Below are positions 1 through 64,000 of a stretch of 64,000 nt of DNA, piece after piece. Location: positions 322,744 to 386,743 of the forward strand of contig CP129479.1 of assembly GCA_030583865.1 (NCBI GenBank), in the 5' to 3' direction. A program made the translations under genes and the position numbers. The notes below the pieces were generated by a model. It was not told the origin of the DNA. It saw only the letters and a list, made by a program, of their open reading frames with translations, and did not search any database. The stretch's first letter is position 1. Every line of letters begins with the position of its first letter. Origin of the DNA: Thermodesulfobacteriota bacterium (GTDB lineage Bacteria > Desulfobacterota > GWC2-55-46).

Positions 1-90
1 GCAAGGAAGGTCTACGGCGGCACGGCGCCGGAAAACGTCAAAAAGATGCTCCGGCTAGCTAAAAAGGAAATAGAAAAGGGGGCATGCTGA
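1..90 (+). CDS. argH: Argininosuccinate lyase, C-terminal end (partial)
   Basis: Only the last 29 codons lie in the window; the gene begins upstream. The peptide contains GGTAPENVKKML, which resembles the conserved C-terminal tail of argininosuccinate lyase (GGTAP followed by a charged helix). That enzyme splits argininosuccinate into arginine and fumarate in the cytoplasm. The stop TGA (88-90) overlaps the next ATG by one base, so this gene and the small lipoprotein gene are probably co-transcribed. The call rests on a short tail, so it is good but not certain. Confidence 0.75.
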   Translation, partial: ARKVYGGTAPENVKKMLRLAKKEIEKGAC

Positions 91-206
91 TGAGGTATCT
101 CATTATCCTCACGGCCCTTCTTTTACTCGCGACAGGGATTTCCGCCTGCGGCAAAAAGGGCCCGCCCTTGCCGCCGCTGGAGGAGGCAGCTTCAATAGGC
201 CGGTGA
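90..206 (+). CDS. LptM-like small lipoprotein
   Basis: This short gene encodes 38 residues. It starts with a hydrophobic signal peptide ending in a lipobox (TGISAC, Cys20), followed directly by GKKGPPLPP. A lipobox Cys followed by G-x-KGP-x-x-x-P is the signature of the LptM (YifL) family, outer-membrane lipoproteins that assist maturation of the LPS translocon LptD. In many proteobacteria the family member sits just upstream of lysA or dapF, and here lysA-dapF follow after a 324-bp gap. The start overlaps the argH stop (ATGA-like junction). The mature part is very short, so function is inferred from motif and position only. Confidence 0.75.
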   Translation: MRYLIILTALLLLATGISACGKKGPPLPPLEEAASIGR

Positions 207-530
207 GAACTTGAGAGAACCTTTTTATAAAAAGGTTTTAGAGCCGGTGGATGCAATAAGGGCTCAGGTGGCTTTTTGCCTCAAGCACTACAGTTGCATC
301 CAGCGGACCTAACACCCTTTCCAAAAATTTTTATTTCTTCCTGAAAGGGGCCCCAAAACGGGGGCCCTTTCAGGAACTAAAAGTCTTTGAAGGGGGTCTG
401 GGGGAAACTTTCTATAGAAAGTTTCCCCCAAGATTCTCGCCTGCCTATCCGAGCAGCCGTCCCGCGTTCGGTTTATATCCTATGAGCCGGGGAAGTTTTT
501 TTGATAGAATAAATCTTTTGGAGGGCATTG
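207..530. repeat. Gene-free gap with three strong palindromes before lysA
   Basis: No gene is seen in this gap. It holds three inverted repeats: a perfect 20-bp palindrome at 218-237, an arm pair of about 15 bp with a short loop at 339-375 (GC-rich core GGGGCCC), and a perfect 30-bp palindrome at 400-429 centred on CTATAG. The first may act as a terminator for argH-lptM although the T-run is poor. The others are REP-like extragenic palindromes. No clear promoter for lysA was recognised. Confidence 0.6.
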
Positions 531-1814
531 ATGCATTTTTTCGAGTACAAGGGCAAGGACTTCTACGCCGAGGGAGTACCTGTCGGGCGGATAATAAAGG
601 AGATAGGCACGCCGGTATACATCTACAGCCAGAAGACCTTGAAGCGCCACTACAAAGCCTATGACGAGGCCTTCGGGAGTGTGGCGCACCTCATCTGCTA
701 CTCCATAAAGGCGAACTCCAATATTTCGGTCCTCCGGGCCTTTGCCGAGGAGGGTAGCGGCTTCGACATAGTCTCCGGCGGGGAGCTCTTCAGGGCCCTT
801 AAGGCCGGGGCAGACCCGCGTAAGATAGTCTTTTCCGGCGTGGGCAAGAGGGAAGATGAGATAGAGTACGCGCTTAAAAGCAACATACTAATGTTCAATG
901 TGGAGTCGGCCCAGGAGCTACGCGCCATAGACGCGATAGCCGGGCGCTTGAGGAAAAAAGCGGGGATAGCCATAAGGGTAAACCCGGACGTGGACCCCAA
1001 GACCCACCCGTACATATCCACCGGGCTCAAGAAGAACAAGTTCGGAATCGAGACGGGCGAGGCGTATAAGGAATACCTGAACGCCAAAAGGCGCCTTAAG
1101 AACGTGGACCCCATCGGCATAGACTGCCACATAGGCTCGCAGATAACGAAGATCGGCCCGTTCGTGGACGCGCTCCGCAAGACGACCGATCTCCTTAAGA
1201 AGCTCAGGGCCGAAGGCGTCGAGATAAAGTACCTGGACATGGGCGGCGGTCTCGGCATCACCTATGACAGGGAAGAGCCGCCGCACCCGAGCAGATACGG
1301 CGAGGCGGTCATGAAGGGCACGAAGGGCCTCGGCGTGACATTGATATTCGAGCCCGGAAGGTCTATGGTCGGGAACGCGGGCATACTCGCAACGACCGTC
1401 GTCTACACCAAGAAGAATGCCAGGAAGAACTTCGTGATAGTGGACGCGGCCATGAACGACCTCGCGAGGCCCAGCCTCTACGGCTCGTACCACGCGATAA
1501 AGGCTGTCAAAAAGAACGGCAAGAGGGAGATGGTCGCCGACGTGGTCGGCCCGATCTGCGAATCCGGCGATTTCCTCGCCAAGGACAGGGAGATGCCGCA
1601 GGTGTCGCCCGGCGACGCGATAGCCCTCATGAGCGCGGGCGCATACGGTTTTTCAATGTCGAGCAACTACAACACCAGGCCCCGGGCCGCCGAGGTGATG
1701 GTAAGGGGCAGGGAGTTCTCGGTAATAAGGAAGAGGGAGAGCCTCGAAGACCTCGTCAGGGGAGAGGAAGCGCGTCCCGCGATGAAAAGGAAAAAGGCAG
1801 CCCGGAGAAAGTAA
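531..1814 (+). CDS. lysA: Diaminopimelate decarboxylase
   Basis: PLP-dependent enzyme of fold type III that decarboxylates meso-diaminopimelate to L-lysine, the last step of the DAP pathway. The N-terminal alanine-racemase-like barrel carries the PLP lysine in CYSIKANSN (Lys60), HIGSQ (200-204), a GGGLG phosphate loop (about 238-242) and EPGR (274-277). The C-terminal domain has the CESGD motif with catalytic Cys343. Length (427 aa) is normal; the last 10 residues are a basic tail. ATG at 531 is chosen over TTG at 528 because GGAGGG lies 5 nt upstream of 531. dapF follows after 2 bp, so the four genes lysA-dapF-dapA-dapB look like one operon. Confidence 0.95.
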   Translation: MHFFEYKGKDFYAEGVPVGRIIKEIGTPVYIYSQKTLKRHYKAYDEAFGSVAHLICYSIKANSNISVLRAFAEEGSGFDIVSGGELFRALKAGADPRKIVFSGVGKREDEIEYALKSNILMFNVESAQELRAIDAIAGRLRKKAGIAIRVNPDVDPKTHPYISTGLKKNKFGIETGEAYKEYLNAKRRLKNVDPIGIDCHIGSQITKIGPFVDALRKTTDLLKKLRAEGVEIKYLDMGGGLGITYDREEPPHPSRYGEAVMKGTKGLGVTLIFEPGRSMVGNAGILATTVVYTKKNARKNFVIVDAAMNDLARPSLYGSYHAIKAVKKNGKREMVADVVGPICESGDFLAKDREMPQVSPGDAIALMSAGAYGFSMSSNYNTRPRAAEVMVRGREFSVIRKRESLEDLVRGEEARPAMKRKKAARRK

Positions 1815-1816
1815 GG

Positions 1817-2638
1817 ATGAAGATAAAATTTTCCAAGATGCACGGCCTCGGGAACGACTTCATCGTCATAGACGCGAGGTCGAAGGAGATCCCGAGTATA
1901 GCCGGGAAGCTCAAGAAGCTATCTGACCGGCGGTTCGGGGTCGGCTTCGACCAGGCGCTCATACTGAAGGCCTCGAAAAAGGCGGACTTCAGGATGGACA
2001 TCTACAACAGCGACGGCGGCAGGGTCGAGATGTGCGGCAACGGCATACGCTGCCTTGCCGAGTACATCTGGTCGAACGGGCTTTCGAGAAAGCGCCGGCT
2101 GGACATAGAAACGCTTGCGGGTATAATAAGACCCGAAAGGAAAGGGAAGCTCGTAAGGGTGGACATGGGCGAGCCGGTCCTGGAAGGGAGCCTCGTCCCG
2201 ACGCTCGCGGAGGGCCGGATAATAGACAGGAGGCTTGCCGCGGGCGACAGGTCCTTCGAGATAACCTGCGTCTCGATGGGCAACCCGCACTGCGTGATAT
2301 ATGTGGATGACCTGGACGGGTTTCCGGTCGCGAAGTACGGCGCGCTCCTGGAGGTCAACAGGTTCTTCCCCAGGAAGACGAACGTGGAGTTCATCGAGGT
2401 CATGGGGAGGAAGAGGATAAAGATGCGGGTATGGGAGCGGGGCGCCGGAGAGACGCTTGCCTGCGGAACCGGGGCGTCTGCGGCGGCGGTCGCGTCCATT
2501 CTGAAGGGCCTTACGGACAACAAGGTCGCGGTCCTCCTGAAGGGCGGCAGGCTCGATATCGAATGGTCGAAGAAGGACAACCACGTATACATGACCGGAC
2601 CGGCGGAAGAGGTCTTCAGGGGAGAGGTAAAGGTTTGA
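1817..2638 (+). CDS. dapF: Diaminopimelate epimerase
   Basis: Cofactor-independent racemase converting LL- to meso-diaminopimelate, supplying both LysA and peptidoglycan synthesis. Both active-site cysteines are visible: Cys73 in VEMCGNGIRC and Cys216 in ETLACGTGASA. The family start motif KMHGLGNDFIVID is at residues 7-19. Length 273 aa is typical. The gene begins 2 bp after lysA and is followed by dapA after 26 bp. Confidence 0.96.
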   Translation: MKIKFSKMHGLGNDFIVIDARSKEIPSIAGKLKKLSDRRFGVGFDQALILKASKKADFRMDIYNSDGGRVEMCGNGIRCLAEYIWSNGLSRKRRLDIETLAGIIRPERKGKLVRVDMGEPVLEGSLVPTLAEGRIIDRRLAAGDRSFEITCVSMGNPHCVIYVDDLDGFPVAKYGALLEVNRFFPRKTNVEFIEVMGRKRIKMRVWERGAGETLACGTGASAAAVASILKGLTDNKVAVLLKGGRLDIEWSKKDNHVYMTGPAEEVFRGEVKV

Positions 2639-2664
2639 GAGGGAAAACCGGCAAGGAGGAAGAA

Positions 2665-3555
2665 ATGTTCACAGGCTCGATAACCGCCCTGGTCACGCCC
2701 TTCAGGGACGGAAGGGTCGATGAGGAGGCCCTCAAGAGGCTCGTCGAGTTTCAGATAACTAACGGCTCGGACGGGCTCGTGCCGTGCGGAACGACCGGCG
2801 AGTCCGCGACCCTTTCCTACGAGGAGCATGACAGGGTAATAGAGCTCACCATAGAGGCCGCCGCCGGCAGGGTCCCTGTCATAGCCGGGACAGGCTCAAA
2901 CTCCACGGCAGAGACCATAGCCCTCACGAAGCACGCCGAGAGCGCTGGCGCAAAGGCCGCTCTCCTCATAACGCCCTACTACAACAAGCCGACCCAGCAG
3001 GGCCTTTACGAGCATTACAGGAAGGTGGCCGAGGAGGTCTCCATTCCCATAATATTATACAACGTGCCCGGGAGGACCAGCGTAAACATGCTCCCGGAGA
3101 CGACCGCGAGGCTTTCGGAGCTTAAGAACATAGTCGGGATTAAAGAGGCGACCGGCGACCTCAAGCAGGTGAGCGACACCATCGAGTTCTCGAAAAAGGG
3201 CTTCATCGTCCTCTCGGGAGACGACTTCACGACCCTGCCGCTTCTCGCGATAGGCGGGCACGGCGTGATATCCGTCACCTCGAACGTGGTCCCCGGCATG
3301 GTATCTGATATGATAAAGGCGTTCAGGCGGGGCGACCTCAACGGGGCCCGGGACCTCCATTACAGGCTCGAGCCCCTAAATAGGGCCATGTTCGTGGAGA
3401 CGAACCCTGTCCCGGTGAAGACGGCCCTTTCCATGATGGGCATGATAGGCCCCGAGATGAGGCTTCCGCTCGTGGGCATGAAGGATGAGAATAGGGAAAG
3501 GCTCGCGTCCGTCCTGGACGGCTTCGGGCTATTGGCGAAAGGAGCCCGGAGATGA
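2665..3555 (+). CDS. dapA: 4-hydroxy-tetrahydrodipicolinate synthase
   Basis: Class I aldolase condensing pyruvate with aspartate semialdehyde, the committed step of the lysine/DAP pathway. The 296-residue TIM barrel shows the GTTGES phosphate/carboxylate loop (42-47), Tyr132 of the catalytic triad and the Schiff-base Lys160 in IVGIKEATGD. ATG at 2665 is supported by AAGGAGGA a few bases upstream (2653-2660). The reading frame stays open further upstream inside dapF, but that part has no family similarity. dapB overlaps the stop by 4 bp. Confidence 0.96.
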   Translation: MFTGSITALVTPFRDGRVDEEALKRLVEFQITNGSDGLVPCGTTGESATLSYEEHDRVIELTIEAAAGRVPVIAGTGSNSTAETIALTKHAESAGAKAALLITPYYNKPTQQGLYEHYRKVAEEVSIPIILYNVPGRTSVNMLPETTARLSELKNIVGIKEATGDLKQVSDTIEFSKKGFIVLSGDDFTTLPLLAIGGHGVISVTSNVVPGMVSDMIKAFRRGDLNGARDLHYRLEPLNRAMFVETNPVPVKTALSMMGMIGPEMRLPLVGMKDENRERLASVLDGFGLLAKGARR

Positions 3556-4361
3556 TCAGGATAGCGGTGACCGGCGCTGCCGGGAGGATGGGCAGGGCCA
3601 TAGTAAGCGCGATAGAGGCGAACCCCGCGACCTCCTTTGCCGGGGCCCTTGAAAGGGAGGACTCCCCGTACCTCGGGAAGGACGCGGGCGAGATGGCAGG
3701 AATAGGAAAATCGGGTATAAGGATAACCGACAGCCCGGAAAAGGCGTTCAGGAAGGCGGACGCGATAATAGACTTCAGCACCCCCGAATCTTCCATGAGG
3801 ATACTGGAGCTTGCCGTAAGGTCCGGGAAGGCGCTGGTAATAGGGACTACCGGGTTCTCCTTCCACCAGCGGGACGAGATAAAGGAGATCTCCGGGGGCG
3901 GAAAGGTCGTGATGGCCCCTAACATGTCCGTGGGCGTAAACCTCCTTCTGAGGCTCGTACAGGAGGCGGCAATGGTCGTGGGCAGGGAATATGACATCGA
4001 GATCATCGAGGCGCACCACAGGCACAAGAAGGACGCCCCGTCAGGGACGGCGCTCCGGATAGCCGAGGTCGCCGCGAGCGCGGTGGGGCGGGACCTCGAC
4101 AGCGTCGCGGTTTATGAAAGGAAAGGGATAATCGGCGAGAGGAAGCCCGAGGAGATAGGCATACAGACAATAAGGGCCGGGGACATAGTGGGCGACCACA
4201 CCATAATATTCGCGGGGCCCGGCGAGAGGATAGAGATAACCCACAAGGCCTCGTCAAGGGACACTTTCGCGGCGGGTGCCGTGAGGGCCGCGGTCTGGGT
4301 GATGGACAAGCCGAACGGGCTTTATGACATGCAGGACGTGCTGGGGCTTAAGCGCCTCTAA
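3552..4361 (+). CDS. dapB: 4-hydroxy-tetrahydrodipicolinate reductase
   Basis: NAD(P)H-dependent reductase acting on the DapA product. An N-terminal Rossmann motif GAAGRMGR is at residues 8-15, and the catalytic/substrate segment HHRHKKDAPSGTA lies near residue 160. Length 269 aa is standard. The start codon overlaps the dapA stop (ATGA), implying translational coupling. It is the last gene of the lysA-dapFAB run; about 100 bp separate it from the next gene. Confidence 0.96.
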   Translation: MIRIAVTGAAGRMGRAIVSAIEANPATSFAGALEREDSPYLGKDAGEMAGIGKSGIRITDSPEKAFRKADAIIDFSTPESSMRILELAVRSGKALVIGTTGFSFHQRDEIKEISGGGKVVMAPNMSVGVNLLLRLVQEAAMVVGREYDIEIIEAHHRHKKDAPSGTALRIAEVAASAVGRDLDSVAVYERKGIIGERKPEEIGIQTIRAGDIVGDHTIIFAGPGERIEITHKASSRDTFAAGAVRAAVWVMDKPNGLYDMQDVLGLKRL

Positions 4362-4464
4362 ACGGTTCCCGTGAGATAGAGTTTTCGATGTATCGCCCAG
4401 GAGTGTTTTTTTTAACCGGGCTTTCAGCGGGCCCGGTCAATCGGCCCAAACCAAAGGAGAGAAG

Positions 4465-5232
4465 ATGAAAAGGATAAAGGTCCTGGCACTCGTTTCAGCA
4501 CTGGCAATAGCCGCCTCGTACGCCCCCGGGGCCGGGGCCTTCGAGTCGAAAGGGGGGAACTGCGCCGAGTGCCATACACTCTCCAACGATGAGGCCTCGA
4601 AACTCCTTAAGGCCGACAAGTTCAAGGCCCAGGTCAAGGAGGTCCGCTTGAGCCCCGTGAAGGGCCTATGGGAGGTGGAGCTGGTCCAGGGAGAAAAGGT
4701 CATAATCGTCCACGTGGACTTCGCGAAAAAGACCCTCATAGAGGGGAAGCTCACGGAGCTGGCCGAGCTCGGCGAGCCGAAGCCGCTCCGGAAAGTCGAC
4801 CTCAAGGACGTTTCGCTTGAAAAGGCCGTTGTCATGGGAGACCCCAAGGCGGAGAAGAAGGTTGTGGTCTTCAGCGACCCGGACTGCCCGTACTGCGCCA
4901 GGCTGCACGAGGAGCTCAAAAAGATAAACGCCGAGAGGAAGGACATCGCCTTTTACATTAAGATGTACCCCCTCGCGATACACCCCAACGCCTATGAGAA
5001 GAGCAAGGCCATCGCCTGCAAGAAGTCGATAAAGCTCCTTGAGGACGCCTTTGCCGGGAAGAAGCTCCCCAAGCCCGATTGCGAGACCCAGGAAGTGGAC
5101 AATAACATCCGGCTCGCCGAGGGGCTCGGCATAAACGGCACCCCGGCCCTAGTCATGCCCGACGGCAGGCTCTTCCCCGGGTACGCGCCCGCGGATGTGC
5201 TCATCGGGGTCATAGACAACCGGAAGAACTGA
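4465..5232 (+). CDS. DsbC-like periplasmic thiol:disulfide protein with a CxxCH motif
   Basis: Secreted protein of 255 aa with an N-terminal signal peptide (about residues 1-25). Directly after it comes C33-A-E-C36-H37, a motif of the kind that binds c-type haem. Residues 45-110 resemble a DsbC/DsbG dimerisation region. From about residue 125 there is a thioredoxin-fold domain with active site Cys141-Pro-Tyr-Cys144 and the cis-proline loop GTPALV (Pro227). In the family this domain isomerises or reduces disulfides in the periplasm, often for c-type cytochrome maturation. Two more cysteines (about 185 and 206) lie in the insert helix. The CxxCH could bind haem or be a second dithiol; the sequence alone cannot decide. 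AGGAGA lies upstream of the ATG. Confidence 0.82.
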   Translation: MKRIKVLALVSALAIAASYAPGAGAFESKGGNCAECHTLSNDEASKLLKADKFKAQVKEVRLSPVKGLWEVELVQGEKVIIVHVDFAKKTLIEGKLTELAELGEPKPLRKVDLKDVSLEKAVVMGDPKAEKKVVVFSDPDCPYCARLHEELKKINAERKDIAFYIKMYPLAIHPNAYEKSKAIACKKSIKLLEDAFAGKKLPKPDCETQEVDNNIRLAEGLGINGTPALVMPDGRLFPGYAPADVLIGVIDNRKN

Positions 5233-5391
5233 CATCCCGAAATAAGGCCTCAAGCCGGGCCTTCTTCAGGCCGAAGAAGAGGAATGAACTTGCTTTGGCA
5301 GAATTCCAGATTTGCCTTGACTTTTGCCGGTATAAAACGATAAGAAACAGGCAGGTCCGGTGCGTATCGCGCACGGGGGCGGAACGAATGG

Positions 5392-5463
<72 letters not shown>

Positions 5464-5477
5464 TTTTTAAAAAATAA

Positions 5478-5506
5478 ATGTTAAGGTAAAAGGCCTGTTT
5501 TGTCAA
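5478..5506 (-). promoter_or_regulatory. Sigma70-type promoter of tRNA-Thr
   Basis: On the minus strand a perfect -35 box TTGACA (5501-5506) is followed after exactly 17 bp by TAACAT (5478-5483), a good -10 box. Transcription would begin about 7 nt before the tRNA 5' end. Confidence 0.7.
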
Positions 5507-5560
5507 GTTTTTTTGAGTCAAAAAGGCCCTGGCCGCGGCTATTCCGGTCCTGAAAGGCGT

Positions 5561-7012
5561 ATGGGCGTAGACACTATGACAATCGAGAGGACGAACAGCA
5601 ACAAGGTCCTCATAATCGACGACAACCTCACCAATAAGGCCGCGATCGAGGACGTCCTAGCCGAGAACGGGTTCGAGACCAAAGCCGCTGCTGACGGCAA
5701 GGAGGGGCTCCGGATACTCCATGAATGGGTGCCGAATGTAATACTCCTCGACCTGGTCATGCCAGGCATGGACGGAATGAGCGTCTGCCGCGAGATCAGG
5801 CGGATGAACATCTCCCCCCGGCCCTCCATAATCATAATCTCCGTTAAGGACGACAAGGAATCCATCGTAAACGCGCTTACGAGCGGGGCCGACGACTTCA
5901 TAGTTAAGCCCCTGAACGGGGCCGAGCTCGTGGCCAGGGTAAAGGCCCAGAAGAGGATATGCGAATTCTACAGTGAGCTCGAGGAGGACAAGAAAAACCT
6001 CGAGACGCTCCTCGACATCACGACGGCAATGGCCGCCACCCTCGACGCCTCGGAGATACTCGGCACCATAGTGGACAAGGTTGCCGCGACGACCAACGCC
6101 GTCAGGTGCTCGATTGTGCTGATATCAACGCACGAGAACGAGGGCTACGTGCTCGCCTCACACGAGGACCCGCAGGTAAAGGAGCTCAAGATCGACCTTT
6201 CCAAGTATCCCGAGATAAAGCAGGTCATGTCGAGCAAGATGCCGCTCGCGCTCGAGGATGTGCTCGGGAACCCCATAATGTCCCAGGTCCGCGACAATAT
6301 AAAAGACCTGGCGGGCATGAGCATCCTCATCCTCCCCATAGTATTCAACGACGAGGTCCTCGGCACCCTCTTCCTCAGGACCAGGAAGAAAAAGAACGGG
6401 TTCACGCAGAAGGAGATAGACTTCTGCAGGATAGTGGCCAACGCCTCCTTCCACGCGCTCAGGAACGCTCGCCTCTTCGAGAAGGTGGTGAAGGAGAAGG
6501 ACGTCCTGAAGGAGATGGCCGTAAGGGACCACCTCACTAACCTCTACAACCACAACTTCTTCTATTCGAGGCTCGAAGAGGAGTTCGAGAGGGCGGTTAG
6601 GTACGAAACGCCCCTTTCCCTCATAATGATCGACATCGACAATTTCAAGAACATAAACGACACCTACGGCCACAGGGTGGGCGACATGGTCTTGAAGGAA
6701 ATATCCGCCCTCATCAAGAAGGGCGTGAGGAAGACGGACATAGTGGCCCGCTACGGAGGGGAGGAGTTCTCGGTCATACTCCCGCACACGCTTTTGAAGG
6801 GCGCGATCGACGAGGCCGAGAGGCTCCGCGAGATGATAGAGGCGCACGCGTACGCCGGGCTCGTGAACCAGAGGATAACCGTAAGCATCGGGGTCGCCTC
6901 ATATCCGCAGAAGGGGGCAATGAACTCCGGCGACCTCGTGAACCACGCGGACGACGCGCTTTACAAGGCCAAGTGGAGCGGGAAGAACTGCGTTAAGGTG
7001 GCCGAGGTGTAA
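5561..7012 (+). CDS. Response regulator with GAF and diguanylate cyclase (GGDEF) domains
   Basis: Cytoplasmic signalling protein of about 483 aa. An N-terminal receiver domain carries the acidic pair near residue 20 and the phospho-acceptor Asp64 in ILLDLVMPGMDG. Then comes a short coiled linker, a GAF-type domain (about 155-300) and a C-terminal GGDEF domain. Its active site is GGEEF (about 399-403), a catalytically competent form, and five residues upstream is RKTD, an RxxD inhibitory site. It should make cyclic di-GMP when phosphorylated and be product-inhibited. No histidine kinase is adjacent. ATG 5561 is chosen; TTG 5513 and ATG 5576 are alternatives, and no ribosome site is strong. Confidence 0.88.
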   Translation: MGVDTMTIERTNSNKVLIIDDNLTNKAAIEDVLAENGFETKAAADGKEGLRILHEWVPNVILLDLVMPGMDGMSVCREIRRMNISPRPSIIIISVKDDKESIVNALTSGADDFIVKPLNGAELVARVKAQKRICEFYSELEEDKKNLETLLDITTAMAATLDASEILGTIVDKVAATTNAVRCSIVLISTHENEGYVLASHEDPQVKELKIDLSKYPEIKQVMSSKMPLALEDVLGNPIMSQVRDNIKDLAGMSILILPIVFNDEVLGTLFLRTRKKKNGFTQKEIDFCRIVANASFHALRNARLFEKVVKEKDVLKEMAVRDHLTNLYNHNFFYSRLEEEFERAVRYETPLSLIMIDIDNFKNINDTYGHRVGDMVLKEISALIKKGVRKTDIVARYGGEEFSVILPHTLLKGAIDEAERLREMIEAHAYAGLVNQRITVSIGVASYPQKGAMNSGDLVNHADDALYKAKWSGKNCVKVAEV

Positions 7013-7013
7013 A

Positions 7014-7155
7014 GGCAACCTCCAAAAATCGATCTTTTCCCCGGATTCTGTGTCAGGCCGGGAATAAAAATGCTCACATATTATCATATATGCTGCGCTT
7101 TTTATTCCCGGCCTTCCTTGACTGCGGGAAAAACCTCTAATTCTTAGAGATTGCC
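7014..7155. repeat. Family A palindromic repeat, copy A1
   Basis: 142-bp element bounded by GGCAACCTC at the left and its near-complement at the right, beginning 2 bp after the GGDEF gene stop. The inner hairpin arms GGCCGGGAATAAAAATG and CTTTTTATTCCCGGCC are fully complementary over the GC part. Similar copies occur near 21.7, 31.5, 34.2, 36.1, 37.8 and 55.9 kb, all in this orientation. Confidence 0.85.
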
Positions 7156-7175
7156 ATAAATTGTATTCGGGAAGG

Positions 7176-7204
7176 AAAGGCGGGCTTTGAGCCCGCCTTT
7201 TTTA
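7176..7204 (+). terminator. Intrinsic terminator between convergent genes
   Basis: A perfect 10-bp stem AAAGGCGGGC / GCCCGCCTTT with a 5-nt loop is followed by a T-rich run on the plus strand. It ends the GGDEF gene and may also serve thiC, whose stop is immediately beside it on the minus strand. Confidence 0.8.
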
Positions 7205-8470
7205 TTTCTGTATCTTTATCGCGCAGAGGCTCCCGCACATGGTGCAGACGCTCTCGTCCTCGGGCGGGCTCGTCTCCCTTATGGCCCTGGCCCTTTTAGG
7301 GTCTATCGAGAGCCTTATCTGCTCCTCCCAGTCGAGGGCCTTCCTTGCCCTGGCGAGCCTTATGTCGGCTTCCATAGCGCCCTTGGCCTTTTTCGATATG
7401 TCCCCGGCGTGCGCGGCTATGCGCGAAGCCATGACCCCCTCGCGGACGTCTTCGACCGTCGGCAGCCTCAGGTGCTCGCTCGGGGTAACATAGCAGAGGA
7501 AATCCGCCCCGGCAGCGGCGGCTATGGCCCCGCCGATAGCGGATGTTATGTGGTCGTATCCCGGCGCTATGTCGGTTACGAGCGGGCCGAGCACATAGAA
7601 GGGCGCGCCGTTACAGAGCCGCTTCTGGATGGTTATGTTCGCCTCTATCTGGTCGAGCGGCACGTGCCCCGGGCCTTCTATCATGACCTGCACGCCTTCG
7701 TCGAAGGCCATTTTCGCAAGCTCGCCGAGCGTTATGAGCTCATGTACCTGGCCCCTGTCCGTCGCGTCTGCAAGGCAGCCGGGGCGTAGGCCGTCGCCGA
7801 GGCTCAAGACCATGTCGTACTTTTTTGCGATCTTCAAGAGCCTGTCATAGCCCTCGTAAAGCGGGTTCTCTTTCTTGTTGAACTTCATCCACTCGGCCGT
7901 GAGGGCGCCGCCCCTGCTGACGATACCCATTATGCGCCCTTCTTGCCTTACCCTCTCAACCGAGCTCCGCGTAACGCCGCAGTGGACTGTCACGAAGTCC
8001 ACCCCGTCCTCGGCATGGGCCTCGATAGAATCGAACATCTCATCCGGCTCGAGCTCTACAAACGACTTGCCTTTCTTTCTGGCGTCATAGGCGGCCTGGT
8101 AGATGGGTACGGTGCCTATAGGCACCGTCGATTCGGACATAACTGCCTTCCTTATGGCGGATACGTCCCCGCCGGTCGAGAGGTCCATCACGGCATCGGC
8201 CCCGGCTTCGATGGCGGCCCTGAGCTTTGTAAGCTCTTCCTCTATGTCGGCCCTGTCCTGCGAAGAGCCTATGTTGGCGTTGACCTTGGTCCTGAGGCCC
8301 CGCCCGACTGCAAGGCCCTGTATGGAGCGGTGCAGCCTGTTTTTCGTGATTACGACAGTTCCGTCCTCAACGCCCTTTCTTATGAAGTCCGGGTCTACGC
8401 CTTCGGAGGATGCCGCGCTCCGCATCTCTTCGGTTGTAACGCCCTTGCGGGCGGCCTCAAGCTGTGTCAT
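7202..8470 (-). CDS. thiC: Phosphomethylpyrimidine synthase ThiC
   Basis: Radical SAM-type enzyme that rearranges aminoimidazole ribotide to hydroxymethylpyrimidine phosphate for thiamine. The 422-residue form lacks the long N-terminal domain of enterobacterial ThiC, as is usual in anaerobes. The iron-sulfur motif near the C-terminus is C409-x2-C412-x3-C416 (CTMCGSLC), the spacing seen in the short ThiC group. AAGGAG sits just upstream of the ATG. It is the last gene of the riboswitch-controlled operon; 51 bp with a small imperfect hairpin separate it from thiE. Confidence 0.95.
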   Translation of the reverse strand: MTQLEAARKGVTTEEMRSAASSEGVDPDFIRKGVEDGTVVITKNRLHRSIQGLAVGRGLRTKVNANIGSSQDRADIEEELTKLRAAIEAGADAVMDLSTGGDVSAIRKAVMSESTVPIGTVPIYQAAYDARKKGKSFVELEPDEMFDSIEAHAEDGVDFVTVHCGVTRSSVERVRQEGRIMGIVSRGGALTAEWMKFNKKENPLYEGYDRLLKIAKKYDMVLSLGDGLRPGCLADATDRGQVHELITLGELAKMAFDEGVQVMIEGPGHVPLDQIEANITIQKRLCNGAPFYVLGPLVTDIAPGYDHITSAIGGAIAAAAGADFLCYVTPSEHLRLPTVEDVREGVMASRIAAHAGDISKKAKGAMEADIRLARARKALDWEEQIRLSIDPKRARAIRETSPPEDESVCTMCGSLCAIKIQK

Positions 8471-8521
8471 TTCCGCTCCTTTTTTAGCAACCTCTGATTG
8501 TCTAACTTTCAGAGGCTGTCT

Positions 8522-9160
8522 TTATTCTGTCGTCTGTCTGCAGGCAAGGGCTTTGCCTATAAGCTCCCGTGTAGCCAGCTCCGTATCAGGGCTACCCATT
8601 ATGGCCGATATGACGGCAATGCGTGCGCCCGCGCCCACTGCTTCTCGTAGGTTCTCTTTATTCAGGCCTCCGAGCGCGTATACGGGTATGGAGAGCGCGG
8701 CGGCTGCTTCCTTCAGCTTACCTGTCCCGAGGGGTTCCCCGTACTCAGCCTTTGAGGGCGTGTGAAAGACCGGCCCGAAGGTCACGAAATCCGCGCCCCC
8801 GGCCTCAGCCTCCATCGCCTCTTCAAGGGAGTGGGTGGATACGCCTATGAGTTTGCCCGGCCCGAGGAGCTCCCTTGCACGTGATGCCGCGTAGCTCCTG
8901 GAAGTAAGGTGCACTCCGTCTGCGCCTGAGATCGCGGCTATGTCCGCCCGGTCGTTAATGAGAAGTTTCGCTCCGTATCCGGAAGCCAGTCCCCGGACCT
9001 CCCTTGCAAGGCCAAGTAGCTCCGTCGCCGGAAGGTCTTTTTCCCTGAGTTGCAGAAGCCGTATCCCGCCCGAGAGCGCCGCCTTCAAGGCGCCGAGGAA
9101 TGCGCCAGGCGGGGCGGCCTTCCTGTCCGTTATCAGATAAACCGGGGCAAGCTCTTTCAT
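8522..9160 (-). CDS. thiE: Thiamine phosphate synthase
   Basis: TIM-barrel enzyme joining the pyrimidine diphosphate and thiazole phosphate to give thiamine phosphate. The 212-aa sequence shows YLITDR at the start, QLREKDL, LLINDRADIA, GADGVHL and the phosphate-binding FGPVFHTPSK, all ThiE hallmarks. It lies between lgt (28 bp upstream) and thiC in the same direction. Confidence 0.93.
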   Translation of the reverse strand: MKELAPVYLITDRKAAPPGAFLGALKAALSGGIRLLQLREKDLPATELLGLAREVRGLASGYGAKLLINDRADIAAISGADGVHLTSRSYAASRARELLGPGKLIGVSTHSLEEAMEAEAGGADFVTFGPVFHTPSKAEYGEPLGTGKLKEAAAALSIPVYALGGLNKENLREAVGAGARIAVISAIMGSPDTELATRELIGKALACRQTTE

Positions 9161-9188
9161 TCCAACCTATACCGTTTTGGAGGGCCTT

Positions 9189-9974
9189 TTATTTTCTCTT
9201 TTTTCCCGGGGCCTCCCAGAGCCTCTTGTAGAATATTATGATTATCCCGGCCAGGGCCGCGGCCACGCTTACCGCCTGGGCCGCGCGGAGCGAGTCGAGC
9301 ATCAGGCTGTCGGCCCTGAAGTGCTCGACGAAAAACCTCCCCATCGAATAAAGGACGATATACGAAGCGAATATGAAGCCGTCCTTATGACCCTTCTTCC
9401 GGAGAAAAAACCAGAGTAACGAGAATATGCCCAGGTTTATGAATAGCTCATAGAGCATGACCGGGTGTAGCGGGATTCCCGGGAACTCCGAGCCCGCGGG
9501 AGAACCAGGCGGGAAGACGAGCCCCCAGGGAAGGTCCGTGGGCCTGCCGTGAGCGTCCCCGTTCATGAAGTTCCCAAACCTGCCGAAGGCCTGCCCGAGT
9601 ATTATGGCCGGGGCGACCGCGTCGGCCATGCGCCAGAAAGGGACGCTCTTTTTCCTGAGATAAATCCATGCCGCTCCCAGGCCGCCCAGCAGGCCCCCGT
9701 GTATCGCGAGCCCGCCGTGCCATACGGCGGGTATCTCAAGGGGGTTCGCGCCGTAGTAGCCCCAGTTGAACGCGACATAATAGAGCCGCGCCCCGAATAT
9801 GCCGCCCGCGACGGTCCAGATTATGAAGTTCATGATGTCGTCGCGGTTTAGGCCCAGGCCCTTTCGTTCCGCCTCCCGTATTATGAGGCGGCTCCCGACC
9901 AGTATCGCGATGACGTACATGAGCCCGTAGAACCGTATCTCCACCGGGCCGAACTCAAAGAGTACCGGGTGCAT
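9189..9974 (-). CDS. lgt: Prolipoprotein diacylglyceryl transferase
   Basis: Inner-membrane enzyme that transfers diacylglycerol from phosphatidylglycerol to the lipobox cysteine of prolipoproteins. The 261-aa protein has about seven hydrophobic segments and the Lgt signature GRFGNFMNGDAHG near residue 135, with the essential HGGL segment near residue 90. It is embedded between thiG and thiE with short gaps (8 and 28 bp), so it should be transcribed from the same riboswitch-controlled promoter although it has no role in thiamine synthesis. Confidence 0.94.
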   Translation of the reverse strand: MHPVLFEFGPVEIRFYGLMYVIAILVGSRLIIREAERKGLGLNRDDIMNFIIWTVAGGIFGARLYYVAFNWGYYGANPLEIPAVWHGGLAIHGGLLGGLGAAWIYLRKKSVPFWRMADAVAPAIILGQAFGRFGNFMNGDAHGRPTDLPWGLVFPPGSPAGSEFPGIPLHPVMLYELFINLGIFSLLWFFLRKKGHKDGFIFASYIVLYSMGRFFVEHFRADSLMLDSLRAAQAVSVAAALAGIIIIFYKRLWEAPGKKRK

Positions 9975-9982
9975 TACCTTCC

Positions 9983-10747
9983 CTACTCTATTACGCCCGA
10001 GAGCGGGCTCGATGCCGTGGCGTAGAGCTTCCTGGCTATCCTGCCGGAGCGGTAAGCGAGCCTTCCGGCCTCGACCGCCAGGTTCATGGCCCTTGCCATA
10101 GATACAGGGTCCTTTGCCCCGGCTATGCCGGTATTCATCAAGAGGCCGTCGCAGCCGAGCTCCATTGCTATCGCGGCGTCTGAGGCCGTGCCCACGCCAG
10201 CGTCAACTATGACGGGCACCTTAACGGTCTCGAGGATTATCCTAATATTGTACGGGTTCCGAATGCCTAAGCCGGAGCCTATGGGCGCGGCAAGGGGCAT
10301 GACAGCCGCGCAACCTATGTCTTCGAGCTTCCTTGCCATGATGGGGTCGTCGTTCGTGTATGGGAGCACAGTAAAGCCATCCTTTACGAGCACCCGTGCA
10401 GCCTCAAGTAGCGCCTCGTTATCGGGAAAAAGGGTCTTTTCATCGCCTATGACCTCAAGCTTCACGAGGTCTGTCTCAAGCGCTTCCCTCGCAAGCCGCG
10501 CCGTCCTTACGGCCTCGTCAGCCGTGTAGCAGGCGGCGGTATTGGGAAGGAGCGTATATTTCGGGTCTATGTGGTCGAGGAGAGAATCGCTCCCGCGCTC
10601 GAGGTTCACGCGCCGCACGGCCACGGTTATGACCTCCGCGCCAGAGGCCTCGAGCGCCTTTACCATGACCTCGTTCGAGGGGTATTTGCCCGTGCCGACC
10701 ATCAGGCGGGACTTGAATTCGTAATTGCCTATCTTCAATACGTCCAT
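9983..10747 (-). CDS. thiG: Thiazole synthase ThiG
   Basis: Catalyses formation of the thiazole phosphate ring from DXP, ThiS-thiocarboxylate and dehydroglycine. The 254-aa TIM barrel begins [19 protein letters not shown], and the Schiff-base lysine is Lys96 in LVKLEVIGD. The motif PYTNDDP and the GVGTASDAA phosphate loop are present. ATG at 10747 is chosen from family similarity; the frame is open further upstream but that part is unlike ThiG. It lies 50 bp downstream of thiS. Confidence 0.95.
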
Positions 10748-10797
10748 TGCTACGCTCCTGTCTTTAAGCCAGCCGTTATTTTTAACCCAAAACAAAT

Positions 10798-10998
10798 CTA
10801 TCCGCCGCCCACCATCCTCACTATTTCCACAACGTCGCCGTCCTTGAGGATAGTCGTGCTTAATAGCCTCTTCGGCACTATCTCGCGGTTCAGGTCTATT
10901 GCGATGCCCTGCCTCTTTACGGCGAGGAGATCGAGGAGGGAGTCTATAGTAATCCCCTCGCAGACCTCCATTTTCTCCCCGTTCACCTTTATCTGCAT
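10798..10998 (-). CDS. thiS: Sulfur carrier protein ThiS
   Basis: Small ubiquitin-like carrier of 66 aa beginning MQIKVNG and ending in the diagnostic Gly-Gly (RMVGGG) that becomes a thiocarboxylate and donates sulfur to ThiG. The start ATG overlaps the stop of the preceding radical SAM gene by one base, implying translational coupling. No thiF-type adenylating enzyme is seen in this window. Confidence 0.93.
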
Positions 10999-12350
10999 CA
11001 GAAATACTGGTCCCTTTTCCCCTTTTCAAGGGCTTCCATCTTCTCTGCGAGCGCCTTTTTTATGCCCTGGTCCTTTACCCCGGCGAGACCCTGGTCAATG
11101 GCCCGTTCGACGGAGTCCCTTGTGCCGTTACTGCAAAAGTCCAGGAGGTACTCCTTCAGGGTCAGGACGGCGTTCGCCTGGCAGAACTTCTCCATCTCGC
11201 CCGCGACGGTCCTCCCGGTAAAGTCCCCTCCGGTCCTCCCGGCCCTGTAGCATGCGGTGCAGAGGCTCGGGAGAAGGCCTTCGTCGACTACCGACTTCAT
11301 CACCTCGGCAAGGCCCCTGTGGTCCGTGGTCGAGAACTGCTCGAGGCTCGCCTCCTTGCCGGCGTAGCCGCCGGGGCTGGTCCGGGATGCGGCGCTGAGT
11401 TGTGTCGCGCCGGCATGTATGAGCTCTGCCCTTAGACTTGCAGGCTCCCTCGTCGAGGCTACTATGCCGGCGGACGGCACGCTCAGGCGGAAAACCGCCA
11501 CGATCTTTTTAAGCTCCTGGTCCGTGACGCCCATCGGCACATCCTTCAAGCCGTCCTCCGCTGGCCTGAGCCGCGGTATGGATATCGTATGGGCGTGCGC
11601 GCCGAATTTATCATAGAGGTGGAGGGAATGGGCGATGGCAGAGAGCGCGTCGAACCTGTAGTCGTAAAGTCCCAGGAGCGGGCCTATGCCCACGTCGCCG
11701 AAGCCCGCCTCCATTGCCCTGTCCATTACCCCGAGCCTGAAGGAGTAGTCCTTTTTCCTCCCGAAGGGGTGCATCTCCTCATAGGTGGGCCGGTGGTAAG
11801 TCTCCTGGAAGGACTGGTAGACCCCGGCTCCCGAGGCCTTGAGCTCCCTGAGCGAGTCCGTATCCATCGGGGGGGCGTTCACGTGCACTATGCGGATGCC
11901 CGTCCTCCCGTATATGGCCCTTACGCACGAGACGATGTAGTCGAGGCCCCACCTCGGGTCCTCGCCCGTCACAAGGAGGACTCGCTTGAAGCCCATTGAC
12001 TCAAGAGCCTTTGCCTCTGTCACGGCCTCTTCAACGGAAAGGGCCTTGCGCGCTATTTCGCTTCCGCCGCTCCTGAACCCGCAATATTTGCAGCCGTTCG
12101 TGCAATGGTTTGAAAGGTAAAGAGGCGCGAAGAGGACGATGCGCTTCCCGAATACCTTCTCTTTTACCTCTGCCGCGGTCTTTATCAGGAGATCGATCAG
12201 GCTCGGCTCCCTTACGGCAAGGAGCATGGCCGCCTCTTCAAGCGAAAGCCCCTTTGCCATTGAGGCGGCCTTGAGCGCCAGGAGGGCATCGGCCTCATTC
12301 GGTTCAGGCAGGGACGCCAGGCGCTCTATATTTTCATGGTCGATGAACAT
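10998..12350 (-). CDS. HydG-like tyrosine lyase in the ThiH position
   Basis: Radical SAM enzyme of 450 aa, first gene of the thiamine operon. The SAM cluster motif is C83-x3-C87-x2-C90 in [14 protein letters not shown]. The C-terminus has C364-x2-C367-x22-C390, the auxiliary-cluster motif of HydG, which is absent from classical ThiH (about 370 aa). Both families cleave tyrosine to p-cresol and dehydroglycine; ThiH feeds ThiG, HydG goes on to make CO and cyanide for the [FeFe] hydrogenase cofactor. Operon context (TPP riboswitch, thiS, thiG) argues that it supplies dehydroglycine to ThiG. No hydE or hydF is present here. Start ATG 12350; the ribosome site is weak. Confidence 0.8.
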
Positions 12351-12408
12351 CAAAAACCGGTTTCGTCATTAATAATGCGGTCCGGTCAATGCAGGGGGGG
12401 CGGGTAAT

Positions 12409-12433
12409 AAAAAAGCCGCCAGACGGCGGCTTT
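12409..12433 (-). terminator. Riboswitch-linked intrinsic terminator
   Basis: On the minus strand a GC stem GCCGCC/GGCGGC with a GTCT loop is followed by a run of T residues. It lies between the TPP aptamer and the first gene, about 60 nt upstream of its start. This placement suggests transcription attenuation: with TPP bound the terminator forms and the operon is switched off. Confidence 0.75.
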
Positions 12434-12470
12434 CGGCAAAAATGCCTTTGATATCGAGTGTGTCAGCCGC

Positions 12471-12556
12471 TTCCCTACGCTGGCATTAACCAGATCAGGT
12501 CGTTAGGGTCTTCCCTTCCGGGAACTCTCAGTCCTTGCGGACTCCCCTAGCGTAAT
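12471..12556 (-). promoter_or_regulatory. TPP riboswitch (THI box)
   Basis: Minus-strand sequence contains the conserved elements of the TPP aptamer in order: GGGGAGTCC, the CTGAGAG pyrimidine-sensor segment, GACCC, ACCTGATCTGGTTAATG and CCAGCGTAGGGAA. It lies upstream of the HydG-like/thiS/thiG/lgt/thiE/thiC run and is followed by an intrinsic terminator, so thiamine pyrophosphate should repress the whole operon, lgt included. Confidence 0.93.
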
Positions 12557-12684
12557 TTCCATTAAGGATAGCAGTCCCGGACATTCAAGTCAAATCGAAA
12601 AAATGCGGCTGTTTCGGGCGCTGGAATCTAAAAAGGCGTGCGGTTTGAAAGTGGCTTGCCAGGGATCAGGCTACGGGCAGGACG

Positions 12685-13278
12685 CTACATGAGCTTGCTG
12701 ACGGAGATGATGCCCTCGGCTATCTCCCTCATCTTCTTGTTCTCTTTCTGGGAATGGGACTGGAGGAGCTTGAAGGCCTCTTCCTCGGAGATGTTGCACC
12801 TTTTCATGAGGATGCCCTTGGCGCGCTCGACGAGCTTCCTGGTCTCGATTGCGTCCTTCAGGTCATCGACCTCCACCTTGAGGCTCTTGAATTCCCTGTA
12901 CCTTGCCATCGCGAGCTTTATGGCGGGCTCGAGCTGCTTTTTTGTGACCGGTTTTACGAGGTAAGCAAAAACGCCGGACTCAATGGCCTTGGTGGCCATC
13001 TCGTCGGAGGAAAGGCCTGTTATGAGGATAATCGGCACAGGCCCTTTTGATGTTATGGCCTTTGCCGCGTCTATGCCGTCCATCTGCGGCATCTTGACGT
13101 CGAGGATTATGAGTATCGGGTCCAGCTCGGCTGCCATCTCGACCGCAGCCTGGCCGTTTGAGACCGCCTCGACCTGGTAACCTAGAAGCTCAAGCTGGTT
13201 CTTCAGAAAAAGCCTGGTCTTTGGGTTGTCCTCGGCTATGAGGACCTTTTTTTCCTGCACAGCTGCCGTAGCCTTCAT
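12685..13278 (-). CDS. Response regulator with ANTAR RNA-binding domain
   Basis: Protein of 197 aa with an N-terminal receiver domain (KVLIAEDNP; phospho-Asp in ILDVKMPQMDG near residue 60; conserved Thr/Ser and KPVTK lysine near 105) and a C-terminal ANTAR domain (about 135-190) with the typical AKGILMKRCNISEEEAFKLLQ helices. ANTAR proteins bind paired hexaloop hairpins in leader RNAs and act as antiterminators, often for nitrogen metabolism (NasT, AmiR types). No kinase or nitrogen genes are adjacent, so targets are unknown. It is transcribed separately from the thiamine operon. Confidence 0.9.
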   Translation of the reverse strand: MKATAAVQEKKVLIAEDNPKTRLFLKNQLELLGYQVEAVSNGQAAVEMAAELDPILIILDVKMPQMDGIDAAKAITSKGPVPIILITGLSSDEMATKAIESGVFAYLVKPVTKKQLEPAIKLAMARYREFKSLKVEVDDLKDAIETRKLVERAKGILMKRCNISEEEAFKLLQSHSQKENKKMREIAEGIISVSKLM

Positions 13279-13369
13279 GACCTTTTATAGCCCTCGCGAC
13301 TATTTGCGTTACAATAACCTATAACACTGCTTTCAGTCAATATTTTTTTAGTTCCAATGGGTTATGCCG

Positions 13370-14785
13370 CTACCCGCCGCGCTGCCCCTGCCTGGAGAGG
13401 CGAGCCTTCACTATAACGGAAATCAGGCGGAATGCAACCCAATCCAAAGCCAGCACGAAAATCACGAAAAAGCCGATGGAAGCGAGATAGAGCCTGTGCT
13501 CCACCAGGGCGTCCCTGATAGGCACGAAACTCGAGGTCGGCGAGAGGATGATGAAAAACCAGAAGACGGAAAAGCCAGCCACCCTTGCCCTGGAGTCCGG
13601 GCCCTTTTGCCTCCGGAAAAGGAGAAACAGGCCCAATCCTGCTATGGCCAGCAATATAATGAATGATGCAACCGGCGGAAGGACCGGTATGTTGAGGACC
13701 GTTCCCGGCGGGACCGGCGGCGACTTAAGGAACTCCCCGGCCCAGGGAAAATCATAGTCGATATTCTGGTTCACGGGCACAATAAGGAGGGCGATATAGT
13801 ATACGATGGCATTGAACTGCGTATAGAGGTATTCCTTCGGGCTTACCCCGGAGATGCCGAACCCTGCCGAATCGCCGTATTTGCTCTTTTTTTTCAGATC
13901 CTCCGCCCTGTCCTGCGGAGGGGGCGCGCCCGCCTCTTCCGCGTTCGCCTCCGGGACCGTCAGGAATGCCGGGGCGCTTACGGTTTTGATGATCCGTAAG
14001 GGCAGGGCGGCTGCGTGCCTTTCCGAGGCCTCGATACTGCTCTCCTGGCCCGGGCGGCTTAAGCCGCCGAGCGGCGCTATGGTCGTCACCGTGAAATAGG
14101 CGAAGAGGGCGGCAAGCAGGCCGTATACCGGCCATCTCGAGAGCATCTCACGGCACCTACCCTTTGCCATGAAGCAGAGGTCATACAGGAGGATGACGGC
14201 AGGCAGGGTATAGGCGACCTCCTTGGAGACGAAGGCAAGGAAATAGGAGGCAGCAACACCCGCGTACATGAATGCCTTTTTCACGGGGGCGGATGAGGAG
14301 GCCCCCCGGACGAAGAGCAGGAGCGAAAGGAGATAGAACCCGGCAGACAGGGATTCCATCCGCTGCACTATGTATGTGACCGCCTGGGTCTGCACAGGGT
14401 GCACGGCAAAAAGGAGCGCGGAGAACGCGGCGAACCTCCTGGAGTCCGGCCCGTCCACATGGGCCAGCCTGAAGGTGGCAAGGAGGAGGAAGTAGGCCAG
14501 AAACGAGTTGAGGACGTGCACCGCGAGGTTGACCGCGTGGTAGCCCCAGACCTCAAACCCTCCTGCCGCGTAATTCAGGGCAAAGGTGTACTGGGTAAGG
14601 CCCCTGGTGTTCTCGACTATGAGCCAGAAATTGCCGAGGTCGCGAAGCAGCAGGTTCTCGAGCGTCTGCGAGTCGTCGAACTGAAGCGGCGCGCCAAACG
14701 AGTTGGAATAGGCGGCAAGCGTGAGGAGGGCCATGAAGAGCAGGAAGGCCGGGGTGAACCAGCGGTGCGAAAAAAGCCTAATCAT
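13370..14785 (-). CDS. Polytopic GT-C-type glycosyltransferase-like membrane protein (TMTC-like)
   Basis: Membrane protein of 471 aa with about ten hydrophobic segments. Near the N-terminus is an acidic QFDDSQ motif in the first periplasmic loop, and VHPVQTQAVTYIVQRMESL follows around residue 130. These are features of the protein O-mannosyltransferase/TMTC-like group, which transfers sugars from polyprenyl-phosphate to proteins or glycans outside the membrane. Many relatives carry C-terminal TPR repeats; none are present here. The start overlaps the upstream DUF2304 gene and a DPM-like GT2 gene is next, so the three likely form a polyprenyl-phosphate-sugar pathway. The substrate is unknown. 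Confidence 0.72.
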   Translation of the reverse strand: MIRLFSHRWFTPAFLLFMALLTLAAYSNSFGAPLQFDDSQTLENLLLRDLGNFWLIVENTRGLTQYTFALNYAAGGFEVWGYHAVNLAVHVLNSFLAYFLLLATFRLAHVDGPDSRRFAAFSALLFAVHPVQTQAVTYIVQRMESLSAGFYLLSLLLFVRGASSSAPVKKAFMYAGVAASYFLAFVSKEVAYTLPAVILLYDLCFMAKGRCREMLSRWPVYGLLAALFAYFTVTTIAPLGGLSRPGQESSIEASERHAAALPLRIIKTVSAPAFLTVPEANAEEAGAPPPQDRAEDLKKKSKYGDSAGFGISGVSPKEYLYTQFNAIVYYIALLIVPVNQNIDYDFPWAGEFLKSPPVPPGTVLNIPVLPPVASFIILLAIAGLGLFLLFRRQKGPDSRARVAGFSVFWFFIILSPTSSFVPIRDALVEHRLYLASIGFFVIFVLALDWVAFRLISVIVKARLSRQGQRGG

Positions 14786-15170
14786 CAGGGAGCCCCGCTC
14801 CCTTGCCCTTCCCCTTGCCTGAGAGGTCTATGCCGGACTCCTTCAGGGCGTTCTTGATGAGCGTAAGCTCCTGGCTCAAGACCTTGTTCTTCTCGTGGAA
14901 TATCGAGATTACGACCGAGAAGTGGAGGTTAATGAGGAGCACGAAGAGAAAGGCCACGAGGAAGAGGAGCGAAGGGGGATAAGCGACCCCGATTTTTTCG
15001 GCGAAGGTGTCAAGGAGCTCTTTTTTTAGGGAGAGGGCCAGTATTATTATCGCCGCGGCAAGCCAAAGCACCGAGTATTTCTCCTTGAGAAGCCCCCGCC
15101 TGATGAAATCTATCACTATGCCGAAGAGCAGCACCGACCCGAGTATCGCGACTATCTGGACAAGGTACAT
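14778..15170 (-). CDS. DUF2304 family small membrane protein
   Basis: About 130 aa with three hydrophobic segments (near 5-22, 33-50 and 65-90), then a soluble coiled tail ending in a Lys/Gly-rich stretch. It resembles DUF2304 proteins, commonly found beside DPM-like GT2 glycosyltransferases, where they may help membrane anchoring or flipping. Of two ATGs (15176 and 15170) the second has GGAGGGG at a better distance, so it is preferred. The 3' end overlaps the next gene by 8 bp. Confidence 0.75.
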   Translation of the reverse strand: MYLVQIVAILGSVLLFGIVIDFIRRGLLKEKYSVLWLAAAIIILALSLKKELLDTFAEKIGVAYPPSLLFLVAFLFVLLINLHFSVVISIFHEKNKVLSQELTLIKNALKESGIDLSGKGKGKGAGLPDD

Positions 15171-15187
15171 GGTCATCCCCTCCGGGC

Positions 15188-15931
15188 CTAAGCCCTCTTA
15201 ATGAGGTCCACCAGGATGGCCAGGAGGACCTTGGCCATGTAATAGACGGACTTCATGGGGGTTATCGAGGAGCGCCCGCCGGCCCTCTTGGCCATTTCAA
15301 CCGGGACCTCCATTACCCGGAAGCCTTTTTTATGGAGGAGCACCAGCGCCTCCACCTCCGGGTAATCGTCGGGGTACCGGGAGCTGAAGAACTCGATGCA
15401 GCTCCTGCCTGCCGCCCTGAACCCTGAGGTGGTATCGGTCATGCGCTCCCTGATTATGGCCGAGACGAGCCTGGAGAAAAATACCATGCCTGCGCTCCGG
15501 GCAATGGACGGCCTGTATTCGCCCATGCCGAGGAACCTCGAGCCCACGACCATTTCCGCCTTTCCCTCGGCCACCGGCCTGACAAGGTCGATTATCTGGT
15601 CGGCCGGGTGCTGGCCGTCGCCGTCAACCTGCACCGCGATGTCGTACCCGCGGCGGAGGGCGTACTTGTACCCGGTCTGCATTGTGGCGCCGATGCCCAG
15701 GTTGTATATGTGATTGAGGACGGTAACGCCGAGCCCTTCCGCGACCGCGCCAGTGCGGTCGCTGGAGCCGTCATTGACTACCACTATGTCGGCCCCGGGG
15801 GCGTGCTTCCGGACAAGGGAGATTACGCCGCCAATGGAAGCCTCCTCGTTAAAGGCCGGGATTATTACGAGTATTTTCTTATCAGGCACCATTGGCGCGG
15901 GCAGGGTCCGTTGACGGAGGCGTTCTGTCAT
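15188..15931 (-). CDS. GT2 glycosyltransferase, DPM/DPG synthase-like
   Basis: Protein of 247 aa with the GT-A fold: IPAFNEEASIGGVI near residue 24, VVNDGSSDRT, and the metal-binding DGDGQH motif near residue 100, followed by GSRFLG. This is the polyprenyl-phosphate mannose/glucose synthase group. No C-terminal membrane domain is present, so the neighbouring DUF2304 membrane protein may supply one. It would charge a polyprenyl carrier for the downstream GT-C-like protein. The first 12-15 residues are not conserved in feel; a start at the internal ATG encoding MVPDKK is possible. Confidence 0.85.
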   Translation of the reverse strand: MTERLRQRTLPAPMVPDKKILVIIPAFNEEASIGGVISLVRKHAPGADIVVVNDGSSDRTGAVAEGLGVTVLNHIYNLGIGATMQTGYKYALRRGYDIAVQVDGDGQHPADQIIDLVRPVAEGKAEMVVGSRFLGMGEYRPSIARSAGMVFFSRLVSAIIRERMTDTTSGFRAAGRSCIEFFSSRYPDDYPEVEALVLLHKKGFRVMEVPVEMAKRAGGRSSITPMKSVYYMAKVLLAILVDLIKRA

Positions 15932-16028
15932 GACGGGGTACGGATTCCTCGCAGTGGTTCTCTTAAAAAGAAGGGGATAGGGCCTGTCTCCGGTTTCCGA
16001 CTACTTTCCTCAATTGTTCTTTTTTACC

Positions 16029-16250
16029 GGCGCTCGCAAACTGTTCTCGTCCCGCCGCCTGAAACCAAATCTGGTGCCGAAGGGGGACTCGAAGGGCTCC
16101 GCTCCGGCCTCCCGGCCGTTCGCTCTGCCCCGCGTTTGCTCGCTTACGGCCTTTCTCCCGAAAGGCCTCATCCTCGCGCTGCTCGGCGCTCGCAAACTGT
16201 TCTCGTCCCGCCGACTGAAACCAAATCTGGTGCCGAAGGGGGGACTCGAA
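16029..16250. repeat. Direct repeat carrying a partial copy of the tRNA-Leu 3' end
   Basis: A 65-bp sequence at 16029-16093 recurs at 16185-16250 with one substitution and one G missing from a G-run. The second copy includes the 3' end of tRNA-Leu (acceptor and part of the T arm) and its downstream flank; the first is a detached duplicate 156 bp away. The spacer between them is GC-rich and holds no gene. Confidence 0.8.
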
Positions 16251-16314
16251 CCCCCACAGGCTTTCACCCACAAGAACCTGAATCTTGCGCGTCTGCCAAT
16301 TCCGCCACTTCGGC
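16228..16314 (-). tRNA. tRNA-Leu (CAG)
   Basis: On the minus strand the acceptor GCCGAAG pairs with CTTCGGC. The anticodon stem CAAGA/TCTTG encloses the loop TTCAGGT, giving anticodon CAG, and a long variable arm follows as expected for leucine. The T arm contains GGTTCGAG and the 3' CCA is encoded (16228-16230). Confidence 0.93.
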
Positions 16315-16361
16315 ATCATTATCGGCGCTCCCGGCACTGGCCGCCGGACGCCAATTAAGCC

Positions 16362-16391
16362 TTGAAATGAAGCCCTGTTTCAGGCTATCAT
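16362..16391 (+). promoter_or_regulatory. Possible sigma70-type promoter for the transaldolase gene
   Basis: TTGAAA (16362-16367) and TATCAT (16386-16391) are separated by 18 bp, each one mismatch from consensus. They lie about 95 bp upstream of the transaldolase start in an otherwise empty gap. No further support is available. Confidence 0.4.
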
Positions 16392-16482
16392 TCGGCTTTA
16401 AAAACCGGGCAATGCCTGAACATAGTCTCTCGACAATTTGAAATCTTCGCACAGCGGAAAACTTTAGTCAAGGGAGTTTTTG

Positions 16483-17127
16483 ATGAAGTTCTTTATAGAT
16501 ACTGCCAATTTGGAGGAAATACGGACAGCGGACGAGTGGGGCCTCATAGACGGGGTTACGACCAACCCAACGCTTGTCGCAAAGGAAAAATGCGACTTCA
16601 GGGAACGGATACTGGAGATCTGCTCGATAATCGACGGCCCGGTAAGCGCCGAGGCCGTATCCCTTGACGCAGCCGGGATCATCTCCGAGGCCAGGGAGCT
16701 TGCGAAGATACACAGGAACGTGGTCGTCAAGGTGCCTATGACCCTCGAAGGGCTCAAGGCCGTGAAGGCCGTAAGCAAGGACGGCATCAAGACCAACGTG
16801 ACGCTCGTATTCTCGCCTGTGCAGGCCCTTATGGCCGCAAAGGCCGGCGCCACATACGTGAGCCCTTTCATAGGGAGACTCGATGACATCTCGCATGTGG
16901 GCATGGACCTTATCGCCCAGATACTCGAAATATACTCGAATTACGGGTTCACCACAGAGGTCATAGCCGCGAGCATCAGGCACCCTGTGCACGTCCTCGA
17001 TAGCGCGGTCATGGGCGCCCATGTGGCTACCATCCCGTTCAAGGTGCTTGAGCAGCTCTCAAGGCACCCGCTCACCGACTCAGGCATTGAGAAGTTCCTG
17101 AAGGACTGGGAAAAGGTCCCGAAGTAG
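16483..17127 (+). CDS. Transaldolase / fructose-6-phosphate aldolase family (TalC-like)
   Basis: Short transaldolase of 214 aa, beginning [13 protein letters not shown] and containing DGVTTNPTL (about residues 24-32), the Schiff-base lysine in VVKVPMT (near residue 84), TNVTLVFS and [11 protein letters not shown]. The enzyme makes or breaks the C3-C4 bond of ketose phosphates in the non-oxidative pentose phosphate pathway. The small form may act as transaldolase or as fructose-6-phosphate aldolase; the sequence does not separate these with certainty. ATG 16483 has AGGGAG 6 nt upstream. Confidence 0.9.
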
Positions 17128-17527
17128 GCCTGACCGGTCCTTTTTTAAAAAGCGCTGTACGAAAGCAAGCCGGAATCGACGAGACCAGCCGAAGCATGTT
17201 CCTTCAGGCCGCCCGGAATTGTGCGGCCCCATTCCTTTTACATTCGATGGATTCGCCCCCAAGGCGAGTAGCGGATATAATCTAACAGGTGGTTGAAAAA
17301 GTCCTTGCTGGACTTTTTCAACCACGGCTTGGCCGGAATGAATCCGTCCAAGCCTCACAAATTGCTCGACTTTTCAAGTTTTCGCAATTTGGCAATCCAT
17401 CCGTGGATTGCTCGGCGGGGTGTTTTTCAACACCCTGCTAATATCGGGACCGCCCCCAGCCCGCTCACTCGGGTGCGCACCTTTATCCCAAGGGCTTTGG
17501 GCCGGTCTTCCGTGAAAGAGGTGAGAA
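17128..17527. repeat. Gene-free gap with stacked hairpins
   Basis: No gene is seen. A perfect 16-bp stem with a 5-nt loop lies at 17289-17325 (arms GTGGTTGAAAAAGTCC and complement), just after TCTAACAG, the same outer border seen in family B repeats. Further hairpins follow at about 17358-17391, 17390-17409 and 17414-17437. The block may be a diverged relative of family B and may also terminate the transaldolase transcript. Confidence 0.55.
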
Positions 17528-17815
17528 GTGGTCGTCCATGTAGTGTTATTCAAGCTCAAGGACAGGTCGCCCGGCGCGATAGCCAGGGCGGCTGAAATCC
17601 TGAGAGGGCTCGAAGGCAAGGTCCCGGTCATAAGGAAGATGGAAGTAGGGGTGGACGTATTGAGGTCGGAACGCTCCTACGACATAGCCCTGACGGTAAG
17701 GTTCGAAAATCTCCATGACCTAGAAGCCTACCAGGCGCACCCCGAGCACGTAAAAGTGGCGGAGTACATCGCGTCTGTAAGGGAGTCGGTCGCGGTAGTG
17801 GATTATGAGGAATAA
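17528..17815 (+). CDS. Dabb (stress-responsive A/B barrel) domain protein
   Basis: A 95-aa protein covering one Dabb domain. It begins VVHVVLFKLK and has the central EVGVDVLRSERSYDIALTVRF and the later HPEHVKVAEYI segments typical of this dimeric ferredoxin-like fold. The family includes stress-induced proteins and a few cyclases or monooxygenase-like enzymes; no catalytic role can be assigned here. GTG start at 17528 with GAGGTG 4 nt upstream. The 3' end overlaps rnr by 11 bp. Confidence 0.85.
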   Translation: MVVHVVLFKLKDRSPGAIARAAEILRGLEGKVPVIRKMEVGVDVLRSERSYDIALTVRFENLHDLEAYQAHPEHVKVAEYIASVRESVAVVDYEE

Positions 17816-19964
17816 CAAAAGGGAAGACCCGCGCAATATCGTGCTCCGGTTCATGGAGGAGGCCTCTCCCGGCCCCCTGACCCTGAGGGAGCTTGTCCAT
17901 GCCTTCGGGGTCCCGAGGGCCGAGAGGGACGGGTTCAAGCGAGTTGTAAAGTCGCTCGTCTCCGAAGGCCTTCTTATAAAAACCAGGGGCGGAAGGTTCG
18001 GCCTGCCGTCGAGGATGAACCTCGTGACCGGCGAACTTATATGCCATCCGGACGGCTTCGGGTTCGTGGTCCCGGAGGAAAGGCGCGAAGAGGGGGATAT
18101 CTTTATCGGGAGCCGCAAGCTCTCAGGCGCCATGCACGGAGATACAGTCGTCGCGAGGGTCGAAGGCAGCAAGCGCGGAGGCAAGCGAGAAGGCTCGATA
18201 ATAAGGATAACCTCAAGGGCGCATAAGACCATAGTCGGAAGGTTTGAGCTCGCAAGGGGCTTCGGCGTGGTAATCCCGTCGGATGAGCGGATAACCAACC
18301 AGATAATAGTCCCTCTCAAGGAGGCAGCGGACGCGCCACACGGAAGGATTGTCTCAGCCGAGATAACCCGCTGGCCCGCGAGGGAGATGGCCGCGACGGC
18401 AAAAATTATCGAGGTGCTCGGCGACCCTGACGACCCGGACGTGGAAGCGGACGTGATACTCCGAAAATACGGGCTCTCGAACAGGTTCCCGGCCGCGGTC
18501 ATGCACGAGGTCAAATCCGTACCGAAAGAGGTCTCCCCTAAGGAGATGCGGGGCAGGACGGACCTCCGCGAAAGGAAAGTCTTTACGATCGACGGCGAGA
18601 CCGCCAGGGACTTTGACGACGCGGTCTCCATAGAAAAGACCCCCCGAGGCTACAGGCTCTGGGTCTCCATAGCGGACGTGAGCCATTACGTAACGGAGGG
18701 GTCCGGGATAGACAAGGAGGGATACGCAAGGAGCACGAGCGTATACTTCCCGGACAGGGCCATCCCCATGCTCCCCGAGGCCCTCTCGAACGGCATATGC
18801 AGCCTTAACCCGCGGGTCGACAGGCTGACCATGACTGCGGAGCTCGAGTTCGACGAAGCGGGTGTGCCCAAGGGGAAAAAGTTCTACGAGAGCGTCATCC
18901 GTAGCGTCGAGAGGATGACCTACACGGACGTTAAGAAGCTCATACTTGACGAAGACCCGGCGCTCTCTGCGAGGTACGCGCACATAGTCCCGGACCTCAA
19001 GCTAATGGCCGTGCTCGCGGAAAAGCTGCGGGAGAGGCGGGCCGAGAAGGGCTCCATAGACTTCGACCTCCCGGAGCCGCAGATAATCATCGATATCGAG
19101 GGCAGGGTCGAGGACATAGTCAAATCCGAGAGGAACATAGCGCACAGGCTCATAGAAGAGTTCATGCTCGCCGCGAACAGGGCGGTTGCCGAGGAGTTCT
19201 CCCGCCTGGCGCTCCCGTTCCTGTACCGCGTCCACGAGGAGCCGGGCGAGGACTCAATAGCGGACTTCAAAGAGTTCCTCTCGGCATTCGGCATACGCTT
19301 CAGCCCCGAGGGTCCCAAGTCCTTCCAGGCCGTGCTTGAGAAGGTAGAGGGGAGGCCCGAGGAAAAACTGGTGAACCATGTGCTCCTGCGCTCCATGAAG
19401 CAGGCGGTCTACTCCGAGGAGAACGCGGGCCACTTCGGGCTCGCCTTCGACGACTACACGCATTTCACCTCGCCCATAAGGAGGTACCCGGACCTCATCG
19501 TCCACAGGCTCTTGAAGCTACTCCTTAAAAAGAAATACGGGGCGGAGACCAGGGAGAGGATGGAGGCGTACCTGCCGTCAGCCGCGGGCCACACCTCGGC
19601 AAGGGAGAGGAAGGCGATGGAGGCCGAGAGGGAGATAGCTGACCTCAAGAAGTGCCAGTTCATGAAGGACAAGGTCGGCGAAGTATACGGGGGGCTAGTA
19701 TCAGGGGTGACGAGCTTCGGCTTTTTCGTGGAGCTCAAGGACTGGTTCGTAGAAGGCCTCGTGCACGTCTCAATGCTCACGGACGACTATTACATCCATG
19801 ACGAGAAGCGGCACGCCCTCGTGGGCGAAAGGACGAAAAGGGCCTTCAGGCTGGGCGACGAGGTAGTGGTCAAGGTCGCGTCGGTCGACCTTGAAAGGCG
19901 GCGGATTGAGCTCGTCCTTGACGAGGAGCGGCCCCAAAGGGCCGGGAGAAAGGGTCGCAGATGA
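17805..19964 (+). CDS. rnr: Ribonuclease R
   Basis: 3'-5' exoribonuclease of 719 aa. An N-terminal winged-helix-like region (1-70) is followed by two cold-shock/OB domains (about 75-235; GFGFVVPEE), the RNB catalytic domain (about 250-600) with ARDFDDAVSI carrying the metal-binding aspartates, and a C-terminal S1 domain (about 630-715; GLVSGVTSFGFFVEL). It degrades structured RNA, including rRNA and mRNA decay intermediates. Its start overlaps the Dabb gene and its stop overlaps the UbiB-like gene by 4 bp. Confidence 0.95.
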   Translation: MRNNKREDPRNIVLRFMEEASPGPLTLRELVHAFGVPRAERDGFKRVVKSLVSEGLLIKTRGGRFGLPSRMNLVTGELICHPDGFGFVVPEERREEGDIFIGSRKLSGAMHGDTVVARVEGSKRGGKREGSIIRITSRAHKTIVGRFELARGFGVVIPSDERITNQIIVPLKEAADAPHGRIVSAEITRWPAREMAATAKIIEVLGDPDDPDVEADVILRKYGLSNRFPAAVMHEVKSVPKEVSPKEMRGRTDLRERKVFTIDGETARDFDDAVSIEKTPRGYRLWVSIADVSHYVTEGSGIDKEGYARSTSVYFPDRAIPMLPEALSNGICSLNPRVDRLTMTAELEFDEAGVPKGKKFYESVIRSVERMTYTDVKKLILDEDPALSARYAHIVPDLKLMAVLAEKLRERRAEKGSIDFDLPEPQIIIDIEGRVEDIVKSERNIAHRLIEEFMLAANRAVAEEFSRLALPFLYRVHEEPGEDSIADFKEFLSAFGIRFSPEGPKSFQAVLEKVEGRPEEKLVNHVLLRSMKQAVYSEENAGHFGLAFDDYTHFTSPIRRYPDLIVHRLLKLLLKKKYGAETRERMEAYLPSAAGHTSARERKAMEAEREIADLKKCQFMKDKVGEVYGGLVSGVTSFGFFVELKDWFVEGLVHVSMLTDDYYIHDEKRHALVGERTKRAFRLGDEVVVKVASVDLERRRIELVLDEERPQRAGRKGRR

Positions 19965-21637
19965 GCCCTTTGAGGGTCCATATGGCCTATAAGAGCGCGA
20001 AGAGGCTCCGCGAGATCGCGAGCGTGCTCGTGCGCCACGGTTTCTATCCCCTCATGGAAAGACTCCGCCTTGCAAGGCTCGTATCCATACCCCTCAGGTT
20101 CGCCGGTAAAAGGAGGAAGGACCGGCTTACCGAGCCCGTGAGGGCCCGCCTCGCCATGGAAGAGCTCGGCCCCACCTTCATAAAGTTCGGGCAGATACTC
20201 TCTACGAGGCCCGACGTCGTCCCGCACGAATACATAATCGAATTCCTCAGGCTCCAGGACTCAGTAAGCCCGCTCCCCTTTGACGAGATGCGGAAGGTCA
20301 TAGAGGCCGAGTTCGGCAGGCCCGTCGAGGATGTGTTCTCCTCGATAGACGAGGCCCCTGTCGCCGCCGCGTCCATAGCCCAGGTACACAGGGCAATCAC
20401 CCGGGACGGCGGCGAGGTCGTAGTAAAGGTTAAGAGGCCCGGCATAGAGGAGGTCATAAACACCGACATAGCCATACTCAGGTACATGGCGCGCCTGGCC
20501 TTGAAGTACATACCGGAGAGCAGGCTTTATGACCCCGCAGGGATGGTCGAGGAGTTCTCGAGGGTAATAAGGAGGGAGATGGACTTCAGCCTCGAGGCCA
20601 GCTACATGGAGAGGTTCAGGGAGAACTTCTCCGGCGACCAGAGGGTGAAGGTGCCGAAGGTCTACTGGGACCTGACCGGCAGGGGCGTCCTCACGATGGA
20701 GCGCGTCACGGGCATAAAGGTCGACCAGGTAAAGAGGCTCAAGGAGGAGGGCATAGACACGGAGTCCATCGCCCACCTCATAGCGGACATATTCTTCAAG
20801 CAGGTCTTCGAGTTCGGCCTCTTCCACGGCGACCTGCATTCAGGGAACATATTCGTCCTCTCGAAGGACACCATAGCGCTCGTGGACTTCGGCATAGTCG
20901 GCAGGATCGGGCCGGAGATGAAACAGGACCTGGCGGACATCCTCATAGGGATAGCCACGCAGGATATCGAGTCCACCGTAAAGGTGTACCAGAGGATGGG
21001 CATACTGCCCGAGGCGATCGACAAGACCGCATTCGAGATGGAATACCATGATATAATCCTCCAGTACTTCGGAAGGCCGCTCAAGCACGTAAAGATAGGG
21101 GAGCTGCTGCTCGACTACATAAGGCTGGCCGCGCGCCACGAGATACGGCTTCCGAGGGAGCTCCTCCTTTTCGACAAGTGCATAATAGAGCTCGAAGGGC
21201 TCGCGCGGGTGCTTTATCCTGACGTGAACATCCTCGAAGAGAGCGAGCCTTACGCCAGGAGGCTCTTCGTGGAGAGGATGAGCCCGAAGTCGATCGCCGA
21301 GTCGGCGCTCTCGGCCGCGTCGGACTACAAGGACCTCGCGGCCGAGTTTCCCTCCCAGGCAGGCAGGCTTATGAAAAAGGTGCTGGACGATAGACTGAGG
21401 ATAGAGTTCCTCCACAAGGGCCTCGAGGACTTCATGGGCGAGGTGGACAGGTCCTCTAACAGGCTCACCTTTGCGGTCATCATCGCGGCCCTCATAATAG
21501 GCTCCTCGCTCGTTATAGCGGCAGAGGCCGCGCCGAAGCTACTGGGAGTCCCGGCCCTGGGCGTCCTCGGGTTCGTAATAGCCTCGGTCCTGGGCTTCTG
21601 GCTGGCAGTACAGATACTGAGGTCGGGGAAGTTCTGA
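19961..21637 (+). CDS. UbiB/ABC1-family atypical kinase
   Basis: Protein of 558 aa with the ADCK/UbiB kinase-like fold. The KxGQ signature appears as FIKFGQILSTR (about residues 72-82), the A-rich nucleotide loop as VAAASIAQVHRA, the conserved lysine as VVKVKRPG, and catalytic motifs as FHGDLHSGNIF and ALVDFGIVG. Two hydrophobic segments close the C-terminus (about 500-552), anchoring it in the membrane. Relatives support ubiquinone or other isoprenoid-lipid metabolism; the organism's quinone is not known. The start overlaps rnr by 4 bp (ATGA). Confidence 0.9.
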   Translation: MSPLRVHMAYKSAKRLREIASVLVRHGFYPLMERLRLARLVSIPLRFAGKRRKDRLTEPVRARLAMEELGPTFIKFGQILSTRPDVVPHEYIIEFLRLQDSVSPLPFDEMRKVIEAEFGRPVEDVFSSIDEAPVAAASIAQVHRAITRDGGEVVVKVKRPGIEEVINTDIAILRYMARLALKYIPESRLYDPAGMVEEFSRVIRREMDFSLEASYMERFRENFSGDQRVKVPKVYWDLTGRGVLTMERVTGIKVDQVKRLKEEGIDTESIAHLIADIFFKQVFEFGLFHGDLHSGNIFVLSKDTIALVDFGIVGRIGPEMKQDLADILIGIATQDIESTVKVYQRMGILPEAIDKTAFEMEYHDIILQYFGRPLKHVKIGELLLDYIRLAARHEIRLPRELLLFDKCIIELEGLARVLYPDVNILEESEPYARRLFVERMSPKSIAESALSAASDYKDLAAEFPSQAGRLMKKVLDDRLRIEFLHKGLEDFMGEVDRSSNRLTFAVIIAALIIGSSLVIAAEAAPKLLGVPALGVLGFVIASVLGFWLAVQILRSGKF

Positions 21638-21651
21638 GCGACCCTGATGCA

Positions 21652-21782
21652 GCTCTAAAAATTGATCTTTTCCCCGGACTCTGCGCAGGCGCGGACTAAA
21701 AATGCTCACATATTGTCATATATGCTCCGCTTTTTATTCCGGCCCTTCCTTGATTGCGAGGAAAATCTCAAATTTTTAGAGA
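21652..21782. repeat. Family A palindromic repeat, copy A2
   Basis: 131-bp copy after the UbiB-like gene. Central TGCTCACATATTGTCATATA and the flanking TTTTCCCCGGACTCTG are conserved. This copy has mismatches in its inner hairpin (GCGCGGACTAAAAATG against CTTTTTATTCCGGCCC), so it is somewhat decayed. Confidence 0.8.
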
Positions 21783-21790
21783 AACGGTCA

Positions 21791-21916
21791 GAAACCCCCG
21801 GCCTTTCAAGGCCGGGGATGAATGGCCGCCCGTAGCGAAGCCAGCGTAAGCTGGCGTAGCGGAGGCAATATCGCCTCACGGTTTCCCGATACCCCGGCCT
21901 TCAGGCCGGGGAGAGG
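21791..21916. repeat. Cluster of GC-rich palindromes, possible IS200/IS605-type remnant
   Basis: Two long hairpins of near-identical sequence border the block: CCCCGGCCTT/AAGGCCGGGG at 21796-21817 and CCCCGGCC/GGCCGGGG at 21892-21911. Between them lie CCAGC/GCTGG and GAGGC/GCCTC hairpins. Arrangement and sequence feel (a C-run hairpin followed by GGATGAATGG) recall the ends of IS200/IS605 elements, but no tnpA or tnpB is present. The last hairpin runs into the likely ribosome site of ribF. Confidence 0.4.
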
Positions 21917-21924
21917 TTCATAGC

Positions 21925-22860
21925 TTGCCTATCCATATGCAGATATACCGTGATTCGAAAAGACTGAGTAAAAAGATCGGGAACCCGGTCCTTACGCTCG
22001 GCAACTTCGACGGCCTCCACCTGGGGCACCAGAAGATTTTGAGAAAGGTAATGGAAAGGGCCAAAAAGCTCGGCTGCCCTTCGGTAGTCTATACCTTCGA
22101 GCCGCACCCGCTTAAAGTTATTGCCCCTGAGAAGAGCCCTCCTCTCATACTGGACCCGGCGAAAAAGGCCGAGCTCGTCGAGTCTTTCGGAATCGACTAC
22201 ATGGTCGTCGCGAGGTTCACGAAGGAGTTCGCCGCAAAGCACCCTGTGGAGTTCGTCATGGAGGAGCTTGTCCCGCTCGGAGTAAAAGAGGTCTGGGTGG
22301 GGCACGACTTCTCCTTCGGGAAAGGGAAGGCGGGAACGGTCGCATACCTTGAGGAGCTGGGCCGCGAGCTCGGCTTCAGCGTCCGTGTCACACCGGCATA
22401 CCGGAAGGGCGGGGAAGTGGTCAGCAGCTCCCGCATAAGAAGGCTCGTTGGCGAGGGCAGGGTGGGCGAGGCGGGAAGGCTCCTCGGCAGGCCCTTTTCC
22501 ATAAGGGGCAGGGTGGTGCGGGGCATGGACCTCGGCAAAAAAATAGGTTTCCCCACTGCCAACCTCGAGGCAAGAAGCGAGCTCCTGCCTGCCGACGGGG
22601 TTTACGCGGCCTTCGCCATCATCGGAGGAAAGAGGCATAAGGCCGTGGTCAACGTGGGGACCGCACCGACATTCGGCGGTAAAAAGCGTTGCGTCGAGGC
22701 CCATATACTTGGATTCCGGGGCGACATCTATGGTAAAGATATCGAGGTGGAGTTCGTAAGGAGACTCAGGGGCGAGAAGGCGTTCGCGTCAAGGGAGGCC
22801 CTTGCGCGCCGTATAATGATGGATGCGGAAAGGGCGGAAAGGTTGCTGATCTCAAGGTGA
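21925..22860 (+). CDS. ribF: Bifunctional riboflavin kinase / FAD synthetase
   Basis: Protein of 311 aa. The N-terminal nucleotidyltransferase half has LTLGNFDGLHLGHQ (about residues 23-36) and later VSSSRIR; the C-terminal riboflavin kinase half has the GKKIGFPTANL motif (about 205-215) and NVGTAPTFGG. It phosphorylates riboflavin to FMN and adenylates FMN to FAD. TTG 21925 is preferred because GGAGAGG lies 7 nt upstream; ATG 21937 lacks such a site. aroE follows after 4 bp, so ribF-aroE-lpxH-like form an operon. Confidence 0.93.
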   Translation: MPIHMQIYRDSKRLSKKIGNPVLTLGNFDGLHLGHQKILRKVMERAKKLGCPSVVYTFEPHPLKVIAPEKSPPLILDPAKKAELVESFGIDYMVVARFTKEFAAKHPVEFVMEELVPLGVKEVWVGHDFSFGKGKAGTVAYLEELGRELGFSVRVTPAYRKGGEVVSSSRIRRLVGEGRVGEAGRLLGRPFSIRGRVVRGMDLGKKIGFPTANLEARSELLPADGVYAAFAIIGGKRHKAVVNVGTAPTFGGKKRCVEAHILGFRGDIYGKDIEVEFVRRLRGEKAFASREALARRIMMDAERAERLLISR

Positions 22861-22864
22861 AGGG

Positions 22865-23737
22865 ATGAAGATAAACGGCAACACGAAGATAACGGGGATA
22901 TTCGGCGACCCCATAGGCCACACCCTCTCCCCGGCCATGCACAATGCCGCTTTCAACGCGCTCGGGCTGAATGCCGTGTACGTCCCGTTCCATGTGAAAT
23001 CCGATCTTCCGGGCGGGCTCAAGGCCGCGGTGGAATCCATAAGGGCGCTCGGCCTTCTCGGCGTGAACGTCACAATACCACATAAGGAAAAGGTGCTTAA
23101 GTATCTCGACGAGATAGAGCCGCACGCAATGGACCTGGGCGCGGTGAATACCATCGTCAACAGGGGAGGGAAGCTCATAGGATACAATACAGACGGCGCC
23201 GGCTATCTCCTCAGCCTTCGCGACGAGACGGGCTTCAAGGCTGCGCGGAAGAGGGTCGTCGTCATAGGGGCAGGCGGAGCTGCAAGGAGCATTGTTTATT
23301 CCATGCTTGCGGCAAAGCCCGTTTCCGTAGTCATAGCAAACAGGACGCTCAGGAGGGCCGAGGTGCTTGCCGGGAGCTTTGCCCGGAAGTTCGGCTCGAC
23401 CGACATAATCGCCGCCCCGCTTGATAAGGACTCCCTTTTCGAGCACTGCGTCAAGGCCGACCTCGTTGTAAACACCACATCAACGGGCATGATGGGAAAG
23501 GGCGAACTCGACTTGCCGCTTGGCGCGCTCCCGGCCAGGGCGATAGTATCTGATATCGTTTACAGGCCGTTAAGGACCGGGCTCATAAAAAGCGCCGGAA
23601 AGCGCGGGCTCAAGACCCACGGGGGGCTCGGGATGCTGGTACGCCAGGGCGCGATAGGGTTCGAGCTCTGGACCGGGAAGAAGGCGCCTGTAAAGGTAAT
23701 GGAAGCGGCAGCTCTTAAGGCGCTCAGGATAAAATGA
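22865..23737 (+). CDS. aroE: Shikimate dehydrogenase
   Basis: NADPH-dependent enzyme reducing 3-dehydroshikimate in the aromatic amino-acid pathway. The 290-aa protein has the substrate segment GDPIGHTLSPAMHN (about 15-28), catalytic lysine in VNVTIPHKE, the NTDG motif and the NADP-binding loop VIGAGGAARS near residue 140. The start lies 4 bp after ribF; the stop overlaps the next ATG by 4 bp. Confidence 0.95.
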   Translation: MKINGNTKITGIFGDPIGHTLSPAMHNAAFNALGLNAVYVPFHVKSDLPGGLKAAVESIRALGLLGVNVTIPHKEKVLKYLDEIEPHAMDLGAVNTIVNRGGKLIGYNTDGAGYLLSLRDETGFKAARKRVVVIGAGGAARSIVYSMLAAKPVSVVIANRTLRRAEVLAGSFARKFGSTDIIAAPLDKDSLFEHCVKADLVVNTTSTGMMGKGELDLPLGALPARAIVSDIVYRPLRTGLIKSAGKRGLKTHGGLGMLVRQGAIGFELWTGKKAPVKVMEAAALKALRIK

Positions 23738-24462
23738 AGACGGTCTTTGTGGCTGACGCCCACCTGAAGGGCGAAGGCGACCCGCACCAGGCAAGCCTTG
23801 TAGGGTTTCTGGATTCCATCGATTCCGGGAATCTCGCTATCCTCGGCGACCTTTTCGATTTCTGGACCGGCTCGAATAGCGTTGTTGAGAGGGCCTACAG
23901 GCCGGTCCTGGAAAGCCTCCTGCGCCTCCGGAAGCGGGGTGTCGGGATCATCTACTTCGAAGGCAACCACGACTTCAGAATGGGCCCTTTCTTCACGAAC
24001 GACCTCGGGGCGAAGGTCTGTCCCGGCATGGAAGAGATCTCAATGGACGGAAAAAGGTTTCTTGCGGGCCACGGGGACACTGTCTCAATGACGACGGGCT
24101 ACAGGCTTTGGAGGGCGTATCTCAGAAGCCCGCTTTTCAGGGCAATGGCCGTTGCCGCGACCCCCGGGGGCGTATGGGCCATAGCAGGCATGCTCTCCAG
24201 AAAGAGCAGGGGAAACGCCCTCAGGTACGGCTCATCCGGGAACATCACGGAATCGGTTCTCAGAAAATTCGCTGCCGAGAAGATAGCGGGCGGGTTTGAT
24301 GCGGTGGTCCTGGGCCATTCCCACGAGCCGGGCGTGCATGCAATCGAATCCGGCGGGAGAAAAGGCGTTTACGCGAACCCGGGAAGCTTTGCTTCCCGGG
24401 GCACCTATCTCGTTTACGAGAAGGGAGTGTTCAGCGTAAAGAGCTGGAAGGCTTCATGCTGA
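23734..24462 (+). CDS. UDP-2,3-diacylglucosamine diphosphatase-like metallophosphoesterase (LpxH type)
   Basis: Calcineurin-like phosphoesterase of 242 aa with the ordered metal-binding motifs DAH (residues 7-9), GDLFDFW (about 38-44), GNHDF (about 77-81), AGHGD and GHSHEPG. The GDLFDFW form and the length point to the LpxH group, which cleaves UDP-diacylglucosamine to lipid X in lipid A synthesis at the inner face of the membrane. The first motif reads DAH rather than the usual DLH. The start overlaps aroE by 4 bp. Confidence 0.82.
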   Translation: MKTVFVADAHLKGEGDPHQASLVGFLDSIDSGNLAILGDLFDFWTGSNSVVERAYRPVLESLLRLRKRGVGIIYFEGNHDFRMGPFFTNDLGAKVCPGMEEISMDGKRFLAGHGDTVSMTTGYRLWRAYLRSPLFRAMAVAATPGGVWAIAGMLSRKSRGNALRYGSSGNITESVLRKFAAEKIAGGFDAVVLGHSHEPGVHAIESGGRKGVYANPGSFASRGTYLVYEKGVFSVKSWKASC

Positions 24463-24472
24463 AGGATACATG

Positions 24473-24706
24473 ATGGAGATACCATATCATCTTCTTACGG
24501 ATGACGCGCTTACCGGGCTCATAGAGGAGTTCGTCACGAGGGAGGGCACTGACTACGGCCCGGGAGTCTATACCCTTCAAGAGAAAACCGCACAGGTCAG
24601 GCAACAGCTCGAAAAGGGGCTGGCTGTCATAGTGTATGACGAGCACAACGGGAGCTGCAGCATAGTGGCGGTTGATCGGCATGCGCCAGCAAAGGCTGGC
24701 CGATAA
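24473..24706 (+). CDS. UPF0270 (YheU-like) family protein
   Basis: Small protein of 77 aa beginning MEIPYHLLTDDALTGLIEEF, with the core FVTREGTDYG and QVRQQLEKGLAVIVYDE. These match the YheU/UPF0270 family, for which no biochemical role is established. ATG 24473 is preferred over ATG 24470 because GAAGGA lies 6 nt upstream and the family usually starts with M-x-IP. The C-terminal eight residues enter a repeat-like sequence and differ from relatives. Confidence 0.85.
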   Translation: MEIPYHLLTDDALTGLIEEFVTREGTDYGPGVYTLQEKTAQVRQQLEKGLAVIVYDEHNGSCSIVAVDRHAPAKAGR

Positions 24707-24721
24707 ATATCACGAAACACT

Positions 24722-25093
24722 TCCAAAAAGCCATTTACGCGCTGCCGCGCTTTTCGGCATAAGGCTCCGCTCTCGTTCCGCCTCCATCCTCTCCCTCCCA
24801 CAACCTGGCAAAGACCAGAAATTCATGGCGCGCACAGCGCGCCATGCAGTGGTACGCTCGCCTTACCCTCGCTGTTTTCTGAAATACAAAAAAATTCTGT
24901 TTTGTTTCCAGAAATAACCCGGGCATAAGGCGGAGCGAACATGGGGATGGGGGAGGGGCGGGCGAGGCGGGGCAGCAGGAGCGAGGCCCCAAGGGGCCGA
25001 GCGACATAAGGGCCGAGCCCGGAGGATGGAGGCAGAACGAGAGCGGAGCCTTATGCCCAAAAAGAGCGCGGCAGCGCGCAAAAGGCTTTTTGC
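24722..25093. repeat. Long nested inverted-repeat element without a gene
   Basis: Two arms of about 73 bp (24722-24795 and 25019-25093) are near-perfect inverted complements, sharing GCGCGCTGCCGCGC-like and CATAAGGCTCCGCTCTCGTT blocks. Inside are a second, looser inverted pair (about 24849-24873 and 24922-24943) and a perfect palindrome at 24824-24846 (CATGGCGCGC core). The centre is AT-rich. No open reading frame inside looks real. This has the form of a non-autonomous inverted-repeat element between the convergent UPF0270 and RDD genes. Confidence 0.75.
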
Positions 25094-25158
25094 AAAAGCG
25101 AAAAGCGTTTAAAAAATCTCGCCGGTCTAATCGATAAGAGAGGGATTTGTTGCAGACC

Positions 25159-25623
25159 CTATTTCTTCGAGACGGCCACAACCGTCCCCGCCACCCTGTC
25201 CCCGAACCTGGCCCCCCGTTCGTCAGTGTAGACGAGGACCAGCTCGAATGCGCCTACTGCGAGCGTGGCCGCAAGGAACAGGAGCTTCCCGAGATAGGGT
25301 ATCCAGCCGACAATAAACCAGAATACGATGAGGAGCGCGAATGGCGAGTTCCGGATTATCGACCTCTTGAAGTCGCACGGTTCGCCTGTCTCAGCCAGAA
25401 CGGCCCTGAGTCCTATGACTCGCTTGCCGAGGCTCTGCCCGCCCCATATGCCGTCGGAGATGAGGATGTATGTCAGGGCCGCGAGCGGCCCCACGAAGGT
25501 CGGGAAGGCGAAAAAGGCGCAGGTTATGAGGAGGTCTATGAACTTCGCGAGGAACCGCTCGAGCGCCTCGGCCTTCTGGAAGGGCACTGTTTCGGTTCCC
25601 ATATATACATAACCATCAGTCAC
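25159..25623 (-). CDS. RDD family membrane protein
   Basis: Membrane protein of 154 aa. RDD features are present: RFLAKFIDLLI in the first membrane segment, GQSLGKRVIGLRAV in the loop, and a final segment ending in the basic/acidic RFGDRVAGTVVV motif. About three membrane spans. Some RDD proteins act in ion transport; no function can be assigned. GTG start at 25623 is supported by AAGGAGGCG on the minus strand. It overlaps the upstream small gene by 8 bp. Confidence 0.85.
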   Translation of the reverse strand: MTDGYVYMGTETVPFQKAEALERFLAKFIDLLITCAFFAFPTFVGPLAALTYILISDGIWGGQSLGKRVIGLRAVLAETGEPCDFKRSIIRNSPFALLIVFWFIVGWIPYLGKLLFLAATLAVGAFELVLVYTDERGARFGDRVAGTVVAVSKK

Positions 25624-25822
25624 TGTCGCCTCCTTCTGCGGCTTCCCTTTCCGCCTCCTCGCGCGTGAAAAGGAGAAAGGCCATGGACGGCCTCTTCGAG
25701 GAATCCCTCATGGCGAAATGGAGGCTCTCGAGCCTCCAGCCTTCCGGTGTAAGCGAGTTGAGCGCCCCTTCGATTGTCTCGTCGGTTACTGTCGAGAGCT
25801 CTACGACCTTGTACCTGAGCAT
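25616..25822 (-). CDS. Small DUF4177-like protein
   Basis: A 68-aa protein beginning MLRYKVVELSTVTDETIEGALN with the later PEGWRLESLHFAMRDSSKRPSMAFLLF. The pattern (Y-K-V-V, then a helix, then GW-x-LES and a hydrophobic strand) resembles DUF4177. The C-terminus is very acidic. It is probably co-transcribed with the RDD gene, which it overlaps, and follows the chlorite-dismutase-family gene. Confidence 0.7.
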   Translation of the reverse strand: MLRYKVVELSTVTDETIEGALNSLTPEGWRLESLHFAMRDSSKRPSMAFLLFTREEAEREAAEGGDSD

Positions 25823-25856
25823 GGCTTTTTAACGTCCCGTTCGGCCCCTGGTCACT

Positions 25857-26660
25857 TCATTCCGCCTTCATCGGGCTCTGGTATGCGGCCCTCCCCACAA
25901 AAAAGGGCCCCATCTCCTGGATGTATGCCGAGGTCTGCCTTGTCCCCCTCATCGTCTGCACGAGAGCGGAAAGGGGGTGGAGCTCGTTTCCGATGAGCCC
26001 GATTACGAAGTCGTTGTCGTTCTGGTCGAGCCCGTTGGAGACGAGCCTTACGTCGTGGCCAAGGTCGGCCTTCCCGAATGCCCTGCCGATTACGCCGTGC
26101 TCCATAAGCATTGCCGCCTGCTCCTCCTTCGGGAGCCGGGCGAACTCGCCGGTCCTCCGGAGCGGATACCAGACCGCCCAGGGCCAGTCGGCGTTAAGGA
26201 CCACACGCCTGGTCCTTTTAAGCAGCCAGTCCTCGAGGTCTTCCTCATGACCGAGGCCGTAGGTGCGGCCGAGCATCGAATACTCGCGCCGGAGCTCGAG
26301 TTCCCCGAAACCGGGGCCGTTCAGCATCTCCCTGAGCGCGGTCGTGAAAAATTCCGGGTCCTGGCTCATGGTGACGAGGCCTACGCCCTGCGGGTCGTGG
26401 ATGTCGAGGTAGAGAGCCGCCTCGATACCGGCTTTCTCAATTGATTTTATCAGAGGTTTTGGGTCCTTGCAGCGGGTGAAGACGTTCAGCTGGACGAAAA
26501 GGCGCCTGTTGAGGCGCTGGCGCACCCCGTCCTTCATGCCGCCCTTTTCGCTTACATCCACGAGGGCTTCGAGGTCGATGCCCCCGCCCCCGGGCGGCTT
26601 CGCGCCAGGCGCGCCTCCGTGGTGCCTTCCAGGATGTCCGGGCTTCTCATTTTCAGTCAT
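25857..26660 (-). CDS. Chlorite dismutase family haem protein (HemQ-like fold)
   Basis: Protein of 267 aa. Residues 1-30 are a His/Gly/Pro-rich tail; the rest is a Cld-family ferredoxin-like fold. Segments include QLNVFTRC, VGLVTMSQDP, a YPLRR segment in the position where coproheme decarboxylases have YPMSKR, and MLMEHGVIGR with the likely proximal haem histidine. Family members are chlorite dismutases, dye peroxidases or coproheme decarboxylase (HemQ). Its position directly after an AhbD-like gene argues for a role in haem completion or handling. ATG 26660 has GGAG upstream; the longer frame upstream is unlikely. Confidence 0.83.
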   Translation of the reverse strand: MTENEKPGHPGRHHGGAPGAKPPGGGGIDLEALVDVSEKGGMKDGVRQRLNRRLFVQLNVFTRCKDPKPLIKSIEKAGIEAALYLDIHDPQGVGLVTMSQDPEFFTTALREMLNGPGFGELELRREYSMLGRTYGLGHEEDLEDWLLKRTRRVVLNADWPWAVWYPLRRTGEFARLPKEEQAAMLMEHGVIGRAFGKADLGHDVRLVSNGLDQNDNDFVIGLIGNELHPLSALVQTMRGTRQTSAYIQEMGPFFVGRAAYQSPMKAE

Positions 26661-26767
26661 GCGTATCTCCAGCGTGAATAGGGGAATGGCGGGGAGTCCA
26701 TGTGTTCTTATAGAAAAAAGGCCGGCTGGCAAATAAAACATCGCCGCCGGCCTGCTGGAATCGGTTT

Positions 26768-27985
26768 TCAGACCTTTTCGCCGTGACGCTCCGCGTGCGC
26801 CTTCTTCGCGGCGTCAGAGGGCTGATAGGTGCAGAACGGCTCCTCGTCCATGTAGTCCCCGGTAAAGGCGAAGGCCCTTGCCCTGCACCCGCCGCAGACC
26901 TTCCTGAACTCGCAGTAGCCGCACCTGCCGTTATAGTCGTCCCAGGCCCTCATCTCCTGGAAGACCTTGGAGTTGTCCCATACGACATGGAAGGGCTCCT
27001 TCCTTATGTCCCCGCACTCGACGTCAAGGAAGCCGCATATCTGTACCTTGCCGGTATTGGAGACGAAGGCGAAGGACTGCCCTCCCATGCACCCCTTGCT
27101 CATGGCGTCGAGGCCGTGGGTCTCGGGCGTTACGGTTACGCCCTTCTCGCGCTCCTTCTGCCTGAATATCCTGTAATAATGCGGGGCGCAGGTGGGCTTG
27201 AACTGGAGCGGCACCCTGTCCCTCATCTCGTAGAACCAGGAAAGGGACTTCTCGTACTCCTCCGGGGATATCTCCTGGTCTTTCAATTGCGCGCCCCTGC
27301 CGGTGGGCACCAGGAGGAACGGGTGGTGCGCGACCGCCCCGAGCGATATTACGAGCTCGAGTATCTTCGGAAGCTCAGCCAGGTTGTGCCTGGTGATGGT
27401 GGTATTTACCTGGAACGGGAGGCCGACCTTCTTTACGTTCTCGATGGCGGTCATGACGCTCGCGAACGCGCCCGGAACGCGCCTGAAGTTGTCGTGGCTT
27501 TCGGCGGTCGCGCCGTCTATGGAGAAGCTAACGCGCTGTATGCCGGACTCTATCATCTTCCTGGCGGTCTCCTCGGTCACGAGGAAGCCGCAAGGGGCCA
27601 TGACCATCCTCAAGCCCAGCTTGGTGCCGTACTTGGCAATGTCCCAGATGTCGTCCCGGAGCATGGGCTCGCCGCCGGTCATTATCATTATGGGGTTCGA
27701 GAACGAGGCCACGTCGTCGAGGAACTTGAAACACTCCTCGGTAGTGAGCTCGTTGGGGTAGGGGCCGAACCTGGCCGCCGCCCTGCAGTGTATGCAATCG
27801 AGGTTGCATGACCTCGTAAGCTCCCAGGCGATGAGCTTCGGGAGCCACTTCCTTCCGCCGCTCTTGTCGTTCTGATTATGGCCCCCTCCGTGGCCGCCGG
27901 GATGTCCACCAGGATGTCCGTGGCCGTGCCCTCCCTTCATACCTGGCACCTCGTGGGGATGGCCTTTTGGCATGCTGCCGTGCAT
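26768..27985 (-). CDS. ahbD: AhbD-like radical SAM haem synthase
   Basis: Radical SAM/SPASM enzyme of 405 aa. Residues 8-36 form a tail unusually rich in His and Gly. The SAM motif is C60-x3-C64-x2-C67 in TRSCNLDCIHC, preceded by PKLIAWELTR, a context typical of AhbC/AhbD enzymes. The C-terminal SPASM-type cysteines include CGYCEFRKVCGGC and a late DEEPFC. AhbD oxidatively decarboxylates iron-coproporphyrin III to haem b in the sirohaem-dependent pathway; the AhbC deacetylase is a close relative and a less likely alternative. The neighbours hemB, cobA-hemD, hemC, hemA and sirC-like fit. ATG 27985 is chosen because AAGGAGAG lies just upstream. Confidence 0.8.
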   Translation of the reverse strand: MHGSMPKGHPHEVPGMKGGHGHGHPGGHPGGHGGGHNQNDKSGGRKWLPKLIAWELTRSCNLDCIHCRAAARFGPYPNELTTEECFKFLDDVASFSNPIMIMTGGEPMLRDDIWDIAKYGTKLGLRMVMAPCGFLVTEETARKMIESGIQRVSFSIDGATAESHDNFRRVPGAFASVMTAIENVKKVGLPFQVNTTITRHNLAELPKILELVISLGAVAHHPFLLVPTGRGAQLKDQEISPEEYEKSLSWFYEMRDRVPLQFKPTCAPHYYRIFRQKEREKGVTVTPETHGLDAMSKGCMGGQSFAFVSNTGKVQICGFLDVECGDIRKEPFHVVWDNSKVFQEMRAWDDYNGRCGYCEFRKVCGGCRARAFAFTGDYMDEEPFCTYQPSDAAKKAHAERHGEKV

Positions 27986-28002
27986 AAGGTACTCTCCTTT
28001 TT

Positions 28003-28132
28003 GCAGACTGCTGAAAAAATCCATCTGCTTCGTTGTCTTCGTCGCTCGTCACTAAGGCGTATACAAACATACGCCTCATTCCTCGCTCCCCTGTTCCTAA
28101 TGGGGCCTCGCAAAGAGCTTTTTGAGCAGCCC
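28003..28132. repeat. Family B repeat, copy B1
   Basis: About 130 bp with outer arms GCTGAAAAAATCC and its complement GAGCTTTTTGAGCAGC, and an inner hairpin GGCGTAT/ATACGCC. It sits between hemB and ahbD, ending just upstream of the ahbD ribosome site. The subtype with CCCCTGTTCCTAATGGGG is shared with copy B2. Confidence 0.85.
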
Positions 28133-28155
28133 AAGAATTTTGCGATTTCGCAAAT

Positions 28156-29130
28156 TTACTTGCCGAGGAGCCTTGCCGCTTCCTTGGCGAAGTATGTGAG
28201 TATGAGGTCGGCCCCGGCGCGTTTTATCGAGGCCAGGGACTCCATCATGGCCCTGTCCCCGTCAAGCCAGCCCTTTGCGGCTGCGGCCTTTATCATGGAG
28301 TACTCGCCGCTTACGTTATATGCCGCGACCGGGTAGCCGAACTCGTCCTTTATTCTCCTTATTATGTCGAGGTACGGGAGCGCGGGCTTCACCATCACTA
28401 TGTCCGCCCCTTCCTCTATGTCGAGCGCCGTCTCCCTCAGGGCCTCGTCCGTGTTGCCAGGGTCCATCTGGTAGCTACGCCTGTCCCCGAACTGCGGGGT
28501 GGACTCTGCCGCGTCCCTGAAAGGGCCGTAGAACGCGCTCGCGTATTTTGCCGAATAAGCCATTATGGGTATGTTCGAAAAGCCGCCCTCGTCGAGCGCG
28601 TCCCTTATGGCGCCCACCCTGCCGTCCATCATGTCCGAGGGGGCCACCATGTCGGCCCCTGCCTCGGCATGGGAAAGGGCCTCCCTGCACAGGAGCTCGA
28701 GTGTGGCGTCGTTGTCCACGTCCCTATCCCGTATGATACCACAATGGCCGTGGGAAGTGTACTCGCACATGCATACGTCGGTTATGACCGCGAGCTCCGG
28801 GGCCGCCGACTTTATGGCCTTTATGGCCTCCTGCACCGGGCCGTGGGGGTCGAACGCGCTCGTGCCCTCCGCGTCCTTCTTCTCGGGGATGCCGAAGAGT
28901 ATTACGGAAGGGATGCCGAGGGAACGTATCTCCTTCGCCTCTTTCTTCATGTTGTCCACCGAGAGCTGGAACTGGCCGGGCATGGACTTTATCTCTTTCC
29001 TCACGCCCTTCCCGTAAGTGACGAAGAGGGGGAGGATGAAGTCGGCGGGGGAGAGCGTTGTCTCCCGGACCATCCTCCTTAACGTCTCGGTCTTCCGTAG
29101 TCTTCTCGGGCGGTAGATGGGAAAGTTCAT
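28156..29130 (-). CDS. hemB: Porphobilinogen synthase
   Basis: Condenses two aminolaevulinate molecules into porphobilinogen. The 324-aa protein has the metal-binding cluster [14 protein letters not shown] (about 118-131), of the Cys-rich zinc type, and the two active-site lysines in [13 protein letters not shown] (about 195) and [10 protein letters not shown] (about 250). It lies in the tetrapyrrole cluster after cobA-hemD. Family B repeats border it on both sides. Confidence 0.96.
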
Positions 29131-29153
29131 TGTTTGTCACCTTCTCTCTTTTT

Positions 29154-29288
29154 TAGCAGGCTGCTCAAAATGTCCATCTGCTTCGTTGTCATCGTCGCTG
29201 GCTACGAAGGCGTATGCAAAAATACGCCTCATTCCTCGCTCCCCTGTTCCTAATGGGGCTTCGCATCTGGAGCTTTTTGAGCAGCCTA
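29154..29288. repeat. Family B repeat, copy B2
   Basis: 135-bp copy with AGCAGGCTGCTCAAAA at the left, GAGCTTTTTGAGCAGCCT at the right and the inner GGCGTAT/ATACGCC hairpin. It fills the gap between cobA-hemD and hemB and touches the cobA-hemD stop. Confidence 0.85.
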
Positions 29289-30839
29289 AGTGAATCTCGC
29301 CTTTTTCCGCAATCTGTTAGAGGCCCCCCTGAAATACTCCGCCATCGCCCTCGTAAGGGCGGGTATGGTGTAGTCCTTGGGCATAATGTCCACGGTCATG
29401 CCGAACCCCCGCGCAGTATCGGCTGTTATAGGGCCTATGCAGGCGACCGTGCAGCCCTTTAGTAGCTCCGGAAGCCGCTTTTTCCCGAACATGGCGGCGA
29501 AGTTCGTGACAGTGGATGACGACGTGAAGGTAACGATATCTATCGAGCCCTCAAGAAGGAGCTTTTCAAGCTCCCCGGCTTCCTTCGAAGGCTTAACGGT
29601 CCTGTAGGCCGGCGCGACGTCGATCTTGCCGCCGAGCCGCCTTATCTCCTCGGGCAATATCTCCCTGGCTTTCAATGCCCGGGCAAGGAGGAACCGCTTC
29701 CCTTTTATCTTGCGCCTGTCAAAGGCTTCGAGGAGCCCCTCTGCCTTGAACTCCTTAGGCATAAGGTCCACCCTTATGCCGAGCTTTTCTACGGCTTTGG
29801 CGGTCATGGGGCCTATGGCGCAGATCCTTACGTCCTTGAGCTCCCTTATGTCGTAACCGGTCTTGTAGAGCCTCTCGAAAAAGTATCTTACCCCGTTGAC
29901 GCTCGTGAATATGGCCCAGTCGTATGTGGAGAGCCTCTTTATGGCCCTGTCGAGCTCTTTCCAGCTCGGCGGGGCCGTTGTCTTTATGGTCGGGAAGGTT
30001 ATGGGCTCGGCCCCTTCCTTCTCCAGTATCTTCGTGAAGTCGCCCGCCTGCTCAAGGGCCCTGGTGACGAGCACGCGCTTCCCGAAAAGGGGCTTTGACT
30101 CGAACCAGTTGAGCTTTTCCCGGAGGCCCACGACCTCGCCGACCACGATAACGACAGGGGGCTTCAGGTCCTCTTCCCGGGCAAGCCCGGTTATGTTGTC
30201 GAGCCTGCCGATGATGGAGACCTGCTTGGTCATGGTGCCCCACCTTACGAGCGCGACCGGCGTAGACGGGGCCCAACCGTTCGCGAGGAGCTTCTCGGTT
30301 ATGAGCGAAAGGTTTTTCCAGCCCATGAGGAAAACGAGCGTGCCTCTTCCCGTTGAGAGCCTGTCCCAGGCGATATTGGGCCTTTCCTTGAGGGGGTTTT
30401 CCTGGCCGGTTATGAAGGTCACGGCAGAGGAGAGGTCCCTGTGCGTAAGGGGTATTCCCGCGTAGGCCGGAGCGGCGACCGCAGAGGTAACGCCGGGCAC
30501 GACCTCGAACTCTATTCCTGCGGCTGCGAGCTCTTCGGCCTCCTCGCCGCCCCTCCCGAATATGAAGGGGTCTCCGCCCTTTAAGCGGACTACGGTCTTC
30601 CCCTTACGCGCCCTATTGACTATGAGCCTCGAAATATCCTCCTGCGGGAGGGTCTTCTCGCTCCCCTTCTTCCCCACGTAGATGGTCTCTGCGCCGGGTT
30701 TGGCGTGCTCCAGGAGGCGCGAGTTCGCGAGGAAGTCGTATATCACGCAGTCGGCTTCCTTTATCGCCTCAAGGCCCTTCAGTGTAAGTAGGCCGGGGTC
30801 GCCCGGGCCCGCGCCTACGAGGTATGCCTTGCCAGCCAT
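29286..30839 (-). CDS. cobA-hemD: Uroporphyrinogen-III C-methyltransferase / uroporphyrinogen-III synthase fusion
   Basis: Fusion of about 517 aa. Residues 1-245 form a SUMT domain: KAYLVGAGPGDPGLLTLKG, VVRLKGGDPFIFGRGGEE, VVPGVTSA and GWAPSTPVALV. After a short linker, residues 255-510 form a HemD domain (KRVLVTRA, FTSVNGVRYFF, CAIGPMTA, VTFTSSSTV, CIGPITADTA). Together they close the linear tetrapyrrole to uroporphyrinogen III and methylate it to precorrin-2, the branch toward sirohaem. Start ATG 30839 gives the usual MxGKxYLVGAG beginning; ATG 30863 is possible. Confidence 0.94.
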   Translation of the reverse strand: MAGKAYLVGAGPGDPGLLTLKGLEAIKEADCVIYDFLANSRLLEHAKPGAETIYVGKKGSEKTLPQEDISRLIVNRARKGKTVVRLKGGDPFIFGRGGEEAEELAAAGIEFEVVPGVTSAVAAPAYAGIPLTHRDLSSAVTFITGQENPLKERPNIAWDRLSTGRGTLVFLMGWKNLSLITEKLLANGWAPSTPVALVRWGTMTKQVSIIGRLDNITGLAREEDLKPPVVIVVGEVVGLREKLNWFESKPLFGKRVLVTRALEQAGDFTKILEKEGAEPITFPTIKTTAPPSWKELDRAIKRLSTYDWAIFTSVNGVRYFFERLYKTGYDIRELKDVRICAIGPMTAKAVEKLGIRVDLMPKEFKAEGLLEAFDRRKIKGKRFLLARALKAREILPEEIRRLGGKIDVAPAYRTVKPSKEAGELEKLLLEGSIDIVTFTSSSTVTNFAAMFGKKRLPELLKGCTVACIGPITADTARGFGMTVDIMPKDYTIPALTRAMAEYFRGASNRLRKKARFT

Positions 30840-30948
30840 GTATTTCAAAGCTCCTTCATTCATTCATTCGTTTGACTAGAGACAGGGCCGGATAAGAAAA
30901 AAACAATTATTGGCGGCCCTGAAGCCAGCGAGCATTATGTCAGAGGCC

Positions 30949-31410
30949 TCAAACCGAGGCTTTTTTCTCTCCGGGCTTGACGGCCGCGAGGAAAAATACG
31001 GCCGGCACTGCCAGCGCAAGGACCACGGCCGCGGCCATGTTGAACTTGTTATAAAGCGCGAGCGCCTCTATGAAGCCCGAGGAAGTCACGAGCGAGCGGT
31101 AGGTCCTGGCATATATCACAAGCTGAGCTGCCTGGAATGGTATGAATACCGCGACGACTATCGCGAGCTTCGCCCTGAGCCACCCGGCCCCCTTGAGCCC
31201 TCCCGTGCTCCGCATGCACAGGCCGGTCGCCACGAGGACGAGAAAGGCCAGAAGTTCGATTAATATGAAGAACCTGTACTGCTCGATTATCCAGAGACGG
31301 AGCGAGACCTGCCTCCCGGCCAGGAGCATGAGCATATACGCCCCGGTGGAAGGGCCCAGCCAGGCAACTATGGCCAGAAGGTGGATGAATTTGGAGACCC
31401 TGTATTGCAC
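30949..31410 (-). CDS. Small polytopic membrane protein in the haem cluster
   Basis: About 153 aa with four hydrophobic segments, starting near SKFIHLLAIVAWLGPSTGAY. The early FIHLLAIVAWLG resembles the first helix of DUF2269/CopD-like or HemJ-like proteins, with a histidine that could ligate haem. HemJ oxidises protoporphyrinogen, but that step is not needed in a sirohaem-based route, so the HemJ reading is weak. GTG 31410 is chosen since frames further upstream run into a family A repeat. Located between hemC and cobA-hemD, same strand. Confidence 0.6.
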   Translation of the reverse strand: MQYRVSKFIHLLAIVAWLGPSTGAYMLMLLAGRQVSLRLWIIEQYRFFILIELLAFLVLVATGLCMRSTGGLKGAGWLRAKLAIVVAVFIPFQAAQLVIYARTYRSLVTSSGFIEALALYNKFNMAAAVVLALAVPAVFFLAAVKPGEKKASV

Positions 31411-31421
31411 GGTTCTATGGA

Positions 31422-31556
31422 TGCCTCTGAAAATCGATCCTTTCCCCGGACTCTGCGTAGTTACGTGAATAAAAATGCTCACATATTATCTGATATATGC
31501 TCCGCTTTTTATTCCCGGCCCTCCTTGATTGCGGGGAAAATCTCTAATTTTTTAGC
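31422..31556. repeat. Family A palindromic repeat, copy A3
   Basis: 135-bp copy upstream of the small membrane protein gene. Central TATGCTCCGCTTTTTATTCC is conserved, while the left inner hairpin arm is damaged (TAGTTACGTGAATAAAAATG), so the inner stem is only partly complementary. Confidence 0.8.
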
Positions 31557-31658
31557 ACCCCTATATAATTCCGGCCTGAACGAGCCGGATTCCTTTGTAA
31601 AGTGGGACTTCCGGATTCCCTTTGATCCAGTCCGCGTTGGGTATGGACCCGGGGTCCG

Positions 31659-32603
31659 TCAGGCCGACCCGGGGGGGCTTACCTCGTAAAGGTCCTTGAG
31701 GATCTCGTAGGCTCCGTTCTTCAAGAGCTTCTCCGCGAGCTCTACCCCGAGCCTCTCGCAATCCTCCCTGGGGCCGGAGACAGAGTCTTTTATTATATTT
31801 TTGCCGTCAATGCCGGCGACGAGGCCGGTAATCCTTATCGTGCCGCCCGTAAGCTCGCCGTGCGCGGCTATGGGTACCTGGCAGCCGCCTTCGAGCCTTT
31901 TAAGGAGCGCCCGCTCGCCCCTTACGCAGTAAGAGGTCTCCGGGTGGTCGAAGAAGGTGACGAGCCCGTTTATATAATCGTCGTCGGTCCTCGTCTCTAT
32001 GCCGAGCGCGCCCTGGCCTATCGCGGGGAGGCTCACATCGATCGGGAGGAGCTCGGTTATCCTGTCTGCCCATCCGAGCCTCTTAACGCCAGCCCCGGCG
32101 AGTATGATCGCGTCGAATTCCCCGTTGTCGAGCTTTTTCATGCGCGTGTCGAGGTTCCCCCGGAGCTGGAGTATCCGGAAGTCGGGCCTTAAGTTCAATA
32201 TCTGCGACTGCCTCCTCAGGCTCGATGTCCCGATGCTCGCGCCTTTCGGGAGGTCGAGGAGCTTCACATGGTTTCTGCTGAAGACCGCGTCCCTGGGGTC
32301 CTCCCTCTCGGTTATGCAGCGTAGGGATAGTCCCTCGGGGAAGAAGGTGGGCACGTCCTTCATGGAATGGACCGCAAGGTGGGCCCGGCCTTCAAGCAGC
32401 GCCTCCTCGATCTCCTTTACGAAGAGGCCCTTGCCGCCGACCTTGGCGAGCGGGACATCAAGTATCTTGTCCCCTGTGGTCTTTATCTTCTCGAGCTCGA
32501 CAGTGAGCTCGGGGTGCCTCTTCTCGATCTCGGATTTCACCCAGTTGGCCTGCCAGAGCGCGAGCTGGCTCCCCCTGGTGCCTATGACGATCTTTTTTTT
32601 CAA
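31659..32603 (-). CDS. hemC: Hydroxymethylbilane synthase
   Basis: Polymerises four porphobilinogens into hydroxymethylbilane. The 314-aa protein shows IGTRGSQLALWQA, HSMKDVPT, the arginine-rich GTSSLRRQSQ, LRGNLDTRM and Cys241 in EGGCQVPIAAHG, which holds the dipyrromethane cofactor. The start is TTG 32603 with AGGGG about 8 nt upstream; no better start is nearby. The next gene upstream is hemA, separated by a family B repeat. Confidence 0.95.
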   Translation of the reverse strand: MKKKIVIGTRGSQLALWQANWVKSEIEKRHPELTVELEKIKTTGDKILDVPLAKVGGKGLFVKEIEEALLEGRAHLAVHSMKDVPTFFPEGLSLRCITEREDPRDAVFSRNHVKLLDLPKGASIGTSSLRRQSQILNLRPDFRILQLRGNLDTRMKKLDNGEFDAIILAGAGVKRLGWADRITELLPIDVSLPAIGQGALGIETRTDDDYINGLVTFFDHPETSYCVRGERALLKRLEGGCQVPIAAHGELTGGTIRITGLVAGIDGKNIIKDSVSGPREDCERLGVELAEKLLKNGAYEILKDLYEVSPPGSA

Positions 32604-32651
32604 AACGCGGTCCCCTTAGGTTTATTTACCCGGATGGAACGGGCCGGGTCT

Positions 32652-32811
32652 TCTAACAGGCTGCTGAAAAAGCCCAATCTGCCGTGCCGTCTTCAAACTT
32701 CGTCACCGCGGCGTACAAATAGTACGCCTCATTCCTCGCTTCTCGACGCCTCGCATCTGGAGCTTTTTGAGCAGCCTTAGCGAATTTTGCGTTTATCCGC
32801 AATCTGTTAGA
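32652..32811. repeat. Family B repeat, copy B3
   Basis: 160-bp copy between hemA and hemC, the most complete of the family. The outer border TCTAACAG pairs with CTGTTAGA, then GGCTGCTGAAAAAGC with GCTTTTTGAGCAGCC. Its inner hairpin reads GGCGTAC/GTACGCC where the others read GGCGTAT/ATACGCC, a compensatory base-pair change. Confidence 0.87.
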
Positions 32812-32849
32812 ATTTTATTGCCCGTCCTGACGGGCCGGAATCCATATGG

Positions 32850-34157
32850 TCAATCGTCGTTATTCTGGGCCGCCTTCCTGACGGCCTCCTCGTCTACCGC
32901 GAGGTCGAAGAGCTTCCGGATGGTGTCGATATAGAGGTCGCCCTCAATCTTGTTGGCCTCGCGCTTGAGGTGCGTTATCGGGTGGTGGAGTATCTTCTTC
33001 ACGATGGCCGATGTCATTGCGTCGAGGACCTTCATCTCGTTCTCGCCGAGGCTCGAAAGCGAGCCCATTGCCCTGGCGAGCTCGGCCTTTCTCACGGAGT
33101 CGCAGGCCTGCCTCAATGCTATGATGGTCGGCACCACGTCGAGCGACTTTATCCACCTGTAGAACTTGTCTATCTCCTCGACTATTATGGCCTCGGCCTG
33201 CTCGGCCTCCTTGTGCCTCTCCTGCAGGTTCGCCACGACCACGCCCTGAAGGTCGTCCACGTCGTAGACGTAGCAGTTGTCGATGTTGTTCACCTCGGGG
33301 TCGATGTTCCTGGGGACAGATATGTCTATGAAGAACATGGGCTTGTTCTTCCTCTCCCGCATGACCTCCTGGACCTGCTCGGGCTTTATGATGAAGTTCG
33401 GGGAGGCGGTCGAGGCTACGACTATGTCCACGTTCTTCAGGTAATGCGGGAATTCCCTGAACATTATGGCCGTGCCCGAGAAGCACTTCACGAGCTCGAC
33501 GGCCTTCTCATAGGTCCTGTTCGCGACCAGTATCTCGCGCACCCCGTTAGCCTGGAGGTGCCGGGCCGCGAGCTCGGCCATCTCTCCGGCGCCCACGAGC
33601 ATGCAGGTCTTGCCGGTGAGGCTCCCGAATATCTTCCTTGCGAGCTCCACCGCCGCAAAGCTTATGGAGACGGCGGACTCGCCGATCTTCGTCTCGGTCC
33701 TTACGCGCTTTGCGACCTGGAACGCCTTGTGGTAGAGCTTGTTTACTATGACCCCGGCCGTATTCCCGTGGACCGCGTACCCGTAGGCGTCCTTCACCTG
33801 ACCGAGTATCTGCGGCTCGCCCATTATCATCGAGTCCAGGCCCGCGGCGACCCTGAAGAGGTGCTTCACGGCCTCGTCGCCCTGGCGTACGTAAAGGTGG
33901 TCGTCGAGCCTCTCAAGGGGTATGGAATGGTAGTCCGAAAGGAACCTCTTTACCTGCCATGTGCCCTTCTCTGCGTCGCTCGCGACCGCAAGCACCTCGA
34001 CCCTGTTGCAGGTGGACAATATGACGCCCTCGGCGAGCCCGTAATGGTTCGTAAGCTTCGCGAGCGGCTCGCCTATGGTGTGGGACGGGAACGAGAGCTT
34101 CTCCCGTATCTCCACGGGCGAGGTCTTATGGTTTAGTCCGACTATTACGAGGTTCAT
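32850..34157 (-). CDS. hemA: Glutamyl-tRNA reductase
   Basis: First enzyme of the C5 route to aminolaevulinate. The 435-aa protein has the catalytic Cys50 in LSTCNRVEV, MIGEPQILGQVKDAY, a Rossmann motif LVGAGEMAELAARHL (about 183-197) and a C-terminal dimerisation region from about residue 320. It lies downstream of the ccsA-like gene, an arrangement common in proteobacteria. A family A copy plus a half-copy separate the two genes. Confidence 0.96.
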   Translation of the reverse strand: MNLVIVGLNHKTSPVEIREKLSFPSHTIGEPLAKLTNHYGLAEGVILSTCNRVEVLAVASDAEKGTWQVKRFLSDYHSIPLERLDDHLYVRQGDEAVKHLFRVAAGLDSMIMGEPQILGQVKDAYGYAVHGNTAGVIVNKLYHKAFQVAKRVRTETKIGESAVSISFAAVELARKIFGSLTGKTCMLVGAGEMAELAARHLQANGVREILVANRTYEKAVELVKCFSGTAIMFREFPHYLKNVDIVVASTASPNFIIKPEQVQEVMRERKNKPMFFIDISVPRNIDPEVNNIDNCYVYDVDDLQGVVVANLQERHKEAEQAEAIIVEEIDKFYRWIKSLDVVPTIIALRQACDSVRKAELARAMGSLSSLGENEMKVLDAMTSAIVKKILHHPITHLKREANKIEGDLYIDTIRKLFDLAVDEEAVRKAAQNNDD

Positions 34158-34164
34158 CTATCCC

Positions 34165-34300
34165 GCCTAAGAAAATTGATCTTTTCCCCGGACTCTGTGT
34201 CAAGCCGGGAATAAAAATGCTCACATATTGTCATATATGCTCCGCTTTTTATTCCCGGCCTTCCTTGATTCCGGGAAAAATCTCTAATTTTCAGATGTTG
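34165..34300. repeat. Family A palindromic repeat, copy A4
   Basis: 136-bp copy between the ccsA-like gene and hemA, lying just upstream of the hemA start. The inner hairpin GCCGGGAATAAAAATG / CTTTTTATTCCCGGC is intact. Confidence 0.85.
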
Positions 34301-34309
34301 ACTGTTCTC

Positions 34310-34370
34310 TTATGCTCCGCTATTTATTTTCGCCCTGCCTCGACCTCGCGAAAAATCTCCAATTTTCTGA
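34310..34370. repeat. Family A half-copy
   Basis: About 60 bp matching only the right half of family A: TATGCTCCGCTATTTATTTT and then GCGAAAAATCTCCAATTTTCTGA. It lies 10 bp after copy A4 in the same orientation, suggesting a tandem duplication with loss of the left half. Confidence 0.7.
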
Positions 34371-34385
34371 ATATAGCTTCAATCC

Positions 34386-35204
34386 TCAGCGCGAAAGGCC
34401 GTGCGCCCCCCCGGAGAGTATGTTTATTATGAAATACGAACCTATGAGGCAGGCGAAGGCGACAGCCGACAGTATGGCCGCTTTCCTGCCCCTCCACCCG
34501 GCCGTAAGCCTGCCGTGAAGGAGCGCCGCGTAAAGGAACCAGGTTATGAGCGACCATACCTGGCGGTGCTTCCACTGCCAATAGCTGCCGGTCGCGTATT
34601 CCGACCATATGGCCCCGGTTATGATGGCTGCCGTAAGGAGCGGGAAACCGTACTGAAGGCACTTATAGTTAAGCTCGTCGAGAGTTTCAAGCGACGGGAG
34701 GGCAAAGAAGAGGCCCTTGAGTTTCCTTGTCTTAAGGTATCTCTCCTGGATTATGTACATGACGCCCAGGAGGAAGGCCAGGGCGAAAAAGGAGTTTCCG
34801 AGGAAAGCGAGGCTGACGTGAACCGGAAGCCAGTAGCTTTCGAGCACCGGAGAGAGCGGCACAATCTCCTTTGGAAGGAGCGAGGCGGTTATGAGGAGAA
34901 GGAGCGCGAACGGGCTCACGAACGCGCCCAGGACCCGCTGCCTGTATTTTATGAGGAGGAAAAGGAACGCTAAGACCATCACCCATGAGAAAAAGGTGAG
35001 GGACTCGTGGAAGCTCGTAGCCGGGGTGCGGCCCGCTGCGGCCCAGCGGGCGATTATGGTGGCCGTATGAAAGGCGAAGCCCGCGACCATTGCGGCCTGG
35101 GCTACGGTAAGGAGCCGGTCCTTTCGCGAAAAGAGATATGCCGAATAGACAAGGGTAGCCAAGAGATAGACCGCCGCCGTTATATGGAAAAAGATTTCGC
35201 TCAC
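34386..35204 (-). CDS. CcsA/HemX-like cytochrome c biogenesis membrane protein
   Basis: Membrane protein of 272 aa with about eight hydrophobic segments. It has several membrane-face histidines and a tryptophan-rich GSYWQWKHRQVWSLITW segment (about 212-228) matching the WWD-like haem-handling region of CcsA/CcmC-type proteins. In relatives it presents haem for attachment to apocytochromes c or is the HemX protein beside hemA. The GTG start at 35204 has only a weak ribosome site. It lies between the sirC-like gene and hemA. Confidence 0.83.
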   Translation of the reverse strand: MSEIFFHITAAVYLLATLVYSAYLFSRKDRLLTVAQAAMVAGFAFHTATIIARWAAAGRTPATSFHESLTFFSWVMVLAFLFLLIKYRQRVLGAFVSPFALLLLITASLLPKEIVPLSPVLESYWLPVHVSLAFLGNSFFALAFLLGVMYIIQERYLKTRKLKGLFFALPSLETLDELNYKCLQYGFPLLTAAIITGAIWSEYATGSYWQWKHRQVWSLITWFLYAALLHGRLTAGWRGRKAAILSAVAFACLIGSYFIINILSGGAHGLSR

Positions 35205-35236
35205 GCCCTTTTATACACCCTTGCCGGATAGGGCGC

Positions 35237-35917
35237 TTAGCCTCGCCCTTCTCCTTTAAGCCTGACCCCGAGCTTCGAGAGGGTGTATCCTTGCCCCAGG
35301 GTTTCCCTGAGTACGGAATTCACCTCCCGGATGCGCCCCTCTTTGAGGAGCGCGGGTATCGGGGACTTAACCAAAGCCTTAATAATCCTTTCTTTTTTAT
35401 CACGGCTGAGGCCGGTTTTCAATAGCTTCTTCCTGGCCGCCCCCAGTATCTCGATAAAGGCTTCGTACTCGGCCCCGATGCGCCCCTCGAATTCTTCCCT
35501 GAGGACGCGCGCAAGGTAAGGGCTCTTGCCCGATGTGGATATGGCTATGGTTAACGCGCCCCTCCTTACGACAGAGGGGACGATGAAGTTCGAGCGGGCC
35601 GGGTCGTCTACAATGTTCAAAAGACAGCCGAATACTTCCGCATCCCTCTGGACGGCCTCGTTGACCGCCCTTGAAGCCGTTGCAGCGACTACAAGGAAGC
35701 AGCCCTTCGAGTCTCCCGGCCTGTATGCCCTTTTACGGAGCGCTATCGTCTTTTCCCTTGCAAGCCCCTCCAGGGCTTCCGTAACCCTGGGGCCCACGAC
35801 AGTCACCCTGGCGCCCGCCGCCAGAAGGCCCAGGGCCTTCCGTTCGGCAACAGGGCCGCCACCGACGACCAGGCAGGGCCTGTCTTTCAGATCAAGAAAG
35901 ACGGGATAATAGCGCAT
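35237..35917 (-). CDS. Precorrin-2 dehydrogenase / sirohydrochlorin ferrochelatase-like (CysG-N family)
   Basis: NAD-dependent enzyme of 226 aa oxidising precorrin-2 to sirohydrochlorin; some members also insert iron. It starts YYPVFLDLKDRPCLVVGGGPVAERK with the nucleotide-binding loop at about residues 18-26, followed by VVAATASRAVNEAV and the ISTSGKSPYLAR motif. The product feeds sirohaem and the Ahb haem branch. It is the first gene of the tetrapyrrole run (sirC-like, ccsA-like, hemA, hemC and onward). AhbA/AhbB and AhbC are not found in this window. Confidence 0.92.
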   Translation of the reverse strand: MRYYPVFLDLKDRPCLVVGGGPVAERKALGLLAAGARVTVVGPRVTEALEGLAREKTIALRKRAYRPGDSKGCFLVVAATASRAVNEAVQRDAEVFGCLLNIVDDPARSNFIVPSVVRRGALTIAISTSGKSPYLARVLREEFEGRIGAEYEAFIEILGAARKKLLKTGLSRDKKERIIKALVKSPIPALLKEGRIREVNSVLRETLGQGYTLSKLGVRLKGEGRG

Positions 35918-36064
35918 ATTCGCATTGAGGGAAGGTAAGCGGCCCCCATCAGCCGCCCGCGGGGGATTCCGCCCCCCTTACGGGGAAATCCCCCCTTCCC
36001 AATTCAGATTATCTCCCCGAATTATTAAAAGAAAGTGAAAGGGTTCTTTAAAAAATTGTAATTT

Positions 36065-36203
36065 GGCACCTCTAAAAAGAGATCTTTTCCCCGGACTCTG
36101 TGTCAGCCTGGAATAAAAATGCACATATTGACATATATGCTCCGCTTTTTATTCCCGGCCTTCCGGGAAAAGCAGGAAAGATCTCCAATTTTTAGAAGTT
36201 GCC
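36065..36203. repeat. Family A palindromic repeat, copy A5
   Basis: 139-bp copy downstream of the DNA methyltransferase gene. TTGGCACCTCTAAAAA at the left pairs with TTTTTAGAAGTTGCC at the right. The inner arm GCCTGGAATAAAAATG has one mismatch to its partner. The remainder of the gap from 35918 holds C- and G-runs but no gene. Confidence 0.83.
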
Positions 36204-36245
36204 ATTCATTTTTAAATATGTGGAGACTCGCGTATCTCGCTCTTT

Positions 36246-37742
36246 TCAGGCCAGCTCCCCCAGAAACCACTTTTCGTTCCCGCATATGTCCGAAAAGACG
36301 AGCATTACCGCGCCTTTGACCTCTTTGAGAGGGAAACGCAGCTCGAACCCCTTTTCCCTAAGCTCCTCATTTGTGTGGAACGAGTCTATATGAAGGACAT
36401 CTCCGTTGAAGTCCATGTCCAGGGCCACGGAAGAGAGCGCATCCAGCCCCGCGCCTTGCCGCGCACCAGGGCTTTTGAACCGCTCTATCTTTACGACGCA
36501 CTCGCCGGTAGATTCGTCTATGGAGTAGCGGCACTTTACGTCAGGGCCGCGCTCCCCGCCGCACCCGCAGTCGTATTCTTCGGGGCATATCGAGAATACT
36601 TCAAAGGGGGAGCAGGCCTTTCCGTACCTTTTCGCCGGTTTTTCGATATGCTTTGAATCTTTTATGGAAAGGAGCCTCTTTTCAATGGTATGGATGGAAA
36701 GCGCACCGGAATCCACCCCCGCCCACCTCCTTCCGAGCTTTTCGGCAACGGCAAGGGTCGTCCCGGCCCCGGCAAATGCGTCGAGGACGAGGTCGCCGGG
36801 GTTTGAGGCGGCACTTATGATGCGGGAGAGAAGGGCCTCGGGCTTCTGCGTGGGGTAGCCGGTCTTTTCCGTCGCAGACAGATGCATGGCGTCAGGTATA
36901 TCGTCCCACACATCTCCCACGAGCTTATTCTCAAGAAGGAAGTCGCCCTCCTCGCGGAGGAAATACTTAATCCGGACAGTGCCGTTCCTTGTACGATAGA
37001 TGCGGCCCTCTTTTTCAAGGGCGCGTATGCTCTCGTCCGTATAGTCCCCCCTGGGGGAGGTCTTGAACCAGCGGCCAACCTCATCCTGCTTGAAGCCGCT
37101 ACCCTTTTTGGGTATGGCCTTTTCGAAAGCGAGCTGGTTGAAGGTGTGTTTTTCGCCTCTCCTGTACCAGAGTATTATGTCGTGGTTACGCGAGAACTGC
37201 CCTGCGATGGCCTTTGCCCCCCTGCCGCCGTAGCTCCAGACGATGTCGTTAAGGAAGTTCTCTTCTCCGAAGACCTCGTCCATTACGGCCTTTATGTAGT
37301 GGGCCTTTTTCCAGTCGAGGTGGACGAAAATGGAGCCGTCCGGGGAAAGGACCTCCCTTAGCAGTATGAGCCTTTTTCTCAGGAACTCTATGAACTCCGC
37401 GCCGAGGACCTTGTCTTTATATGCCTTCTGGTTTTCCTTGCCCCTGAATTCGAGGTTTGTCGAGAAGGGCGGGTCTATGTAGACGAGTTTCGCGCCGGGT
37501 GTGCCGTCGCTGGATTTGAGCTGCCCGCTTCTCTTCATCTCAAGGAGGGAAGCGAGGGCATTGAGGTTGTCGCCCGAGATGAGTATGTTACGCCAGCCCG
37601 CAGGCCCCCTTATCGCCTTTATGCGGTTCAGCGGAAGGGCAGGGGTCGAGAGGACTTCGTCTTCAGGCGGCTTGCCCCTGTATGTAAGCTCGTAACTGGA
37701 CCGCGTCAAAAGCGCGCCTCCGGGGTATGCGTGCGCGCTCAT
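36246..37742 (-). CDS. Orphan DNA methyltransferase (beta class, N4/N6-type)
   Basis: Protein of 498 aa. Motif order is D90-P-P-F93 (catalytic motif IV, in VYIDPPFSTN) early and FAGAGTT (SAM-binding motif I, near residue 340) late, preceded by TGYPTQKPEALL. This order defines the beta class of amino-methyltransferases, many of which belong to type III systems. The C-terminal 130 residues include a Cys-rich EEYDCGCGGERG stretch. No restriction or helicase gene is adjacent, so it is an orphan enzyme in this window. It is bracketed by family A repeats A5 and A6. Target sequence is unknown. Confidence 0.88.
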   Translation of the reverse strand: MSAHAYPGGALLTRSSYELTYRGKPPEDEVLSTPALPLNRIKAIRGPAGWRNILISGDNLNALASLLEMKRSGQLKSSDGTPGAKLVYIDPPFSTNLEFRGKENQKAYKDKVLGAEFIEFLRKRLILLREVLSPDGSIFVHLDWKKAHYIKAVMDEVFGEENFLNDIVWSYGGRGAKAIAGQFSRNHDIILWYRRGEKHTFNQLAFEKAIPKKGSGFKQDEVGRWFKTSPRGDYTDESIRALEKEGRIYRTRNGTVRIKYFLREEGDFLLENKLVGDVWDDIPDAMHLSATEKTGYPTQKPEALLSRIISAASNPGDLVLDAFAGAGTTLAVAEKLGRRWAGVDSGALSIHTIEKRLLSIKDSKHIEKPAKRYGKACSPFEVFSICPEEYDCGCGGERGPDVKCRYSIDESTGECVVKIERFKSPGARQGAGLDALSSVALDMDFNGDVLHIDSFHTNEELREKGFELRFPLKEVKGAVMLVFSDICGNEKWFLGELA

Positions 37743-37760
37743 TATAGCAGAATAGCGCCC

Positions 37761-37902
37761 TGCAACCTCTAAAAATTGATCTTTTCCCCGGACTCTGCGT
37801 CATGCCGGGGATAAAAATGCTCACATATTGTCATATATGCTCCGCTTTTTATCCCCGGCCTTTCTTGATTTCGGGAAAAATATCTAATTCTTAGAGGTTG
37901 CC
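37761..37902. repeat. Family A palindromic repeat, copy A6
   Basis: 142-bp copy upstream of the methyltransferase gene. The inner hairpin reads GCCGGGGATAAAAATG / CTTTTTATCCCCGGC, whereas other copies read GCCGGGAATAAAAATG / CTTTTTATTCCCGGC: both sides changed together, preserving the stem. Confidence 0.87.
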
Positions 37903-38022
37903 TTAATCTCCGAGAGGAACGGACATTTCTCCTTGATTTGATTGCGCTGAAATCGGATTATAATTGTATTTGCCGCCCCGAAGCTTCGGGGCTTAATGAT
38001 CGGAACAGCCGGAGGGAGAGGC

Positions 38023-38352
38023 ATGAAACCATACAGGCTCCACGCGTTCGTATGCCTTGGCAAGAGGTGCCTGAACAAGGGCTCTGAAGAGATATTGGAG
38101 GACATGAAGGGCAAGGTCAAGGCCGGGGGCTTGAAGGGCGAGGTGAAGGTATCGAGGTCCGGGTGTCTTAGCGTATGCAAGGAGACCGACGAGGAAGGGG
38201 AGTACTCTCCGGCCATGGTCGTCTATCCCGAGGGGGTCTGGTACAGGAACATCACCCTGAATGACGTGGACGAGATAATAGAGAGGCATTTCAGGAAGGG
38301 CGAGATAATCGAGCGGCTATTGCATTACAGGCTCGGCTCAAAAACAGCTTGA
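38023..38352 (+). CDS. Thioredoxin-like [2Fe-2S] ferredoxin domain protein
   Basis: Protein of 109 aa with four cysteines in the thioredoxin-like ferredoxin arrangement: FVCLGKRCLNKG (two Cys, about 11 and 16), then SRSGCLSVCKE (two Cys about 37-40 residues later). The tail MVVYPEGVWYRNITLNDVDEIIE is typical of these small (2Fe-2S) proteins. They carry electrons or sit beside hydrogenase-type enzymes; no partner is nearby. ATG 38023 is selected because GGAGGGAGAGG lies directly upstream. Confidence 0.85.
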   Translation: MKPYRLHAFVCLGKRCLNKGSEEILEDMKGKVKAGGLKGEVKVSRSGCLSVCKETDEEGEYSPAMVVYPEGVWYRNITLNDVDEIIERHFRKGEIIERLLHYRLGSKTA

Positions 38353-38446
38353 CTCCTGTCGGTCTATGATTTTAAATCAAGCGCCGTATCCAACTCTAAC
38401 TCAAATGATCGCTTCCGTGGCTAATCACGGGAGCTCTCTTTTTCTC

Positions 38447-38533
38447 CTCTCCCCATGATTTAATCAGGCGGGAGGTGATTAAGGGGAGGGTGGATATCTT
38501 CACCCCCTCCCGGCCTCCCCCATCAAGGGGGAG
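38447..38533. repeat. Extragenic palindromes
   Basis: Two GC-rich inverted repeats lie in the gap before the FG-GAP gene: an imperfect pair near 38447-38488 (CTCCCC...GATT against GATT...GGGGAG) and CCTCCCCC/GGGGGAGG at 38513-38532. A similar CCTCCCC/GGGGAGG hairpin occurs at about 45436. No gene is seen between 38353 and 38614. Confidence 0.5.
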
Positions 38534-38614
38534 GAGCCAATAAGAAGCGCGGTAAGCCACGGGTATCAGACCCTAAAAGAGAATAAAACCTTTGTGCAAG
38601 GCAGGTCTTTCAGG

Positions 38615-40255
38615 ATGAAATCATTTATAAGGCTATCGGCACTTTTTCTATTCGTTATTTTGGCGTTAACGGCCCCCTCCGGGCGGAAGCGGCCCCGGAA
38701 GAGAAGAAGATCGCGATACTCCCCTGGAACGTGAACTCGGCGGAAAAGATGGATTTCGTGAAGGGGGCGATGGCCGACATGCTCGCCTCAAGGCTCGGTG
38801 GCTCACTTGTAATCGTGCGGCATGACCTGGTGAAGGCCGCCCTTCCGGGGAATAAGGGCATCGAGGAGGGCGCGGCGCTTGAGGCCGGGAAAAAGCTCAA
38901 CGCCGACCTCGTGCTTTTCGGTAGCGTCACCGTCTTCGGGAAATCAGTGAGCATGGACGCGAAGCTTCTGGATGTGGCAACGGGCAGGGCTACGCCTTTC
39001 GCCTCACAGGGCACCGGGGTGGAATCCATAATAGGACTTACGGATAAGCTCTCAACAGATGTGCTGGCCTCATTGAAGCCCAGGGCAACGGCACCGGCAA
39101 TAGAGGAAAAGCCAGCCCTCGACAGCTGAGATAACGGCGCCGGCGATCACGGCGGCAATACCCGCCCCGACAGCCGAAGCCATTCCGGACGACGGCTTTA
39201 TCGTAAAGCCCAAGGCAGGGCAGGACAGGCCCGTCTCGTGGAGGAGCGAGACGATGGAAGGCATGTACGTTGCAATGGACGCGGCAGACCTTGACCGCGA
39301 CGGCAAAAAAGAGATAGTCGTCGTATCAGGGACGAAAGTAGTGATAGGCGCTTACGCCGAGAACGGCTTCCGCGTGCTCCACGAGATGGAGGACAAGACC
39401 GGGACGAACATCTCGGTTTCCATAATCGACATGGACAGGGACGGCGCGCCCGAGGTCTATATTTCGAGGATATCCGATAACGATGCCGCAAGCCTGGTAA
39501 TCGAGCACAGGAACGGGAAGTATGAGGTAACGGCAAGCAACATCGGCTGGCTTGTGCGGACGGTGCGGGCCGGCGACGCGGCCCCGGCGCTCATAGGCCG
39601 GAAGTTCAGGAAGCTCGACGGCTTTTACGGCGGCGTTAGCGTGCTTGCGAGGGAAGGCGGCAAGCTCGTAGAAAAGGGAGAGTTCAGCATCGCTCTTCCC
39701 GGGGGCGCTGACATTTTCAGGTTCGAGGCGCTTGACTTCAGGGGCAAGGGCGGGCTCGACGTCATAGCCCTGGACGGGCGCGGGTATTTGAAGGTTTACG
39801 CCGCGGAGAAAGAGGGGGAATGGGCCGAGGAATACAGGAGCGCGGACTTCTTCGGCGGCACGCTCAATTATATTGTGCGGAAGGCCGACCGCCCCGGCAC
39901 CACGGAATCCGAGCCGTTCCCGGTCGAGGGGAAGTTCTACCACCTGGATATGGACAAAGACGGAAAAGCCGAGCTGATAATAAAGAAGAACACGCCCGGC
40001 GGCCTGGGGCGTAGCGCCGCGCGGCCTGCCTCATTCAAGACCGGAGAGCTTGTAAGCCTCTCGTGGGACGCGATGGGCGGGACAGTGGCCGAGAACTGGC
40101 GGACGAGGCCCGTAGAGGGCTATATATCTGATTTCCTCATCGAGGACTTTGACGGCGACGGCGCGCCCGAGGCGGTGATGCTGGTCGTCACAGGGACGGG
40201 AAAGCTCTTCGGCACCACAAAAAGTTATATACTTTCCCACCGGATTTCATTATAA
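38615..40255 (+). pseudogene. Frameshifted secreted protein with TolB-like N-domain and FG-GAP/VCBS repeats
   Basis: Three frames join into one plausible protein. 38615 starts a hydrophobic signal peptide (MKSFIRLSALFLFVILAL...). Near 38670-38695 the frame must shift to continue as EAAPEEKKIAILPWNV and a TolB-like domain up to 39129. Between about 39103 and 39129 a second shift leads to an Ala/Pro-rich linker and a long C-terminal region running to 40255. That region has repeated Asp-rich loops (DAADLDRDGKKE, DMDRDGAPE, DMDKDGKAE, DFDGDGAPE), the calcium-binding FG-GAP/VCBS pattern. Two sequencing or assembly errors in homopolymers, or real decay, would explain it. If intact it would be an exported beta-propeller-type protein. 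The downstream piece (from 39254) could be translated alone but would lack a signal. Confidence 0.7.
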
Positions 40256-40300
40256 TCTTCAGTCTGCGTCACCTGCATCTTTCCACAAGCCAGCAAACCC

Positions 40301-40376
40301 GGCGGTGTAGCTCAGTCGGCAGAGCAGGGGTCTCATAAGCCCCGCGTCGGTGGTTCGATTCCACCCACCGCCACCA
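40301..40376 (+). tRNA. tRNA-Met (CAT)
   Basis: 76-nt cloverleaf including encoded CCA. The acceptor GGCGGTG pairs with CACCGCC, the D arm holds GTAGCTCAGTCGG, the anticodon stem GGGGT/GCCCC encloses CTCATAA (anticodon CAT), and the T arm contains GGTTCGATT. Elongator methionine is most likely; a lysidine-modified tRNA-Ile for AUA has the same anticodon and cannot be fully excluded. Its 3' end is duplicated at about 41015-41050 and partly at 44376-44397, marking it as an integration target. Confidence 0.9.
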
Positions 40377-40470
40377 GTTTGATTCTAATTAGATCTTTAA
40401 AAAATGATGTTGGTGGGCGTAGCCCGCCTAAATACTGGCTTCTGGTTGTATATCAATAAGGAGACTTAAA

Positions 40471-40806
40471 ATGCAAACATTGATACAGGTTTTTTGTAGT
40501 GGAAGGGGTTCTCTTCGCGATGCAATTGCCGCTGACAAGAGAATAGAGAAATACGATTTGGTAGTTTCAGAGAAAAAGAATCGAAATAGATCAAGCGGAT
40601 GGTCGAAAATCCACAGTCTTAATGGCTCTCATGGTGCCATTAACATCGAATGGGAAGCAAATACGAATATGTTGTTATGCAGAGTAATAACTAAGGGAGG
40701 AAATCAAAGCGATATAATTGCTGCCTTTATTAATTATCTGCTCTCAAAACATAAAAAACGTGTTCAGATGATAAATATTCGACCAATAGAGCATAAACAC
40801 ATATAA
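40471..40806 (+). CDS. Hypothetical protein, first gene of the tRNA-Met island
   Basis: AT-rich gene encoding 111 aa, with AAGGAG 8 nt before the ATG. The protein has no signal peptide or membrane segment and is moderately basic. It contains VVSEKKNRNRSSGWSKIHSL, then a region predicted as mixed strand/helix and a final helix (IAAFINYLLSKHKKRVQ). I do not recognise the family. It lies alone between tRNA-Met and a duplicated tRNA 3' end at 41015-41050, so it may be a small cargo unit of its own. Confidence 0.65.
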   Translation: MQTLIQVFCSGRGSLRDAIAADKRIEKYDLVVSEKKNRNRSSGWSKIHSLNGSHGAINIEWEANTNMLLCRVITKGGNQSDIIAAFINYLLSKHKKRVQMINIRPIEHKHI

Positions 40807-41241
40807 GCTATGTTGCATTTTTTGAAGCAGATATGTCATTTTTCAAGTAATTACGTTGTTATCATTTACGGCCGACGTCAGCTGTGCAAACTTTAAAGAA
40901 AATCACCAAACAGGCAATTTCTTCAAAAGACATAACCTCTGGATTGATAAGGCAAGACGGGAAACTCGGCCATAAGTTATAAAAAAATTATATTTTGCTG
41001 TTTAAGTCTCATGTGCCCCGTCGGTGATTCGATTCCACCCACCGTCACCAAAATACTACTTTCAAGAATTACTCAATTTTCGCTAAAGTCCTGTAGCCGG
41101 TTTAGAGCTTGAAAAACACTTTGTGGTTTGATTTACCTCTTCATCCGATTTCTAATGACTAAATGTAATCAGAAAGAATGCTCAATATGAATGAGGGATA
41201 AATAAATAAAAAATATTTTTAGAAAGATAAATATATAAAGA
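40807..41241 (+). other. AT-rich gap containing a duplicated tRNA-Met 3' end (att-like)
   Basis: No gene is seen. At 41015-41050 the sequence repeats the last 38 nt or so of tRNA-Met (GATTCGATTCCACCCACCG and CACCA) with two substitutions and a 2-nt deletion. This is what a tRNA-targeting integration leaves behind. The rest is AT-rich without clear promoter structure. Confidence 0.7.
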
Positions 41242-42732
41242 ATGCGTATACTTATAGATACAAATATTATTATTCATCTAGAAGACTCATCGAAAATACT
41301 TGATGATAGCCTGAGTGAACTTTTTAGACTTGCGTATGAAAATAGACATGAGATCGTAATTCATCCAGCATCATTTGATGATATTAAAAAAGATAGAAAT
41401 GAAAAAAGAAAAGAAATAAGCTTTTCAAGGGTTCGTAAATATCCTGTACTTAAAGGCCCACCAGAGCCTGGGGATCTCGAACTGAAAAGCTTAGGATTAT
41501 CTGCAATAACGAAAAATGACCATATTGATAATTTAATTCTTTATGCTGTATATAAAGATGCCGTAAATATTCTTGTAACCGAAGATCGTGAAATGCACAA
41601 AAAAGCAGCATTTTTGGGGTTGTCGGACCGCGTTCATTATATACAGCAAGCCGCTGAATTTCTAAGAAGACTTTATAGTAGCATACCTGTATCTCTTCCG
41701 AACATTGAGGAAGCTGCGCTTTATCAAATTGATTTGAGAAATTCATTCTTTGATTCATTGCGTGAAGACTACTCGAAATTTGATGAGTGGTACAAGATGG
41801 CATCACGAGAAGGCAGAAAAGCTTGGGTTCATAGAAATGAAAAAGGCGAACTAGGTGCAATTTGTATTTATAAAGAAGAGAAAGATCCAATAATCACGAC
41901 TGAAAATATCTCAATTCCTGGGAGAGTACTTAAGCTTTGTACTTTTAAAGTAGAGGAAAGAATGCGCGGGCGCAAGCTGGGAGAATTATTGTTAAAAGCG
42001 GCTTTTAGGTATGCTACTGATAATAAAATTGAGCATATTTATATTACCATGAAGCCAGGTAAGCAAAATTATTTGGAGGACATGTGTGAAGAATTTGGGT
42101 TCTATAGATTTGGAAAATATATTGATAATAGAGATGATGTATTTATTAAAGAACATTTTATTATGCCGCCTGATACCGAACTAACACCATTAGAATATAA
42201 CGTACACTATTTCCCACATTTTAAATCTGATAAGAATGTTAAGAAATATATTGTCCCGATTAGACCCAAGTTTCATGGTATATTATTCCCTGAAATTGAA
42301 CCTCAACCAAGCTTAATTGTAGGTTCAACGGCTGGTAATGCAATAAAACAAGCATACCTGTGCCATGCGCGTATTCATGGAATAAGCCCGGGAGACATTT
42401 TACTATTTTATAGATCACAGGATTTGCGAGCTATTACTAGTTTGGGAATTGTTGAGCTATCAACAGATCTTCAAGAGCTAGAAAAAATTATTCAAATAGT
42501 ATCAAAGAGAACTGTTTATACTTTTACAGATATAAAAAAAATGGCTGAAAAAAAGACAAAGGTTATTCTTTTTAGACTATCTGAGCACTTTTCTCTACCA
42601 ATATCTTATAAATGGTTAATTACTAATGAGGTCGTGCGCGGCAATATACAAACGATCAGAGGGATTTCACATGAGTCTTTTACAAAAATTATGCAAGAGT
42701 TCGCACCAAGTAGTTGCATTCATGCCCATTAA
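41242..42732 (+). CDS. PIN - GNAT acetyltransferase - PUA-like fusion protein
   Basis: Protein of 496 aa with three apparent domains. Residues 1-140 resemble a PIN ribonuclease: RILIDTNIII with Asp6, HIDNLILYA with Asp96 and VTEDREMHKKA with Asp115, in the expected order. Residues about 165-310 resemble a GNAT acetyltransferase, with the acetyl-CoA loop MRGRKLGELLLKAA (about 241-254) and a later MCEEFGFYRFGKY. Residues about 335-480 look PUA/EVE-like (IRPKFHGILFPE, ARIHGISPGDILLFY). This combination suggests RNA binding, cleavage and acetylation; tRNA is one possible target. The next gene overlaps by 11 bp. Base composition is far more AT-rich than the flanks, so it is probably acquired. No strong ribosome site is visible. 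Confidence 0.75.
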   Translation: MRILIDTNIIIHLEDSSKILDDSLSELFRLAYENRHEIVIHPASFDDIKKDRNEKRKEISFSRVRKYPVLKGPPEPGDLELKSLGLSAITKNDHIDNLILYAVYKDAVNILVTEDREMHKKAAFLGLSDRVHYIQQAAEFLRRLYSSIPVSLPNIEEAALYQIDLRNSFFDSLREDYSKFDEWYKMASREGRKAWVHRNEKGELGAICIYKEEKDPIITTENISIPGRVLKLCTFKVEERMRGRKLGELLLKAAFRYATDNKIEHIYITMKPGKQNYLEDMCEEFGFYRFGKYIDNRDDVFIKEHFIMPPDTELTPLEYNVHYFPHFKSDKNVKKYIVPIRPKFHGILFPEIEPQPSLIVGSTAGNAIKQAYLCHARIHGISPGDILLFYRSQDLRAITSLGIVELSTDLQELEKIIQIVSKRTVYTFTDIKKMAEKKTKVILFRLSEHFSLPISYKWLITNEVVRGNIQTIRGISHESFTKIMQEFAPSSCIHAH

Positions 42733-43114
42733 GCCAGTATATGCAATTAAATTGATGGAGGGGCTCAAAAAATATGAGTTTAGGAGGACTGCTATTAGGC
42801 AAGACATAACTCATATAATTATTTACGCGAGTTCTCCTGTTAAGAAAATTGTCGGCATAGCCGAGGTTGAATCAGTAAATGTTGCGAGTCCAACAGCGAT
42901 TTGGGAAAGCACCAAAAGCTCTGCGGGAATAACTCGTAAAGAATACAGAAAATATTTTCAAGGAACAAGGCAAGCAGTGGCAATAAAAATTAAAGATGTA
43001 ATTAGGTTAAAATGCGATATTGAACCTGATAAGGTCCGCGAGGGATTTAAAGTTCCTCAATCTTTTTTATATATAGATATGGATTTTGTAAAAAGAATGA
43101 TTGGCAAGGGATGA
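42722..43114 (+). CDS. ASCH (PUA-like) domain protein
   Basis: Protein of 130 aa beginning MPIKPVYAIKLMEGLKKYEFRRT, the hallmark start of ASCH domains (a Lys/Glu-rich K-x-YE-x-R strand that lines the nucleic-acid cleft). Later segments IIIYASSPVKKIVGIAEV and the AVAIKIKDVIRL strand complete the beta barrel. ASCH proteins bind RNA or modified nucleosides. Its start overlaps the PIN-GNAT gene by 11 bp, so the two are translated together and probably work as a pair. The frame extends upstream inside the previous gene, but that part is not family-like. Confidence 0.78.
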   Translation: MPIKPVYAIKLMEGLKKYEFRRTAIRQDITHIIIYASSPVKKIVGIAEVESVNVASPTAIWESTKSSAGITRKEYRKYFQGTRQAVAIKIKDVIRLKCDIEPDKVREGFKVPQSFLYIDMDFVKRMIGKG

Positions 43115-43230
43115 GAAACATAGTAGCTATAGCTATTAATCATTGGTCTATGAAAAGATTTGTGCGCTGATTAGCAATCCTTGAGTGGTGCCTTGTCTGT
43201 CTTTAATTATTTGTTTTGGGGAGCTTGATT

Positions 43231-44310
43231 ATGGGAAATGCTTTTCTTATAAAAAATGATGAAAACAAGGAGATTGAAATTGAGAAATTGCATGTAAATA
43301 TTTGGCTTTTTAATAAAAAAACTATTTATCAAGAAATCGGTCTCATGTTGAAAATGAAAAAAGAACTTTTAATTAATGAAAGTAGCTTAACGTTCTCATT
43401 ATCTGCTCCTTTTGCGATAAAAAATAATTATAAAGTGGACTTATACGAAAATTTGAAGAAAGATGAAATCCTGAGGCTTTTATTTAATGATGAAATAAAA
43501 GAAACGCAAAATATTGATCAATCAACAGAGCACGTAATTTGCAATAAAATTTTTAGATCAGGGGTCTGTTTCTTATTAATTAAACCAAAATTAAATATTT
43601 TAGAGAATAAAAAAGAGATCACGATAAAATTGGATTTAGAAAAAATCGATTCAGAAAAGAGTGAGCTTTTTTTTTCGGGAAAAGAAGTGCTGTATGTGTA
43701 TGTGAGATTCAGATTAGAAATTGATGTAGAGAAATCAGATAATATATATATTGCCGAAAAATTTTTGAATCAAAAAATCCTATTTGATCTTAGATTTAAT
43801 GAACTAAGGCGCTTTGATTATTATGCTTTAAATAAGTATAAAAAATTGCTACCAATTAAAACCATTCAAATTTTTTTAATCCAACCTGTGAGCTTTCGTG
43901 TGAGACTTGAAGATACAAAAGAAATTAAATATGTAAGATTTCTCGAAGAAAATGATATGTGGCGAGAATATATCGAAAAGCTGAAGAAGAGAAAAGAAAA
44001 ATTTGTAATTTATTATTGGAAGGAAAGCCCTCGTAATAGTGCGTCATTTGATGTTCTAATCCCTACCGAGACAGAAAAAGACGAATTGCAAAGGCAACTT
44101 AATCTTTCTTCCCTTTTTGCACTATTTGCATTTTTATTTTTTATAATTCCCGAAAACCAAAGAATTATTTCAGAGGTAGAGAAATTAATTCCAAGGATAG
44201 GGGTTTATTTTAAAGGGATGTCATTATTTTTCTTAGTACTTGTTTTTTTTGTTTTTCTTTTTGGTATTATATCTTCTTTTTTTAAAAAATTATACGCTGT
44301 CCTCAAGTAA
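43231..44310 (+). CDS. Hypothetical protein with two C-terminal membrane segments
   Basis: AT-rich gene encoding about 359 aa. Residues 1-285 are soluble, Lys/Glu/Ile-rich with many predicted strands and a few Cys. Two hydrophobic segments follow, about 290-308 (LSSLFALFAFLFFIIPE) and 325-350, leaving a short basic tail. It would be a C-tail-anchored membrane protein with a large soluble domain. I do not recognise the family. GGGGAG is 7 nt upstream of ATG 43231. It lies 116 bp after the ASCH gene, in the same direction and composition, so it may belong to the same island module. Confidence 0.65.
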   Translation: MGNAFLIKNDENKEIEIEKLHVNIWLFNKKTIYQEIGLMLKMKKELLINESSLTFSLSAPFAIKNNYKVDLYENLKKDEILRLLFNDEIKETQNIDQSTEHVICNKIFRSGVCFLLIKPKLNILENKKEITIKLDLEKIDSEKSELFFSGKEVLYVYVRFRLEIDVEKSDNIYIAEKFLNQKILFDLRFNELRRFDYYALNKYKKLLPIKTIQIFLIQPVSFRVRLEDTKEIKYVRFLEENDMWREYIEKLKKRKEKFVIYYWKESPRNSASFDVLIPTETEKDELQRQLNLSSLFALFAFLFFIIPENQRIISEVEKLIPRIGVYFKGMSLFFLVLVFFVFLFGIISSFFKKLYAVLK

Positions 44311-44375
44311 ATGGTCTGTTCACCATGCCTGAGTCAGGGAAATTAGAAAGATGAATAAGTATTTATTTGCCTCTA

Positions 44376-44397
44376 TGTCGGTTCGATTCCACCTGCG
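44376..44397 (+). other. tRNA-Met T-arm fragment (att-like) at island right end
   Basis: TGTCGGTTCGATTCCACCTG resembles the tRNA-Met T arm (GTCGGTGGTTCGATTCCACC) with a 3-nt deletion. It lies 66 bp after the last island gene, where composition returns to GC-rich, and so marks a likely right border. It is short and imperfect, hence the moderate confidence. Confidence 0.5.
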
Positions 44398-44603
44398 GGA
44401 TTCAAGATTGGTAAGCAAAAAACGATACCGGCCCGTTCCTCTCCTTGCAAATCCCTTTCCCCCACTCCCGAACAAAGACGATCATCATTCTCCCCTCGAA
44501 AAAGCCAAAACATGACAAAAAGCATGTTTCAGGCCCGTTTGTAGGCGTATATTCCCAGCATAGCTTGAGGAACCCTTTAGGCCTCATAATTCAATTTAAG
44601 GAA

Positions 44604-44734
44604 GGTCTGATTGATTCCGTTTTCTGTCATTCTGAGAGAGCGAAGCGAACGAAGAGTCTCGTAACTTGCTGATTTTCCAACTACGAGATTCTTCGCTACG
44701 CTCAGAATGACAACCATTTGCGAATCAATCAGAT
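44604..44734. repeat. Inverted-repeat element before the cyclophilin gene
   Basis: Nested arms: outer TCTGATTGATTCCG (44604-44617) against CGAATCAATCAGA (about 44719-44731), inner GTCATTCTGAG (from 44626) against CTCAGAATGAC (to 44711), each followed by GCGAAG and AAGAGTCTCGTA-like blocks. This is a compact MITE-like unit. The rest of the gap from 44311 to 44769 holds no gene. Confidence 0.65.
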
Positions 44735-44769
44735 ATTCCTTAATATTTTTTACTCTATCGGAGGAGGGC

Positions 44770-45378
44770 ATGAAAGGACGAATCGCATTATTTTTTCTAC
44801 TATTTTTTATGCTGGCTGTGCCGTTCCTGGCAATCGCGGAAGAAGGGGAAGGGGATTCAAAAAGGGAAAAAAGGGCTATAATCGAGACGGTTTACGGGAG
44901 TATCGAGATACGGCTATTCCCCGATATAGCGCCGAAGCACGTCGAAAATTTCGTCCGGCTCGCGAAAGAGGGCTTCTATGACGGCACGATCTTCCACGAG
45001 GCAGTGCCGGGCTTTAAAATTCAGGGCGGAGATCCTTACACCAAGGCCAACTCCGGGAAGTATACCGGGTGCTGCCCGAGAAAAAGCAGGTACGGCCGGA
45101 CCGTCCTGCCTTGGACGGTTCCCGCCGAGTTTAGTGACGTCCGGCACAAAAGGGGCATCGTCTCGATGGCGAGGTTCGAGGACGACCCGGACAGCGCGGC
45201 CTCGCAGTTCTTCATCGTTCTCAAGGACTCCAGCTCCCTTGACGGCGAATACACCGTATTCGGCGAGGTCACAAGCGGCATGGAAGTGGCCGACAGGATT
45301 GCCGCCCTTCCTAAAGACGAGGGCTATCCGAACCTTCCTGAGGAGCGGGTCGAGATGAAGGTGAGGATATTGGAGTGA
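44770..45378 (+). CDS. Secreted cyclophilin-type peptidyl-prolyl isomerase
   Basis: Protein of 202 aa with a signal peptide (about 1-26) and then a cyclophilin domain: AIIETVYGSIEIRLFPDIAPKHVENF, FYDGTIFHEAVPGFKIQGGDP with the catalytic Arg position replaced by His-Glu (cyclophilins normally have FHR), and ASQFFIVLKDSSSLDGEYTVFG. It would assist folding in the periplasm. The FHE in place of FHR could lower activity. ATG 44770 has GGAGGAG 3-4 nt upstream; frames further upstream enter the repeat. Confidence 0.88.
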   Translation: MKGRIALFFLLFFMLAVPFLAIAEEGEGDSKREKRAIIETVYGSIEIRLFPDIAPKHVENFVRLAKEGFYDGTIFHEAVPGFKIQGGDPYTKANSGKYTGCCPRKSRYGRTVLPWTVPAEFSDVRHKRGIVSMARFEDDPDSAASQFFIVLKDSSSLDGEYTVFGEVTSGMEVADRIAALPKDEGYPNLPEERVEMKVRILE

Positions 45379-45691
45379 GCGCGTCTCCTTTCTCTCTTTG
45401 TGCCTGAGACGGCAAGCTTGCCGTGACCGTATTTGTCCCTCCCCATTGGGGAGGCAGGGAGGGGGTGAAAAGAAACTAAACCTCTTTAATTCCACTCCCG
45501 TCAAGTGGGGGTTGGAAATATGCCGGAGCTTTATGCGGGAAGGTTCAACCTTCCCGAACCGGCTCAGGCCGCGAGGCCATCAGCCACGGACTCGCAGCCG
45601 GGAGTGAAGGCGCAATGCCCGGCTGCCGCAACCCTCTTTTAAGGAATTCGGTTTTGTCTTATAATAGCCTTAACCTTTATCGGAGGGACAT
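45379..45691. other. Gene-free gap with hairpins and a possible -10 box
   Basis: No gene is seen. A CCTCCCC/GGGGAGG hairpin lies at about 45436-45452, and CGGGAAGGTT/AACCTTCCCG at about 45538-45558. TATAAT occurs at about 45660, 32 bp before the UspA start, and may be its -10 box, but no matching -35 is clear. Confidence 0.45.
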
Positions 45692-46102
45692 ATGAAGATA
45701 CTCTTCTGCCATGACGGCTCTGAAAACGCCCGGAAGGCGCTGGATAAGACCCTGGAGCTTTTCAAGCTGGCCAAGCCGGAGATAATCCTCCTTACGGTAG
45801 TCGAGGGGGCAGCCGACGCCAGCATGGAAAACGAGGCGATATTCGAGAAGCAGCGCTCGGAGGGGCAGGATTTCCTGATGCGGACGGCCAAGCACATCAT
45901 CGGCAAGGGGTTCGACGTGGACGCGATCCTCGCGACCGGCGACCCGAGGAAGATGATACTCGAGGCCGAAACCAACAAGAAGCCCGACATACTGGTGGTC
46001 TCGAAGCGGGGCGGAGGCATACTTGAGGACATGGTGCTCGGGAGCGTCAGCGCCTATGTCGTGCGCCATGCGAAATGCGCGGTGCTGGTATTCCATGCTT
46101 AG
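45692..46102 (+). CDS. Universal stress protein (UspA family)
   Basis: Single-domain Usp of 136 aa: KILFCHDGSENARKALD at the start, and near the C-terminus VVSKRGGGILEDMVLGSVSAYVVRHAKCAVLVF. In ATP-binding members the signature is G-x2-G-x9-G-S/T; here G-G-G-I-x-x-x-V-L-G-S-V-S fits it closely. Probably a small nucleotide-binding stress protein. GGAGGG lies just upstream of the ATG. A family B repeat begins at its stop codon. Confidence 0.9.
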   Translation: MKILFCHDGSENARKALDKTLELFKLAKPEIILLTVVEGAADASMENEAIFEKQRSEGQDFLMRTAKHIIGKGFDVDAILATGDPRKMILEAETNKKPDILVVSKRGGGILEDMVLGSVSAYVVRHAKCAVLVFHA

Positions 46103-46249
46103 CAGGCTGCTGAAAAAGTCCATCTGCTTCGTTGTCTTCGTCGCTCGTCACTGCGGCGTATACAAAAATACGCCTCATTCCTCGCTTCTCGACGCCTCGC
46201 ATCTGGAGCTTTTTGAGCAGCCTAACGAATTTTACGCACCCTGTTAGAA
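46101..46249. repeat. Family B repeat, copy B4
   Basis: 149-bp copy beginning at the uspA stop: AGCAGGCTGCTGAAAAAGTCC at the left, GAGCTTTTTGAGCAGCCT and CTGTTAGAA at the right, with the inner GGCGTAT/ATACGCC hairpin. It shares the CTTCTCGACGCCTCGCATC subtype with B3. Confidence 0.86.
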
Positions 46250-46490
46250 GGATTCTATCTTCTTGCTGAAATAAGATGAGTGAAATTTGACGAGCTTACT
46301 CCAGAGTATTCGAGCAGGATTGTTTGTTATTTTGTAGCTATATGCATTGAGGAATAGACGGAACGCATTCCGGGAGGTCTAATAAGCGGCAGTCATGCTC
46401 CGGGCCTCTTCTTTAAGCCTGAAATATTACCAGCCGTTCCCCGCCGAAATGCGTTCCGGTGAATTCAATCCCCGCCCGTAAGAATTTCAA
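46250..46490. other. Gap with an inverted repeat, no gene
   Basis: GGAACGCATT (about 46361) and AATGCGTTCC (about 46449) form a 10-bp inverted pair about 80 bp apart, downstream of the PEP-CTERM gene. It may be part of a terminator region. Nothing else was recognised. Confidence 0.4.
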
Positions 46491-47420
46491 TCAAAGCCGC
46501 TCCCATGCCCTGCCGAACAAAAATCCGTAAGAACATACGGCGGCCATCGCGAACCCTAAAAGGACAAAGGGCGAAGGCTCTGGCACGGCAGTCTTTTTGA
46601 TGGGGACCGCGAGGAAACCGTACCCCCTCTCATTGAATGTATAGCTCCCGACCAGATAGCCGAGGTCGTTGATGCCTGAAAGGCCTGAATAGGCCGCGCC
46701 CGGATAATTTATCGTGCTTACGCGGCCATTGGCGCTATCGAAGAGGAAGCCGCCTTCCATATAGCTTCCGACGACATACCCGGAGTCGTTTATGCTCCTT
46801 GCCCATATGTCCAGGCCGTAAGGCGAATCGCCGAAGACTATCTGGCTCAGGTCCTTGCCGTCATAGAGATAGGAGATCCAGAAATCCGGGTCGTAGCCCA
46901 CCATCTGCCCGGAATCGTTCACATCCATAAATATCGTGGTGTTCGGAAATACCACCTTGGCCCCCTTTTCGTACAGGACGCCATTCGAGCTGTTTGTCGG
47001 CCAGTCATAATAGCCTCCGGCGGCAACGCCCGCGTCGTTAAGCCCGTTAATCGAGGTCTCGGTGTTGCCAGGGAACGAATGGGTCGAAAAACCCCTGCCA
47101 TCAAGGATGAAATCGCGGTAGTTATGGCCGTTATTGTACTCGCCTACCATCTTGCCGGAATCGTTTATGTCCTTTATGCCCGTATTGCCGCCGCTGCCCG
47201 GATAATCTATGGTGAGGTATCCGGCGCCGTCGTAGACAAATCCGTGCGAGCCGGTCCCGTCCGAGTATGTTCCGACTATATGCCCGAGGTTATTTATCCC
47301 GTTCGCGCTCGTCCATAATGCGCCCGGCACCTCTATGGTTGTGAACTCATACTGGGTCGCGTACGCGCCGGAGGAAAGACCTGCTATGAAAAATACGGCT
47401 AAAAGCCATGTTTTTCTCAT
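46491..47420 (-). CDS. PEP-CTERM sorted extracellular protein with HAF-type repeats
   Basis: Secreted protein of 309 aa. It has a signal peptide (1-21), then repeated units of the form I-N-D/N-x-G-x-(I/V)-V-G-x-Y followed by a loop ending GF or FL (for example INNLGHIVGTYSDG, INDSGYVVGSYMEGGFL, INDLGYLVGSY), the HAF repeat pattern. The C-terminus is VPEPSPFVLLGFAMAAV..., then GRAWERL: a PEP-CTERM signal with a hydrophobic helix and basic end. Such proteins are processed by exosortase and exported with exopolysaccharide; an exosortase is not in this window but polysaccharide genes are. Confidence 0.88.
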   Translation of the reverse strand: MRKTWLLAVFFIAGLSSGAYATQYEFTTIEVPGALWTSANGINNLGHIVGTYSDGTGSHGFVYDGAGYLTIDYPGSGGNTGIKDINDSGKMVGEYNNGHNYRDFILDGRGFSTHSFPGNTETSINGLNDAGVAAGGYYDWPTNSSNGVLYEKGAKVVFPNTTIFMDVNDSGQMVGYDPDFWISYLYDGKDLSQIVFGDSPYGLDIWARSINDSGYVVGSYMEGGFLFDSANGRVSTINYPGAAYSGLSGINDLGYLVGSYTFNERGYGFLAVPIKKTAVPEPSPFVLLGFAMAAVCSYGFLFGRAWERL

Positions 47421-47530
47421 GTCGGCCCCCTTTTGAATGATATGTATCTGAGTATAGCAGAGAAGGACGGGGCGGTTTTTGAGCGCAGCGCTTGTTTGAG
47501 ACTTGACGCCCGGAAGTGGAGAGAGGGGCT

Positions 47531-48964
47531 TTATTCCCCTCCTCCTGGGTTCGCGAAGAAAAAGCCGCGCACGTTCCTCACTCCAACGGAAATCATCTCG
47601 GAGAGCTTAAGGTTCTCGCTCCGGAGGAAGCACCAGCCGTAAGAGGCGAGGAACGCCAGGTTGAAGAAGAAGTTCGGCCTGAGCCGTATGAGCCGCTTTA
47701 TGAGCGGAAGGAGGAACGGGAACTTGACCCCGTAAAAAAAGAGCTTCTGCAGGTTTATGAGCTCGTTCTTATGGGGAGACTTGAGCACGCTTTCCTTGAA
47801 GAATGACGGGTTCGCGCAGTCGGCCGAGGAATCGAGAAGGCCCTTTTCGCGCGCGTACTCCGCAAGCTCGGTGCCCGGGAAAGGGTAGAACAGGGCGCAC
47901 CAGGGATAGTCGGTCTTTATCTCGGCGTTTATGGCAACCGTCCTGAAGGCGTCTTCAAGCGTTTCTCCGGGGAGGCCAAGTATGTTGTAGGTCCTGAACC
48001 TTATGCCGTATTTCTTTAGGAGCCTCCCGGTATTTACTATCTCCTGGTCGGTCACCTTCTTTTTCAGGAGCGAGTTACGGAGGTCTTCGCTCCCGGTCTC
48101 GACCCCGAAAAAGACGTTCTTGCACCCGGCGCGCTTTAGCCCTTTAATGGTCTCCTCGTCCGCAAGATCGGCCCTGACCAGGCAGATGAACGGGAGGCCG
48201 GCCTCTTTCGGGTATTTCGCGGCGAACTCCGCGAACCATTGCTTATTGAGGATGAAGGTGTCGTCCTGCATGTAGACGGTCCGGAGGCTGGTTGAGGAGC
48301 GCACCTCATTTATCTCGGCTATGAGGTTGTCAACGCTCCTGTACCGGACGGCCTTGCCCTTACCCTTGTAAAGTTTTATGAGCGCGTGGTTGAAGCAGAA
48401 GGTGCAGTCGAACGGGCAGCCGCGGCCGCCGATAAAGGCCCTCTGGGAACGGTTCAGGAAAGGATATTTGCCTGCGTAAAGGGTCCTGTCCGGGAATGGC
48501 AGCTCGTCAAGGTCCTCGATAAGGGGTCGCGGCTCGTTCCTGGTAATCCCGTCTTTCGTCTTGAACCAGAAGTTCCGGATGGAGAGGATGTCCTCTCCCC
48601 TGTCGAGCCTTTCGGCAAGTTCAAGGAGCGCGTACTCTCCTTCGCCCCTGCAAACGGCGTCTACAGGCTCCTCCTCTATGACCTGGGGGAAGTATGTCGC
48701 GTGCGCGCCGCCGAAGACCGTCATCACAGGCGCGGCCTTCTTGAGCCTGGAGGCGAACTTCAATGCCCAGATGTGCGCGCCCGTGGTGCAGGGGAAGCCC
48801 GCAATATCCGGACGGAAAGCGGCGATCTCTGCGAGGGCTCTCTCTTCGTCGCCGCTCACGATGAACATCTCGACAACGTGCCCGTGCCTTTTGAGGACCG
48901 CCGAAAGGTACATGACCCCGAGATATTCGAAAGCGATGTTCTGGATGAAGGCTATTCGAGCCAT
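47531..48964 (-). CDS. B12-binding-domain radical SAM protein
   Basis: Protein of 477 aa. The N-terminal part (1-140) is a B12-binding-like Rossmann domain (IAFIQNIAFEYLGVMYLSAVLKRHGH, VFGGAHATYFP). The radical SAM core from about 175 has GGRGCPFDCTFCFNH, a C-x3-C-x2-C motif, followed by GVETGSEDLRNSLLKK and LGLPGETLEDAF. The C-terminus has a partly hydrophobic segment (about 400-450). This class modifies lipids, hopanoids or small metabolites; the substrate is unknown. It stands alone on the minus strand. Confidence 0.86.
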   Translation of the reverse strand: MARIAFIQNIAFEYLGVMYLSAVLKRHGHVVEMFIVSGDEERALAEIAAFRPDIAGFPCTTGAHIWALKFASRLKKAAPVMTVFGGAHATYFPQVIEEEPVDAVCRGEGEYALLELAERLDRGEDILSIRNFWFKTKDGITRNEPRPLIEDLDELPFPDRTLYAGKYPFLNRSQRAFIGGRGCPFDCTFCFNHALIKLYKGKGKAVRYRSVDNLIAEINEVRSSTSLRTVYMQDDTFILNKQWFAEFAAKYPKEAGLPFICLVRADLADEETIKGLKRAGCKNVFFGVETGSEDLRNSLLKKKVTDQEIVNTGRLLKKYGIRFRTYNILGLPGETLEDAFRTVAINAEIKTDYPWCALFYPFPGTELAEYAREKGLLDSSADCANPSFFKESVLKSPHKNELINLQKLFFYGVKFPFLLPLIKRLIRLRPNFFFNLAFLASYGWCFLRSENLKLSEMISVGVRNVRGFFFANPGGGE

Positions 48965-49091
48965 GCGGGGAACACTCGTGAGTGATTCTGAAACGCCCGA
49001 GAATATTCGAAGATTAGCATTTCAGGAGCGGAAAATAAAGACAATCGGGCCGAAGCCAGGCGGCCTGAATGCGGATCCGAAAACGAAAAAA

Positions 49092-49117
49092 GCCGGGCGA
49101 AAATCGCCCGGCCCTCG
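49092..49117 (-). terminator. Intrinsic terminator next to a tRNA-Phe fragment
   Basis: On the minus strand a perfect 9-bp stem GCCGGGCGA/TCGCCCGGC with a TTT loop is followed by a T-run. It lies just after the orphan tRNA-Phe 3' fragment (49126-49158) and was probably the original terminator of tRNA-Phe before elements inserted. Confidence 0.75.
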
Positions 49118-49125
49118 GCTTTACA

Positions 49126-49158
49126 TGGTGGCCAGGGAGGTAATTGAACCCCCGACAC
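49126..49158 (-). other. tRNA-Phe 3' fragment (outer att-like site)
   Basis: The minus strand matches the T arm and acceptor 3' side of the complete tRNA-Phe at 53844-53919 including CCA, with one substitution (GGAGGTAATT for GGAGGGAATT). The match ends after GACAC. It is a left-over attachment-site half, next to the terminator expected after a tRNA gene. Confidence 0.75.
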
Positions 49159-49227
49159 CGAAAATTCCCTTGCCGTGCAGCGAATCGCTTTCTTTAAATC
49201 TGTGAATAATTTTGTTATAAGGCAGAT

Positions 49228-49809
49228 ATGAGCGACAAAGGACTGAAACTTGTATTGCCGAAATGGGTCGCCGGTTTTGTTGAGGACCGGGAAGCGTCAT
49301 ATCCGGATATAGAGGACAGGATGAGGCTTGTGATCGACCTGGCAAGGAAGAATATTGAGGCGGGCACCGGAGGCCCTTTTGGAGCAGCCGTATTCGATAT
49401 GCGTACTCACAGGCTGATATCCGTTGGAATCAACCAGGTAGAACTCTTGAACTGTTCAGTCCTTCACGCAGAGATAGTGGCCTTGATACTTGCCCAGGAA
49501 AAATCAAGGAATTATGACCTTGGCGCGTCTGGAATGCCTGAGTGCGAACTTGTCTCCAGCGTGGAGCCATGCGCCATGTGTTTCGGCGCAATCCCCTGGT
49601 CTGGAATAAGGAGACTTGCATACGGCGCTTCGGAAAAGGATGTCGAAGCGATAGGTTTTGACGAGGGCGATAAGGTCGACGACTGGGCCGGCTCGCTTAT
49701 CCGGCGCGGCATAGACGTCCAAAAAGAGGTCTGCCGGACCGAAGCCGATAAGGTGCTGAAGGAATATAAAAGGATGGGTGGGAAGATCTATAACCCCAGG
49801 CGGGAATGA
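49228..49809 (+). CDS. CDA-fold nucleoside/guanine deaminase-like protein
   Basis: Zinc-dependent deaminase of 193 aa. The zinc/catalytic motif VLHAEIVALILA (HAE near residue 76) and the second zinc motif SSVEPCAMCFGAIPWSGI (PCxxC near residue 112) define the CMP/dCMP deaminase superfamily. The overall pattern, including TGGPFGAAVFD and a long C-terminal part, is closest to guanine-deaminase-type members. It likely acts on a free base or nucleoside. It lies inside the tRNA-Phe insertion region. Confidence 0.85.
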   Translation: MSDKGLKLVLPKWVAGFVEDREASYPDIEDRMRLVIDLARKNIEAGTGGPFGAAVFDMRTHRLISVGINQVELLNCSVLHAEIVALILAQEKSRNYDLGASGMPECELVSSVEPCAMCFGAIPWSGIRRLAYGASEKDVEAIGFDEGDKVDDWAGSLIRRGIDVQKEVCRTEADKVLKEYKRMGGKIYNPRRE

Positions 49810-49919
49810 AAAGATGGATTTGATTGCCCCTATTCGCTCGTCAGATGAATGTCGCCATTATGCCTTCCCCCTCTCTTTTTATCATCATGGCTGGTTATCT
49901 TCATATAGGCGGATACCGG

Positions 49920-50690
49920 CTAATTTTGCGGAACGGCGCTGACGATTATCACGAATTTCCATTGTGTAAGAGGGGATGTCAGGTATATCGCTTTTTTTAT
50001 GGCATTGTCGAACTCGTAGGTCACTTCTCCGGAATCGCCTGCCAGCATCTCATTCGCGGCTTTTTTGAGGGTCTCGCTTCCAAGTTCCCTGGGGTCAAGA
50101 AAGTGGCGGTCCGTCTCGCTATGAAGGGTGGTCAGGCCGTTCGGGGCCAGGGCAAAAAATGCCAGGCCTGTCCGGAGGTCAAGAACATAGGCAATCTGCT
50201 CGGAGAGCTTATCGAGAAAGATCGTCGCGCCGACAGCGCCGGTTACCTTCCCTCCCTCTTTTATGGGGACCGCAATAACTGCGGAGCGCTGGCCGGTACT
50301 TTTGCTGACAACAAGGGCGCCGATTACTGTCCGGCCCGCCATGAGGTCCGGGAAATAAGCCCTATCGCTCAGTTTCTCGTCCATGATTCCCTTGTCAACA
50401 GTGTAATAGGCCCCGTCAGGGCGGAGATACCAGATAATGAGTCCTTTCTCAGAGTTTTGATAACCGCTGAAAAGTGTTTTCATGCGCTCCCAATCTCCCG
50501 ACCGCGCTTCGTTCGTTGTGGCCAGCATTTCAAGGCTCTTTTGAACAGAGCTGATTCGTAAGTCCGTGTAAGACATGAATGCGTACAGCAGGCTCTGCGC
50601 ATCCCTCTCCGAAGGGGACTGGGCGAAGGAAATGCAGGGCATTATCAGTAAGTACAAAAAGACACTTGGGAAAAAGCATTTTTTAGCCAT
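49920..50690 (-). CDS. Secreted Cache-domain sensor-like protein
   Basis: Protein of about 256 aa with a signal peptide or N-terminal anchor (MAKKCFFPSVFLYLLIM...). The rest is one extracytoplasmic Cache-type domain: WYLRPDGAYYTVDKGIMDEKLSDRAYFPDLMAGRTVIGALVVSK and later AVGATIFLDKLSEQI. Such domains usually sit in front of a kinase, methyl-accepting or GGDEF output; none follows here, so it is a stand-alone binding protein. ATG 50690 is selected because a longer frame upstream does not look like a signal peptide. Confidence 0.75.
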   Translation of the reverse strand: MAKKCFFPSVFLYLLIMPCISFAQSPSERDAQSLLYAFMSYTDLRISSVQKSLEMLATTNEARSGDWERMKTLFSGYQNSEKGLIIWYLRPDGAYYTVDKGIMDEKLSDRAYFPDLMAGRTVIGALVVSKSTGQRSAVIAVPIKEGGKVTGAVGATIFLDKLSEQIAYVLDLRTGLAFFALAPNGLTTLHSETDRHFLDPRELGSETLKKAANEMLAGDSGEVTYEFDNAIKKAIYLTSPLTQWKFVIIVSAVPQN

Positions 50691-50798
50691 AGGTTTAACC
50701 CCCTGAGAAGAAAATATGATTTCTTTGCCCCGTTTTCGCTGCTTCAAGCTGAATTCCGGGCTGAGCGCATTATGTAAGGTGGAACCGAAAAAAACCTG

Positions 50799-51236
50799 TC
50801 ACTTGCCGATGTCTTCGGCCCAGAGATTAGGATGGCTCTGGATAAAATCGCGCATAAGCTGGATGCAGCGCTGGTCCTGGAGGACCTGGACCCTAACGCC
50901 GTGGGCTGAAAGCCGATGCTCTTCCCCCAAAAATGACCGGTTCTCTCCAATGACAACGCTTGGAATGCCGTAGAGCAGGATGGCTCCGCTGCACATGGAG
51001 CATGGCGAAAGGGTCGTGTATAGGGTGCACGCACGGTAGAATGCGGCGGATTGGCGCCCGGCGTTCTCGAGCGCGTCCATCTCGCCATGTAGAATAACGC
51101 TGCCCTTCTGTACGCGACGATTATGACCGCGGCCGACGATGGCGCCTGAATGCACGAGTATGGAGCCGATAGGTATGCCACCCTCATTCAGGCTGCGCTC
51201 CGCCTCTTCGATCGCAACGAGAAGAAACGGATCCAT
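50799..51236 (-). CDS. Cytosine deaminase-like (CDA-fold) protein
   Basis: Zinc-dependent deaminase of 145 aa with HGEMDALENAG (zinc His and catalytic Glu) and TLSPCSMCSGAILLYGI (two zinc Cys). N-terminal IEEAERSLNEGGIPIGSILV and C-terminal IQSHPNLWAEDIGK resemble the yeast-type cytosine deaminase group. It probably converts cytosine to uracil or acts on a related base. GGAGG is just upstream of the ATG. Convergent with nothing; it heads in the same direction as the Cache gene. Confidence 0.87.
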   Translation of the reverse strand: MDPFLLVAIEEAERSLNEGGIPIGSILVHSGAIVGRGHNRRVQKGSVILHGEMDALENAGRQSAAFYRACTLYTTLSPCSMCSGAILLYGIPSVVIGENRSFLGEEHRLSAHGVRVQVLQDQRCIQLMRDFIQSHPNLWAEDIGK

Positions 51237-51360
51237 TAAATATCCTCCTCAATTCTCGGTATTTTTAGCTGATTGAGCCGGGTTCTCTTTTAACAGGATA
51301 CTCGCGAGCGCTGATTTAGTCCAGCGGCACGGACCGCTGAAGTGCGTTCTCACCGGAACC

Positions 51361-51477
51361 CCTGCTATACAAAAACCATACAATCCAAAAAGAAAAGGGG
51401 TTAGCCAATGTCAGCTAACCCCTTGATTTTGATGGTGGCCAGGGAGGGAATTGAACCCCCGACACGGGGATTTTCAG
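51361..51477. repeat. Left copy of 117-bp direct repeat with tRNA-Phe 3' half and terminator
   Basis: Identical to 53772-53888 except for one base. It contains the tRNA-Phe 3' half from CCA back to the anticodon loop (51433-51477) and, on the minus strand, a strong intrinsic terminator GGGGTTAGC/GCTAACCCC with a T-run (51397-51422). This is the left attachment copy of an inserted element. The 172 bp after it (to 51649) hold no gene but contain another TATACAAAAACTATACAATC copy near 51599. Confidence 0.88.
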
Positions 51478-51649
51478 GTTTCCTCCGAGCACCACCTGTC
51501 TTTTGCTTCCGTTTGTTTTCCTTTGCTCCTGTCTACCTTTTGTGGCTTTTCAGCGGATATCCTTTCGCTCCTTTTGGGTGGTTTTTTCGTCTATCTGGTA
51601 TACAAAAACTATACAATCGGAGCAAGCAGGTTTCACGCACAATGGAGTT

Positions 51650-52201
51650 TTACTTCAGGAACTTCGAGACAAATGGAGACGTATCGCCCCTTCTCATAAA
51701 GTGGCCTGAAGCCCCTTCGCCCAGGAACTCGGAGAACCAGGACTCATGCTCTATCTCCTCGTTAAGAATAGAGAGCGCGAGATCGTATGTACGATGGTCC
51801 TTTCCAGCGGTCAGGTTACAAATGTTCGTATAACCCCTGACAGCGCACCTTTCTGCCTCTACCAGCACCTTAAGTATCGCCTTGACATCCCTCGGGTCTG
51901 CCGGCAGCCTGGCCGGCTTGCAAGCTGAAATGTCATGGAAGTCGTTCATGCTGTCCGGCAATTTCCCCCCAAGCTCGTAGATGCGTGGAACCAGGGCTTC
52001 GAAATGGTTTCTGTCCTCTATGCGGGCAGTCTCCGCTATCTCCTTGGCCACCTCCCCTTCCATGCCGATAAGGTTCACCCTGAGGATCGTATAATAATAA
52101 TAGGTCGTCAGTTCCGCAGAGGCGTTTCTTATAAGCAGGTCCAGCAACTGACCGATGTCGATCCCTGCCTTTTCCACCATATCCCTCGCGACATTTGCCA
52201 T
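51650..52201 (-). CDS. DPS-like (DPSL) ferritin-family protein
   Basis: Four-helix ferritin-like protein of 183 aa. Iron-ligand patterns are visible: SAELTTYYYY in helix A, ARIEDRNHFEALVPRI (E-x-x-x-H) in helix B, LVEAERCAVRGYTNIC in helix C and LNEEIEHESWFSEFL (E-E-x-x-H) in helix D. Paired cysteines (about 96 and 130) are a feature of DPSL proteins of anaerobes and archaea, which use peroxide to oxidise and store iron. ATG 52201 has GGAGGT just upstream; ATG 52213 is less likely. Confidence 0.85.
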   Translation of the reverse strand: MANVARDMVEKAGIDIGQLLDLLIRNASAELTTYYYYTILRVNLIGMEGEVAKEIAETARIEDRNHFEALVPRIYELGGKLPDSMNDFHDISACKPARLPADPRDVKAILKVLVEAERCAVRGYTNICNLTAGKDHRTYDLALSILNEEIEHESWFSEFLGEGASGHFMRRGDTSPFVSKFLK

Positions 52202-52351
52202 GGCGACCTCCATTTTTTCATTAAAACGGATATATTTATTATATCAGATGCACCAAGATGTGCCGGTATTCGGACAAAAAAATCCCCCAGACCATACCGG
52301 CTTGGGGGATTATTGCATATAGCTTACGCTCACTGACAAAAAAAGGCAGCC

Positions 52352-52939
52352 CTATAACGCGAAGAGCAGCCAAGCCCCGCCTGCAGCTATCAGTCCGCCC
52401 GCGTAGCGCACCAGATGGACCCTGTTGAGGGCTTTAAAGGCGACTCCGATACCGATGCCGCAAAGATGCAGAAGAGCGGTCGAGATAACAAAACCGGCGC
52501 TGTAAGCGAGCCCAGACGCACTGCCCGGTATCTCTGCACCATGCGCGTGTCCATGAAAGACGGCAAAGACCCCGACTATCGCGACGCTTAGAGCGACAGG
52601 GAACCTGGCGGCAGCCGTTACAAGGAGCCCAAGAACCAGTACAGAAGTCGCAATGCCCTCCTCGATTAGTGGCACCGCAATGCCGCTCAGGCCCAGAAAG
52701 CCCCCGAAAGCCATGAGGCTGACGAACGCAGTTGGCACCGCCCATACCGCCCTGTTGCCCGCCTGTGCGGCCCATATCCCGACGGCCACCATCGCGAGAA
52801 CATGGTCCAGGCCGCCCGCCGGATGTCCGAATCCATGCATGAATCCATGGGCATTCCCCATGCCAGTATGGGCATACGCCGCAGCGGGCGTCAACAAATA
52901 CACAGCGGCAAGCAGTAGAGTTTTGCTTTTTAAATCCAT
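52352..52939 (-). CDS. HupE/UreJ-family nickel permease-like protein
   Basis: Secreted-leader membrane protein of 195 aa with about six hydrophobic segments. The HupE/UreJ signature HPAGGLDHVLAMVAVGIWAAQ follows the signal peptide, and FHGHAHGAEIP lies near residue 120. The family imports nickel (or cobalt) for hydrogenase or urease. GGAGGAG lies 8 nt before ATG 52939. A NikR gene follows upstream on the same strand, so nickel-dependent control of this permease is likely. Confidence 0.88.
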   Translation of the reverse strand: MDLKSKTLLLAAVYLLTPAAAYAHTGMGNAHGFMHGFGHPAGGLDHVLAMVAVGIWAAQAGNRAVWAVPTAFVSLMAFGGFLGLSGIAVPLIEEGIATSVLVLGLLVTAAARFPVALSVAIVGVFAVFHGHAHGAEIPGSASGLAYSAGFVISTALLHLCGIGIGVAFKALNRVHLVRYAGGLIAAGGAWLLFAL

Positions 52940-53067
52940 TTTGCTTCTCCTCCCAATTTTTTCAGGAAAGCTGTCCCGCTTTCCATGTTTATCATCGCTT
53001 CTGCCGGACAAGCGATAAAATCATAGCACCATTTCAAAATTCGTGCCACCCATTTGAAGCAAAAAAA

Positions 53068-53487
53068 CTACTTAAGCCCCTTTCCGCTTGTGGTGGCGGT
53101 AAACTTTCCGTGTTTCACGCCTTTAACCGACATCAGGCTCTCCGCAATCGACCTGACTTCGCGTGGCGCGCCGCGGACCACCAATACTTCGAGGCAATTA
53201 TGTGCATCGAGGTGGATGTGCATCGTCGAAATCACCGACGCGTGGTGTCGGTGCTGCATCTCGGTCAGCTTCGATTGAAGCTCCTTTGAATGGTGTGAAT
53301 AGATGATGGTAACGGTGCCTACGGCAGCTACGCCGTCTTCATCTTTCCATTCCTCCTGGACGAGACTGTCGCGTATCAGATCGCGTATTGCCTCACTCCT
53401 GTTCGCATACCCTTTTCTGGAAATGGACGTGTCGAACCTCTTAAGGAGGGCATTGTCCAGTGATACTCCAAATCGCTTGATGGACAT
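53068..53487 (-). CDS. nikR: Nickel-responsive regulator NikR
   Basis: Repressor of 139 aa. The N-terminal ribbon-helix-helix ([32 protein letters not shown]) binds DNA; the C-terminal ACT-like domain carries the nickel ligands in [21 protein letters not shown] (His, His-x-His and Cys in the standard spacing). With nickel bound it represses nickel-uptake genes; the adjacent HupE permease is the obvious target. ATG 53487 gives the usual [10 protein letters not shown] start. No clear operator palindrome was found by eye. Confidence 0.92.
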
Positions 53488-53584
53488 GTAATTTTTCTGC
53501 CTCAGTATTTTTGCTTCCAAGATACCGTTTCAACCAAGGATGTCAAGATGTTTGTCCCTACCTGCTTTTGAACTCATGCAGCAT

Positions 53585-53754
53585 AAAAATGGAAGGAAGG
53601 GAAGTCTCCAGCATACCTTCGCAAGTCAACTTGTAATGGCAGGAGTAGAACTTACCAAGGTAAAGGAGCTTTTAGGCTACAAAGCCTTTACCATGCTCCC
53701 CGCTACGCTCGCCTTGTTCCCTCTCATAAAGTTAAAGCTGTAAGTTATTGGTAG
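53585..53754 (+). pseudogene. Tyrosine recombinase (integrase) C-terminal remnant
   Basis: The + strand encodes QHTFASQLVMAGVELTKVKE followed by LLGYKAFTM, matching the HxxR-LGH region of XerC/D-like integrases. Near 53695 the frame shifts by one, and from 53701 RYARLVPSHKVKAV with the catalytic-type Tyr continues to a stop at 53754. The upstream part of the enzyme is missing and the usual LRHTFAS arginine is Gln. This is the decayed end of the integrase that probably inserted the element at tRNA-Phe. Confidence 0.8.
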
Positions 53755-53771
53755 GAGCCTTGACTGAAAAG

Positions 53772-53888
53772 CCTGCTATACAAAAACCATACAATCCAAA
53801 AAGAAAAGGGGTTAGCCAATGTCAGCTAACCCCTTGATTTTAATGGTGGCCAGGGAGGGAATTGAACCCCCGACACGGGGATTTTCAG
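53772..53888. repeat. Right copy of 117-bp direct repeat, overlapping tRNA-Phe
   Basis: Partner of 51361-51477 with one difference in 117 positions. It starts at CCTGCTATAC, includes the terminator stem GGGGTTAGC/GCTAACCCC and ends inside the anticodon loop of the intact tRNA-Phe. Confidence 0.88.
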
Positions 53889-53919
53889 TCCCCTGCTCTA
53901 CCGACTGAGCTACCTGGCC
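53844..53919 (-). tRNA. tRNA-Phe (GAA)
   Basis: 76 nt on the minus strand including encoded CCA. The acceptor GGCCAGG/CCTGGCC, D arm TAGCTCAGTCGG, anticodon stem GGGGA/TCCCC with loop CTGAAAA (anticodon GAA) and T arm GGTTCAA are all present. It is the only complete copy; 3' fragments lie at 49126 and 51433. Confidence 0.94.
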
Positions 53920-53942
53920 TTCTTCCGAAATCCTAAACCAAC

Positions 53943-53971
53943 AAAATAATATTAACAGGCCGGGTTGTCAA
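53943..53971 (-). promoter_or_regulatory. Likely promoter of tRNA-Phe
   Basis: Perfect TTGACA (minus strand, 53966-53971), and 17 bp downstream an AT-rich TATTTT (53943-53948). The start point would fall about 15-20 nt before the tRNA. Confidence 0.55.
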
Positions 53972-54019
53972 GGCCATTTTCCATTTGAACGGACCCGAAA
54001 AGGACAGCCCGAGCCCGAT

Positions 54020-55777
54020 TCAGCGCCCCCCTTTGGGGCCGCGTCTCTTTGCCCCTGAACCCCTTCTTTTTCCGGCATATCCGCCAAAGCCCTGGCCAAA
54101 AAGGACGGCCTTCTGCTCGTCCCTGCCCTTGCCGGTCCTCTCGACGAAGCATGGCTTTCCGGTAAACGGGTCGCGCCCTGTCCAGTACATGAGGGTCGAG
54201 TAGGTCGAGGGGGTTGGCGTAAAGACCTGCGCCTGCTCGGGGACCCCGCCGAGCTCCTTTATCGCGAACGCGCGGAGTTTCTTCATGTCATCGAGAGAGC
54301 AGCCGGGGTGGGCTGCCATGAGGTAATACGAAAGGAACTGCTTCAGCCCCGCCTCTTTTGTGAACCTGTAAAAAAGCTCCTTGAATTTCACGAGCGCGTC
54401 CTTGTCGCAGCCGGGCTTCCCCATCAGGCTAAGCACGTTGCCCTCCGTGTGCTCGGGCGCTACCTTCATCTGGCCCGAGACATGGTGAAGGACGAGCTCC
54501 TTAAGATAGCTCTCCCCGTCTTTCTTGTCCGCGAGCACCAAGTCGTGCCTGATGCCCGAGGCGACTACCACCTTTTTTACTCCCTTCACCGAACGGAGCG
54601 CCTTCAAAAGAGGTATCTGCTCCCCATGCCCCTGCTTAAGAAGCGGGCAGACATTCGGTGAGATGCAGCTCTTTTTCGGGCAGCAGCCCTCTTTTTCCAT
54701 CCTCGTGCAGCCGCTTCCGTACATGTTGGCAGATGGCCCGCCCACGTCGTGTATCCTTCCCTTGAAAAGCGGATGCCTCGCCATCTCCTCCGCCTCCGCA
54801 ATGATGGAAGCACGGCTTCTGCTCCTTACGCGCCTGCCCTCGTGGACGGCTATGGCGCAGAAGCCGCACTCGCCGTAGCAGCCCCTGTGCGTGGATATGG
54901 AGAATCGTATCGTCTCAAGGGCCTTTACATCGCCGTACTTCCGGTGAAATGGATGGAGGTCCCGTTCGTACCCGAGGGCGTATACGCGGTCAAGTTCCTC
55001 TCCGGTCAGATATTCCGCCGGAGGGTTCTGGACGAGATAGCGGTCGCCGTGCCCCTGGGCGAGCGGAAGTGCGGTAGCCGGGTCGTTATTCGCGTAGAAG
55101 AGGCGGAAGGCCCTGGTGAAGGCATCTTTTTCTGCCGCGCATTCCTCAAAGGAAGGGAGCTCTACCGCGCCTTCGGGCAGGTCTTTCGAGATGCGGCAGA
55201 GCCCGCGTATATCGGAGAGGTCTTTCCCTTCTTTAAGGCGGTTGGCAAGCTCTACAGCCGAACGCTCAGCCATGCCGTAAAGGAGATAGTCGGCCTTTGA
55301 ATCGAAAAGGACCGACCTCCTTATGGAGTCGGTCCAGAAGTCGTAATGCGCAACGCGCCGGAGGCTCGCCTCTATGCCGCCAAGCACTATGGGGCGGGTC
55401 CCCTTGAAATGTCTTCTAATAAGGTTGGAGTAGATGATCGCGGCCCGGTCCGGCCTCCTGTCATTGGTGCCGCCCGGGGTGTAGTCGTCGCTTGCGCGCC
55501 GGCGGCCGGAGGCGGTGCGGTTTGCAACCATCGAATCCAGGCAGCCGCCGGTTACGCCCCAGAAAAGGAGGGGCTCGCCGAGGCGCAGGATATCCGCGCC
55601 GGATATGTCGGGCTGGCCGATAATCCCGACCCTGTAGCCCGCGTCTACGAGCACCTTCCCGATGACAGCGACCCCGATGAAGGGCGAATCGATGTAGCTA
55701 TCGCCGGTCACGAGTATCACGTCGAGGCGGTCCCAGCCGAGCGCCTTGGCCTCTTTTTCCGTAGTAGGGAGAAACAT
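54020..55777 (-). CDS. YgiQ-family radical SAM protein
   Basis: Protein of 585 aa matching the YgiQ family in order: GWDRLDVILVTGDSYIDSPFIGVAVIG at the N-terminus (B12-like region), VLGGIEASLRRVAHYDFW, then the radical SAM core with RGCYGECGFCAIA (C-x3-C-x2-C, about residue 305), and later QMKVAPEH and the AHPGC region. The last 40 residues are a Lys/Gly/Arg-rich tail. The family is widespread but its reaction is not known. ATG 55777. Confidence 0.92.
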   Translation of the reverse strand: MFLPTTEKEAKALGWDRLDVILVTGDSYIDSPFIGVAVIGKVLVDAGYRVGIIGQPDISGADILRLGEPLLFWGVTGGCLDSMVANRTASGRRRASDDYTPGGTNDRRPDRAAIIYSNLIRRHFKGTRPIVLGGIEASLRRVAHYDFWTDSIRRSVLFDSKADYLLYGMAERSAVELANRLKEGKDLSDIRGLCRISKDLPEGAVELPSFEECAAEKDAFTRAFRLFYANNDPATALPLAQGHGDRYLVQNPPAEYLTGEELDRVYALGYERDLHPFHRKYGDVKALETIRFSISTHRGCYGECGFCAIAVHEGRRVRSRSRASIIAEAEEMARHPLFKGRIHDVGGPSANMYGSGCTRMEKEGCCPKKSCISPNVCPLLKQGHGEQIPLLKALRSVKGVKKVVVASGIRHDLVLADKKDGESYLKELVLHHVSGQMKVAPEHTEGNVLSLMGKPGCDKDALVKFKELFYRFTKEAGLKQFLSYYLMAAHPGCSLDDMKKLRAFAIKELGGVPEQAQVFTPTPSTYSTLMYWTGRDPFTGKPCFVERTGKGRDEQKAVLFGQGFGGYAGKRRGSGAKRRGPKGGR

Positions 55778-55786
55778 CTTGATTAA

Positions 55787-55926
55787 GGCAACCTCTAAAA
55801 ATCGATCTTTTCCCCGGACTCTGTGTCAGGCCGTGAATAAAAATGCTCACATATTGTCATATATGCTCCGCTTTTTATTCCCGGCCTTCCTTGATTGCGG
55901 GGGAAATCTCTGTTTTAGAGGTTGCC
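55787..55926. repeat. Family A palindromic repeat, copy A7
   Basis: 140-bp copy 10 bp upstream of the YgiQ start. It runs from GGCAACCTCTAAAAATCGAT to TAGAGGTTGCC, with the conserved centre ATGCTCACATATTGTCATAT. The inner stem has one mismatch (GCCGTGAATAAAAATG). Confidence 0.86.
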
Positions 55927-55979
55927 TTGACTATGATACAGGATAACCCGTGCGGCCGGAAGCGGATTATTCGAACTGT

Positions 55980-56366
55980 TCATTTCTTATGTTTCTCCCT
56001 CTCATAGGCCTCTGCCTCGGCCTTGCTCTTGTGTATCGTGCCGTGCGGGTGCTCCGGGGGCGAGTAGACGGTATAGAGCTTCATGGGCTCGCTCGAGTCG
56101 TTTACTATGTTGTGCTCAGTTCCCGCGGGTATGACGACCGCGGAGCCGTCCTGTATCTTGTGCTTCTTTCCGTCAAGCACGGCGGTGCCGGTCCCGGCCT
56201 CGACCCTTATGAACTGGTCAACGTCGTCGTGCGTCTCCATCCCGATGTCCTCGCCCGGCGCGAGCGCCATCACTACAAGCTGGCTGTTCGGGCCCGTAAA
56301 AAGGACTTCGCGAAAATACCCGTTCTCAAGCGATTTCTTTTCGATATCGGTCAGATACCCTGCCAT
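55980..56366 (-). CDS. Small cupin protein
   Basis: Single-domain cupin of 128 aa. Motif 1 appears as GMETHDDVDQFIRVEAGTG (His and Glu/Asp metal ligands partly conserved) and motif 2 as VIPAGTEHNIVN (final His). The small size and lone context fit a mannose-6-phosphate isomerase-like cupin of unknown substrate. AAAAGGAGG lies upstream of the ATG. Confidence 0.88.
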   Translation of the reverse strand: MAGYLTDIEKKSLENGYFREVLFTGPNSQLVVMALAPGEDIGMETHDDVDQFIRVEAGTGTAVLDGKKHKIQDGSAVVIPAGTEHNIVNDSSEPMKLYTVYSPPEHPHGTIHKSKAEAEAYEREKHKK

Positions 56367-56576
56367 GTCCGCCTCCTTTTCTTAGCCCTGCCCGGGCCGG
56401 GATTATGAAGAATATGTCACCAATTTACATTATATCAGGCAAGAGGCCTGGTTTTCAGGGGCTGGTCATTTCCAGTCAAACCGAGTCGAAAAGCATAAAG
56501 GCTTTTGAGATAGTTTAGTCCATCAATGAATGGTTTAGTTTCAGAGGGGTAATCACCTTGGGTTTTACTCACGAGG

Positions 56577-56605
56577 TTGACAAATTTCTGAAACCCCGCT
56601 ATATA
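56577..56605 (+). promoter_or_regulatory. Sigma70-type promoter upstream of the polysaccharide locus
   Basis: Perfect TTGACA (56577-56582), a 17-bp spacer, then TATATA (56600-56605). An 8-bp inverted pair GTTTCAGA (56538) and TCTGAAAC (56587) overlaps it and could be an operator. The distance to the SLBB gene start is about 420 nt. Confidence 0.6.
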
Positions 56606-57033
56606 TAAGCCAGCATCCGAGGAACCTCTTCAAGACCCCGCAACTGCGAAGTTTCCATCCCGCTCTCATCAAGGCAATCATCCGGAAATACGGCGATTCA
56701 ACCCTCCTTTGTCCCTTCGGCTAAGGGTTGGTCCCGCTTCTGGCAGTTCCTTATCTGTCCGAAGCTCCACGAAACTCATCCTGTCATAGCGGAAAGTGCA
56801 GAGGTCAGAGTAGGCTCTGTCCACAATGTGCCCTGCCTGCCTTAGATTCCACTGATGGCACGGGTGCCTCAGGAAGTCAGACCTCTTCCGAGCTTCTAAA
56901 AAAGAGGTCATCTGGGTGCGTATCGTGCCTGGTCCAGGCCGCGAGTGTGCAGCCTGCCCATGCTGAGCGGGAAGACCTGCATTTTTTACGGAAAAAACCA
57001 TGAAAGGGGCCAGGGTCCCAGGGGGTTTCAGGT
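56606..57033 (+). other. Long leader region with no recognised gene
   Basis: About 430 nt between the promoter and the export gene. No plus-strand gene is evident. The minus strand is open for about 107 codons (56678-57001) but shows no recognisable domain and no ribosome site, so I do not call it. A regulatory leader or a small RNA is possible. Confidence 0.4.
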
Positions 57034-60000
57034 TTGAGATCAGCCGTACTTTTTTTATCCATCCTGCTCTTTTTCAGCTCCGGGGTCTTTGCGGAAGATA
57101 CTTGCGTCGAGAAGAGAGAGGCCGTAGGCGCGCTTACGGCTGAAGGGTTCGAGGCTTTCAGGGCCGATAACGAGTATATCGAATTAAGGCCCGAAGAAGC
57201 TGCAAAGGGAAGGGGCCTGCTTAAATCAAAAGACATCGGGAGCCAGCCGTTACCGCTGAAAGGCGAAGCTGGACGATTGCTGCCTACCGGCGCGGACAGG
57301 AGAGAGGCCGCAATGGAGCACAAGGGGGAATGCAAAGGCAGCGGACTCAGCCTCCCTGACGAGGCCGACAGGGGGAAAAAACCTTCCGCAAAGTCGCTCT
57401 TTGAAAGGTACCTCCCAAGCCCTGAGCCCCTTGAGGTCTCAACCAGCCTCGGCCCGTTCGGCTACGAGATCTTCAAGGCGAACCAGGCGGTCATTTTACA
57501 GGACGCTCCGGTCGCTTCGGATTACGTCATCGGGCCCGGAGACGAGATGAACGTCCTCGTTTGGGGCAGGATGAACGGACAGTACGCGCTTACCGTCAGC
57601 CGGGAAGGAACGGTACAGATGCCGGATATAGGGCCAGTCCAGGTCGGCGGCTTGACATTCGCTGAGATGAAGAAGGCACTTTCAAGCCGCATAAGTGGCG
57701 CGATAGGCACCGAGGCGAGCATCACAATGGGGAAGTTCAGGAGCATACAGGTCTTTGTCCTCGGCGAGGTGGAAAAGCCGGGGGCCTACGTCGTGAACGG
57801 GATGTCCACCCTGACCGGCGCGCTCATGCTCGCTGGCGGCCCTTCGGCCATAGGCTCTTTGCGGAATATCGAGCTCAAGCGCGGCGGAAAGCCTATGTCT
57901 TCCATGGACCTCTACGACCTCCTTTTGAAGGGCGACAACTCGATGGACACGCGGCTCCAGAGCGGCGACGTCATCTTCGTCCCTCCCGTCGGGCCGCTCG
58001 TGGGAGTGGCCGGAAACGTAAAAAGGCCGGCTGTATATGAGCTCGCCCGCTCCCTTGACCTTGCGGGCGTAATCGAGCTTGCGGGCGGGACCATGCCGAC
58101 GGCGTTTACGCAGAGGGTGCAGGTCGAGAGGATCGAGGGGAATAAAAAAAGGACGGTCACGGACATAAACGCGGAAGACAGGGGCGCTGCGGGCGATTTC
58201 ATGCTCCAGGACGGCGATCTCGTAAAGGTCTTCGCCATAACCGAGAAGGACGCGAACGCTGTCTTCGTCCGCGGTAAGGTAAAGAGGCCTGGGAAATATG
58301 AGCTCAAGGACGGCATGAGGCTGAGTGACATTTTAAGGGGCGAGGGCGACGTAGACGAAGAGGCCCATCTCGATTACGGGCTCATAAAAAGGCTCGAGCC
58401 GCCGGAGATGAAAGCCGAGCTCCTTCCGTTCAGCCTCGCCTCGGTCTTTTCCGGAAAAGACGACCCGCTGCTCAAGCCGCGGGACACGGTATTCGTCTTC
58501 TCAAGATGGTTTTTCTCCGAAAGGCCCAGGGTAAGGCTCGTTGGCGAAGTCAGGTGCAGCTCTGATTTCGTCCTTGAGTCCAGGGACCGCAAGGAAAAGA
58601 GGATGGAGCGGCGGGAAGCAGAGGAAAAGCCCGCGCCTTTTGAACCGGGGAAAGATGAGAAACCCAGGCAGAAGCCGGATAAGCAAGGAGATTTTAAAAA
58701 AGAGTTGAAGAAAGAGGGAGCAGTCCGTAAGGACGAGGACAGGCCCGGCCTGAAAGAAATCCGGGCCGAGCGGGAAAACCCGGCGCGGGACGCGAAAGAA
58801 ATTCGGCAGAATGGCCAGGACCAGTCGGAGGAGGCCGGATATGAGGACAAAGGGGATCCCTCTTACAAGAGTTGCGAGCTCGAATACAGGGAAAATTTGA
58901 CGGTCAGGGACCTGGTCCTCCTTACTGGAGGCCTCGCACCCGAGGCCTCTTCGGGCGGGTTCGAGGTGTACAGGACCGACCCTGAGACGCGGGCAATGGA
59001 ATCAATGGAGCTCAATCTCTCAAAGGCGATGGCGGCGGACGCCGGGCACAATCTGAGGCTTCGCCCGGACGACCGCGTGGTAATACATTCAGTCCGCGAA
59101 TCATCACCCAGGCGCTTCGTCTCGATAAGAGGGGAGGTCGGGAAGCCCGGGGAGTACGAGTACGCCTCGAACTGGACGGTAAAAGACCTTGTCTTTGCCG
59201 CCGGCGGAGTCCTCGAGTCGGCTTACCTCAAAGAGGCGGAGTTCGCCTCCGGCGTCGTCGAGGATGGCAGGTACGGTATAAGGCACATGACAATTGACAT
59301 TGACAGCGCCCTGGCCGGCGACCCTGGGCATAACCTGCCCCTCAGCCCAAACGACAGCATACATGTGAAGAGGATACCGGAGTGGAGGGGCGAGATGTAC
59401 GTTTCGCTCAAGGGGGAGGTCGCCTTCCCGGGCCGCTACATAATAAGAAAGGGAGAGGCCCTGAGCTCGGTAATAAGGAGGGCGGGCGGCTTCTCGGATA
59501 GCGCCTATCTCAAAGGCGCGGTCTTCACAAGGGAATCGGTCCGGAAGCTCCAGCAGAAGAACATAGACGACGCCATAGACAGGTTCGAGCAGAAGATACT
59601 GAGCCGGTCCGCCGATTCGGCGATGAGCGCGCTCGGCGCCGACGAGGCCCGGCAGATACAGAGCGCAAAGGAGCAGAAGATAGCGCTCGTCGAAAAGCTC
59701 AGGGCCGCAAAGGCGACCGGAAGGATCAGCATAAGGCTCGAAGGCCTCGAAAGCTTCGAGGGCTCGGTTTACGACATCGCGCTGGAGGACGGCGACGAGC
59801 TGCTCGTGCCGTCCCGGTCCGACCAGGTCCAGGTCATGGGCGCGGTCTTCAACCAGACGGCCTTCGTGCACGAGCCAAACGCGACGGTATCGTCCTATCT
59901 TGGAAAATCAGGAGGCATGACCTCCGACGCGGACAGGAAGGCGATCTATATCCTCAAGGTGGACGGCACGGCCAGAAGCGGAAGCGGCTGGGGCCTGAGA

Positions 60001-60183
60001 TGGGACAGCTCCAGAGGGAGCTGGCTTTCAGGCGGGCTCATGTCCGAGCGGCTCGACCCCGGCGACACGATAGTGGTCCCTGAGAAGGTAGACAAGATAG
60101 CGTGGCTCAAGGAAACGAAGGACCTCACCCAGATACTCTACCAGATAGCGGTTACCGCCGGGGTCCTCATGGTGATGTTCTGA
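57034..60183 (+). CDS. Wza-type polysaccharide export protein with multiple SLBB domains
   Basis: Outer-membrane/periplasmic export protein of 1049 aa. Signal peptide at 1-20 from a TTG start (RSAVLFLSILLFFSSGVFA). A poly_export domain follows at about 150-235 (SDYVIGPGDEMNVLVWGRM, VSREGTVQMPDIGPVQVGG), then repeated SLBB-type units of the form V-x-GEV-x-KPG-x-Y (for example VLGEVEKPGAYVV, VRGKVKRPGKYEL, IRGEVGKPGEYEY, LKGEVAFPGRYII). Residues about 525-630 are an extremely charged Lys/Glu/Arg insert between SLBB units. The C-terminus ends in a hydrophobic segment. It forms the exit channel for the polymer made by the following genes. Confidence 0.9.
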   Translation: MRSAVLFLSILLFFSSGVFAEDTCVEKREAVGALTAEGFEAFRADNEYIELRPEEAAKGRGLLKSKDIGSQPLPLKGEAGRLLPTGADRREAAMEHKGECKGSGLSLPDEADRGKKPSAKSLFERYLPSPEPLEVSTSLGPFGYEIFKANQAVILQDAPVASDYVIGPGDEMNVLVWGRMNGQYALTVSREGTVQMPDIGPVQVGGLTFAEMKKALSSRISGAIGTEASITMGKFRSIQVFVLGEVEKPGAYVVNGMSTLTGALMLAGGPSAIGSLRNIELKRGGKPMSSMDLYDLLLKGDNSMDTRLQSGDVIFVPPVGPLVGVAGNVKRPAVYELARSLDLAGVIELAGGTMPTAFTQRVQVERIEGNKKRTVTDINAEDRGAAGDFMLQDGDLVKVFAITEKDANAVFVRGKVKRPGKYELKDGMRLSDILRGEGDVDEEAHLDYGLIKRLEPPEMKAELLPFSLASVFSGKDDPLLKPRDTVFVFSRWFFSERPRVRLVGEVRCSSDFVLESRDRKEKRMERREAEEKPAPFEPGKDEKPRQKPDKQGDFKKELKKEGAVRKDEDRPGLKEIRAERENPARDAKEIRQNGQDQSEEAGYEDKGDPSYKSCELEYRENLTVRDLVLLTGGLAPEASSGGFEVYRTDPETRAMESMELNLSKAMAADAGHNLRLRPDDRVVIHSVRESSPRRFVSIRGEVGKPGEYEYASNWTVKDLVFAAGGVLESAYLKEAEFASGVVEDGRYGIRHMTIDIDSALAGDPGHNLPLSPNDSIHVKRIPEWRGEMYVSLKGEVAFPGRYIIRKGEALSSVIRRAGGFSDSAYLKGAVFTRESVRKLQQKNIDDAIDRFEQKILSRSADSAMSALGADEARQIQSAKEQKIALVEKLRAAKATGRISIRLEGLESFEGSVYDIALEDGDELLVPSRSDQVQVMGAVFNQTAFVHEPNATVSSYLGKSGGMTSDADRKAIYILKVDGTARSGSGWGLRWDSSRGSWLSGGLMSERLDPGDTIVVPEKVDKIAWLKETKDLTQILYQIAVTAGVLMVMF

Positions 60184-60196
60184 CAGGGATACGCGC

Positions 60197-61195
60197 ATGA
60201 AACTTTCAGGCAAGAGGGTGCTTGTGACCGGGGCGTGCGGCTTTATAGGCAGCCACCTCGTCGAAAGGCTCCTTGAGGAGGGCTCGGATGTGCGGGCCTT
60301 GGTCTGCTACAACTCCATGAATTCCTGGGGCTGGCTCGACCGCATCCCGTCAGAGGCGCTTAAGTCAGTCGAGGTCGTCAGCGGGGATATAAGGGACCCG
60401 CATGGCGTGAGGAAGGCAATCGAGGGCTCGGAAGTCGTCCTTCACCTTGCAGCCCTCATCGGCATACCCTATAGCTACCGCTCCCCGGAGAGCTACATGG
60501 ACACTAACATAAAAGGGACTCTCAATGTGCTGCAGGCCGCAAGGGATTTTTCGATAGAGAGGGTCGTCGTTACCTCGACATCCGAGGTCTACGGCACGGC
60601 CATGTACGCTCCCATTGACGAGGAGCACCCGAGGCAGGCCCAGTCCCCCTACGCAGCGACAAAGATAGCCGCGGACTCCCTTGCCGAGTCGTTCGTAAGG
60701 AGCTTCGGCCAGGACGTCCTGATAGCGCGGCCATTCAACACCTACGGGCCGAGGCAGTCCGCTCGCGCTATCATACCGACCATAATCACACAACTCCTCT
60801 CGGGGAACAGGGCGCTGAAGCTTGGCGCGCTCCACCCGACCAGGGATTTCGTTTACGTCAAGGACACGGTCGAGGGCTTCGTGAGGATAGCGAAATCAGG
60901 GGCCAAGCCCGGGACTGATATCAACATCGCGACAGGGCAGGAGATATCGGTCCGCGCCCTCGCGGAGACGATAGCCGGGATCACGGGTGAGGGCGCGGAG
61001 ATAAAAAGAGACGACAACAGGGTGAGGGTATCCGCGAGCGAGGTCGAAAGGCTCTGCGGAAGCGTCGAGCGGCTTAAAGGGCTTACGGGATGGGCGCCGA
61101 TGCGCTCCCTGGGTGAAGGGCTCAGGGAAACTGTCGAGTGGTTCAGCGTCAGGGAGAACCTGAATGGCTACAAGCACGGCATCTACAATATCTAA
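60197..61195 (+). CDS. SDR-family NAD-dependent 4,6-dehydratase (LegB-like)
   Basis: Extended SDR of 332 aa with VLVTGACGFIGSHLVERL (NAD loop, about 9-26), LHLAALIGIPYSYRSPESY and the catalytic YAATK (about 152-156), with TSTSEVYGT before it. The pattern matches 4,6-dehydratases of the GDP/UDP-GlcNAc type that start legionaminic acid synthesis. It is followed by a LegC-like aminotransferase (32-bp overlap) and NeuD/NeuB homologues, which strongly supports this role. Confidence 0.87.
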   Translation: MKLSGKRVLVTGACGFIGSHLVERLLEEGSDVRALVCYNSMNSWGWLDRIPSEALKSVEVVSGDIRDPHGVRKAIEGSEVVLHLAALIGIPYSYRSPESYMDTNIKGTLNVLQAARDFSIERVVVTSTSEVYGTAMYAPIDEEHPRQAQSPYAATKIAADSLAESFVRSFGQDVLIARPFNTYGPRQSARAIIPTIITQLLSGNRALKLGALHPTRDFVYVKDTVEGFVRIAKSGAKPGTDINIATGQEISVRALAETIAGITGEGAEIKRDDNRVRVSASEVERLCGSVERLKGLTGWAPMRSLGEGLRETVEWFSVRENLNGYKHGIYNI

Positions 61196-62345
61196 GGGGG
61201 CACCCGGCAGGATAGCCCTTTCAGAGCCGGAAATATCCGGCAATGAATGGAAGTATGTAAAGGAGTGCCTGGACACCGGCTGGGTCTCGTCAGCAGGCGC
61301 ATATGTTGCGCGCTTTGAGAAGAGCATTGCTGCATATACGGGAGCCCATGAGGCCGTCTCTACAGTAAACGGCACCTCGGCGCTCCACGTGAGCATGGTT
61401 GCGCTGGGGGTAGAGGCAGGGGACGAGGTCGTGGTCCCTGCCGTGACATTTGTCGCGCCGGTGAACGCCGTAAAATACTGCGGCGGAGAGCCAGTATTCA
61501 TGGACTGCGACCCGGACACGCTCTGCATGGACACGGCAAAGCTCGCGGCGTTCCTCAAAAACGAGTGCTTCAGGGGCAAGGACGGCTTCACTTATAACGG
61601 CGCTACGAAACGGCGCGTGAAGGCGGTCGTGCCGGTGCATGTATTCGGCCACCCGGCGAGGATGGACGAGCTTATGGACGCGTGCCAGGGGAAAAACATC
61701 GAAATTATAGAGGACGCAACCGAGAGCCTGGGCTCGGAGTTCATGGGAAAGAAGACCGGCACATTCGGCGCGGCAGGGTGCTTCTCGTTTAACGGGAACA
61801 AGATCATCACGACAGGCGGCGGCGGGATGGTCGTAACGGACGACCGAGCGCTCGCCGCAAGGCTAAGGCACCTTACGACCCAGGCCAAGGCGGACGCCTT
61901 CGAGTACGAGCACGACGAGGTCGGCTATAACTACAGGCTTACCAATATACAGGCTGCGCTGGGGGTCGCGCAAATGGAGCGGCTGGAAGAGTTCGTCTCG
62001 GCCAAGAGGAGGAACGCCGGGTCCTACAGGCGGCTGCTCACGGAAAGCGCAGGGCTCATGTGGGAAAAGACCTGGGCCAAAAGCAATTTCTGGCATTGCA
62101 CCATAAGGGCGGGGGAAGCGAGGCGGGAGGCCATTATCAGGCGCCTCTACGAAAAGGGCATACAGGTGAGGCCCCTGTGGAAGCCGGCCCACCTCCTTCC
62201 CATGTACAGGGGGTGCCAGGCATACAGGATAGAGAGCGCGGAAGCGGCTTACAGGAGCTGCCTGAATATCCCGAGCGGGGTTGCGCTGAGAAAAGAGGAG
62301 ATGGAGCGCGTGGCAGGGGAGATAAATAGCGCGCTCGGGGGTTGA
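61164..62345 (+). CDS. LegC-family PLP aminotransferase
   Basis: DegT/DnrJ/EryC1-type aminotransferase of 393 aa. NGTSALHVSMVALGV, VHVFGHPARMDEL, ATESLGSEFMGKKTGTFG, and the PLP lysine in FSFNGNKIITTGGGGM (Lys near residue 214) are visible. LegC-type enzymes put the amino group at C4 of the dehydratase product on the way to a nonulosonic acid. ATG 61164 lies 32 bp inside the previous gene; no later start is convincing. The next gene begins at its stop. Confidence 0.9.
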   Translation: MATSTASTISKGAPGRIALSEPEISGNEWKYVKECLDTGWVSSAGAYVARFEKSIAAYTGAHEAVSTVNGTSALHVSMVALGVEAGDEVVVPAVTFVAPVNAVKYCGGEPVFMDCDPDTLCMDTAKLAAFLKNECFRGKDGFTYNGATKRRVKAVVPVHVFGHPARMDELMDACQGKNIEIIEDATESLGSEFMGKKTGTFGAAGCFSFNGNKIITTGGGGMVVTDDRALAARLRHLTTQAKADAFEYEHDEVGYNYRLTNIQAALGVAQMERLEEFVSAKRRNAGSYRRLLTESAGLMWEKTWAKSNFWHCTIRAGEARREAIIRRLYEKGIQVRPLWKPAHLLPMYRGCQAYRIESAEAAYRSCLNIPSGVALRKEEMERVAGEINSALGG

Positions 62346-62975
62346 ATGAAGGAGCGGCTGGTGCTCATAGGAGGCGGAGGCCACGCCAGGGTCCTTATGG
62401 AGCTTATATCATTATCCGATTCTTTAGAGGTTGAGGCTGTGCTGGACCCCAATCTTGCGCCAGGTACGTTTGTTTCGGGCATAAAGGTGGCCGGAGGGGA
62501 CGGGCTCCTTCCGGGGTTGTTTTCGCGCGGCGTCCGATACGCATGCGTGGCAGTAGGCAGCGTGAAAGACAACACAAGGCGCGCTTCGATCTATAAAAAG
62601 CTCAAGGAGGCCGGATTCAGCCTGCCCCGTCTCATGCACCCGAAGGCATTTATTTCCGGAAGCGCGGACATAAACGAGGGCGCGCAGGTAATGGCGGCGG
62701 CTGTGGTGCAGGCAGGTTCTTCAATCGGTGCTAACACCATCGTAAATTCCGGGGCCATAGTCGAGCACGACTGCAGGATAGGAAACCACGTGCACCTTTC
62801 CCCGGGCTCGGTAATTTCCGGAGGCTCCGTAATAGAGGAGGGCGCGTTCGTGGGGGCCGGCGCGACTGTCATCCAGGGTGTGAGGGTCGGAGAGCGCGCA
62901 ATAATTGCGGCAGGCGCGGTTGCAGTGGGTGATGTGGCGCCCGGCGTCCTTGTAAAGGGGGTGCCGGCAGCGTGA
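62346..62975 (+). CDS. NeuD/PglD-like sugar O- or N-acetyltransferase
   Basis: Protein of 209 aa. An N-terminal Rossmann-like part (LVLIGGGGHARVLMELI) is followed by a left-handed beta-helix of hexapeptide repeats (VMAAAVVQAGSSIGANTIVNSGAIVEHDCRI and on to VKGVPAA). The order and length match NeuD/LegH/PglD, which acetylate amino-sugars or sialic acids. The start abuts legC; the stop overlaps neuB-like by 4 bp. Confidence 0.88.
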   Translation: MKERLVLIGGGGHARVLMELISLSDSLEVEAVLDPNLAPGTFVSGIKVAGGDGLLPGLFSRGVRYACVAVGSVKDNTRRASIYKKLKEAGFSLPRLMHPKAFISGSADINEGAQVMAAAVVQAGSSIGANTIVNSGAIVEHDCRIGNHVHLSPGSVISGGSVIEEGAFVGAGATVIQGVRVGERAIIAAGAVAVGDVAPGVLVKGVPAA

Positions 62976-63976
62976 GCATATTCCTGATAGCGGAAGCGGG
63001 GGTGAACCATAACGGCAGCATTGAGATGGCGCTTCAAATGGTGGACGCTGCTGCGGATGCCGGGGCGGATGCGATCAAGTTCCAGACCTTCAGCGCGGAA
63101 AGGGTAGTAACGAGGCGCGCGGAAAAGGCCGCCTACCAGGTGAAGACTACCGATACTGGTTCGCAGCTTGAGCTGCTCAAGCGATACGAGCTGGATGAGA
63201 GAGCGCATCTCCGCTTGATAGGGCGCTGCCGTGAAAGGGGCATACGGTTCCTCTCGACCCCGTTCGACCTTGAGAGCATAGAGCTCCTTTCAAGCCTCGG
63301 GCTGGAACTATTTAAGGTCCCGTCAGGGGAGATAACGAATCTTCCATATTTGAGGAAGGTGGGCGGGCTTGGAAAGGAAGTAATCCTCTCGACAGGCATG
63401 TCGGAGCTGGACGAGGTAAGGGCGGCGATAGAGGCCCTTGCAGAATCAGGGACGCCGAAGGGGCGCATAGCCGCGCTCCACTGCAATAGCGAATACCCTA
63501 CCCCTATGGAAGACGCGAACCTCCGGGCAATGGCAACCATGAGGGAAGCCCTTAACGTAAAAGTCGGGTACTCGGACCATACGCCGGGCATTGAGGCGGC
63601 GCTGGCAGCAGCCGCGCTCGGGGCAGAGGTCATAGAGAAGCACTTTACCCTGGATAAAACGATGGAAGGGCCTGACCACAGGGCGTCCCTCGAACACGGC
63701 GAATTGAAGGCAATGGTCCTCGGCATAAGGAAAGTCGAGAAGGCGCTCGGGGACGGCATCAAAAGGCCCAGCCGGTCAGAGGGGGCGAATATCACGGCCC
63801 TCAGAAAGAGCATAGTCGCGGCCAGAGGCATAAAAAGAGGCGAGACGCTTTCCGAGGAGGCCATTACCGTCAAAAGGCCGGGGAGCGGCTTAAGCCCCAT
63901 GCTCTGGGACAGGGTCGTGGGCGGGCGCGCGAAGAGGGACTTCGCCCCTGACGAGCCCATAGAGGCAGAGGCTTAG
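62972..63976 (+). CDS. Nonulosonic acid synthase (NeuB/LegI-like)
   Basis: Protein of 334 aa. A TIM-barrel N-domain starts FLIAEAGVNHNGSIEMALQM, with DAIKFQTFSAERVV, FKVPSGEITNLPYL, ALHCNSEYPTP and EKHFTLDKTMEGPDH (metal and PEP-binding positions). A C-terminal SAF/antifreeze-like domain occupies about 275-330. It condenses PEP with a hexosamine derivative (N,N'-diacetyl-bacillosamine isomer, or ManNAc) to give legionaminic or sialic acid. The stop is followed directly by a neuC-like start. Confidence 0.93.
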   Translation: MSIFLIAEAGVNHNGSIEMALQMVDAAADAGADAIKFQTFSAERVVTRRAEKAAYQVKTTDTGSQLELLKRYELDERAHLRLIGRCRERGIRFLSTPFDLESIELLSSLGLELFKVPSGEITNLPYLRKVGGLGKEVILSTGMSELDEVRAAIEALAESGTPKGRIAALHCNSEYPTPMEDANLRAMATMREALNVKVGYSDHTPGIEAALAAAALGAEVIEKHFTLDKTMEGPDHRASLEHGELKAMVLGIRKVEKALGDGIKRPSRSEGANITALRKSIVAARGIKRGETLSEEAITVKRPGSGLSPMLWDRVVGGRAKRDFAPDEPIEAEA

Positions 63977-64000
63977 TTGCGCAATATTGCGGTAGTCACA
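63977..64000 (+). CDS. Start of a NeuC/LegG-like hydrolysing 2-epimerase (partial)
   Basis: Only eight codons are in the window, reading (M)RNIAVVT from a TTG immediately after the previous stop. That matches the usual first residues of UDP-GlcNAc 2-epimerase-type enzymes (xKIAVVTGTRAxYG), and it is the gene expected next in a nonulosonic acid operon. The call depends mostly on context. Confidence 0.55.

What the first reader, a model, noticed from the sequence alone, without database searches (positions are those of the whole stretch)
41242..44310. Candidate new system: PIN-GNAT-PUA fusion plus ASCH protein plus C-tail-anchored protein in a tRNA-Met island
One 496-aa protein joins an apparent PIN nuclease (Asp6, Asp96, Asp115), a GNAT acetyltransferase (GRKLGE loop) and a PUA-like domain. 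The next gene overlaps it by 11 bp and encodes a second PUA-like protein (ASCH), and a membrane-anchored hypothetical protein follows. All three are AT-rich in a GC-rich genome and sit in an island at a tRNA gene. PIN, GNAT and PUA/ASCH domains each act on RNA in known toxins, modification enzymes or stress systems. Having all of them in one operon suggests an RNA-directed conflict or toxin-antitoxin-like system, possibly acting on tRNA. That function is inference.
Basis: partly seen in the sequence, partly recalled or inferred. Interest (0 to 1): 0.78.

Follow-up and report, generated by a model that had tools for sequence, protein, structure and literature searches.

The report
Predicted RNA-targeting defence module plus membrane partner
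The window carries a mobile gene pair already predicted from comparative genomics to be a toxin-antitoxin or phage-defence unit (a nuclease–acetyltransferase–RNA-reader fusion with an ASCH partner), plus a third, previously unassigned membrane-anchored gene whose intact relatives were always found beside the same kind of module.

Summary
The genes are real and foreign (28–37% G+C in a 57% background). ORF1 is a PIN–GNAT–EVE/PUA-like fusion and ORF2 an ASCH protein. The pair is not new. It matches PADLOC candidate PDC-M11A/B end to end and is the "(PIN)-GNAT-EVE + ASCH" predicted toxin-antitoxin system of Bell et al. 2020; a PIN-less phage version is annotated GevT toxin/GevA antitoxin. ASCH is next to ORF1 homologues in 83 of 83 testable loci, once fused to them. 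In a related genome (82% identity) only these two genes are shared. The new part is ORF3. It belongs to an undescribed family, here called C: a beta-rich domain plus a C-terminal membrane anchor, without a convincing match in Pfam, NCBIfam, PADLOC or PHROGs. All 10 intact C genes found by searches that did not use ORF1 lie within about 3 kb of a GNAT+ASCH module, and C occurs scattered over the ORF1 tree. So the three-gene grouping is supported, but as a new variant of a known predicted system. The tRNA-Met gene is a general insertion hotspot (other cargo in relatives), so it says nothing about tRNA-Met as target. RNA or aminoacyl-tRNA targeting and the roles of ASCH and C remain inference.

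The parts
40301..40376 (+). tRNA-Met(CAT), the intact left end of the integration hotspot; host gene, not part of the module
   Evidence: ARAGORN, Rfam; same tRNA borders different inserts in three congeners
41016..41050 (+). copy of the tRNA-Met 3' end (35 nt, 91%), probable att remnant left of the module
   Evidence: direct repeat; pattern scan, chance expectation 0.56 per window at up to 2 mismatches
41242..42732 (+). ORF1, family A: PIN-GNAT-EVE/PUA-like protein, 496 aa (PADLOC PDC-M11A), predicted toxin/effector
   Evidence: PADLOC E 3e-144; Pfam; AlphaFold2 pLDDT 89.7, pTM 0.80; fold matches
41242..41676 (+). PIN nuclease domain, residues about 1-145; D6, T7, N8, D96, D115 invariant, D93 nearly so
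41698..42162 (+). GNAT acetyltransferase domain, residues 153-307; invariant Y177, F180, W183, K231, G243, G247, E248, G286
42235..42708 (+). EVE/PUA-like domain, residues 332-489
   Evidence: Z 14.2 to ZmASCH; Pfam EVE in 19 of 48 relatives
42671..43114 (+). ORF2, family B: ASCH protein (PADLOC PDC-M11B), predicted antitoxin or specificity partner; longest ORF from 42626
43231..44310 (+). ORF3, family C: beta-rich domain with C-terminal membrane anchor, accessory third component (longest ORF from TTG 43216)
   Evidence: hhalign E 1.3e-6 and phmmer 5e-10 to neighbours of A; C linkage
44194..44304 (+). strongest C-terminal hydrophobic segment of ORF3, predicted transmembrane; a weaker one starts near residue 293
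   Evidence: hydropathy, helical C-terminus in the model
44370..44404 (+). decayed copy of the tRNA-Met 3' end with exact 14-mer GGTTCGATTCCACC at 44380-44393, right end of the island

Best explanation
The locus is a horizontally acquired (PIN)-GNAT-EVE/ASCH module (PDC-M11) extended by a membrane-anchored accessory protein. Shown: a PIN-GNAT-EVE fusion with intact conserved PIN and GNAT positions, obligate linkage to an ASCH partner, mobility, and a third gene family whose intact members were found only with such modules. Inferred: ORF1 is an RNA-directed toxin or effector. The EVE domain would recognise a modified base in RNA, the GNAT would acetylate a nearby alpha-amino group (aminoacyl-tRNA is the best guess) and the PIN would cut the bound RNA, so that translation stops. 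The ASCH partner would hold it in check and set its trigger or specificity, with release on phage infection or other mobile-element attack. ORF3 would tether the complex to the inner membrane, or act there as sensor or second effector. About 0.85 for membership of the predicted TA/defence family, 0.6 that ORF3 is a functional component, 0.4 for RNA/aminoacyl-tRNA as target.
For: Full-length PADLOC PDC-M11A (E 3e-144) and PDC-M11B (E 1e-44) matches. Published family with the same architecture and ASCH partner, reported near RM and CRISPR systems (PMC7641849). ASCH adjacent in 81 of 88 loci directly, one more masked by ORF calling and one natural A-B fusion (L056, 638 aa); the other five end at contig edges. 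Type I RM genes within about 8 kb: HsdM in 15, HsdS in 11, HsdR in 9 loci; AAA_17 ATPase in 33. PIN catalytic aspartates and GNAT motif residues invariant. PIN-less relative annotated GevT toxin with GevA antitoxin in phage PhiR47_2. In G019 the shared block runs from the ORF1 start codon to the end of ORF2, at another place. Family C: seven plasmid records found with six different C seeds, all carrying A; three intact C genes in 397 Hyphomicrobiales genomes, all next to GNAT+ASCH. The C label needs 8 changes on the A tree, all forced by supported branches.
Against: No toxicity, antitoxin action or phage protection is shown for PIN-GNAT-EVE in anything I could read; PMC7641849 says that none of the modules had been characterised, and I found no paper behind the GevT/GevA labels. 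C is absent from most A/B loci (about 6 of 80 genome and viral loci have it), including the closest relative G019, so it is not essential. The AAA_17 gene of many relatives is missing here. The ORF3 model is poor (pLDDT 58) and has no fold match. The conserved Lys in the GNAT loop is atypical and could mean altered chemistry.
Confidence: 0.6

Rival explanations
1. Modification-dependent restriction helper: GNAT-EVE acts on a modified DNA base and the ASCH (sometimes HTH-ASCH) reads modified DNA, so the module is an accessory of type I restriction rather than an RNA toxin.
For: Proposed by Iyer et al. 2013 as cited in PMC7641849, which also reports an ASCH-HsdS fusion; Hsd genes near many copies.
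Against: The PIN domain, normally an RNase, is intact; most loci and this one have no RM genes nearby; PIN-less forms occur in prophages without RM.
Confidence: 0.2
2. Counter-toxin: PIN-GNAT-EVE destroys acetylated aminoacyl-tRNAs made by phage-encoded GNAT-EVE toxins, protecting the cell rather than killing it.
For: Hypothesis of PMC7641849; PIN-less GNAT-EVE copies sit in phages.
Against: PIN-GNAT-EVE itself occurs in phage psiM100 and viral contigs and has its own linked ASCH (83 of 83 testable loci), as expected of a toxin needing an antidote.
Confidence: 0.12
3. ORF3 is an unrelated passenger of the tRNA-Met hotspot; only ORF1-ORF2 form a module.
For: 116 bp gap to ORF2, lower G+C (27.7%), absent from G019.
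Against: ORF3 is homologous to C genes that flank GNAT/ASCH modules: 10 of 10 intact genes found blind to A, plus six loci where C lies directly beside A or B.
Confidence: 0.08

Closest known systems
(PIN)-GNAT-EVE + ASCH predicted toxin-antitoxin operons (Bell et al. 2020, PMC7641849; earlier noted by Iyer et al. 2013)
   Same: Identical three-domain fusion, adjacent ASCH gene, mobile and defence-island setting.
   Different: Here with a membrane-anchored third gene of family C and without the AAA_17 ATPase; that paper's main text does not use the word transmembrane and names no membrane protein for these operons.
PADLOC phage-defence candidate PDC-M11 (M11A, M11B)
   Same: Both proteins match end to end.
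   Different: No PADLOC model matches ORF3 or four other C proteins.
GevT/GevA of Escherichia phage PhiR47_2 and lambdoid relatives (annotation in PV340567)
   Same: GNAT-EVE toxin and overlapping ASCH antitoxin, 26.5% identity over the GNAT-EVE part.
   Different: No PIN domain, no family C gene beside it.
GNAT toxins of the TacT/AtaT type
   Same: GNAT fold (TacT3 among Foldseek hits), predicted toxin role.
   Different: Fused to PIN and EVE; partner is ASCH, not the DNA-binding antitoxin usual for that type (own knowledge); Lys in the acetyl-CoA loop.
psiM100 ORFD-ORF5 (inserted fragment IFa)
   Same: ORFD is a PIN-GNAT-EVE (32.7%), ORF5 the ASCH.
   Different: Archaeal virus; no family C.

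Membership tests
(PIN)-GNAT-EVE/ASCH system (PDC-M11) | Fusion of PIN, GNAT and EVE/PUA-like domains in this order | tested here: met
(PIN)-GNAT-EVE/ASCH system (PDC-M11) | Adjacent ASCH-domain gene | tested here: met
   83 of 83 testable relatives likewise
(PIN)-GNAT-EVE/ASCH system (PDC-M11) | AAA_17 ATPase gene (frequent, optional, so not a condition of membership) | tested here: not met
   ORF list around the locus and neighbour clustering show none in the window; present in 33 relatives
(PIN)-GNAT-EVE/ASCH system (PDC-M11) | Mobile or defence-island location | tested here: met
   tRNA hotspot with TA, RM and CRISPR V-B cargo in congeners; low G+C
Type II toxin-antitoxin system | Toxin harmful alone, neutralised by the partner protein | not testable with these tools
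   needs expression assays
Anti-phage defence system | Protection in phage challenge | not testable with these tools
   needs plaque assays
GNAT tRNA-acetylating toxins (TacT/AtaT type) | GNAT fold with acetyl-CoA loop Q/RxxGxG/A | tested here: inconclusive
   fold met; loop has Lys at the second Gly position in 80 of 88 and Arg in 8
Family C (this report) | H-x-N-x-W, YxRxR and RxN-x2-R motifs, C-terminal hydrophobic segment, GNAT/ASCH neighbour | tested here: met

The most novel reading that the evidence does not exclude
The predicted PIN-GNAT-EVE/ASCH system has a third, membrane-anchored component (family C), recruited repeatedly and, so far, dedicated to GNAT/ASCH modules with or without PIN or EVE. 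That would link an RNA-modifying and RNA-cutting toxin to the inner membrane, as in defence systems that sense or act at the envelope.
Probability: 0.55. Interest if true: 0.6.

Novelty: new variant of a known kind. Interest (0 to 1): 0.45.

Why it matters
PIN-GNAT-EVE/ASCH modules are spread across bacteria and archaea but have no established mechanism. A dedicated membrane partner gives a testable handle on localisation and trigger, and adds an unassigned family to defence-gene catalogues. If the RNA-target reading is right, it would be a toxin that couples reading, acetylating and cutting of RNA in one chain.

Tried and rejected
Direct tblastn of ORF3 in plasmids gave nothing; ORF3 was linked to its family mainly through the profile of neighbours and the copy in L116. 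No C in phage records. Fold search of the ORF3 model: no match at E 0.001 or better, and the model is too poor to read. PIN-domain profile against PDB sequences: no PIN match, one chance-level hit; the VIA list is filled by GNAT and ASCH chains, so the PIN fold was not tested there. Literature searches for PDC-M11 (none), GevT and GevA (no relevant paper), PhiR47 (only the SNIPE paper, where such phages are test phages and GevT is not discussed). A role tied to tRNA-Met because of the location was rejected: the site takes unrelated cargo. The 111-aa ORF at 40471 has no convincing family or plasmid match and lies outside the second repeat, so it was left out. A 43-residue C match in one Flavobacteriaceae genome (E 7.7e-4, inside a 570-aa frame) was treated as chance. 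The Desulfosporosinus C match is an 85-aa remnant without such neighbours and was not counted as intact. Promoter and terminator scans were no better than shuffled sequence.

Full report
What is there. The three ORFs exist as described. ORF1 (41242-42732) is a 496-aa protein. An AlphaFold2 model built on 48 aligned relatives has mean pLDDT 89.7 and pTM 0.80. Residues 153-307 superpose on N-acetyltransferases, closest to protein N-terminal acetyltransferases (Z about 15), and residues 332-489 on the Z. mobilis ASCH protein (Z about 14, rmsd 2.3-2.8 A). The PIN domain rests on Pfam PIN_3 (E 7.5e-4 here, best 3.7e-6 among relatives, 20 of 48 members) and on invariant D6, T7, N8, D96 and D115 with nearly invariant D93. 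The C-terminal domain is best called EVE-like, since 19 of 48 relatives match Pfam EVE. ORF2 is an ASCH protein with the conserved G46-x-K48-x-x-E51-x-R53 motif. ORF3 has a beta-rich predicted body and a hydrophobic C-terminus.

The pair is known. Both proteins match PADLOC candidate PDC-M11 over their whole length. Bell et al. 2020 (PMC7641849) describe the same fusion, state that almost all such operons encode an ASCH protein and often an AAA_17 ATPase, report association with type I RM and CRISPR-Cas, and predict a toxin-antitoxin role. They also say that none of these modules had been characterised. The PIN-less form in phage PhiR47_2 is annotated GevT toxin and GevA antitoxin; I found no paper behind these labels.

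Linkage of ORF1 and ORF2. Among 88 loci (window, phage and plasmid records, 79 genome contigs, 4 viral contigs) an ASCH gene is adjacent in 81, usually overlapping the 3' end of ORF1's homologue (69 of 77 downstream cases). Of the other seven, L049 has the ASCH hidden in an over-extended ORF, L056 has it fused in frame (638 aa), and five end at a contig edge just after A or C. So 83 of 83 testable loci keep the partner. The reverse need not hold: the psiM100 record notes that ORF5 (the ASCH) has a counterpart in psiM2, whereas the PIN-GNAT-EVE gene ORFD lies largely in the psiM100-specific inserted fragment. A partner that can exist alone, and a first gene that was never seen alone, is what a toxin-antitoxin pair would show; this is suggestive only.

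The mobile unit. In G019, of the same family as the host, a pair 82% identical to ORF1 lies at an unrelated place. The DNA match runs from the ORF1 start codon to the end of ORF2 (window 41241-43110, 80% identity) and stops; ORF3 is absent and the flanks differ. Both copies have about 35% G+C, against about 56-57% in their surroundings.

The hotspot. In three congeners the same tRNA-Met slot, between the same flanking genes, holds other cargo: a Gp49-like/HI1420-like toxin-antitoxin pair in G004; a thermolysin-type peptidase in G001; and in G005 a 21-kb element with integrase, primase, type I RM, a YhcG-type nuclease, a Cas4-Cas1 fusion and a 1489-aa C2c1 (type V-B) effector, bounded by perfect 45-bp repeats of the tRNA end. 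In the window, the module lies between a 91% and a decayed copy of the tRNA 3' end. This supports a defence/TA island and removes any reason to link the module to tRNA-Met.

ORF3. Clustering of neighbours of A gave a family of about 310-350 aa directly beside A or B in L071, L092, L101, L109 and L111. ORF3 aligns to its profile over 240 columns (hhalign E 1.3e-6) and by phmmer to two halves of a frame-broken copy in L116 (5e-10, 5e-9). Six diverse C proteins used as tblastn queries against 72,556 plasmids find, together, seven records. Every one carries A or its PIN-less form within about 3 kb, although only 33 plasmid records carry A at all. In 397 Hyphomicrobiales genomes searched with the C profile alone, three intact C genes were found. 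Two have GNAT-EVE plus ASCH nearby; the third (L143) has ASCH, an AAA-type ATPase and a stand-alone GNAT-like protein that appears by eye to share the Y-x2-F-x2-W motif of A. One decayed remnant in Desulfosporosinus has no such neighbours. C is rare: 1 of 297 genomes of the host's phylum (the window's own), 1 certain of 397 and 1 of 395 in two Bacteroidota samples (the known one in each). On a 93-protein tree of A the C label needs 8 changes, all forced by supported branches, so C was gained or lost repeatedly; part of the rows were chosen because they carry C, so the proportion of C on that tree is not a frequency. Its place relative to A varies: upstream, between A and B, downstream, or on the other strand. 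Invariant residues include H-x-N-x-W, YxRxR and a W-x2-Y pair. No library gives it a convincing match. Bell et al. name no membrane protein for these operons; I could not read Iyer et al. 2013.

Mechanism. Steps shown by sequence: domain content, intact PIN and GNAT positions, linkage, mobility. Steps inferred: RNA as substrate (PIN, EVE), alpha-amino acetylation, possibly of aminoacyl-tRNA (similarity of fold to N-terminal acetyltransferases and to TacT-type toxins), ASCH as restraint, C as membrane tether, sensor or second effector. The family-wide Lys/Arg in the acetyl-CoA loop is unusual and should be tested before the acetylation step is taken for granted.

Verdict. A well-formed member of a known predicted system, with an apparently unreported third component. 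Interest is moderate: the pair is known, the membrane partner is new but its role is unknown.

Noticed in passing
L034 + L035 (G005 C20:264800-287700): 21-kb integrated element at the same tRNA-Met: tyrosine integrase, D5-like primase/helicase, type I RM, YhcG/DUF1016 nuclease, Cas4-Cas1 fusion and a 1489-aa C2c1-like (type V-B) effector, with perfect 45-bp tRNA repeats.
   Followed up: partly
L033 (G004 C44): The same tRNA-Met slot holds only a Gp49-like/HI1420-antidote-like toxin-antitoxin pair, a near-minimal island.
   Followed up: partly
L032 (G001 C34:47000-52500): The same slot holds an 816-aa thermolysin-type (M4) peptidase with thrombospondin type 3 repeats.
   Followed up: partly
L143 3372-11442: Variant module: family C, stand-alone GNAT-like protein, AAA-type ATPase and ASCH, next to a Fic-like protein and an HsdR-like helicase; neither PIN nor EVE domain detected.
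   Followed up: partly
L003 1554-4846 (psiM100 6786-10078): The inserted fragment IFa of archaeal virus psiM100 carries most of a PIN-GNAT-EVE gene, while its ASCH (ORF5) is noted as shared with psiM2.
   Followed up: partly
window 40471-40806: 111-aa AT-rich ORF between the tRNA and the second repeat, no convincing family or plasmid match.
   Followed up: partly
L139 8543-8800 (minus strand): 85-aa N-terminal remnant of family C alone in a Desulfosporosinus genome that has PIN-GNAT-EVE on another contig.
   Followed up: yes
window 44596-44743: Inverted repeat with 22-nt arms (91% complementary, 104 nt apart) just right of the island.
   Followed up: no
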